DNA of 34,213 nt, from positions 1 to 34,213 of the forward strand of contig WPAE01000017.1 in NCBI GenBank assembly GCA_009773205.1, written 5' to 3'. Origin of the DNA: Ignavibacteria bacterium. Its GTDB lineage: Bacteria; Bacteroidota; Ignavibacteria; Ignavibacteriales; Melioribacteraceae. The notes beneath the pieces are model-generated. The model saw only the letters and a program-made list of their open reading frames with translations, made no database searches and was not told where the DNA came from. How positions within the stretch are numbered: the stretch's first letter is position 1; each line of letters starts with the position of its first letter. A program made the translations under genes and the position numbers. This document shows positions 1-34,213 of the stretch, in pieces.

Positions 1-9
1 TTACATGCT

Positions 10-99
10 TGTCGGGGTTAACCCCGTCCCGATTTTCGGGACGGCCTTCGGCAATCCCGCTTATATTTAGCGGGACATTTCTAATGAATTTTTTGGGTT
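10..99 (+). repeat. Mosaic palindromic repeat, copy 1
   Basis: This is a chain of three hairpins. CGGGGTTAACCCCG lies at 13-26. GTCCCGA pairs with TCGGGAC at 26-42. TCCCGC at 55-60 pairs with GCGGGA at 70-75. A fixed AT-rich tail ends at 99. Bases 52-99 are identical to 12076-12123. The first 17 bases, the GGCCTTCGGCAA block and the tail recur in reverse orientation at 34119-34213. It lies downstream of the hydrolase gene that ends at 141. No coding content is seen. Confidence 0.85.
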
Positions 100-140
100 C
101 AATTAAAACCTGCTTTAGCATAGCAACATCAAACAATGAG

Positions 141-848
141 CTAAAGTTTATATTTTGCTAAAACTTTTTCAACTTCGCGTGCCCATACTCTATAGGCTTC
201 TGCGTTAAAGTGTACGCCATCCCAAGTAACTTCATCTCTTAAATAGCCGTTACGAGAAAGCTGAGAAATAACATCTATGTAATCAATTTTATTCTTTCTT
301 GCATAATCGGAAAGCATCTTATTAAGTTTATCGGTTTCTTTGTTTCTACCGGCGTTGCTTTCTGGTGTGCCGCCCCAATCTTTTGCATAATTTTTAGCAG
401 CGTAAGTTGTTGATTGAATAACCGGAATTATTTTGTTCGCCTTTAACTGCTCAATAATTTTGATATAGATTGGAAAAATTTCTTCAACAGGCGTCCAGTT
501 ATATATATCGTTAATTCCACCCATTACAAAAACAATTTTTGGCTTGTAGCGGATAACATAGTTCAATCTGTTTAAGTAGCCGCGTAGAATATCGCTTGTT
601 ATCCCCATTCCGGCAACATTATTTCTGCCAAGCAAATCGCTCCAAGAAGCGCCCTGTGTTAAAGAATTACCAAACATTACTATATCAACTTGGCGTGGTT
701 TATAAATTTTGTACAAATCAATGTTTCTATCGTACAAAGGGTTTTTTTTATAACGAAGCGTATCAACTTGCTGAGAATTTGGCTGTGCAAAGCATACTAA
801 AACATTTGACACGATGATAAAGGCCGCGAATGCTTGTTTAGTAAACAT
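141..848 (-). CDS. Exported SGNH/GDSL-family hydrolase
   Basis: This is a secreted or periplasmic esterase/lipase-type hydrolase of the SGNH family; the substrate cannot be read from sequence. The family blocks are visible in order: FGNSLTQG with the nucleophile Ser near residue 62, the GGIND block with its Asn, and DGVHFN near the C-terminus holding the Asp and His of the triad. A hydrophobic N-terminus ending in CFAQ looks like a signal peptide. The frame can be extended to a GTG at 857, but the ATG at 848 lies just after a GAAGTGAG stretch and gives a cleaner signal peptide, so it is preferred. At about 235 residues the length is normal for the family. The domain most resembles the GDSL-like lipase/acylhydrolase (PAF acetylhydrolase beta/gamma-like) group. 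It is on the same strand as the coiled-coil gene upstream, 77 bases away. Enzyme class is secure; biological role is not. Confidence 0.85.
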   Translation of the reverse strand: MFTKQAFAAFIIVSNVLVCFAQPNSQQVDTLRYKKNPLYDRNIDLYKIYKPRQVDIVMFGNSLTQGASWSDLLGRNNVAGMGITSDILRGYLNRLNYVIRYKPKIVFVMGGINDIYNWTPVEEIFPIYIKIIEQLKANKIIPVIQSTTYAAKNYAKDWGGTPESNAGRNKETDKLNKMLSDYARKNKIDYIDVISQLSRNGYLRDEVTWDGVHFNAEAYRVWAREVEKVLAKYKL

Positions 849-925
849 TAATCTCACTTCTGTCTTTATTAGTTTTACGTAAGCTGTTTTTTAATGTAAA
901 GGAACGGAAATTTTAGTTGCTGCAG

Positions 926-2530
926 TTATGCTTTTTTCTCGTATTCTTCAATCTTAAAACGGAGATTTTTTTCCATTGCAATCAACTCGCTAATTTTAGC
1001 AGAGTATTCTTCTTTTTGCATCTCTACTTTAGCCGTTTCGTTTTTAAGATCGCGTAATTGCGAGCGCATTTCGGCAATTTGGTTAATCAATTCTTCAAGT
1101 TCTTTTGAATGAGAATTAATTTCATCAATAATAGATTCCTTGTTTTCGGATAGAGAAGAAAACTCCTCGTTTGTTTGGACAAAGAGATGTTTTATTTCCT
1201 TTTGGAATAAATCGCGTTTCGCTTCAAAGGCAGCGCTATCACTTTTTAATTGCTGCAAAATTAGTTTTTGCTTGCTAACAGATTCTTTGATTGTCAAAAG
1301 CTCATCAGTTAATTGATGATGTTCTTCTTTTAGGTGAATAACAAACTGCTCGGTGTTTGTACGCTCTTTTTGCAGCACTTTGGCAAGCCCGCTGTACTCG
1401 GCAATTTGCGAAGCCTTTTCTAAAAGAATTTTTTCTTTGCTTACTAATTCTTTTTCTTTTTCAATAATTTCATGCCGGATAGCGTTGAGTTTAGTTTTAT
1501 ATGCGCTTGTTTCTTCGTTGAAACGAGAAAAAATTTGGGAAAGACTGCTGTCAATTTTTAGCTGACTTTCTTCGAGATGGATTTTTCTTTTATCAAGTTC
1601 TTCAATCGTTTTTTGCTTCTCTTTTATTTGTTCGGAAAGCGAAACTTCTTCACTTTTCAGTTTAAGTACTTTTTCTTGTATCTCAGCTTTAACATCTTCG
1701 AACTTATTTATTTCTTCGATGAAAGAACCTTTGCGTTCTGTAAGTGCTGTTACTTCATCTTCAATCTTCTGAATATTTTCTTTTGCAAAGCTGTATCTGT
1801 TTTCAAACTCATCGTAATCTTTTTGTTTTACTCTTAAGCCATCTAAAAGAGAATCTCTCTTTTCAGAAAACTCGTTGAAGAGTTTTTCTTTCTCGGAAAT
1901 CTGCCCAATTATTCCAGATAGCGAATTTTCGAGGTTGGATTTAATTTCTTCACTAAGATTAATTTTTTCTTCAAGCTGTTTAATTATCTGGTTTCGTTTT
2001 ACTTCTTCGGTTTTTAGATGGCTAAGTCTTTCCGAAATTTCAGCTTCTGTTTCTTTTATTTTATTAACAGAAACTTCAACATCGTTTCTGTAGTTAGAAA
2101 TCAAATTTTTAATTCGGTCTTCCTCAGCTCTTAACAGTTCTATTTTGTTTTCAAACTCTAGAAGTTCTCGCTCTTTAGCAGCGTGTGAATGCTGTAATTC
2201 TTCTGCAATTTCCGAATTGTTTTCAAGTGATTGCACAATGCTTTCGAGCGACGATTTCTTTTCTTCCAATTGCGAGATTGAAACTTCTAAATCGCTTATC
2301 TTTTTTGCTCGGGACACTTCTCCTTCGGCAAAAGAGAGCAATTCGTTTTTTTGCTCTTCTACCCGTGCAGCAATTTCTGTTAATTCAATTTTGGATTCGG
2401 CAAGCTTTTTCTCAATTTCGGTTAAACTTTGGTTCCTTTGCAGAATAGAATGAAGTGTGTTTTTCAACTCGTCGTTTTCTTCAACAAGTTTTTCTATCTC
2501 TACTTTTGTCTTGGATGAAAATAAACCCAT
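926..2530 (-). CDS. Long coiled-coil protein of unknown function
   Basis: Nearly the whole 534-residue product is a heptad-rich, Glu/Lys-rich coiled coil with many Ile/Leu at spaced positions. There is no signal peptide, membrane segment or recognisable enzymatic domain. It begins MGLFSSKTKVEIEKLVEEN, a short N-terminal lead followed by coiled coil to the end. The frame extends to a TTG at 2539, but that codon directly abuts the GGAG. The ATG at 2530 has AAGGAG nine bases upstream, so 2530 is the start. A strong Bacteroidota-type promoter lies at 2574-2606. Similarity to SMC or myosin-type proteins in searches would be composition-driven. A structural or scaffolding role is a guess only. Confidence 0.75.
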   Translation of the reverse strand: MGLFSSKTKVEIEKLVEENDELKNTLHSILQRNQSLTEIEKKLAESKIELTEIAARVEEQKNELLSFAEGEVSRAKKISDLEVSISQLEEKKSSLESIVQSLENNSEIAEELQHSHAAKERELLEFENKIELLRAEEDRIKNLISNYRNDVEVSVNKIKETEAEISERLSHLKTEEVKRNQIIKQLEEKINLSEEIKSNLENSLSGIIGQISEKEKLFNEFSEKRDSLLDGLRVKQKDYDEFENRYSFAKENIQKIEDEVTALTERKGSFIEEINKFEDVKAEIQEKVLKLKSEEVSLSEQIKEKQKTIEELDKRKIHLEESQLKIDSSLSQIFSRFNEETSAYKTKLNAIRHEIIEKEKELVSKEKILLEKASQIAEYSGLAKVLQKERTNTEQFVIHLKEEHHQLTDELLTIKESVSKQKLILQQLKSDSAAFEAKRDLFQKEIKHLFVQTNEEFSSLSENKESIIDEINSHSKELEELINQIAEMRSQLRDLKNETAKVEMQKEEYSAKISELIAMEKNLRFKIEEYEKKA

Positions 2531-2573
2531 CAAAAACAACTCCTTCGTTAGCTTCGTTTAATTTAGTTTAAAG

Positions 2574-2606
2574 CAAAGATAATAAAGGGTATCTCTAAAA
2601 ACCAAA
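2574..2606 (-). promoter_or_regulatory. Bacteroidota-type promoter for the coiled-coil gene
   Basis: Read on the minus strand, TTTG (2606-2603) is followed after 21 bases by TATCTTTG (2581-2574). This fits the Bacteroidota RpoD consensus TTTG-N19-21-TAnnTTTG. It predicts a transcript start near 2568 and a leader of about 38 bases before the ATG at 2530. Confidence 0.6.
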
Positions 2607-2839
2607 AATGTTTATCATCTTAAAAACAGAGCGACAAACGATATCTGTACTACACTATAAAACTCAGTACAATTCTTAAGTAAAAAACTCTACACAGCGA
2701 GAGCACAGAGGTCCACAGAGGAAAAAAACGGGGTGTACAATAGGCTTGTCAGCAAAATCATGATCAGAATGACGATTATTAGAGATGGACTAAACTTTGT
2801 GTAATGAATCTGCTCTTTAGGACAAATCCAATTAAGGGG
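2607..2839. other. Intergenic region, no gene seen
   Basis: No open frame with coding character is seen on either strand between the coiled-coil promoter and the end of the DUF454 gene. It holds a low-complexity stretch at about 2695-2725 with repeated CACAGAG words, a type of interspersed sequence also hinted at in other gaps here. A 20-base stretch at 2587-2606 resembles one end of the AT-rich element described at 4451, but it is too short to call. Confidence 0.5.
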
Positions 2840-3235
2840 TCATCTTTTTTTTGCAACAGTGGTATTTCTAATTGTATTAAGCGAAATAATGTAGCCTGCA
2901 ACTCCAAAAGCTATCGAGAGCAGCACCACAATGTTAAACGGTTCTCTTGTTGTAAAGTAGATTGAAATAGTAATGGTTACAAATAACATAATTACCGAGG
3001 TGAATTTTGCACGAAGCGGCATTCCTCGCTTTTCTATGTAGTTGCGAACGTGAATGCCTATGTATGGATCATTTAGAAGCCTTAAGTAGAATTTTTCTGA
3101 GCTGCGGGCAAAAAACCATGCCGCTAAAATGAAAAAAACTGTGCTTGGCATTAGCGGAAGTATAGCGCCAATAATCCCTAACACTACACAAAGCCAGCCT
3201 GCAATTAGAAAAAATGGTTTATATACTTTTTTCAT
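2840..3235 (-). CDS. DUF454 (YbaN-like) small inner-membrane protein
   Basis: This is a 131-residue membrane protein matching the DUF454/YbaN family by pattern. The N-terminal hydrophobic stretch contains GWLCVVLGIIGAILPLMPST. The central segment is WFFARSSEKFY..L..DPYIG. Two more membrane segments follow in the second half. The family has no established biochemical function. The gene starts 9 bases after the rmlA stop codon (3245), so the two are very likely co-transcribed. It ends in a basic tail (VAKKR). No strong ribosome-binding site is visible in the short gap, which would fit translational coupling. Confidence 0.85.
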   Translation of the reverse strand: MKKVYKPFFLIAGWLCVVLGIIGAILPLMPSTVFFILAAWFFARSSEKFYLRLLNDPYIGIHVRNYIEKRGMPLRAKFTSVIMLFVTITISIYFTTREPFNIVVLLSIAFGVAGYIISLNTIRNTTVAKKR

Positions 3236-3244
3236 ATTGGTTGG

Positions 3245-4111
3245 TTATTCTTCTGCAGAAATTCTTTCCAAATACTCCCTGTATAACGAATTTGGAATCG
3301 AATTTATTACCTGATGGAATTGAGCTTTATCTATAAAGCCTTTCGTATAAGCAATTTCTTCGATGCAGGCAACTTTTAATCCTTGTCTGTCTTCAATTAC
3401 GCCAAAGAACTGTGCAGCTTTTAAAAGAGCTTCCGGAGTTCCAGTATCGAGCCACGCTACACCGCGCCCAACTTTTTGTACTTTGAGATCACCAAGTTCA
3501 AGGTATTTTTTGTTTACATCGGTTATCTCTAACTCTCCTCGGGCAGATGGCTTTAGGCTTTTAGAAATCTCAACTACTTTATTATCATAAACATATAAAC
3601 CGGGCACGGCATAGTTCGATTTTGGAATTTTTGGCTTCTCTTCAATGCTGATTGCTTTACCAGTTTGATCAAACTCAACTATTCCGTAACGCTCCGGATC
3701 GGTTACTTGATAAGCAAAAATTGTAGCCCCGGCATTATTGGTTTCTACAGCTTTGTAAAAGAAATCCAGTTTGCCGTAGAAAATGTTATCACCAAGAATA
3801 AGTGAAACAGAATCATAACCTATAAATTTATCCCCCAAGATAAATGATTGAGCAATTCCGTTTGGGGCAGGTTGTACAACGTATTGAATGTCTAAACCAA
3901 GATTATGTCCATCTCCAAAAAGTTTTTTGTAAAGAGGAATTGTTTCATCGTTAGAAACAATTAATATCTCCTTAATTCCGGCAAGCATTAAAATAGAAAG
4001 AGGATAATAAATCAATGGCTTATCGTATATAGTTAGAAGCTGTTTGCTGTACACTTTTGTCATAGGATACATTCTTGTACCCGAGCCGCCGGCTAGAACA
4101 ATTCCTTTCAT
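3245..4111 (-). CDS. rmlA: Glucose-1-phosphate thymidylyltransferase
   Basis: It catalyses dTTP plus glucose-1-phosphate to dTDP-glucose, the first step of dTDP-rhamnose synthesis, in the cytoplasm. The nucleotidyltransferase signature GGSGTRMYPMTKVYSKQL is at residues 8-25. PLIYYPLSILMLAG, the LGDNIFYG metal/substrate segment and the EEKPKIPKSN block follow. The 288-residue length is typical for RmlA. The start is the ATG at 4111 with AAGGTGA a few bases upstream. It leads a two-gene unit with the DUF454 gene. The other rhamnose-pathway gene in the window, an rmlD-like reductase, is 22 kb away at 26175; rmlB and rmlC are not here. Function is confident from the motifs. Confidence 0.95.
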   Translation of the reverse strand: MKGIVLAGGSGTRMYPMTKVYSKQLLTIYDKPLIYYPLSILMLAGIKEILIVSNDETIPLYKKLFGDGHNLGLDIQYVVQPAPNGIAQSFILGDKFIGYDSVSLILGDNIFYGKLDFFYKAVETNNAGATIFAYQVTDPERYGIVEFDQTGKAISIEEKPKIPKSNYAVPGLYVYDNKVVEISKSLKPSARGELEITDVNKKYLELGDLKVQKVGRGVAWLDTGTPEALLKAAQFFGVIEDRQGLKVACIEEIAYTKGFIDKAQFHQVINSIPNSLYREYLERISAEE

Positions 4112-4191
4112 TCATTCACCTTAAAATTCTTAGTTAAATATAAATGAGCCTACTCTAAAAAACCATGATCATTATTAAAAAGCGTTGTTTT

Positions 4192-4303
4192 CGACCTACC
4201 CGCCCAACCCTCCATAAAACGGCTGGCGGGCAGGAAATCGTAACCAGAAATTGTCAAAATGACCTTTCCTGCCTGCCATGTTTGGTCTAAAGAGGCAGGC
4301 GGG
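4192..4303. repeat. Pair of GC-rich palindromes
   Basis: Two hairpins stand out from AT-rich surroundings. In the first (4192-4240) CCCGCC pairs with GGCGGG, with outer CT/AG and CGA/TCG pairs. In the second (4268-4303) CCTGCCTGCC pairs with GGCAGGCGGG, with one mismatch. The same CCTGCC/GGCGGG vocabulary occurs at 4496-4512, 6434-6484, 12034-12064 and 18230-18257, so this is one family of interspersed modules. Neither hairpin is followed by a T tract, so they are not ordinary terminators. Confidence 0.75.
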
Positions 4304-4450
4304 TTAGATTCGGCTCATAAATGAGTTCAGTCCAAAAAGGTACAATAGTTCAAAAAAATTTTTTATATACGAATCTGGTCTAATAATGAAAATTAGGAAA
4401 AGAGTGTTTTGGGTTTAACACCTTTGTTGAAACTGGTTTTTAAAATTAAC

Positions 4451-4570
4451 GGCACCTCTAAAAATTAGGTTTTATAAAAATTTACCCACGCCAAAAAAAG
4501 GCGGGCGGGCGCCGAGTTCGTTAAGAAAACTAAAAGCCCGCAAAGTATATTGGTATTTTTAGAGGCGCCC
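4451..4570 (+). repeat. AT-rich inverted-terminus element, copy A
   Basis: A 120-base element is bounded by CCTCTAAAAAT on the left and its inverted copy ATTTTTAGAGG on the right. It matches copy B (13074-13170) across most of its length, including the segment AAGAAAACTAAAAGCCCGC. Copy A carries an extra GC-rich stretch of about 25 bases (roughly 4486-4513, with a GCC/GGC hairpin) where copy B has only CAGCAG. The size and terminal symmetry resemble a MITE or REP-type non-autonomous element. No coding sequence lies inside. Confidence 0.8.
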
Positions 4571-4872
4571 TTAAGATAAACGATTAATGCAGAATAATTT
4601 TCACAAAGAATGCCTAGTTTTTATAGTGTACTAATTCTTTATTCTTGTTTTTGCAAATACTATTCTCATAAACGGAAAATATTCTTAGGGAAAATCGAAA
4701 AAACAAACAAAAATAGGGGCACAACTTTTGAATGTAATGCTCGACTAGAAAGTTGTGAAAACAACAGATAGTGTCTGAATTCGATAAAGCAAATTTTATA
4801 TAGATTTTTGTTTAGCTTCACTTAGAATTACGTTATAGAAAACTTATTCGCTAATAAAAATGTTTTCAAACT
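4571..4872. other. Leader region upstream of the hdr-flx cluster
   Basis: This AT-rich gap between copy A and hdrC contains no gene. The promoter of the hdr-flx cluster should lie here. The best candidate is the TATAGATTTTTG stretch near 4798-4809, which fits TAnnTTTG only with one extra base, so no promoter is called. No riboswitch or attenuator is apparent. Confidence 0.4.
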
Positions 4873-5415
4873 GTGAATCGAATGAATACAAGATCAGCTA
4901 GTACTGTAACCCTCTCCGACAAAATCGAAAGACTCACGAATGAATCTCCAATGTTATGTTATCAATGCGGGAAATGCTCTGCCGGTTGCCCGGTAAGGAG
5001 CCACATGGATGATTCGCCAAATCAAGTAATTCGTTTTACTCAGTTAGGATTCGATGATAAAACTCTCAAATCAAAAACACCTTGGCTTTGTGCCGGATGT
5101 TTGACTTGCAGTGCCCGCTGTCCGCAAAACTTAGATGTTGCCAAATTCATGGATGCAGTTCGCCAAATTGCTTTAGAAGAAAATATTGAGATTGTCGAGA
5201 AAGATACTGTGGCTTTTCACAAAGCATTTCTAAATCAAATTAAAAAACATGGAAGAGCCTTTGAGTTTGGATTAGTTAGAGAGTACAAACTAAAAACACT
5301 AAACCTACTTCAAGATATTGATGTTGCGCCAGAAATGCTGTTAAAAGGGAAACTTAGTTTACTGCCTCACCAAGTAAAAGATAAAAAGCATGTCAAAAAA
5401 ATTTTTGAGAAATAG
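4873..5415 (+). CDS. hdrC: Heterodisulfide reductase-like subunit C, two [4Fe-4S] clusters
   Basis: This is the small iron-sulfur subunit that relays electrons from HdrA to the HdrB active site. Two ferredoxin motifs are visible: CYQCGKCSAGCP with Cys at 29, 32, 35 and 39, and CAGCLTCSARCP with Cys at 73, 76, 79 and 83. At 180 residues it is HdrC-sized. The frame opens with GTG at 4873 and has an ATG at 4882; neither has a clear Shine-Dalgarno, so the start is uncertain by three codons. It is the first gene of a seven-gene same-strand cluster, with hdrB 15 bases downstream. In methanogens HdrC works on CoM-S-S-CoB; in bacteria the disulfide substrate is not settled. Confidence 0.92.
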   Translation: MNRMNTRSASTVTLSDKIERLTNESPMLCYQCGKCSAGCPVRSHMDDSPNQVIRFTQLGFDDKTLKSKTPWLCAGCLTCSARCPQNLDVAKFMDAVRQIALEENIEIVEKDTVAFHKAFLNQIKKHGRAFEFGLVREYKLKTLNLLQDIDVAPEMLLKGKLSLLPHQVKDKKHVKKIFEK

Positions 5416-5430
5416 ATAAGGGTAAGTCCT

Positions 5431-6282
5431 TTGAAAATTGGTTATTATCCTGGTTGCTCTCTGCTGGGAACCGGAAAAGAGTATGATCTTTCGTTGCGAA
5501 AGATTTTACAAAAGCTTGATGTGGAACTTGAAGAATTGAATGATTGGTCTTGTTGTGGTGCTACATCGGCTCATGCAACAAATCATTTAATGTCAATCGC
5601 GCTGCCCGCAATTAATCTTTCCATTGCAGAAAAACAAAAAATAAATGAACTGTTTGCACCTTGCGCAGCCTGCTACAATAGAATGATAGTTGCTAAGCAC
5701 GAACTTGACAATACTCCGCTGCTTGCAAAGCAAGTTTCTGATTTGATAGAAAAACCAATCAACTTTGCAGTAGATATTATTAATGTTGTTGAATTGTTTG
5801 AGAGAATTGGGGTTAAGAAAATTGAAGAAGCGCGAGCCACAAACCTTAAAGGAATTAAAGCTGCTTGTTATTATGGATGCTTGCTTGTTCGTCCATTTAA
5901 CATAACTCACTTTGATGATGCCGAGCAGCCAACTTCGATGGAAAAAATTATTGCTGCAACTGGCGCCGAAGCCATTGACTGGAATTATAAAATTGAATGC
6001 TGCGGTGGTGCTCATTCAATTGCTCACAAAGAGATTGTGGTTGATCTCTCAAAGAAAATTTTAGATGATGCAAAATTTCACGGCGCTGATGTGGTGGTGG
6101 TTGCCTGCCCGATGTGTCATTCAAACTTAGATATGCGTCAGCGCTCAATGAAGAATCATCAAGAGATTCCTGTTTTGTATCTATCCGAGTTCATCGGACT
6201 CGCACTCGGAGTTTCACCAAAAGAACTTGGAGTTGATTTGCATTTTGTATCAGCCGAACCATTGATACAAAAGATTAGCTGA
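5431..6282 (+). CDS. hdrB: Heterodisulfide reductase-like subunit B, two CCG domains
   Basis: This is the catalytic disulfide-reducing subunit. Both cysteine-rich CCG domains are complete. Domain 1 has Cys 9, the CC pair at 41-42, and 78 and 81. Domain 2 has Cys 146 and 150, the CC pair at 190-191, and 226 and 229. These ligate the two non-cubane [4Fe-4S] clusters in characterised HdrB, so the active site looks intact. The start is a TTG at 5431, preceded by AAGGGTAAG at about the right distance; the protein then opens directly into the conserved KIGYYPGCS segment, which supports it. At 283 residues it is of normal length. It follows hdrC by 15 bases and is separated from hdrA by a 322-base palindrome-filled gap. 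Confidence 0.93.
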   Translation: MKIGYYPGCSLLGTGKEYDLSLRKILQKLDVELEELNDWSCCGATSAHATNHLMSIALPAINLSIAEKQKINELFAPCAACYNRMIVAKHELDNTPLLAKQVSDLIEKPINFAVDIINVVELFERIGVKKIEEARATNLKGIKAACYYGCLLVRPFNITHFDDAEQPTSMEKIIAATGAEAIDWNYKIECCGGAHSIAHKEIVVDLSKKILDDAKFHGADVVVVACPMCHSNLDMRQRSMKNHQEIPVLYLSEFIGLALGVSPKELGVDLHFVSAEPLIQKIS

Positions 6283-6283
6283 T

Positions 6284-6573
6284 TTTTATTGCCACAACCT
6301 TAAGAGACTAAGTGAAAATGGCAATAAAATTAGTAGGCGCAACTTTCAAGTTGCGGTTTTTAATCCGCCAGAGGCGGACGATGGTCAAATTCCCCGCCTC
6401 TTGAGGCGAATAAATAAAATTTGTTTTCAGAAACCTCGCTGCCCCCGCCTGCCAAAGCAAAGCGGCGGGCAGGTTGCGGCGAGGAGATTCATTAAAAACG
6501 CAAGCTGAAGCTTGCGGCTACTCTAAAGATTTTAATATTAACACGGACTCTTAAGGTCGTGGCAATAATAAAA
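6284..6573. repeat. Multi-layer nested inverted repeat between hdrB and hdrA
   Basis: Three shells of inverted repeat are nested. In the outer shell, 6284-6306 (TTTTATTGCCAC, AA, CCTTAAGAG) pairs with 6548-6573. In the middle shell, 6332-6364 pairs with 6491-6522 through AGTAG/CTACT and GTTTTTAAT/ATTAAAAAC, and each arm also folds on itself (GCAACTTTCAAGTTGC and CGCAAGCTGAAGCTTGCG). The core contains CCGCC-AGA-GGCGG at 6365-6377, a CGCCTC/GAGGCG hairpin near 6395-6408, and CCTCGC/GCGAGG enclosing CCCGCC/GGCGGG at 6434-6484. A competing 11-base local hairpin (TTTTATTGCCA with TGGCAATAAAA, ending at 6329) exists in the left part. No T tract follows, so it may shape mRNA processing rather than termination. 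Confidence 0.8.
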
Positions 6574-6604
6574 CTTGATTTTTGTTGATTAATGAGAGAT
6601 TGAA

Positions 6605-8602
6605 ATGAGAATAGGCGTTTTTATATGTCACTGCGGAGAGAACATTGGCAGAACGGTAGATTGCGAAGTTGTTGCAGAATCTTGCGGAAGATTTCCTGGC
6701 GTGGTTTATTCTGTAGAAAACAAATACATGTGCTCGGATCCAGGGCAAAATATTGTTAAGAACGCAATCAAAGAAAAAAATCTTGATGGAATTGTTGTTG
6801 GTTCATGCTCGCCTCACATGCACGAAAAAACTTTTCGCAAAGCGTGCGCGGATGCCGGATTGAATCCATACTTATTTGAAATGGCGAACTTACGCGAACA
6901 TTGCTCTTGGGTTCACGAAGATAAAGTTGAAGCAACTAAAAAGGCGATTGACTTAACAAGAATAGCAGTGGAAAAAGTTAAGCGTAATGATCCGCTTTCA
7001 CCAATTCGCGTTCCAGTTACAAAACGCTCCTTAGTAATCGGCGGAGGAATTTCGGGAATTCAAGCAGCGCTTGATATAGCCAACGCCGGTTTTGAAGTTG
7101 TGCTAGTTGAGAAAGAGCCATCTATTGGCGGACACATGAGCCAGCTAAGCGAAACATTTCCTACGCTTGATTGCTCGCAGTGTATTCTTACTCCTCGAAT
7201 GGTGGAAGTATATCAGCATCCTAAAATTAAATTACTAACTTATTCAGAAGTTGAAAATGTAGAAGGCTTCATCGGTAACTTCAAAGTTACTATTAGAAAA
7301 AAAGCCCGCTCCATTGATGAAACAAAATGCAACGGATGCGGCAACTGTCAGCAGAAATGCCCTATCAAGAAAAAGGCTTACAACGAGTTTGAAGAAAACT
7401 TAGCATTTCGTCCGGCAATTTATGTTCCTTTTCCACAAGCAGTTCCAAACATTCCGGTGATTGATAGAAATGCTTGCACATACTATCAAACCGGCAAATG
7501 TCAAATGTGTGTTAAAGTTTGCGGGCGCGAAGCAATCATGTTCGAACAAGAAGATTCTTTTGTTACGGAAGATGTAGGCTCTATCATTGTTGCAACCGGA
7601 TACAAACTTTATACAATAGACAAGAAACCTGAAGAAAGTGAAATTAAAGGTTATGGCGAATATGGATACGGAAGATATAAAGATGTAATTGATGGACTTC
7701 AGTTTGAAAGAATAGCGAGTGCATCCGGACCAACCTCCGGAGAAATTCTTCGTCCATCTGATAAAACTGTGCCGAAGAAAATTGTTTTCATCCAATGTGT
7801 CGGTTCGCGCGATGAGGCAAAGGGATTTTCTTACTGCAGCAAAATTTGCTGCATGTACACGGCTAAGCACGCAATGCTTTACAAACATAAAGTTCACGAA
7901 GGTGAAGCTTACGTTTTCTACATGGACATACGTGCCGGAGGAAAAGGTTACGATGAATTTGTTCGCCGGGCAATTGAAGAAGATCATGTAAAATATATTC
8001 GCGGAAGAGTTTCTCGTATTTACGAAGAAAAAGGAAAGTACATTGTAAAAGGTGTAGATACGTTAAGCAACATGAATGTAACAATTGATGCCGACATGGT
8101 TGTGCTTGCAACTGCTATGGTTGCACAGCCAAACGCTGCTAAACTCGCGCAGACAATAGGAATGTCTTATGATAAATATGGTTTCTACAATGAAGCCCAC
8201 CCAAAGCTTCGTCCCGTTGAAGTAAGCACAGCCGGAGTTTTTCTTGCAGGCGCTTGTCAATCACCAAAAGATATTCCCGAATCTGTTTCGATGGCGTCGG
8301 CCGCGGCAAGTAAATCGCTTGTTTTATTTGGTTCAGATATTCTAGAACGCGAACCAACAATTGCAAAAGTGAATGAATCGGTTTGTGCCGGTTGCTTTTA
8401 CTGCCAAAAAGTATGCGCTTACAATGCAGTTGAAAGAAAAGAAATAAAAGACCGTAACGGTAATGTTGTTAAAGTGATAGCTTATGTAAACTCAGGATTG
8501 TGCCAAGGATGTGGAACGTGCAATGCAGTGTGCCCATCAAAATCTGTTGAGCTAATTGGTTTTACCGATGAACAGATTTATGCAGAAATAAATGCTTTGT
8601 AA
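6605..8602 (+). CDS. hdrA: Heterodisulfide reductase-like subunit A, FAD and multiple [4Fe-4S]
   Basis: This is the flavin subunit that in characterised complexes bifurcates electrons between a low-potential acceptor and HdrBC. The order is: an N-terminal CHCGENIGRTVD segment; the FAD-binding GGGISG at 146-151 followed by GGHMSQLSETFPTLDC; an inserted cluster motif CNGCGNCQQKCP (Cys 242-252); a CX7CX2CX3C stretch at 291-306; and two C-terminal motifs, CAGCFYCQKVC (594-604) and CQGCGTCNAVCP (633-643). The 665-residue length is normal for a full HdrA. The ATG at 6605 follows GAGAGATTGAA. flxD is next, 151 bases on. Whether this HdrA truly bifurcates cannot be read from sequence, but the complete cluster set is consistent with it. 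Confidence 0.95.
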   Translation: MRIGVFICHCGENIGRTVDCEVVAESCGRFPGVVYSVENKYMCSDPGQNIVKNAIKEKNLDGIVVGSCSPHMHEKTFRKACADAGLNPYLFEMANLREHCSWVHEDKVEATKKAIDLTRIAVEKVKRNDPLSPIRVPVTKRSLVIGGGISGIQAALDIANAGFEVVLVEKEPSIGGHMSQLSETFPTLDCSQCILTPRMVEVYQHPKIKLLTYSEVENVEGFIGNFKVTIRKKARSIDETKCNGCGNCQQKCPIKKKAYNEFEENLAFRPAIYVPFPQAVPNIPVIDRNACTYYQTGKCQMCVKVCGREAIMFEQEDSFVTEDVGSIIVATGYKLYTIDKKPEESEIKGYGEYGYGRYKDVIDGLQFERIASASGPTSGEILRPSDKTVPKKIVFIQCVGSRDEAKGFSYCSKICCMYTAKHAMLYKHKVHEGEAYVFYMDIRAGGKGYDEFVRRAIEEDHVKYIRGRVSRIYEEKGKYIVKGVDTLSNMNVTIDADMVVLATAMVAQPNAAKLAQTIGMSYDKYGFYNEAHPKLRPVEVSTAGVFLAGACQSPKDIPESVSMASAAASKSLVLFGSDILEREPTIAKVNESVCAGCFYCQKVCAYNAVERKEIKDRNGNVVKVIAYVNSGLCQGCGTCNAVCPSKSVELIGFTDEQIYAEINAL

Positions 8603-8611
8603 TTAATTCAT

Positions 8612-8680
8612 GTCTTGCTGAGCAAAGCGAAGCATCTCAAATTCTGATTCTTCGTCACTTCGTTCCTCAGAATGACAATG
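8612..8680. repeat. Interspersed imperfect palindrome in the hdrA-flxD gap
   Basis: The gap between hdrA and flxD carries an imperfect palindrome whose outer arms include CTGAG and CTCAG and whose inner arms are made of GCGAAG/CTTCGT-type words. A second low-complexity stretch at about 8685-8750 has TTAGCGACTCTGCGTCTTAGC and CGCAAAG repeats. The flxD ribosome-binding site (AAAGGA) lies at its edge. No coding sequence is present. Confidence 0.5.
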
Positions 8681-8753
8681 TAAATCTTAGCGACTCTGCG
8701 TCTTAGCAAGATATTTTTTCTCGCAAAGCCGCGAAGAACGCAAAGGAAAAATT

Positions 8754-9200
8754 ATGGAAGAAAAAAAGTTTGAACCCAAAATTGCAGCATTCGTTTGCAA
8801 CTGGTGCACTTACACAGGTGCTGATTTAGCAGGTACATCTCGGTTGAAATATGCGCCGAATATTAAAATGATTCGCGTTCCATGTACTGGAAGAATTGAT
8901 CCGGTGTTCATCATCAAGGCATTTGAGAAAGGCGCAGATGGAGTTCTGATTTCCGGCTGCCATCCGAATGATTGCCACTATAACACCGGAAACTTTCACG
9001 CACGCAGACGATGGATCCTATTCAAAGAGCTTTTGGATTTTGTTGGAATTGATTCAACACGGCTTCACTTCTCTTGGGTTTCTGCATCGGAAGGTAAAAA
9101 ATTTGTTGATGTTGTAACAGAAGTTGTTGAAACAGTTAAAAACCAAGGCAAGTTTGAAAAGTATGCAAAGATAAATGAGGAGTTTTTTATTCATGAATGA
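8754..9200 (+). CDS. flxD: MvhD/FlxD-type electron-transfer subunit
   Basis: This small [2Fe-2S] protein of the MvhD (methyl-viologen-reducing hydrogenase delta) family physically links an electron donor module to HdrA. The conserved cysteines and context are all seen: CNWCTYTGADLAG, PCTGRIDP, and GADGVLISGCHPNDCHY followed by GN..ARRR. At 148 residues it is typical. The start ATG has AAAGGA upstream. Its stop codon overlaps the start of the next gene (ATGAATGA, 9193-9200), a sign of translational coupling. The next genes are Flx-type, not hydrogenase genes, so the donor is probably NAD(P)H rather than H2; that is why it is named FlxD here rather than MvhD. Confidence 0.93.
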   Translation: MEEKKFEPKIAAFVCNWCTYTGADLAGTSRLKYAPNIKMIRVPCTGRIDPVFIIKAFEKGADGVLISGCHPNDCHYNTGNFHARRRWILFKELLDFVGIDSTRLHFSWVSASEGKKFVDVVTEVVETVKNQGKFEKYAKINEEFFIHE

Positions 9201-10059
9201 GCTTAAAGAAAAGGCTAAAGAGCTTCTTCAAAATGGAACTGTAAAAGTTATTATCGGTTTTGCCCAAGGAACAATTCCAAACAGAACAAAACCATTTATT
9301 GTGCGCAGTGTTGAAGACGCAGAAAAACTTGTGTTCAACAAGTACTGCGTAAACAATCTTGCAATGTATTTAACTCGAAAAGAATTTAAGAGAAACGGTG
9401 TCGTTGGAATTGTAGCTAAAGGTTGTGATGTAAAAGCAATCGTGCAGCTCATTCAAGAAAACCAGGTAAAAAAGGATGATGTTTATATAATCGGAATGAA
9501 CTGCAGCGGTGTTGTTTCTGAGCTTGGCGAAGAGTTTAACGAAAGCACTGTTGCAACAAAGTGTTTGCATTGTATGGTTCACACACCTCATCTGCACCAC
9601 ACTTTGCTTGGATCACTTGAAGAAACACCAAAACGTGAAGATAAAAATTTTGTGTTAATGCAAAAGATTGATTCGATGACTGCCGAAGAACGTTTTGATT
9701 TTTGGGAAGCAGAATTTGAAAGATGTGTTAAATGCTATGCGTGCCGTCAAGCATGCCCAATGTGTTACTGCGAAAAATGTATTGCAGATAAATCAATCCC
9801 GCGATGGATAGAAAGCAGCGCGCATACTCGCGGTAACTTTGCTTGGAACATGATTCGCGCGTTTCATCTTGCCGGAAGATGTGTTGGCTGCAACGAATGC
9901 GAGCGCGCTTGTCCGGCTGAAATTCCTCTTTCTCTTCTCAACAGAAAAATGGGAATGACGGCAAACAAAGAATTTGATTACATACCCGGAATGAATTTAA
10001 ACACACCAACTTTAGTTGGAACATACGATGTAAACGACCGTGAAGACTTTATTAAGTGA
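9193..10059 (+). CDS. flxC: FlxC-type iron-sulfur protein with dicluster domain
   Basis: An N-terminal alpha/beta domain of about 130 residues (VKVIIGFAQGT, GIVAKGCDVKAIVQLIQEN, VYIIGMNCSGV) is followed by cluster motifs. These are CVKCYACRQACPMCYCEKC near residue 180 and CVGCNECERACPAEIP near 240. This architecture matches the FlxC-type component of bacterial FlxABCD-HdrABC clusters, which conducts electrons between the flavin dehydrogenase side and FlxD/HdrA. The frame opens at 9175, but the ATG at 9193 has GAGGAG ten bases upstream and overlaps the flxD stop, so 9193 is the start. A hairpin (10067-10097) separates it from flxB. Assignment of the letters B and C within the cluster is less certain than family membership. 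Confidence 0.85.
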   Translation: MNELKEKAKELLQNGTVKVIIGFAQGTIPNRTKPFIVRSVEDAEKLVFNKYCVNNLAMYLTRKEFKRNGVVGIVAKGCDVKAIVQLIQENQVKKDDVYIIGMNCSGVVSELGEEFNESTVATKCLHCMVHTPHLHHTLLGSLEETPKREDKNFVLMQKIDSMTAEERFDFWEAEFERCVKCYACRQACPMCYCEKCIADKSIPRWIESSAHTRGNFAWNMIRAFHLAGRCVGCNECERACPAEIPLSLLNRKMGMTANKEFDYIPGMNLNTPTLVGTYDVNDREDFIK

Positions 10060-10066
10060 CGAAGTC

Positions 10067-10097
10067 ATCCCGAGTCCGATGAAATAGGAATCGGGAT
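10067..10097. repeat. Short palindrome in the flxC-flxB gap
   Basis: ATCCCGA (10067-10073) pairs with TCGGGAT (10091-10097) around a 17-base loop, just ahead of the flxB ribosome-binding site GGAGAGGTGA. It uses the same TCCCGA/TCGGGA arm as the mosaic repeat at 26-42. It lacks a T tract and is not a terminator. Confidence 0.6.
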
Positions 10098-10115
10098 AAA
10101 ATGGAGAGGTGAACT

Positions 10116-11168
10116 ATGGAAGAAAAACTAATTAGCAAAGTAAATTTGAAAATGCTTGTTGCTGATTTGATTAAGGCAAATCACATTGTTGTTGGACAAG
10201 ACGAAAAGGCTGTGGGATGGAAACGGTTATCGCATACTGATGAGATTGTTGTAAACAGCAACGGCGTACCTTCAAATCTTTCTTACAAAGAATTCTTGTT
10301 TGCAAAAACAGAGCCGATTTTTTACTTCCGCAACAACAAAGACAATTATGATTTAATCGAACCCGCTAATGTCGCGGCCAGCCCAAACCTTGATGAGCAA
10401 AAAATAGTTATTCTTGGTGCAAAACCTTGCGATGCCCCTTCAATAGAAATTATGAGTCACGTTTTCAACTGGGATTATAAAGACAAATTCTTCAATGAAA
10501 AAGCAGAGCGTTCTATTGTAATAGGATTAGCTTGCCATTATCAAGATGAGTTTTGTTTTTGTACTTCGGTGGGATTGAATCCAACCTCAGAAGCCGGCTC
10601 CGATTTGTTTCTTGTTCCTCTTGACGATAAAAATTTTGCTATAAAGATTGTTTCTGATAAAGGAAAAGAATTTGTTCAACCGTTTATACAATACATGAGT
10701 GAAGGGAACCCTAAAGCTACATCTGAAGTTTTAGACAAAATAAAATTACAGGAAAGAAAATTTGAGCAAGCTAAAGTTCGTGAATGGATTGCACCGAATT
10801 TCGAGCACAAGATTTTTGATAAAGTTGGAGAAACTTGTTTGGGATGCGGACAGTGCGCTTTTGCTTGCCCCGTTTGCCATTGTTTTGATATTGTTGATGA
10901 AGAATGCAATTACACTTGCGGTCGTAGAATGAAAAACTGGGACGCGTGCCAATTTGGTTTGTTTACGATTCATGGTTCAGGGCATAATCCGCGCGATACA
11001 CAAGGCAAACGCTACCGCCAGCGCATCGCTCATAAGTTCAAATATTATCAAGATAAGTTTGGCAAAACACTTTGCACCGGATGCGGAAGATGCAGCCGTG
11101 GCTGCCCCGTTGGAATTGATATTGCTCAAGTTGTAAGAGAAATAAATTTAGTTGCAAACCAAGTTTAG
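10116..11168 (+). CDS. flxB: FlxB-type iron-sulfur subunit (HydB/AsrA family)
   Basis: This is an iron-sulfur protein of the sulfhydrogenase-beta / anaerobic sulfite reductase A type, the partner of the NAD(P)H-oxidising flavoprotein encoded next. Features in order: ILGAKPCDAPSIEIM; a HYQDEFCFCTSVGLNP segment; then two ferredoxin motifs, CLGCGQCAFACPVCHC near residue 240 and CTGCGRCSRGCPVGIDI near 325. At 350 residues it is full length for the family. The ATG at 10116 sits after GGAGAGGTGA. flxA follows after 8 bases. In an isolated setting it could be read as hydrogenase or sulfite reductase subunit, but no hydrogenase large subunit or AsrC is present and the hdr genes next to it favour FlxB. 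Confidence 0.9.
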   Translation: MEEKLISKVNLKMLVADLIKANHIVVGQDEKAVGWKRLSHTDEIVVNSNGVPSNLSYKEFLFAKTEPIFYFRNNKDNYDLIEPANVAASPNLDEQKIVILGAKPCDAPSIEIMSHVFNWDYKDKFFNEKAERSIVIGLACHYQDEFCFCTSVGLNPTSEAGSDLFLVPLDDKNFAIKIVSDKGKEFVQPFIQYMSEGNPKATSEVLDKIKLQERKFEQAKVREWIAPNFEHKIFDKVGETCLGCGQCAFACPVCHCFDIVDEECNYTCGRRMKNWDACQFGLFTIHGSGHNPRDTQGKRYRQRIAHKFKYYQDKFGKTLCTGCGRCSRGCPVGIDIAQVVREINLVANQV

Positions 11169-11176
11169 GAATTAAC

Positions 11177-12016
11177 ATGTGCCGCAATAACATCTACAAA
11201 CCGGAATTGATGGAAGTAACCGATATCATTGATGAAACATTTGATACTAAAACATTTCGCCTAAAATTTAGAGATGAGAATGTTGCAAAGAATTTTTCTT
11301 TCAAAGCAGGGCAGTTTGGCGAGTACTCCGTATTTGGAGAAGGTGAATCAACATTTTGTATTGCCTCATCACCAACAAGAGAAGATTACATAGAATGTTC
11401 CTTCAAGAAAATAGGAAAAGTTACAACTGCCCTTAATAGAATTAGTGTTGGCGATACAATCGGCTTTCGCGGTCCATACGGAAATTATTTTCCGGTTGAA
11501 GTTATGAAAGGAAAGAATGTTCTATTTATTGCAGGTGGAATTGGTCTTGCGCCGGTACGTTGCGTTATATGGAATACTCTGGATCTCCGCGATAAATTTA
11601 AAGACATAACAATTGTTTACGGCGCACGTTCTTTTAACGATCTTGTTTACAAACGTGAACTAAAAGAATGGAAAGAGCGCGCAGATGTTAAAACTGTTGT
11701 AACTGTTGATCCAGGTGGAGAGATTGCAGATTGGGATGGCGAAATTGGTTTCGTTCCGGCAATTGTAGAAAAAATTGCGCCGCAAAGCGAAAACACAATT
11801 GCCATTGTATGCGGGCCGCCAATTATGATAAAGTTTACAATTCCCGTTCTTCTAAAACTTGGTTTTGCCGAAGAGAACATTATTACAACTTTAGAAAACA
11901 GAATGAAATGCGGACTTGGAAAATGCGGACGCTGTAATGTTGGCAATGTTTATGTCTGTAAAGACGGTCCGGTTTTTACATACGCACAAATGAAAGAACT
12001 TCCGCAAGAGTATTAA
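11177..12016 (+). CDS. flxA: FlxA-type FAD/NAD(P)-binding oxidoreductase (HydG/AsrB family)
   Basis: This flavoprotein is expected to take electrons from NAD(P)H and pass them to FlxB and the Hdr core. It has a ferredoxin-reductase-like layout. The FAD-binding barrel carries STFCIASSPTRED. The nucleotide-binding domain carries FIAGGIGLAPVRCVIW and IVCGPPIMIKF. A C-terminal [2Fe-2S] motif, CGLGKCGRCNVGNVYVC, is typical of the PyrK/HydG/AsrB group. At 279 residues it is full length. The ATG at 11177 follows AGGA. It is the last gene of the hdrCBA-flxDCBA cluster; its stop codon is directly followed by the nested hairpin of repeat copy 2. NADH versus NADPH preference cannot be judged. Confidence 0.92.
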   Translation: MCRNNIYKPELMEVTDIIDETFDTKTFRLKFRDENVAKNFSFKAGQFGEYSVFGEGESTFCIASSPTREDYIECSFKKIGKVTTALNRISVGDTIGFRGPYGNYFPVEVMKGKNVLFIAGGIGLAPVRCVIWNTLDLRDKFKDITIVYGARSFNDLVYKRELKEWKERADVKTVVTVDPGGEIADWDGEIGFVPAIVEKIAPQSENTIAIVCGPPIMIKFTIPVLLKLGFAEENIITTLENRMKCGLGKCGRCNVGNVYVCKDGPVFTYAQMKELPQEY

Positions 12017-12123
12017 GCCCAAATTTTCCGTTAGGCAAACCTGCCTGCGGTAGGCAGGTTTGCCCTTTGGGCCGACAATCCCGCTTATATTTAGCGGGAC
12101 ATTTCTAATGAATTTTTTGGGTT
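12017..12123 (+). repeat. Mosaic palindromic repeat, copy 2
   Basis: It begins at the base after the flxA stop codon. An outer stem GCCCAAA (12017-12023) / TTTGGGC (12066-12072) encloses a perfect 12-base stem, GGCAAACCTGCC (12034-12045) with GGCAGGTTTGCC (12053-12064). Then comes a 48-base block (12076-12123) identical to 52-99, with its TCCCGC/GCGGGA hairpin and AT-rich tail. The upstream hairpins differ completely from copy 1, so the family keeps the 3' block and swaps the 5' modules. It may stabilise the 3' end of the hdr-flx transcript. Confidence 0.85.
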
Positions 12124-12186
12124 AAAAGTTCCTCATATTAACTTACGCACAAAAATTACGATTATAACAAAAAGAATTCTTTTGCT

Positions 12187-12567
12187 ATGTCTTCAATTGA
12201 TAAAATATCAACTTCCACTTACATTTTCTGGAATTCAAAATCCAGAGCCTCCGAAAGTAAATCTTTTAGCAAAAAAGCAGATTCGTTAGAAATATCCAAT
12301 ACAGCAAGAGTTTATGATAAGATAGATAAATTTATGAACCTTGGTGAGAGGGACCGCTTAGATATCTCCGATCTAAATGATGAGGAAAAAAAAGAATTTC
12401 TGAAAATACTTTCTGCGTTAATTAAACGGGGAGTTGTTGGTTACGAAGTACTCGAAGTAAACGGAAAGCCGGAAAAACAGTTCGTAGAAAACCAGATTGG
12501 TAGCGACCGGCTAAAAGGTGCAAAACTTTATTCTAGAAAAGATTTGTATCGATTAAAGGGCATCTAA
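12187..12567 (+). CDS. Small protein of unknown function
   Basis: A 126-residue soluble protein, rich in Lys, Glu and Ser, is encoded alone between the flx cluster and a non-coding stretch. I do not recognise the family. The N-terminal third is low-complexity Ser-rich; then comes ADSLEISNTARVYDKIDKF, an amphipathic DLNDEEKKEFLKILSALIKRG helix, and a basic C-terminus with SRKDLYRLKGI. The LEIS..A pattern faintly recalls FlgM-like proteins, but no flagellar genes are near and the match is too thin to name. The last codons (Gly, Ile, stop) lie inside repeat copy C, so the repeat supplies the current stop codon. No clear ribosome-binding site precedes the ATG. Confidence 0.6.
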   Translation: MSSIDKISTSTYIFWNSKSRASESKSFSKKADSLEISNTARVYDKIDKFMNLGERDRLDISDLNDEEKKEFLKILSALIKRGVVGYEVLEVNGKPEKQFVENQIGSDRLKGAKLYSRKDLYRLKGI

Positions 12568-12639
12568 AAACATCAATATGCTTTGCAGACTTAGCATTTT
12601 CTTAGCGAACCAAGCGCGTTAGAATTTTTTAGAGCCGCC
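12558..12639 (-). repeat. AT-rich inverted-terminus element, diverged copy C
   Basis: This matches the reverse complement of copies A and B with many substitutions: a GGGC-CTAAAAA start, CAATATGCTTTGCAGACTT against CAATATACTTTGCGGGCTT, GCGAAC, and an AATTTTTTAGAG end. It is about 80 bases, shorter than A and B, and looks older. It overlaps the stop codon of the preceding gene. Confidence 0.6.
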
Positions 12640-12724
12640 ATTTAACCCCAAAACTCAATTTGAAAGAAACTGCTTTCTTAGCTTTGCCGCGATTTGTCTT
12701 TTAAGACTCAATTAATAGAAAATC

Positions 12725-12906
12725 TTTTAAAATAAAAAACCCAAGTGTGGGGGGAGCACTTGGGTCCAGAGTGTTAATAACATTGCTGCTATTAAACTCT
12801 ACCGAAATTTACTAAACAGACTAAAAGAAAGCAAGAAAAAAATTATGATGTTCAAAATATTTTTGTTTCTTTGCTTGGAAAGTAACGGTGTTTCTTAAAA
12901 AATTAC
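12725..12906 (-). ncRNA. Candidate small RNA ending in an intrinsic terminator
   Basis: No minus-strand protein gene lies upstream, yet there is a textbook minus-strand terminator at 12729-12765. Ahead of it, in transcript order, are a hairpin at 12876-12829 (AAGCAAAGAAA with TTTCTTGCTT, one bulge) and an 11-pair hairpin at 12800-12768 (AGAGT-TTAATA with TATTAA-ACTCT, one bulge). A TAnnTTTG promoter element, TACGTTTG, lies at 12918-12911. Together these outline a structured transcript of about 180 nucleotides. I do not match it to a known RNA. Its ends do not pair with each other as 6S RNA would require, and no tRNA-like acceptor for tmRNA is seen. Promoter support is partial because no TTTG lies about 20 bases upstream. 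Confidence 0.45.
12729..12765 (-). terminator. Strong orphan intrinsic terminator (minus strand)
   Basis: ACCCAAGTG (12739-12747) pairs perfectly with CACTTGGGT (12757-12765) around a 9-base loop. On the minus strand the stem is followed by TTTTTATTTT. On the plus strand no T tract follows, so it acts only for minus-strand transcription. There is no annotated minus-strand gene to its right for several kilobases. Confidence 0.8.
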
Positions 12907-12910
12907 GAGG

Positions 12911-12918
12911 CAAACGTA
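12911..12918 (-). promoter_or_regulatory. Possible promoter element for the candidate small RNA
   Basis: On the minus strand this reads TACGTTTG, a perfect TAnnTTTG. A matching TTTG at 19-21 bases upstream is missing, so confidence is limited. It would start transcription near 12905. Confidence 0.35.
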
Positions 12919-13073
12919 GTTTGTCTGACTGAAACTAGGTAATTCCAACAAATTTGATATTCTTTAGTATAAAAAAATTTTTTCTCCAGTAGCAGCCACT
13001 CATTTTAAAGTCAGTTATTGTCCTATGACTCACAGCAACGCTGAACAATTTTGCAGAGATTTTTATTACATAA

Positions 13074-13170
13074 GGACACCTCTAAAAATTAGTTTTTATA
13101 AAAATTTACAGCAGAGTTCGCAAAGAAAACTAAAAGCCCGCAAAGTATATTGGTATTTTTAGAGGCGCCC
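13074..13170 (+). repeat. AT-rich inverted-terminus element, copy B
   Basis: This 97-base copy carries the same ends as copy A: CCTCTAAAAAT on the left and ATTTTTAGAGGCGCCC on the right. It shares the block from AGAAAACTAAAAGCCCGC to the right end with only small differences. It lacks the GC-rich insert of copy A. It ends 83 bases before the tex start codon. Confidence 0.8.
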
Positions 13171-13197
13171 ATAATGCAAAGAATGCAAAAATTCAAG

Positions 13198-13228
13198 TTG
13201 ATATTTCTGTTTGATTCCACTTGATTTG
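13198..13228 (+). promoter_or_regulatory. Possible tex promoter
   Basis: TTG (13198-13200) is followed after 20 bases by TTGATTTG (13221-13228), one mismatch from TAnnTTTG. It would give a leader of about 20 bases before the ATG at 13254. The TTG that opens the longest tex frame lies inside this element, another reason to reject that start. Confidence 0.35.
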
Positions 13229-13253
13229 CATTCCCAATTTATCTCGGAGAGTT

Positions 13254-15422
13254 ATGAATATTCCTTTAGTGATTGCAAAAGAACTAAACATTGCTGAAAA
13301 GCAAGTTGTAACAGTTATAAATTTATTTACCGAAGGCGCTACAGTTCCTTTTATTGCACGTTACCGCAAGGAAAACACGGGCGGATTGGATGAAGATTTC
13401 TTAAGAAACATTGAAGATAGATTGAGCTACTTAACCATTCTTGAAGAACGTAAATTAACTGTTCTGAAAAGCATTGAAGAACAGGGTAAACTTACAGATG
13501 AACTTCGCGATAAGATAAATACCTCAACAAAACTTCAAGAAGTTGAAGATTTGTACCTTCCATACAAACCGAAGCGAAAAACTCGCGGAACTATAGCTAA
13601 AGCAAAAGGACTAGAACCGCTCGCGCTATTCATTTTGCAAAATCCAAATTTTGCAGGAAACTTTGATGAAATTTTAGCTTCATACATAAGCACAGAACTT
13701 GGAGTAGAATCCTTGGAAGATGCGTTACAAGGCGCAAAAGATATAATTGCAGAAATGATCAGCGAAACAGCAGAAGTCCGCCAAGAAGTGCGTGATTATA
13801 TACAAGAAGAAGCAACTCTGGTTTCGTCAAAAAATGAAAACAAGAAAGAGGATACAAACCTCAAAAAGAAAGATGTGTACGATGTTTACCACAACTTTAC
13901 TGCGCCAATTAACAAGTTAAAACAGTATCAAATACTTGCTATAAACCGAGGCGAATCAGATGGCTATCTAAAAATTATTCTAAGTTTTGATAAACCCGGC
14001 GTTCTAAACAGAGTTTATGATAAATTTTTCGAATACGATGAATCTTTCTTTCTCGATATTCTTGAAGAAGTTGTTGATGATTCGTTCATGAGATTAATCT
14101 TTCCATCCATTGAACGTGAAGTTAGAAATCTTTTAACCGAAGAAGCCGACTTGCACGCAATTGAAATCTTTGCGGCAAATCTTCGCCAGCTTCTACTTCA
14201 GCCGCCAATTAGTAATAGGATGATTTTAGGAATTGACCCGGGCTTTTATTCTGGTTCTAAACTTGCTGTAATTGATACAACTGGTAAGTATGTTGAAGGC
14301 GCTACAATTTTTCCTCATCCACCGCAAAGCAAAATAGTAGATGCAAAAAAGATTTTGCTTGATATAATTGAGCGACACAAAATTAATTTAATTGCAATTG
14401 GCAATGGAACAGCGAGCCGAGAAACAGAACAAATAATTGCCGATTTAATTAAAGCTAACAAACTTAATTGCCATTACTTAATTGTTAATGAAGCCGGAGC
14501 TTCTGTTTACTCTGCAAGCGCAGTTGCTAAAGATGAGTTTCCGGATCTTGAAGCAAGCCAGCGCGGAAATATTTCTATCGCCCGCCGCGTTCTCGATCCT
14601 CTTGCCGAGCTTGTAAAAATTGATCCAAAATCAATAGGTGTTGGTTTGTATCAGCACGATGTTGATCAGAAATTGCTTTCTAAAAAACTGGATGATGTTG
14701 TTGTAAGCTGCGTAAACTATGTGGGTGTTGATGTAAACACTGCTTCCGCTTCTCTTCTAAATTATGTTTCTGGCTTGAACAAGAGAATTGCCAACAACGT
14801 AATTAAGTACCGCGAGCGAATCGGAAAATTCAGAAACAGAAAAGAACTAATGGATGTTACAGGAATGGGTGCAAAAGCTTTTGAGCAGTGCGCCGGTTTC
14901 TTACGCATTCCTAACGGAGAAAATCCGTTAGATAACACTTCTATTCATCCAGAGTCTTACGAAGCTGCAACTAATCTATTAAAGCTGTGCGATCTATCCA
15001 CAATCCATATCAACGAAAAAGGAAACCTTGTTGAACTGTTTGTTAAATCAAAAGGAATAGAAAAAGTTGCTAAGGAAATAGGCGTTGGAGAACCGACGTT
15101 GGGTGATATTTTGGAAAACCTAAAAAAACCGGGACGCGATCCGCGCGAAGAAATGCCAACGCCAATTTTACGCAGCGATGTTTTGAAAATTGAAGATATT
15201 CAAGAAGGAATGAAACTAAAAGGCACTGTACGCAACGTAGTGGATTTTGGTGCGTTTGTGGATATTGGCGTTAAACAAGATGCACTCCTTCACATTTCGC
15301 AAATCGCCAACAAGTTTGTAAGAAATCCATTAGAGTTATTGAAGGTTGGCGATATAATTGATGTAACCGTAATTGGAATTGATATTCCAAAGCAAAGAAT
15401 TTCGTTAAGCATGATAAAGTAA
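13254..15422 (+). CDS. tex: Tex family S1 RNA-binding transcription accessory protein
   Basis: This is a cytoplasmic nucleic-acid-binding protein related to Spt6, implicated in transcription in bacteria. The order is: an N-terminal Tex domain (GATVPFIARYRKENTGGLDE); a YqgF/RNase H-like fold starting at ILGIDPGFYSGSKLAVID; helix-hairpin-helix motifs around IGKFRNRKELMDVTGMGAKAF; and a C-terminal S1 domain (KLKGTVRNVVDFGAFVDIG to the end). The length of 722 residues from the ATG at 13254 is normal. That ATG is preceded by CGGAGAG; the frame extends to a TTG at 13221, which has no ribosome-binding site. It appears monocistronic, flanked by repeat copy B upstream and a palindrome downstream. Confidence 0.95.
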   Translation: MNIPLVIAKELNIAEKQVVTVINLFTEGATVPFIARYRKENTGGLDEDFLRNIEDRLSYLTILEERKLTVLKSIEEQGKLTDELRDKINTSTKLQEVEDLYLPYKPKRKTRGTIAKAKGLEPLALFILQNPNFAGNFDEILASYISTELGVESLEDALQGAKDIIAEMISETAEVRQEVRDYIQEEATLVSSKNENKKEDTNLKKKDVYDVYHNFTAPINKLKQYQILAINRGESDGYLKIILSFDKPGVLNRVYDKFFEYDESFFLDILEEVVDDSFMRLIFPSIEREVRNLLTEEADLHAIEIFAANLRQLLLQPPISNRMILGIDPGFYSGSKLAVIDTTGKYVEGATIFPHPPQSKIVDAKKILLDIIERHKINLIAIGNGTASRETEQIIADLIKANKLNCHYLIVNEAGASVYSASAVAKDEFPDLEASQRGNISIARRVLDPLAELVKIDPKSIGVGLYQHDVDQKLLSKKLDDVVVSCVNYVGVDVNTASASLLNYVSGLNKRIANNVIKYRERIGKFRNRKELMDVTGMGAKAFEQCAGFLRIPNGENPLDNTSIHPESYEAATNLLKLCDLSTIHINEKGNLVELFVKSKGIEKVAKEIGVGEPTLGDILENLKKPGRDPREEMPTPILRSDVLKIEDIQEGMKLKGTVRNVVDFGAFVDIGVKQDALLHISQIANKFVRNPLELLKVGDIIDVTVIGIDIPKQRISLSMIK

Positions 15423-15427
15423 AAGTC

Positions 15428-15499
15428 GAACGCAGATTAATTAAGATCGTTTATGCTTAATCATGATTTTTCATAACCGGTCAAAAAAAATCTGCGTTC
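15428..15499. repeat. Inverted repeat downstream of tex
   Basis: GAACGCAGATT (15428-15438) and its perfect inverse AATCTGCGTTC (15489-15499) bracket a 50-base loop that has its own small stems (ATTAA/TTAAT). The right arm is followed by a pyrimidine stretch CTTTCTTCT, so weak termination of tex is possible. A GAACGCGGATTAAAC relative of the left arm occurs inside the cobalamin riboswitch at 18215-18229. Confidence 0.65.
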
Positions 15500-15530
15500 C
15501 TTTCTTCTAAAATAATTCCCGTCATTTTTT

Positions 15531-15538
15531 TATCTTTG
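15531..15538 (+). promoter_or_regulatory. Promoter -7 element of the aconitase gene
   Basis: TATCTTTG is a perfect TAnnTTTG and lies 29 bases before the aconitase ATG, placing the transcript start near 15543. No TTTG is found at the expected upstream distance. Confidence 0.45.
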
Positions 15539-15567
15539 TACCGATTTCAAACAAAACAGGAATTACA

Positions 15568-18057
15568 ATGACTGCTAACTTTGATATGATCAAAAAAGTT
15601 TATGCTCAGTTTCATAATAAAGTTACAAAGGCACGCAAAGTTGTTGGCAGACCAATGACTTACGCAGAAAAAATTCTTTATGCGCATTTGTGGGAAATGC
15701 CAAAAGCTCCTCTAACACGCGGAAAAGATTTTGCTGATTTCGCACCAGACCGCGTTGCAATGCAAGATGCAACTGCGCAAATGGCAATGCTTCAATTTAT
15801 GCACGCGGGAAGAAAAGAAGCAGCAGTTCCGGCAACAGCTCACGCAGATCACTTAATTGTTGCTAAGAACGGAAGCGTTAGCGATTTGAACGATGCGATT
15901 GCTGAAAACAAAGAAGTTTATGAGTTCCTAGAGACAATCTGCAAAAAATATGGTGTTGGTTTCTGGAAACCTGGCGCCGGAATTATTCACCAAGTGATTT
16001 TAGAAAATTATGCATTTCCCGGTGGATTAATGATCGGCTCGGATTCTCACACTCCAAACGCAGGAGGCTTGGGTATGCTTGCAATTGGAGTTGGCGGCGC
16101 AGACGTAGTTGATGTTATGGCTGGAATGCCTTGGGAATTGAAATGGCCAAAACTTATCGGCGTTAAATTGACAGGGAAACTCAGCGGTTGGACTTCGCCA
16201 AAAGATGTTATCTTAAAACTTGCCGGATTGCTGACTGTAAAAGGCGGCACAGGCGCCATCGTTGAATACTTTGGAGAAGGCACTGAATCAATCTCTTGTA
16301 CAGGAAAAGCAACTATTTGCAACATGGGCGCAGAAATCGGTGCAACATGCTCTGTATTTCCTTTTGATGAAAAAATGGCTTTGTATTTAGAAAAAACAGA
16401 CCGGACTGATGTTGCTAAACATGCCCGTAAAAATGCTTCCGTTTTAAAAGCAGATGCAGAAGTTTATACTGATCCGGCAAAATACTACGATCAGATTATA
16501 GAAATTAATTTAGATGAATTAGAACCACACATAAATGGTCCTTTTACACCAGACCGCGCTTGGTCTCTTTCTAACATGAAAGAAGCGATTGTAGAAAACG
16601 GTTTCCCGGAAAAAATAAGTGTTGCCTTGATAGGAAGCTGCACAAACAGCAGTTACGAAGATATTGACCGCGCTGCTAACATTGTTAAAGATGCTTTATC
16701 TAAAGGACTGAAAGCTAAATCCGAGTACAAAATAACTCCCGGCTCTGAGCAAGTACGCGCAACTATTGAACGAGATGGACAGCTGCAAACTCTTACAGAT
16801 TTTGGCGGACAGGTTTTAGCAAATGCCTGCGGACCATGTATCGGAATGTGGAAACGGATGGACATCAAAACAGGTGAGAAGAATACAATTGTAAATTCAT
16901 TCAATAGAAATTTTGCTAAACGCAACGATAACAATCCAGAGACTTACAGCTTTGTTGCAAGCCCAGAAATTACTACTGCTCTCGCCGTTGCAGGAAAGCT
17001 TTCATTCAATCCAGAAACAGATTATTTGATTAATCAAAATGGCAAAAAGGTAAAACTTGACGCGCCTTATGGTGAAGAACTTCCAAAGAAAAATTTCTTG
17101 AAAGATAAAAAAGGATTTCTTGCGCCTAGTAAAAACGGGTTCAAAACTAAAATTGCTTTGCCGGAAAACAACGATCGCCTTTCATTTATGGAACCGTTTG
17201 CGGCTTGGGATGGAAAAGATGTTAATGATGCGCCGCTTCTCTTAAAAGTAAAAGGTAAATGTACAACCGATCATATTTCTCCAGCAGGTACTTGGTTAAA
17301 GTATCGTGGACATTTAGATAACATTTCTAAAAATATGTTCCTCGGCGCAATTAATGCTTACACAGGAAATGCCGGCGAAGCTAAAAATCTTTTTACCGGT
17401 GAGTACAAACAAGTTCACGAAGTTGCTCGTGATTACAAAGCCCAAGGAATAGGCTGGGTTGTGGTTGGAGATGAAAATTACGGCGAAGGTTCTTCACGCG
17501 AACATGCTGCAATGGAACCACGCTTTCTCGGCGGTAAAGCAATCATTACAAAGTCTTTTGCGCGAATACATGAAACAAACCTGAAGAAACAGGGAATGCT
17601 TCCGCTTACATTCGCTAAGGCAAGCGATTACGATAAGATTCAAGAAGATGATAGACTCACCATTCCAAACTTGAGTGCGCTAAAACCGGAAAAACAAGTT
17701 CGGTTAATTATTAAACATAAAGATGGTTCTGTTGATGAAATTAAATTGAACCATTCTTTCAACGCTGGACAAATTGAATGGTTCAAATCTGGTGGAGCGC
17801 TTAATTTGATTGCGGCAAAGCAAAAGGTGAAAGCGGTAAAGAAAAAAGTAAAAGGTAAGACGAAAAACGTGAAACGGAAGACGAAAGACGAAAAAAACAA
17901 GACAAAAAACTTAAAACGTGAAAAGGCAAAAACTGTAAAGAGAAAAAGACTTAACTCAAAGAAAACGGTTAAAAGTAAAACGCCAAAAGTTCTGTCTGTG
18001 ATAAAAGGTAAAAAGCCGAATGCATTAAAGGGCAAACCGGCAGCGAAGAAAAAATAA
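15568..18057 (+). CDS. acn: Aconitate hydratase with a highly basic C-terminal extension
   Basis: It interconverts citrate and isocitrate in the TCA cycle using a [4Fe-4S] cluster. The cluster ligands are present (IGSCTNSS, and CGPC in [11 protein letters not shown]), as are [20 protein letters not shown] and the C-terminal swivel-domain signature [18 protein letters not shown] with the [14 protein letters not shown] segment. The sequence resembles the mitochondrial-type aconitases. The family domain ends near residue 748 ([11 protein letters not shown]). The remaining 81 residues are unusual: 37 Lys/Arg, only 3 acidic residues, ending PAAKKK. The ATG at 15568 follows AGGAAT. A terminator at 18067-18094 closes the gene. 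The tail could bind nucleic acid or be read-through into repeat-like DNA; its coding sequence is purine-rich (AAACG, GACGAAA words). Confidence 0.95.
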
Positions 18058-18066
18058 AACACTTTG

Positions 18067-18094
18067 AAGGTCGAGTTCATCTCGAACTTTTTTT
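18067..18094 (+). terminator. Intrinsic terminator of the aconitase gene
   Basis: AAGgTCGAG (18067-18075) pairs with CTCGAaCTT (18081-18089) around TTCAT, with one internal mismatch, followed by a run of Ts to 18094. The T run overlaps the -33 element of the btuB promoter, so the two units abut closely. Confidence 0.65.
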
Positions 18095-18123
18095 GGAATG
18101 GTCGTTCTACTTTTTTACATTTG
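18092..18123 (+). promoter_or_regulatory. Bacteroidota-type promoter of the B12 riboswitch-btuB unit
   Basis: TTTG (18092-18095), 20 bases, then TACATTTG (18116-18123) is a full match to TTTG-N19-21-TAnnTTTG. The predicted start near 18128 is about 13 bases before the riboswitch. Confidence 0.65.
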
Positions 18124-18140
18124 AACACAGTTCTTTACAA

Positions 18141-18489
18141 TTTTGTGGTGTTTATAACTTAATAGGGAAACCGGTGGTTCGGTTCTGATCGAAAAAGTTA
18201 ACCAATCATAAATAGAACGCGGATTAAACTCCTGCCCGACTTTGTCGTTCGAGGCGGGGATTAAACAGATATTCGCAGATTTCTGTTTGAATACTTTTCG
18301 ACAGCCCCAAGAATCCGGTGCTGACGCGCAACTGTAAGAGACACAAAAAGTCGTTTAACAAAAAGCCACTGAAAAGCAGTGTAGAACGTAGAGTGAAGAA
18401 CGGAGAGAGTTGAACTCTTTACCATACACTCTACACTCGTTTTGGGAAGGCGTTAAAAGATGTCTCGAGCCAGGAGACCTGCCTCAAAA
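18141..18489 (+). promoter_or_regulatory. Cobalamin (B12) riboswitch with two expanded loops
   Basis: The class-defining segments are present in order. TTAATAGGGAAACCGGTG ends at 18176. AATCCGGTGCTGACGCGCAACTGTAAG starts at about 18311; this is two adjacent conserved blocks, and ACCGGTG pairs with AATCCGGT as P3. GCCACTG lies at 18365-18371, GGGAAGGCG at 18444-18452, and CAGGAGACCTGCC at 18471-18483. P1 can form from TTTTG near 18141 and CAAAA at 18485-18489. Two peripheral loops are greatly enlarged: about 135 bases within the P3 loop (18177-18310), and about 60 bases between GCCACTG and GGGAAGG, where AGTGTAG (18378-18384) pairs with CTACACT (18431-18437). The conserved core appears intact. 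It controls btuB, with the attenuator at 18625. Confidence 0.93.
18221..18266 (+). repeat. GC-rich module flanked by 9-base direct repeats inside the riboswitch
   Basis: GGATTAAAC occurs at 18221-18229 and again at 18258-18266, flanking a 28-base GC-rich segment with a CGAC-TTT-GTCG hairpin (18237-18247). Removing the segment and one repeat restores a continuous GAACGCGGATTAAACAGATATTCGC stretch of the kind seen after tex. The arrangement is what an insertion with a 9-base target-site duplication would leave. Confidence 0.7.
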
Positions 18490-18624
18490 AAAATAATCAA
18501 CAGAGCCAAGTGGCTTAACCTTCGCGGGCAGGTTTTTGATTAACGAATTTTATTTTTGCATTTCGTTTCAAATCGGTTCGGGTTCACCCGGCTTAAACTC
18601 CCACGAAGTTATTTCTTATAAACC

Positions 18625-18649
18625 GGAATGGTTTTGCCGTTCCTTTTTT
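18625..18649 (+). terminator. Riboswitch-controlled attenuator before btuB
   Basis: GGAATGG (18625-18631) pairs with CCGTTCC (18637-18643) across a TTTTG loop, with one G-T pair, followed by six Ts. It ends just before the btuB ribosome-binding site AAAGGAG (18651-18657). Its position between riboswitch and gene suggests cobalamin-dependent transcription termination; a small CGGGT/CCCG hairpin near 18577-18589 may be part of the switch. Confidence 0.7.
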
Positions 18650-18665
18650 CAAAGGAGTAACTTCT

Positions 18666-20591
18666 ATGAAAAACATCTTTAAAGTATTTGTAATTTTCTT
18701 TGTAGTAACTTCACAAATTTTTTCTCAATCGGATTCAGTTAAAACAACACTTACCGAAATTATTGTTTCGGCAACAAAAACAGCAACTCCATACTATGCT
18801 ATTGGCAGTTCTGTTTCAGTTATTGCTTCAGAAGACATCCAGAGAAGACAATCTAAAACAGTAGCAGATGTTATACGCGATATTCCGGGTTTAACAGTAG
18901 TACAGCAAGGCGGACCTGGAAAGCTGACTAATGTTACAATGCGCGGCGCAAATTCCAACCACACTCTTGTAATTTTGGATGGCGTAAAAATGAACGATCC
19001 TTCATCTCCAAACAATGCTTTTGATTTTTCCGCATTAAATACAAGAGAGATTGATAGAATTGAAGTTGTGCGCGGACCGCAAAGTACGCTTTACGGCTCC
19101 GATGCAATTGCAGGTTTAATTAATATAATTACTAAAAAAGGAGATGGGAAACCGAGCTTTTCTTTTGAAGGCGAAGGCGGCACAAACAAATATTACCGAG
19201 GGAGTGTTTCTGCAAACGGTGCTATAGAAAAACTGCATTATTCTATAGTCGCTTCACAAAGCGCAACTGATGGTATTTCAGCAGCCAACTCTATTTACGG
19301 CAATACCGAAAGAGATGGAAACACAAACACTTCTTTTTCTTCAAGATTAGATTATGACTTTAACAGCAAATTAAAAGCTGGATTGATTTACAAGTTTCTA
19401 AAAGCTAAAACAGATCTTGATCATGGTGAAAAGTTTGGAGACGATCCAAATTATACATACAAGCAGGAAGAACATATTGTAAAGGCAAATATTGCAGGCT
19501 CTTTTTTTGATGGAGTTTTGGAGCAAAATATCTCTGTATCTCACTTAAAAAGATTTGCACATGCACTTGATTTAGTTGATGCCGAACATCCTTCTACTTC
19601 TTCGGACGGTTTTAACAATTCTTACCGCTTCAAATTAGATTGGCAGAACATTGTAAAAGCAGTTCCTAACAATTTAATTACTTTTGGAGTGGAAACGGAA
19701 ACTGAGAGTGCAGCAACAAGTTACATTTCGAGTGGTCCTTGGGGACCATACGAAAGTTTATTTCCACGCGAATCAATACGCAACAACGGTATTTATTTAC
19801 AAAACCAATTAAATGTTGAAAACGAACTTTTTGTAACTGCGGGATTAAGGTTTGACAATAATCAAAAATTTGGAAGCATAACAACTTATAGAATAGCGCC
19901 TGTTTATTTTATTGCATCTACACAAACAAAAATAAAAGCAACTTATGGAAACGGATTCAAAGCGCCTTCTTTGTTTAACTTATTCGACCCTGCATTCGGA
20001 AATCCAAATCTTAAACCAGAAAAAAGCAAAGGATTAGATTTTGGTATTGAGCAATATTTTGGCAGACAAAACTATTTCATCGGCTTCACATATTTCAACT
20101 TGAATTTGACGGATATGTTAGGTTACGATTCGAACTTTAGAACAATCAACATAGCAAAAGCAAAAACAAATGGATTTGAAATAACTTGTTCTGCAGAGCC
20201 AAGCAGCAAGTTATCGTTAAGCGCAAACTATACTTTTACAGAGACTAAGGATGAATCGGAAAAAAGCATTGATTTTGGGAAGCAGCTTTTGCGCAGACCC
20301 AAGCATCAATTTAATCTTAGCTCAAACATCAAATTGATTGAAGAACTTAATTTGAATATGGCTCTGAGATACATTGGCAAACGTGAGGACAAAGATTTCG
20401 GCGCTTTCCCTTCAAAAAGAGTAACTATGCAAGGTTATTTATTGGTTAACTTTGCCGCAAGTTATCAATTGTTCAACAGCTTTTCTTTGAATGCTAGAAT
20501 TGAAAATCTTTTTGATAAAAAATATGAAGAAGTTCTTTTCTATGGAACACTTGGGAGAAGTCTTTATGTAGGGTTCAACTTTAATCTATAG
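18666..20591 (+). CDS. btuB: TonB-dependent outer-membrane receptor, probable cobalamin uptake (BtuB-like)
   Basis: This outer-membrane beta-barrel imports its ligand using TonB energy. A signal peptide (to about IFSQ, residue 21) is followed by a TonB-box-like segment, TEIIVSATKT. The plug domain follows (SSVSVIASEDIQRRQSKTVADVIRDIPGLTV, then RIEVVRGPQSTLYGSDAIAGLINIITKKG) and then a long barrel of aromatic-rich strands ending in GRSLYVGFNFNL with the terminal hydrophobic signature. At 641 residues it is BtuB-sized. The start has AAAGGAG at ideal spacing. The cobalamin riboswitch and attenuator directly upstream make a B12 or corrinoid substrate the best reading. No btuCDF transport genes follow; the next gene is convergent. 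Confidence 0.92.
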   Translation: MKNIFKVFVIFFVVTSQIFSQSDSVKTTLTEIIVSATKTATPYYAIGSSVSVIASEDIQRRQSKTVADVIRDIPGLTVVQQGGPGKLTNVTMRGANSNHTLVILDGVKMNDPSSPNNAFDFSALNTREIDRIEVVRGPQSTLYGSDAIAGLINIITKKGDGKPSFSFEGEGGTNKYYRGSVSANGAIEKLHYSIVASQSATDGISAANSIYGNTERDGNTNTSFSSRLDYDFNSKLKAGLIYKFLKAKTDLDHGEKFGDDPNYTYKQEEHIVKANIAGSFFDGVLEQNISVSHLKRFAHALDLVDAEHPSTSSDGFNNSYRFKLDWQNIVKAVPNNLITFGVETETESAATSYISSGPWGPYESLFPRESIRNNGIYLQNQLNVENELFVTAGLRFDNNQKFGSITTYRIAPVYFIASTQTKIKATYGNGFKAPSLFNLFDPAFGNPNLKPEKSKGLDFGIEQYFGRQNYFIGFTYFNLNLTDMLGYDSNFRTINIAKAKTNGFEITCSAEPSSKLSLSANYTFTETKDESEKSIDFGKQLLRRPKHQFNLSSNIKLIEELNLNMALRYIGKREDKDFGAFPSKRVTMQGYLLVNFAASYQLFNSFSLNARIENLFDKKYEEVLFYGTLGRSLYVGFNFNL

Positions 20592-20604
20592 ACTCTAAGT
20601 ACTT

Positions 20605-20654
20605 GATGCTGTATACTGGATTCTTGTTTTTTCCAATATCCAGTATCCAGCATC
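20605..20654. terminator. Long hairpin between convergent genes
   Basis: GATGCTG-TATACTGGAT (20605-20621) pairs with ATCCAGTAT-CCAGCATC (20638-20654), about 16 pairs around a T-rich loop. It sits between the converging btuB and nuclease genes. No long T tract directly follows on either side, so termination is plausible but not textbook. Confidence 0.5.
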
Positions 20655-20667
20655 TGTGGTTCTGTCA

Positions 20668-21966
20668 TTACTTTAAAAAAAGCATTTTTCTTGTTTGAGC
20701 AAATCCATGTTGCGAGCTTGGTGAATGATTTTTGGCAGTTAATCTGTAGAAGTAAACACCGGAGGAGAACGAAGAACTAAGAGCGCCCGCCTTGCCTTGC
20801 TCCAGTCGAGGCATGAAGAGTGTAGAGTGATTTCCAGCCGGTTTGTATTCATCAACTAATGTTGCAACTTCCCTTCCTAAAACATCGTAAACTTTTAGAG
20901 TTACGTGGCTTGCTGATTGCAATTTGTAGTTTATAGTTGTTGTTGGATTAAACGGATTAGGATAATTTTGTTCCAGTTCAAATTTCTCGGGCAGCGAATT
21001 ATATCTATCAATATTTGTTGCAACTCCAAAAGAAAAATCTGCGTAAATAGGAAGGTGATCGGAAGCTAAAACTAACGCTGTTCCCATAGAAGCATCATTT
21101 AAAAACCAAGTATTAACTCCTTGGTTAACCGCCTTGCTAAAATGGTTATTGTCGTTCCCAAAAATCTTATATGAATCATTTATATAATCCACGCCGCCTT
21201 TGTCTTGCAAGCCTTGCGAAATCAAAATCATATCTAAACGTGTATCTAATTTATTTGCAGAATATGTAGAAACGGAACTAAACGTAGGATTAGCGCTCCA
21301 ATTTCCGGTTACATTCAACATATCTATTGCATAACCGGAAGTAGATTTATCTATCAACTTCTGAAAAGCTTTTTCATTTGATGAAAATATGTTGAAATCA
21401 CCACATACAAGAAAGTTGGCATTTGCTCTATATTTTACAGTTTCATTTCTAAGAGAGATTACAGCATCGGTTCGTTTTTCTTGGTTTAACACATTATCCG
21501 AATTGAAAACGTTTGCTTTTAAGTGCACGCCAAGTATAATGAGAGTGTCTTTTGTAGTATTGTGCACAACTTTGAAAGAACTTATTACACGTGTTCTTGC
21601 CGGAATTTCTTTGCTTTCAATTAATGTTAGCTTTGATGGTTTATAATAAAAAGCACAATTGTTTCCGTCGTCTCCAGAACTGTTAGTTCCTTTAATTGTT
21701 ACAGTTGCAGCCGAATAATCATTTCCGAGAACATTAGTTAAAAACTGATTAACTCCGGCTTGCTGAACCATTTCAACAACTACAAGAGCATCCGGATTAA
21801 TTGTATTGATAATTTTTTTATAAAACGGTTCGATTGCCGTAATGTTTGTACCGCTTCTATTGTTGGGATAATTCAACAAATTATAGCCCATTACGCGTAT
21901 TTGCTCTTGTGCAAACAGAGAACAAGAAAAGAGAAAAATAAGAAATGTTTTGAGTACCATTTTCAT
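20668..21966 (-). CDS. Secreted endonuclease/exonuclease/phosphatase-family protein with T9SS sorting domain
   Basis: A signal peptide (MKMVLKTFLIFLFSCSLFAQ) precedes an EEP-fold domain with IRVMGYNLLNYPN, VVVEMVQQAG, the GDFNIF block and SDHLPIYADF, the metal and catalytic segments of this family. The C-terminal 102 residues form a type IX secretion sorting domain: LEQNYPNPFNPTTTINYKL from 331, then KVYDVLGREVATLVDEYKPAGNH. It is therefore probably exported and acts on extracellular DNA or a phosphoester; the exact substrate is unknown. The sorting domain is odd: about 19 extra residues (382-400, bases 20767-20823) interrupt the usual path to SSGVYFYRL. The DNA there resembles the interspersed GAAGAAC/GTAGAGTG repeats, inserted in frame. 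Confidence 0.88.
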   Translation of the reverse strand: MKMVLKTFLIFLFSCSLFAQEQIRVMGYNLLNYPNNRSGTNITAIEPFYKKIINTINPDALVVVEMVQQAGVNQFLTNVLGNDYSAATVTIKGTNSSGDDGNNCAFYYKPSKLTLIESKEIPARTRVISSFKVVHNTTKDTLIILGVHLKANVFNSDNVLNQEKRTDAVISLRNETVKYRANANFLVCGDFNIFSSNEKAFQKLIDKSTSGYAIDMLNVTGNWSANPTFSSVSTYSANKLDTRLDMILISQGLQDKGGVDYINDSYKIFGNDNNHFSKAVNQGVNTWFLNDASMGTALVLASDHLPIYADFSFGVATNIDRYNSLPEKFELEQNYPNPFNPTTTINYKLQSASHVTLKVYDVLGREVATLVDEYKPAGNHSTLFMPRLEQGKAGALSSSFSSGVYFYRLTAKNHSPSSQHGFAQTRKMLFLK

Positions 21967-21993
21967 ACAATATCCATTTTAGATAACAATTAG

Positions 21994-22001
21994 TAAATTT
22001 G
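21994..22001 (+). promoter_or_regulatory. Promoter -7 element of the SCO1-like gene
   Basis: TAAATTTG is a perfect TAnnTTTG 22 bases before the ATG at 22024, predicting a very short leader. No TTTG lies at the expected upstream distance. Confidence 0.4.
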
Positions 22002-22023
22002 TATTGTTAAAGAGATTGATTAT

Positions 22024-22635
22024 ATGTCTGATAAAATTACCAAATTAAGTTTGAAAAAAAATTTTGTTTTAGCTCTTCTGATAATATTCATAGTTTCCTG
22101 CCAAGAGCATTTAGAAATTATTGATGATTTAAGCCACAGCAGTTTTCCCCTTGTTGATCAAACCGGTATTGAACAAAACTTTCCGGTGATGACAAATGGA
22201 AAGATTACAGTGATTGGCTACATATTTACAAACTGCCCCGATATCTGTCCGTTAACAACTAATAATATGAGAATCATTCAAGAAAAATTAAATGAAGAAA
22301 AAATTAGTAACGTTGAATTTGTTACAATCAGCTTCGATCCGTTGCAAGACAGACCTGAAACGCTTCGCAAGTTTGCGGAGGTGCGCAATCTCGATTTAAA
22401 CAACTGGAAGTTCCTAACCGGAGAAAAAATGATTATAGATTCCTTAATGAACAGGCTTAAAATTGTTGCTGTTATAAGTGATTCAACAGTATTTAAAGAT
22501 GGAAGAAAGATTTACTACTATGCTCATACAGATAGAATTCAACTTATGGATGAAAAAGGAAAAATTAGAAAAAATTACAAAGGAAGCGACTTAAACACTG
22601 ATGAAGTTGTTAGCGATATTAAAATGCTGCATTAA
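22024..22635 (+). CDS. SCO1/SenC-family lipoprotein (copper chaperone or thiol-redox protein)
   Basis: A thioredoxin-fold protein of the SCO1/SenC family, usually involved in loading copper into cytochrome c oxidase. The N-terminal hydrophobic segment ends in a lipobox (IVSC, Cys 26), so it should be a membrane-anchored lipoprotein facing the periplasm. The copper-binding CPDIC motif (Cys 71 and 75) and the distal His 168 (YYYAHTDRIQLMD) are all present, so copper binding looks feasible. At 203 residues it is typical. It stands alone; no oxidase genes are in the window, and the divergent neighbour is the secreted nuclease. Its presence implies some respiratory copper enzyme elsewhere in the genome, which is inference. 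Confidence 0.92.
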   Translation: MSDKITKLSLKKNFVLALLIIFIVSCQEHLEIIDDLSHSSFPLVDQTGIEQNFPVMTNGKITVIGYIFTNCPDICPLTTNNMRIIQEKLNEEKISNVEFVTISFDPLQDRPETLRKFAEVRNLDLNNWKFLTGEKMIIDSLMNRLKIVAVISDSTVFKDGRKIYYYAHTDRIQLMDEKGKIRKNYKGSDLNTDEVVSDIKMLH

Positions 22636-22710
22636 AAAATAATATTGACTCAAAAGGAAACGAAATGTACCTCGTCAATAGCACACAAATTTCTTCTGTA
22701 ACGAGTCTTG

Positions 22711-23454
22711 CTAATTCTCTGCTGCTGTTGCAAAACGAGAACGAAAATATCTTTGGAACCGTTTAACAACACTTTGTCCTATCATAACAGCAATTTCATC
22801 AAAAGAGAGTAAATAAGTGTTGATGATTATGTGATAAAGAAGCGGGTCTTCAATATTCTTGTGGAAATATTTTAGGACATACAGCTTTCTTGCTTCATCT
22901 TCATGCTTTACAAACTCCGCAGCAGTTCTTTTATCGAGCTGATATAAATCCATAGAAGTTTCTATACGGTAATTAATTGGAGCAACAAGACGAATATGGA
23001 AGGCATTTTCGTATTTGGCTGTAATAATATTAGCACCGCGTCCCACAAAAATTACATTGCCAAAATCAGCCAACCTTTTAATTGTGTTTGAAGTTTTGTA
23101 AAGCAATGAAAGTCTTGAAGGAGAAATTCCTAATATCTCACTTAACCAAGCATCCATATTTGATGGTTTTTCATCGCTCAAAGTTTTCTTAAAATGATCC
23201 GGCATATTGTAGTCTTGCATTACACGCTCAATTAAACTTTTGTCGAAGTAAGTCCAGTCATCATAAAGCTCAATTGCTCTGCTGTTAAAATATTCAGTAA
23301 GTTTTTGGCAAATTACACCTGCTCCTATTCCCGTTTCCCGCGAAACTGTAATTACAGGTCCGGGATTCTGCTTTCTTTTTTGAGTACGGAAATCTTCTTC
23401 GGTATTTCTTTCGATGTAATAGCGGGCTTTTTCGTATGCTGTTATGTTTTTCAT
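22711..23454 (-). CDS. Cytidylate kinase-like family protein
   Basis: A P-loop-type kinase-like protein of the cytidylate-kinase-like family (PF13189-type), distinct from housekeeping Cmk. The nucleotide-binding segment is GPVITVSRETGIGAGVICQKL near residue 31, with the glycine-rich loop typical of this family rather than a classical GxxxxGK. FVGRGANIITA near 138 and VRLVAP-type segments follow. At 247 residues it is of family length. Substrate is not established for the family. The start ATG has AAGGAGG six bases upstream, but that site is paired in a predicted hairpin (23461-23487). It converges with the SCO1-like gene, 75 bases apart. Confidence 0.85.
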   Translation of the reverse strand: MKNITAYEKARYYIERNTEEDFRTQKRKQNPGPVITVSRETGIGAGVICQKLTEYFNSRAIELYDDWTYFDKSLIERVMQDYNMPDHFKKTLSDEKPSNMDAWLSEILGISPSRLSLLYKTSNTIKRLADFGNVIFVGRGANIITAKYENAFHIRLVAPINYRIETSMDLYQLDKRTAAEFVKHEDEARKLYVLKYFHKNIEDPLLYHIIINTYLLSFDEIAVMIGQSVVKRFQRYFRSRFATAAEN

Positions 23455-23460
23455 TTTACA

Positions 23461-23487
23461 CCTCCTTGTTTAATTTGGGAAAGGAGG
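23461..23487 (-). promoter_or_regulatory. Hairpin sequestering the ribosome-binding site
   Basis: In the minus-strand mRNA, CCTCCTT (23487-23481) is perfectly complementary to the Shine-Dalgarno AAGGAGG (23467-23461), with a 13-base AT-rich loop, directly ahead of the ATG at 23454. A seven-pair stem fully covering the ribosome-binding site suggests translational control. Confidence 0.55.
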
Positions 23488-23640
23488 AAAGGGAAAAATT
23501 ACATGTGTAAACTAACAGGCGTTATTGGAATTATCAAGAGGGTTTTTATAATGAAGATACTGACTAACTCACCTTACGCAAAAATATGATTGCTCAGTGT
23601 TCTTACTCTTTTTGTTGGAGATTTGCATATTGTTGTTTCC

Positions 23641-24093
23641 GTTGAAAACTGACCAATATTCCGGCCAAAATTGACCAGAAGAAGGTAATTATTTTTGAGA
23701 ATATTTTTCGATATGAAGCTCTTCCAGTTAATCAAAAAAGGATGGGAGTAGTGCAGCAGTCTATCCAAGATTGCCGAAGCAACAATGTCATCGTTAAAGA
23801 TTTCTCCCCACTCTTCAAACGGTTTATTAGTAGTGATAATTATTGGTCCAGATTCATAAATCTTGGATATTAGCTGAAAAAATAATTTAGCGTTTGTTTT
23901 GTTAGTGAGAGATAACCAAGTTCATCAATAATAATCAAATCAATTCTTGAAAGATTAGCCAGTATTCTGTTTAGATTGCCCGAGACTTCAGCAGAAGCAA
24001 GTTGAAGAGTCCGCTGCTCTGTAGTAAAGAAGACAACTCTTTTCCTTTTTTGAACAACTTTAATAATGCAATTACAGTCAAAGATCAAGAAAA
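23641..24093 (-). mobile_element. Decayed IS21-family insertion sequence fragment
   Basis: The fragment holds a degraded istB-type gene and, beyond its C-terminus, a TGACCA direct repeat pair (23650-23655 and 23672-23677) flanking a CCGGCC segment, like the subterminal repeats of IS21-type elements. No istA transposase remains. The fragment stops abruptly two bases after the bshA stop codon, so one end is lost. Confidence 0.6.
23692..24093 (-). pseudogene. istB: istB-like transposition helper ATPase, truncated and frameshifted
   Basis: In order on the minus strand: QKRKRVVFFTTEQRTLQLASAE, then LSRIDLIIIDELGYLSLT (Walker B region), then in a different frame AKLFFQLISKIYESGPIIITTNKPFEEWGEIFNDD, and then AILDRLLHYSHPFLI. 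This is the IstB core from after the Walker A motif to the C-terminus. The reading frame breaks around 23890-23905, and the N-terminal half including Walker A is missing. It is non-functional. Its fragments are well enough preserved to identify the family with confidence. Confidence 0.8.
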
Positions 24094-24094
24094 A

Positions 24095-25222
24095 TTAGAG
24101 AGACAAAACCTTTTCGTAATACTCAAGATATTTTGGCAGAACTAGATTTTTATCAAAATGATTTACTGCGCGGTAGCGGGAATTTTTTGCAAATATGTTG
24201 TACTTCTTTTCGTTGGTCAACAAATCAATTGTGTATTTAGACATTCTTTCAACATCACCAATTTCTGCAATGTAGCCGGTTTCATTGTGGATTACTAATT
24301 CCGGTAACCCGCCAACAGAACTGCTTACAACAGGTTTGCCGCAAGCCATTGCTTCCAGCGCAGAAAGACCAAAACTTTCTGATTGAGACGGCATAAGAAA
24401 TAAATCTGCAGCGTTTAATATTTCTGCTAATGCATCTTGCTTGCCAAGAAAAATTACATCTTTTTGTAGATCAAGCTCGCGGGCTAAACGTTCGCACTCG
24501 CTTCTATCGGGTCCATCGCCAACCAAAACTAATTTTGCGGGAATTTCTTTTTTAACTTTTTCCAAAATTCTAATTGTATCGGGTACTCTTTTTACGGGAC
24601 GAAAATTAGATGTATGTACTAAAACTCTTTCGCCATTTGGCGCAATATGTTTTCTAAAGATTTCGCTTGGCTGAGGTTTGTAAATTTCAAGATCAATAAA
24701 GTTGTAAATAACTTCAATCTCTTTCTGGATATTATAGTTTGTAAGCGTTTTCTCTTTTAAAAATCTAGAAACTGCCGTAACGCCGTCACTTTCTTCGATG
24801 CTGAACTTAACAAGCGGCATAAATGATGGCTCTAATCCAACTAAAGTTATATCAGTCCCGTGAAGAGTTGTAATAAATTTAATTTCCTTGTTAGCTTTTT
24901 CAAGAACTTTTCTAGCCATGTAAGCACTTACTGCATGTGGAATGGCGTAGTGAACATGCATCAAGTCTAATTTCTCATATTCAATTACTTCTAACATTTT
25001 ACTTGTTAAGGATAAGCCGTAAAGCGAGTGCTCAAAAAGCGGATAGGTGCTCATTTCCACTTCGTGAAAGAAAATATTTTCTACGAAACGGTTTAAACGC
25101 CGCGGGATAGCGTAACTAATAAAGTGAACTTGATGACCAAGCTTTGCAAGAGCTAAACCTAATTCTGTAGCTACAACACCGCTTCCGCCGTAAGTTGGGT
25201 AACAGGTAATTCCAATTTTCAT
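24095..25222 (-). CDS. bshA: N-acetyl-alpha-D-glucosaminyl L-malate synthase
   Basis: A GT4-type glycosyltransferase that joins UDP-GlcNAc to L-malate, the first step of bacillithiol synthesis. Motifs: KIGITCYPTYGGSGVVATELG at the N-terminus; HVHYAIPHAVSAYMA; TTLHGTDITLVG; VYNFIDLEIYKP-type acceptor region; LVGDGPDRSECERLA; and the C-terminal PSQSESFGLSALEAMACGKPVV with the nucleotide-sugar-binding Glu residues. The frame runs up to 25294, but the ATG at 25222 begins exactly at the conserved N-terminus and gives the family length of 375 residues. It is divergent from the PfkB gene across 92 bases. bshB and bshC are not in the window. The IS21 remnant begins right after the stop codon. Confidence 0.92.
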   Translation of the reverse strand: MKIGITCYPTYGGSGVVATELGLALAKLGHQVHFISYAIPRRLNRFVENIFFHEVEMSTYPLFEHSLYGLSLTSKMLEVIEYEKLDLMHVHYAIPHAVSAYMARKVLEKANKEIKFITTLHGTDITLVGLEPSFMPLVKFSIEESDGVTAVSRFLKEKTLTNYNIQKEIEVIYNFIDLEIYKPQPSEIFRKHIAPNGERVLVHTSNFRPVKRVPDTIRILEKVKKEIPAKLVLVGDGPDRSECERLARELDLQKDVIFLGKQDALAEILNAADLFLMPSQSESFGLSALEAMACGKPVVSSSVGGLPELVIHNETGYIAEIGDVERMSKYTIDLLTNEKKYNIFAKNSRYRAVNHFDKNLVLPKYLEYYEKVLSL

Positions 25223-25314
25223 TTCAATCTCATAAAAAATATTTATGTGTGCTTTTTTATTTACACAACAAGTTTTATAATGCAGTCGGTTCAAAATACA
25301 TCTTTTTTCTGCTA

Positions 25315-26175
25315 ATGAAAATTTTATTGATTGGACACTCGATTATTGACCACTACGGTGACTATGGCAAAACTAAGCCCGGCGGCGTTTATTATTCTGC
25401 GATGGGATTTTTGTCGTGCTCGAAAAACAACGACCTATTTATGCTGCTCACCGGCAAAAACCAAAAAAGTTTTTCACTCTTTGAACCACTTTATTCAAAA
25501 GTTGATCTTACTCTTTCTGATGAAATTGCTGATATGCCCGAAGTCTTTCTCTATACTTCAGGGGAAAGCGAGCGCAGAGAAGTTTACAAAAATATTTCTG
25601 GCAATCTAAATGTTGAAAAGATTAAAGACTTTTCAAGTTATGATGGAATATTAATTAACATGATAACTGGATTTGATATTTCTCTAAAACAGCTTAAATG
25701 GATTAGAAACAATTATTCGGGATTAATTTATTTCGATGTTCATACTTTAGCACGCGGTTTCGATTTGAAAGGAAAGCGTAAGTTTAGAATGATTCCGCAA
25801 ATTGAAGAATGGTTAAGTTGTATAGACATTCTTCAATGTAACGAAACCGAACTGAGAACCATTTGCTCAATTAAAAAAGAAGAAGAAAACGCAGAGTGGA
25901 TTATGAGAAACGGTGTAAAAACTTTATTGATAACTAAGGCACAAAACGGTGCTGTGCTTTATTCAAATGAAGAAAGAGCAAAAAAATTAATTGCACCTGG
26001 AGAAAATATTGTTGTTAATAATAAAATTGGGTGCGGCGATGTTTTTGGGACCTCTTTCTTTTATTCATATATTTTAAGTGGTGATAACAAAATTTCGCTT
26101 GACAAAGCTAACCACGCTGGCGCAGCTGCGGCTTCAACAGAAAATTTATTTAATTGCACGAGAATATCGCTTTAA
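25315..26175 (+). CDS. PfkB-family carbohydrate/nucleoside kinase
   Basis: A ribokinase-fold sugar or nucleoside kinase; the substrate is not evident. It shows KILLIGHSIIDHYGDYGKTKPGGVYYSAMG at the N-terminus (compare the GG substrate motif), a CNETEL segment near 175-180, LLITKAQNGAVLY, and the catalytic anion-hole motif as IGCGDVFG, with the base Asp 242. The usual motif is GAGD, so Cys in place of Ala is a mild departure. The frame extends to 25249, but the ATG at 25315 starts right at the conserved strand. The stop codon overlaps the next start (TAATG), so it is translationally coupled to the rmlD-like gene, which hints at a role in nucleotide-sugar or glycan metabolism. The product is 286 residues. 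Confidence 0.85.
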   Translation: MKILLIGHSIIDHYGDYGKTKPGGVYYSAMGFLSCSKNNDLFMLLTGKNQKSFSLFEPLYSKVDLTLSDEIADMPEVFLYTSGESERREVYKNISGNLNVEKIKDFSSYDGILINMITGFDISLKQLKWIRNNYSGLIYFDVHTLARGFDLKGKRKFRMIPQIEEWLSCIDILQCNETELRTICSIKKEEENAEWIMRNGVKTLLITKAQNGAVLYSNEERAKKLIAPGENIVVNNKIGCGDVFGTSFFYSYILSGDNKISLDKANHAGAAAASTENLFNCTRISL

Positions 26176-27089
26176 TGATTTCGACAGATATTATAAAAAA
26201 ACGAGTTTTAATTGTAGGCTCAAATGGAATGCTTGGGCAGCGTTTAGCGGAGTTTTATTCTACCAAAGAAAATATAGAACTTATGTGTTCTTCTAACGAA
26301 GACAAATCCTTTGTTACAGATACTCAATACACTCAAATTGATATTACCAAAAAGAACTGTGTTAAAGATTTAATATTAGGCTTTGTGCCCGATATTGTTA
26401 TAAATGCAGCGGCATATACAAATGTTGATAAATCTGAAGCCGATCGTGAACTTGCATGGAAAGTAAATGTAAACGGAGCAGATAATTTAGCTTTGTATAG
26501 CTGGACTATTGATGCTCACCTCATACATCTGTCTACCGATTATATCTTTGACGGCAAAAACGGACCTTACTCAGAAAAAGATAAGCCAAACCCAATTGGT
26601 TATTATGGAAGAACTAAACTTGCTTCCGAGAACTCTATTATTGCAAGCGGAGTTCGTTACGCGCTAATTCGTACAAATATTTTGTACGGCCCCGCAAAAT
26701 ACGGGCGTCCGGATTTTGTAAAATGGGTTGTTGCTTCACTTAAAGCACGCAAAGAAATTATGATAGTAACAGATCAAATTAATAACCCAACTTATGTTGA
26801 TGATTTGATCTACGGAATTGATATAATTAGTAAAAGGAAGAAAGAGGGAATTTACAATTTAGGCGGTAAAGAATTGCTTTCGAGATTTGAGTTTACAATA
26901 CAAATTGCAGATTTCTTTAAGCTCGATAAAAATTTAATAAAGCCAATTTTAACAAGAGAGCTTAATCAGCCGGCAGCGCGTCCGCTAAACTCCGGTTTAA
27001 TTAATCTTAAGGCGGAAGTTGAATTAGAATACAAACCGCGTACAATTGAAGAATCATTAATGCTAATGAAATCTGAACTTAATCTTTAA
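26175..27089 (+). CDS. rmlD: dTDP-4-dehydrorhamnose reductase-like SDR protein
   Basis: An extended short-chain dehydrogenase of the RmlD/RfbD family that uses NAD(P)H to make dTDP-L-rhamnose in typical members. The Rossmann motif GSNGMLGQRLAEF is near residue 15; DIVINAAAYTNVDKSE, HLSTDYIFDGKNGPYSE and the catalytic YYGRTKLASE (Tyr and Lys) follow. LIRTNILYGP and the C-terminal QPAARPLNSGL stretch match the family. The product is 304 residues from the ATG at 26175, which overlaps the PfkB stop (TAATG); the frame could extend to 26154 but coupling favours 26175. rmlA is 22 kb away on the other strand. Related sugar reductases cannot be fully excluded. Confidence 0.88.
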   Translation: MISTDIIKKRVLIVGSNGMLGQRLAEFYSTKENIELMCSSNEDKSFVTDTQYTQIDITKKNCVKDLILGFVPDIVINAAAYTNVDKSEADRELAWKVNVNGADNLALYSWTIDAHLIHLSTDYIFDGKNGPYSEKDKPNPIGYYGRTKLASENSIIASGVRYALIRTNILYGPAKYGRPDFVKWVVASLKARKEIMIVTDQINNPTYVDDLIYGIDIISKRKKEGIYNLGGKELLSRFEFTIQIADFFKLDKNLIKPILTRELNQPAARPLNSGLINLKAEVELEYKPRTIEESLMLMKSELNL

Positions 27090-27116
27090 CAAAAAATTCT
27101 TTCAAAAGAAAAATTC

Positions 27117-27148
27117 TTTGTGTTATTAGTTATACTGTTTTAAATTTG
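27117..27148 (+). promoter_or_regulatory. Bacteroidota-type promoter of mgtE
   Basis: TTTG (27117-27120), 20 bases, then TAAATTTG (27141-27148): a full match to the TTTG-N19-21-TAnnTTTG pattern. It predicts a start near 27153 and a leader of about 43 bases, too short for a magnesium riboswitch, and none is seen. Confidence 0.6.
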
Positions 27149-27195
27149 CCCGCCGAATAAATGTTTATCCTTCCACTCCAAACAAAGGAGGTGAT

Positions 27196-28575
27196 ATGAT
27201 TTCTCAGCTTGTCAAACCGGAAATCATTGACTTAATAAAAAGCAGAGATTTTACTGATCTTAAAGACGTACTTTTAGATTGGACGCCTGCTGATATTTCC
27301 GACTTAATTCTTTCTTTGGATGAAGACGAACAGGCAATTGTTTTTAGAGTTTTGCCTAAAGATTTAGCCGCAGATGTATTTGAGTATTTTGATTATGATA
27401 CTCAATTACATCTTATTACATCGTTGAGCAAAGAAGATGTAGCTGCAATTCTTAACGAAATGGCTGATGACGACCGTACAGCTTTGTTTGAGGAAATGCC
27501 GCCGAACGTTGTTAAACAGATGATAGCTTCACTTTCTCCTGAACAAAGAAAGATTGCACAACAGCTGCTTGGCTATCCAGAGTACAGCGTTGGGCGCTTG
27601 ATGACGCCGGATTATATTGCCGTGCGAGAGTTTTGGACAGTTCAACAAACGCTGGATTACATAAGAGCAAATGGGCAAGACAAAGAAACTTTGAATGTGG
27701 TGTTTGTTATTGATCATCGCGGACTGCTTATTGATGATGTTAGAATAAGAGACTTTCTACTATCTCCTCTCGATACCAAAGTTGAAGATTTAATGGATTA
27801 CAACTTCGTTTCTTTAAAAGCCAATGACGACCAAGAAACAGCAGTAGATATTTTTAAAAAGTATGATATAACAGCTTTGCCTGTAACAGACAGCGCGGGT
27901 ATGTTGGTTGGAATTGTTACAGTAGATGATGTCTTAGATATTGCAGAAGAAGAAGCTACTGAAGACATTCATAAACTTGGCGCTGTTGGCGTTCTCGAAG
28001 ATTCATATTCCGACACAACAATTATGGGAATGGTTAAAAAAAGAATTGGATGGCTTTCTGTTTTGTTCTTTGGTCAGCTTTTTACTGCAACGGCTATGGA
28101 TCACTTTCAAGATGAAATGCAAAAGGCTATGTTCTTAACGATATTTATTCCGCTTATAATTTCTAGCGGCGGAAACTCAGGTTCACAGGCTTCAACATTA
28201 ATTATTAGAGCTTTAGCACTTGGAGAAATTACTTTAAAAAGCTGGCTTACTGTATTCAAAAGAGAAATTCTTACCGGACTAATGTTAGGTTTTGTTTTAG
28301 CATTGCTTGGTTTTTTAAGAATTACTCTTTGGCATTATTTATTTCAAGGCTATGGCAGTTATTGGTTAGAGATTGCATTTACTGTTAGTTTCTCATTGGT
28401 TGGCGTAGTTGCCTGGGGAAGTTTAATAGGCTCAATGCTTCCTCTTGTTCTAAAGAAATTTGGTCTCGATCCAGCAACTTCATCTGCGCCTTTTGTAGCA
28501 ACATTGGTAGATGTAACAGGAATCATAATTTTCTTTTCTGTTGCTATGTTAATTCTAAAAGGATCATTACTTTAG
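27196..28575 (+). CDS. mgtE: Magnesium transporter MgtE
   Basis: A homodimeric inner-membrane Mg2+ channel. Three parts are visible. The cytoplasmic MgtE N domain runs from about residue 20 to 130 (repeating LSLDEDEQAIVFRVLPKDLAADVFEYFD-type units). A CBS-domain pair at about 135-255 has GRLMTPDYIAV and VEDLMDYNFVSL, ending VGIVTVDDVLDIAEEEATEDI. The C-terminal membrane domain has five hydrophobic segments, including SSGGNSGSQASTLIIRALA, the conserved pore region, and PLVLKKFGLDPATSSAPFVAT. The 459-residue length is standard. An excellent ribosome-binding site, AAAGGAGGTGAT, precedes the ATG. The gene appears monocistronic. Confidence 0.96.
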   Translation: MISQLVKPEIIDLIKSRDFTDLKDVLLDWTPADISDLILSLDEDEQAIVFRVLPKDLAADVFEYFDYDTQLHLITSLSKEDVAAILNEMADDDRTALFEEMPPNVVKQMIASLSPEQRKIAQQLLGYPEYSVGRLMTPDYIAVREFWTVQQTLDYIRANGQDKETLNVVFVIDHRGLLIDDVRIRDFLLSPLDTKVEDLMDYNFVSLKANDDQETAVDIFKKYDITALPVTDSAGMLVGIVTVDDVLDIAEEEATEDIHKLGAVGVLEDSYSDTTIMGMVKKRIGWLSVLFFGQLFTATAMDHFQDEMQKAMFLTIFIPLIISSGGNSGSQASTLIIRALALGEITLKSWLTVFKREILTGLMLGFVLALLGFLRITLWHYLFQGYGSYWLEIAFTVSFSLVGVVAWGSLIGSMLPLVLKKFGLDPATSSAPFVATLVDVTGIIIFFSVAMLILKGSLL

Positions 28576-28652
28576 ACTACTTGGAGGACAAATAAAGTCT
28601 TGTTTCCCTGTAGAACTAATTTGAGCATATTAAGAGTAAATAAACCGCTGCT

Positions 28653-28707
28653 AAGCTTTGCGAACTCAACTTTAAATTATTAGAAAGACTAATTTTTAGA
28701 CGTGTCC
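28653..28707 (-). repeat. AT-rich inverted-terminus element, partial copy D
   Basis: The stretch from AGCTTTGCGAACTC to CTAATTTTTAGACGTGTCC aligns with the reverse complement of the left half of copy B with roughly a dozen differences over 55 bases. The other half has decayed beyond recognition or been lost. It lies in the 224-base mgtE-enolase gap, which contains no gene. Confidence 0.55.
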
Positions 28708-28796
28708 TTTTGCAATTCCGAGGCTAAATTGGAATTTGCATGTCCTTTTTAATAATTTTTGCCTCGATTTTATGAACAACTAAAAAGGAGTAATAA

Positions 28797-30092
<1,296 letters not shown>

Positions 30093-30108
30093 ATTAACAG
30101 ACAAGATG

Positions 30109-30133
30109 CCCCCGAAAAGTTCGGGGGTTTTTT
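30109..30133 (+). terminator. Intrinsic terminator of enolase
   Basis: CCCCCGAA (30109-30116) pairs perfectly with TTCGGGGG (30120-30127) around AAG, followed by six Ts. Confidence 0.92.
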
Positions 30134-30161
30134 GTCTATATTCTTATTAACAGAGGATGAT

Positions 30162-31538
30162 ATGGCACAAACTATTCAATCAATTAATTCAATGATAAAG
30201 AAAAACAAAATTGAATTTCTCGATTTGAAAGCAATTGATCTTTCGGGACGGCTTCATCACATTACTCTTCCCGTACACGAAAGAATTATGGAAAAATTAG
30301 TAAAAGAAGGAGTTGGGTTTGATGGCTCAAGCTACGGGTTCAGAAAAGTTGAAAACAGTGATATGATACTTATCCCAGACTTAAACACCGCCGTAATTGA
30401 TCTTTTTCGCCAAGCTCCTACTTTAAGTATGTACTCTAACATTATTTTAACAGATGATGCTCGTACACGCTATGAACAGGATGGAAGATATTTAGCAGCT
30501 AAAGTTGAACAGCTCCTTAAAAAAGAAACCGGCTGCGATAAATCTTGGTGGGGACCGGAGTTCGAGTTCTACATTTTCTCAAATGTTGAATATGATACTC
30601 GAACGGCTACTTCTTATTACAAAATTGAACACGCAGAAGAGTTTTATAAGAAAGCTTACCACGCCGCTAATCCATTTGATATTTACGATGACTTTCGCGA
30701 CGATGCTTGCAAAATTTTAGCAAAGTATGGAATTAAGGTTAAGTATCATCATCACGAAGTAGGAGAAAGAGGACAGCAGGAAATTGAAACTTATTTTTCG
30801 GATCTGCTTGATACGGCTGATAACATTATAACTGCAAAATATGCTTTGATGAATTTTGCGCGCGAAAAGAATTTGTTTATAACTTTTATGCCTAAACCGA
30901 TGTATCAACAAGCAGGCAATGGTTTGCATTTACACTTGTTTCTTACAAAAAATGGTAAGAATGCTTTTTATAAGAAAGGCGAGTATGGAAACATTAATGA
31001 ACTTGGAAGATATTTTATTGGTGGACTTCTGAAACACGCGCCGGCACTCTCTGCTTTTGCTAATCCTTCAACAAATTCGTATAAACGGCTTGTTCCCGGT
31101 TTTGAAGCGCCGGTTGCACTTACCTACGGAATGGGAAACCGTGCAAGTGCTATTAGAATTCCAAAGTATGTAAAGAACCCGGATGAAACACGTTTTGAAT
31201 ACAGACCGCCCGACGCAACTATAAATCCTTATCTCTGTATGAGTGCAATGATTCTTGCCGGTATTGATGGTGTTGTAAATAAAATTGATCCGCGTAAAGA
31301 AGGATTTGGTCCAAACGATAAAAACTTTTTGGAAGATGATATTCATAAAATAAAAATGCTGCCACGAAATTTAGAAGAAGCTTTAGATGCGCTTCAGGCA
31401 GATAATGCTTTTTTGAAGAGAGGTAGTATTTTTAGTGATGCGCTTTTAGATCAATGGGTAAAAATTAAGAGCGAAGAAATTAAGTCAATCAATACTATGC
31501 CGCATCCTTTCGAATTCAAAATGTACTTCAACCTTTAA
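30162..31538 (+). CDS. glnA: Glutamine synthetase, type I
   Basis: ATP-dependent synthesis of glutamine from glutamate and ammonia, the main ammonia-assimilating step. Seen in order: GVGFDGSSYGF, WWGPEFEFYIF, HHHEVGERGQQEIE, MPKPMYQQAGNGLHLHLFL (the ATP-binding and ammonia-side block), NSYKRLVPGFEAP and RIPKYVKNPDETRFEYRPPD. From the ATG at 30162, after GAGG, the protein has 458 residues; the frame reaches back to a TTG at 30132 inside the terminator T tract, which is rejected. The NLYDLP adenylylation-site sequence of the beta subtype is not seen, so it is probably the alpha subtype, regulated without adenylylation. No glnB or ntr genes are nearby. Confidence 0.95.
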   Translation: MAQTIQSINSMIKKNKIEFLDLKAIDLSGRLHHITLPVHERIMEKLVKEGVGFDGSSYGFRKVENSDMILIPDLNTAVIDLFRQAPTLSMYSNIILTDDARTRYEQDGRYLAAKVEQLLKKETGCDKSWWGPEFEFYIFSNVEYDTRTATSYYKIEHAEEFYKKAYHAANPFDIYDDFRDDACKILAKYGIKVKYHHHEVGERGQQEIETYFSDLLDTADNIITAKYALMNFAREKNLFITFMPKPMYQQAGNGLHLHLFLTKNGKNAFYKKGEYGNINELGRYFIGGLLKHAPALSAFANPSTNSYKRLVPGFEAPVALTYGMGNRASAIRIPKYVKNPDETRFEYRPPDATINPYLCMSAMILAGIDGVVNKIDPRKEGFGPNDKNFLEDDIHKIKMLPRNLEEALDALQADNAFLKRGSIFSDALLDQWVKIKSEEIKSINTMPHPFEFKMYFNL

Positions 31539-31540
31539 TT

Positions 31541-31600
31541 GAACGAAGAACGTAGAACGTAGAGTGCAGAGTAACTCTTCGTTCTTAGTTCTTCATTCTT
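31541..31600. repeat. GAAGAAC/GTAGAGTG-type hairpin element
   Basis: AACGAAGA (31542-31549) pairs with TCTTCGTT (31576-31583), with further imperfect pairing between GAAGAACGTAGAAC-type words and GTTCTTAGTTCTTC. The same words occur in the riboswitch (18381-18437) and in the in-frame insert of the secreted nuclease (20767-20823). It fills the short glnA-EamA gap. Confidence 0.6.
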
Positions 31601-31612
31601 ATCTCACAAAAA

Positions 31613-32497
31613 ATGTTTGGCGAATTAGCAGCTTTAATAACAGCAGTACTATGGTCAATGACTTCGATAGCATTTTCAGAAGCTTCGAACCGTATTGGCC
31701 CAATGTATGTAAACGTAACACGTATGTTTTTCGCTGTTGTTTATCTCTCAACTACAATTTTGCTAATAGGCGCGCCTATAAATTTATCTTTTAGCCAGAT
31801 TCTTTTTTTAATAATCAGCGGTTTCATTGGTCTAATCTTTGGCGATACCTTTTTGTTCAAATCTTACCGCTCTATTGGCGCAAGATTAAGCATGCTTGTA
31901 ATGTCATCTGCTCCGGCTATGGCTGCAGTTCTTGCCTTTCTCTTCTTGAATGAAAAACTATCTTTTGTTGGAGTTATAGGAATTATTGTAACAATTGCAG
32001 GTATTGCCCTTGTTGTTTTACAAAGGGAAGAAAAACCAACATCAAAATATAAGGTTGATTACACCGGTATTTTTTATGCTTTTCTTGGAGCGATAGGACA
32101 AGCAGTTGGTTTAATCTTCGCTAAGTTTGCTTTTAATGAAGGCGAAATAAACGGCTTTGTTGCTACGTTTGTTAGAGTGTTTTCTGCTTTGATTATTCTT
32201 TTTCCCGCCGCACATTTTACTAAACATTATTTAAATCCGATAAAAGTTTTCCGCGAGAATCGAAAAGGATTATACTTCACAATTATTGGTTCTTTTATTG
32301 GACCTTTTCTTGGAATTACATTTAGCTTAATTTCTATTTCTCATACAAAAGTAGGTATTGCATCTACAATTATGGCTACCGTTCCAATTTTGATGCTGCC
32401 GATAGTTAAATTTTATTACAAAGAAAAACTTTCTTGGATTTCTATACTTGGTGCTTTTACAGCAGTTGCTGGTACCGCTTTGTTGTTTCTTGAATAG
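31613..32497 (+). CDS. EamA/DMT-superfamily transporter
   Basis: A 294-residue inner-membrane protein with about ten hydrophobic segments arranged as two EamA repeats: GELAALITAVLWSMTSIAF opens the first, YTGIFYAFLGAIGQAVGLIFAKFAF the second. Each repeat ends with the typical LNEKLS..GVIGIIVTIAGIALV and YKEKLSWISILGAFTAVAGTALLF pattern. Members export metabolites such as amino acids; the substrate here is unknown. The ATG at 31613 has no visible ribosome-binding site, with the GAAGAAC hairpin immediately upstream. It could be read with glnA as a unit, but that is only proximity. Confidence 0.88.
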   Translation: MFGELAALITAVLWSMTSIAFSEASNRIGPMYVNVTRMFFAVVYLSTTILLIGAPINLSFSQILFLIISGFIGLIFGDTFLFKSYRSIGARLSMLVMSSAPAMAAVLAFLFLNEKLSFVGVIGIIVTIAGIALVVLQREEKPTSKYKVDYTGIFYAFLGAIGQAVGLIFAKFAFNEGEINGFVATFVRVFSALIILFPAAHFTKHYLNPIKVFRENRKGLYFTIIGSFIGPFLGITFSLISISHTKVGIASTIMATVPILMLPIVKFYYKEKLSWISILGAFTAVAGTALLFLE

Positions 32498-32936
32498 TAA
32501 ACTCGACTATTAATTTTGCGTTAATTGAAAAGAGAAAGCAGATCACTTCTTTTTTACCATTTTAAATTAGCAGAATAGAATCATTGTGAAACTGTTTAAC
32601 TTACAAGCGTGTAAGAATTTCTGTATCCTACTTCTGCTATAACCAAACTTGGCTCTGAACATCTGCTTTTCACTAACTGGATCATCTTTCCACAGCATGC
32701 AGAAATGAACACCGATAAACAACTACTGCTTTATTTATTAAAGAATGGCACTTGTACCAAAAGTGTATCTACGTCAAAACAAACTCTTTGATGTGTAACT
32801 AAACATTGCTAACACTAATTTTATAATTACACAAACTTGCAGAGGCACTGAAATTAGTTTAACCCGAGCTTGTCTAGGGCTGGTCTGTTGCTCGTCCCAC
32901 AGATTTATTTCTGGAAGCGGCGGGTAGAGTGGAATT
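32498..32936. other. Gap of 439 bases without a recognisable gene
   Basis: The gap lies between the EamA transporter and the convergent methyltransferase. No tRNA, hairpin terminator or promoter is convincing. A 43-codon minus-strand frame (32567-32698) and another short frame near the methyltransferase end have no recognisable similarity. The composition shifts toward GC at 32870-32930. It may be decayed sequence at an insertion boundary. Confidence 0.45.
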
Positions 32937-33806
32937 TTATTGTGGAGCAATATTTACAATAGAGTCTGAATAAGAGAAAATATCGTATTGCGTAGCAGAG
33001 CTTTCCTTTATTAAATAATTAGAAATGAATAGTTCTTTCCCAAGTTGGTTAGATCCTTTATTAACGTTACGCATACCATAAGTTAAATCCCAAGTTTTGA
33101 TGTTGGCAAATGAAAAAAGGTTCCTTATATATTCACTGTCATCATATGTAATTAACCATTTATGTTTAGTTAGCTTCATCACGTTCGCAAATCTTTCGTG
33201 GTCGAACATTTTATGAAGATTACCATTTTTGCCGTATAATGCGGATTTTGTAGCGGAATAATAAGGTGGGTCAAGAAATAAAAACACATCATTGCCACGA
33301 GCTAATATTACTTTTTCATAATCGAAATTAGAAATTTTAGTATTCGCTAAAATCTTTGAAAGAGCTTTAACTCGTTCGATGCTTGATTGAGTAAACCTTT
33401 TGTGAAATGCAGCATTTGAAAAACCCCCGCTTTCTGTTGTACCTGAAAATGTAATTCTATTAAAAATAAAAAAAGCGTCCGCTTTTTTAGTGCTATCAAA
33501 TGAATCTATATTGTTTAATAAAAATCTATGCAATTCTTTACCATCAGAATAAGTAGAGCGGAGTTCAAGAATTAAATCAACAAGTTTGTTCGGATTCTCT
33601 TTGCACTCATTCCAAAAATGGTAAAGGTTTTGGTAAATATCGTTTATCCAAAAAATTCTTGAAGGAAATATTTGTTTTAAATAAACAAAAACAGAACCAC
33701 CACCGACAAAAGGTTCTCGAAATTCCTTAAAATCTGGTATCAATTTCGAAATAGAATCTATTGCTTTACTTTTACCACCGGGATATCTGAGAGGACTTTT
33801 AATCAT
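32937..33806 (-). CDS. DNA adenine-N6 methyltransferase (D12/Dam class)
   Basis: Transfers a methyl group from SAM to adenine in DNA. The D12-class layout is clear: SPLRYPGGKSKAID at the N-terminus, the SAM-binding motif EPFVGGGSVF near residue 31-40, an ITFSGTTESGGFSNA segment, and the catalytic DPPY at 179-182. From the ATG at 33806 it has 289 residues, full length; the frame opens with a TTG at 33812, but the ATG falls two bases after the upstream stop codon and gives the conserved N-terminus. Its neighbour reads like the end of a restriction endonuclease, so it is probably the surviving half of a restriction-modification pair; an orphan methyltransferase is the alternative. Recognition sequence cannot be deduced. 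Confidence 0.92.
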   Translation of the reverse strand: MIKSPLRYPGGKSKAIDSISKLIPDFKEFREPFVGGGSVFVYLKQIFPSRIFWINDIYQNLYHFWNECKENPNKLVDLILELRSTYSDGKELHRFLLNNIDSFDSTKKADAFFIFNRITFSGTTESGGFSNAAFHKRFTQSSIERVKALSKILANTKISNFDYEKVILARGNDVFLFLDPPYYSATKSALYGKNGNLHKMFDHERFANVMKLTKHKWLITYDDSEYIRNLFSFANIKTWDLTYGMRNVNKGSNQLGKELFISNYLIKESSATQYDIFSYSDSIVNIAPQ

Positions 33807-33808
33807 TT

Positions 33809-34135
33809 TCAAACACCTTCAATAATAACTTCAAAATTATTTGCTTTTGCTTCTGCGAAAAGTCTATCAATAATCTCAACATTGTTTACATTAAAATTAG
33901 CAGAAGATTTAAATTCTACTAGTTCTGAAGTTGAACTTTGAGAAGATATTTTTCCAGTAATATTAGTAGATGTTAATTTCAAAACTGGTTTCGAAGAATA
34001 TTTTAAGTCATTCACTTTCACATCTGTTAAATTGCAATACAAAACCATTTTCAATAAACCATCCTTAATATCACCAACACTTGGTAATTTTGAATTACTT
34101 GAGTGCTTACCTTCAATTAAACCCAAAAAATTCAT
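33809..34135 (-). pseudogene. Probable C-terminal remnant of a restriction endonuclease
   Basis: A 108-residue frame directly upstream of the methyltransferase, with a two-base gap. Near its start it has LIEGKHSSNSKLPSVGDIKDGLLKM, which resembles the tail end of a PD-(D/E)XK nuclease site (E-G-K); the upstream catalytic Asp and any N-terminal domain are missing. The rest is soluble with no known motif. Its ATG and first five codons (34135-34119) are part of the mosaic repeat, and the frame upstream of that is stopped within the repeat. The simplest reading is that the repeat truncated the gene and now supplies its apparent start. A small intact protein of unknown function is the alternative. 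Confidence 0.5.
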
Positions 34136-34213
34136 TAGAAACTGAATTTTTTGCCGAAGGCCGAAAGTAAAATGTTATTTCTAAACATTTTACTTTCGGG
34201 GTTAACCCCGACA
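34119..34213 (-). repeat. Mosaic palindromic repeat, copy 3 (reverse orientation)
   Basis: Read on the minus strand it starts with TGTCGGGGTTAACCCCG at the window end and carries a different second hairpin (AAAGTAAAATG with CATTTTACTTT). It then has the GGCCTTCGGCAA block and the same AT-rich tail as copies 1 and 2 (34141-34119). The TCCCGC/GCGGGA hairpin of copies 1 and 2 is replaced by a short AT-rich segment. The shared blocks with swapped hairpins define the mosaic family. Confidence 0.85.

Follow-up and report, generated by a model that had tools for sequence, protein, structure and literature searches.

How did a palindrome that holds further palindromes come to lie between the hdrB-like and hdrA-like genes of the window (the whole stretch of 34,213 nucleotides analyzed here)? 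The reading that we favor, with a probability of about 0.9, is that small nonautonomous mobile elements were inserted one within another between the two genes.

Structure of the hdrB-hdrA spacer

Nested inverted repeats were present at positions 6284 to 6573 of the window. Two arms, 6283 to 6360 and 6494 to 6571, were 71% complementary, and the 133-nt core in between contained further inverted repeats. The RNA fold of positions 6260 to 6600 reached -130.9 kcal/mol, compared with a mean of -82.3 for shuffled sequences (z = -8.5), and none of 100 shuffles equaled it. Similarly, the DNA fold of positions 6284 to 6573 (-68.7, against a shuffle mean of -36.0; z = -8.9) was equaled by none of 200 shuffles. 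Thus, the nested palindrome that the first-pass annotation had described between hdrB and hdrA is real, on the evidence of the inverted repeats and of both folds. Its three shells were right as to the nesting but not as to the number: four layers (P, D, R, and A) could be resolved, since the middle shell is made up of the arms of a MITE (D) plus a REP doublet (R). Positions 6284 to 6573, proposed as its extent, do hold the structure, but the inserted DNA probably runs somewhat beyond them and fills nearly the entire 322-nt spacer. In what follows, B stands for D plus R (6304 to 6550), and R for the inverted pair of GTAG-tagged hairpins (the REP doublet, or "REPIN"). The features are as follows.

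4873-5415, + strand: hdrC-like gene (4Fe-4S protein), first of the cluster, with Pfam Fer4 domains
5431-6282, + strand: hdrB-like gene, with a CCG domain; TIGR03288 matched below cut-off
6284-6299, unstranded: layer P, left arm of the outer hairpin, pairing with 6555-6573
6300-6303, unstranded: TTAA on the left of B, one of the two copies of its 4-bp target duplication
6304-6332, unstranded: layer D, left MITE arm (GAGACT...), aligning with B copies elsewhere
6333-6355, + strand: layer R, left GTAG-tagged hairpin, 1 of 17 places in the genome
6362-6492, + strand: layer A, 131-nt dispersed element, its inner 32 nt at 56 places in the genome
6499-6521, - strand: layer R, right GTAG-tagged hairpin, inverted, a match to the GTAG pattern
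6522-6550, unstranded: layer D, right MITE arm (...CTC), aligning with B copies elsewhere
6551-6554, unstranded: TTAA on the right of B, the other copy of its 4-bp target duplication
6555-6573, unstranded: layer P, right arm of the outer hairpin, pairing with the left arm
6605-8602, + strand: hdrA-like gene, downstream of the stack, matching HdrA/HdrA2 models below their cut-offs

Occurrence of the layers at other sites

The successive insertion of palindromic elements, as proposed in the first-pass annotation, was supported by lone layers and partial stacks elsewhere in the same genome and in genomes of the same genus, and each layer occurs elsewhere without the next layer inside it.

Layer A is a dispersed repeat. 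With the whole spacer as the query, 109 candidates were obtained in the genome, 40 of which (counting the window) were scored; these have unrelated flanks. A search for its inner 32 nt, tolerating up to 3 mismatches, hit 56 places, compared with 0 for the reversed-pattern control. For the alignment of its ends, 40 rows were used (the window plus 39), 14 of which missed one end and were dropped. In the 26 kept, the left end reads TTT (26, 24, and 26 of 26 copies, position by position), with no clear consensus beyond TTT and no matching ends. Among 48 distinct copies, 12 had the right end only and 11 the left end only. With regard to an IS200/IS605-derived origin, for which subterminal hairpins and the lack of a terminal inverted repeat would be expected, hairpins lie near both ends of A in the RNA fold, and target duplication was judged by eye alone. 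Only partial matches to A were found outside its own genome, in 6 of 57 other genomes (at most 14 candidates scored per genome), and a wider contig collection, from which records of this genome or of very near ones may be excluded, gave none.

Hairpin targeting by A was rejected, a hairpin being present just to the left in 3 of 36 copies versus 8 of 331 control sites; on the right side, a hairpin was found at 2 of 37 copies, a count made without a control. A Y1 transposase was likewise rejected as the parent of A: the three Y1 loci of the genome gave short, weak matches (best E value, 0.016 over 20 nt), and no Y1 transposase gene with the ends of A was found among them. One contig ends in a fragment of an IS5-type transposase that adjoins the right portion of a copy of A (L157); because the two meet within A's own hairpin, this does not prove parentage. 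A hairpin-rich element, F, lies at about 4120 to 4330 of the window, and its relatives flank A copies elsewhere. A runs directly into the end of F in 3 of 38 distinct right-end contexts (L013, L037, and L043).

Some A copies are at or near contig ends (for example, C436:1-98 and C315:119-252), so that A does break this assembly, and the stack might accordingly be an artifact in which A was misjoined into a REPIN. We consider this very unlikely. The hdrB and hdrA genes are adjacent in 14 of the 14 relatives read, which indicates that the outer join is right, and both REPIN halves and both D arms are correctly oriented on either side of A.

In layer R, a GTAG tag stands beside an imperfect palindrome, and the hairpins occur in inverted pairs. 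Allowing up to 2 mismatches, the genome contains the GTAG-hairpin 17 times, including the two in the window, and the reversed-pattern control gave 0. REP copies usually exceed 100 per genome (PMC2817692), and the 17 places are well below that number. Pairs of R without D arms exist at L119 (in genome G001), at L127 and L066 (in G000, the genome of the window), and also at L110 and L121. Three Y1_Tnp matches were obtained in the genome, on contigs C49, C242, and C361; these contigs hold none of the 17 GTAG places, and no RAYT flanked by GTAG repeats was found in this draft assembly, from which such a gene may be missing.

Matches to B, fragments included, numbered 13 in G000, 11 in G001, and 3 in G003, and there were none in G002, G004, or G005. 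The window and 15 other loci were examined, giving 14 readable rows, 11 of them with both ends. All 10 of the other copies with both ends read lack A. Four copies (L104, L109, L112, and L114) are uninterrupted and measure 119 bp, while five (L102, L103, L105, L106, and L111) carry an insert, C, and measure 149 to 150 bp. The L113 copy (273 bp) carries C plus another insert, and the window copy, with 247 bp, corresponds to 119 bp plus A minus about 3. In each of the six copies that have it (L102, L103, L105, L106, L111, and L113), C is a GC-rich hairpin in the loop of B's right GTAG-hairpin. An alignment of five B copies showed the same arms throughout, with A in the window copy only. At L120, C is itself split by another hairpin.

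The terminal inverted repeats of B are GAGRCTGTGTGAAAA on the left and the reverse complement of a similar sequence on the right (11 copies). As a dispersed, multicopy element devoid of a transposase gene, B is a MITE. With up to 3 mismatches allowed, G000 and G001 have 29 B-like terminal repeats between them, compared with 4 and 8 for the reversed-pattern controls. No inverted pair of these repeats 0.5 to 3 kb apart, as expected of a cognate IS, was found in G000 and G001 (open reading frames were listed at L160 only). At G000:C132:56609-56713 (L163/L177), a 105-bp MITE with B-like ends and TTAA on both sides lacks GTAG-hairpins and REPIN. D and R were presumably once separate. The window also holds two copies of another MITE-like element, with ends GGCRCCTCTAAAAAT and ATTTTTAGAGGCGCC, at 4450 to 4570 and 13074 to 13170; their flanks are TTAA/TTAA and ATAA/ATAA, respectively, and the former copy has an extra GC-rich hairpin inside.

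Palindromes are prone to template switching and to hairpin-primed repair, and the structure might in principle have grown in situ by such events, with no transposition involved. Three of the four layers, however, are repeats dispersed over unrelated sites, and we therefore regard growth in situ as extremely improbable.

Insertion target of B and probable order of events

The 4-bp flanks of B were identical in 9 of the 11 complete copies, with TTAA in 7, AAAA in L105, and TAAA in L111. An exact duplication was missing in the other two, L106 (one base differs) and L103 (no match). Outside these 4 bp, the flanks form a hairpin with at least 9 of 12 possible pairs in 7 of the 11 copies, the window copy reaching 11 of 12; pairing was weak in L102 (5 of 12), L103 (3), L105 (3), and L111 (7). 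Only 2 of 1,091 other TTAA sites in the loci examined reached 9 pairs. The corresponding Fisher P value of 3e-14 is overstated, because the B copies are related and the 7 of 11 do not represent 11 independent trials. B is usually located at the center of a hairpin, a preference seen for this layer only and not for A.

The outer hairpin of several B copies has the form CCCACG-N-TTAA-N-CGTGGG. Hairpins of this type without B were found at 13 places, 11 in G001 and 2 in the window's own genome, and at 0 places in four other genomes searched. P is the least certain of the four layers. The outer arms of the window resemble this form only loosely and, with up to 2 mismatches allowed over 19 nt, match nowhere else in the genome, so that they are placed in the P family by architecture alone. 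Furthermore, 11 nt of the left arm can pair without mismatch with positions 6319 to 6329 inside D, and the outer shell could therefore have another origin. P may be mobile too, since about 240 nt separate one of the two P-type hairpins of the own genome from a transposase gene of the IS200/IS605 type. At locus L070, several P-like hairpins lie beside a transposase gene of the IS200/IS605 type that encodes 152 aa.

The hairpin flanks of 7 of the 11 B copies could also mean that P and B are a single mobile unit in which TTAA is part of a longer terminal inverted repeat. Such a unit would need fewer insertion events, and TTAA, being palindromic, resembles a duplication either way. Three observations speak against it and make it rather unlikely. 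AAAA (L105) and TAAA (L111) are direct repeats without self-complementarity, which is what a genuine target duplication should look like; P-type hairpins stand without B at the 13 places mentioned above; and the stem letters vary among B copies, each stem matching its own partner arm.

Stepwise insertion of separate elements is well supported by copies at other sites rather than by intermediates at the hdr site itself. We infer the order of events here as P first, B next, and A last. In the first step, a hairpin centered on TTAA (P) would have arrived just after hdrB. In the second, the 119-bp B would have inserted at the central TTAA of P, duplicating it. In the third, A would have entered B in the short stretch that separates its two GTAG-hairpins, at a net cost to B of about 3 nt. 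The enzymes that moved the layers are presumed, no transposase having been found for any layer.

It is possible, albeit doubtful, that B forms part of a transposition system that reads DNA structure, hitting the TTAA at the tip of an extruded hairpin, duplicating 4 bases, and keeping the arms. If so, each insertion of B would enlarge the palindrome; should the enlarged palindromes in turn be good targets, their growth would sustain itself and would account for the mosaic of hairpins within hairpins in the intergenic regions of this genus. Through its preference for hairpin centers, B offers a way to test, in an uncultivated lineage, whether targets are chosen by structure.

Related systems and the hdr genes

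The comparisons that follow refer to the available portions of the cited papers. GTAG-15 dimers of A. variabilis and GTAG-23 dimers of T. roseum are inserted within palindromes (Di Nocera et al. 2013, PMC3733652) and share with layer R the GTAG-tagged hairpins in inverted pairs. Unlike in those dimers, a MITE with 4-bp flanking repeats lies here between the palindrome and the dimer, a further element lies inside the dimer, and the copy number is lower. The same source names Chlorobi and Bacteroidetes for the CGTC type and not for GTAG. REPINs (PMC3116915) also resemble layer R, being two inverted REPs plus a spacer that form a long hairpin, but here the copies are few and no RAYT flanked by these repeats was found.

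As regards B, QMITE2 of Coxiella is likewise a MITE with a GTAG palindrome that is itself the target of a further insertion, in that case by IS1111 (PMC10969869); here, in contrast, the later insertion is a 131-nt element and not an IS, and the MITE favors hairpin centers. IS1272 targets inverted repeats and replaces them without target duplication (PMC5678879). B shares the preference for hairpin-forming targets, and its targets are inverted repeats, but it keeps the arms and has a 4-bp duplication in 9 of 11 copies rather than replacing arms with no duplication. ISPsy8 and ISPpu9 are ISs that target REPs (PMC1525189), and in both cases REPs serve as landing sites for mobile DNA, although those elements are autonomous while the layers here are short and have no transposase.

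Thus, REP dimers within palindromes were known from the available part of PMC3733652, and the four-level stack and the targeting of TTAA at hairpin centers appear to be new. No earlier report of a four-level nested stack of REPIN, MITE, and palindrome in bacteria was found in the open-access literature, and no mention of Ignavibacter was found in the related open-access literature. An odd palindrome becomes a readable history of insertions, in which one hairpin and three families of dispersed repeats are stacked in a fixed order. For annotation, it is a warning that such spacers are the remains of mobile elements and not regulatory RNA.

HdrA was sought in 58 genomes, and 14 relatives had a readable hdrB-hdrA junction; five more loci (L086 and L088 to L091) had no readable hdrA start. 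A full HdrA match was present in only 2 of the five other same-genus genomes searched and absent from three. In those two, the spacer measured -4 nt (G001) and 3 nt (G002), that is, an empty site. It measured 4 nt in G027 and between -10 and 126 nt in the rest, except for 687 nt in G034, so long spacers are not unique to the window but occur in the distant relatives G043 (126 nt) and G034. The stepwise loss of shells for which the first-pass annotation had proposed a comparison with close relatives was therefore not found at the hdr site, both comparable genomes being empty. Absent from these two close comparisons, the only ones available, the stack would most simply be a recent arrival.

The spacer could alternatively be a functional RNA or DNA element under selection that sets the HdrB:HdrA ratio or stabilizes the hdrB message. 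It would be transcribed if the operon is, its fold is very strong, and the available parts of PMC3733652 and PMC10969869 report effects on mRNA for REPs and MITEs. Nevertheless, the element is missing in both same-genus genomes that have the gene pair, and the same sequences are scattered across unrelated sites. A known structured RNA was rejected for lack of any Rfam match across positions 4700 to 8800 (E value up to 1), as was a new promoter, with 0 promoter-like sites in the spacer versus a shuffle mean of 0.9. Selection for such a function is, on this evidence, improbable.

As RNA, the stack is predicted to form a single long, branched hairpin separating hdrB from hdrA. It might influence the stability or translation of the mRNA, or its processing, as the first-pass annotation proposed. 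Two terminator-like sites were found in the spacer (shuffle mean, 0.6), and these are the two GTAG-hairpins, one per strand. The TGA stop codon of the hdrB-like gene (6280 to 6282) abuts the stack. Judging by G001 and G002, in which the two genes nearly touch, their separation here has probably cost the translational coupling of hdrB and hdrA. The names hdrB and hdrA, taken from the first-pass annotation, hold at the level of the family and no further, the subunit models being matched below their cut-offs only; this was the case for the hdrB-like gene with the CoB-CoM heterodisulfide reductase subunit B model, and the hdrC-like gene matched the subunit C model in the same manner. After hdrA, positions 8754 to 12016 encode FlpD, two more 4Fe-4S proteins, and an FAD/NAD-binding reductase, genes that we take to resemble an electron-transfer cluster of the Hdr-Flx type.
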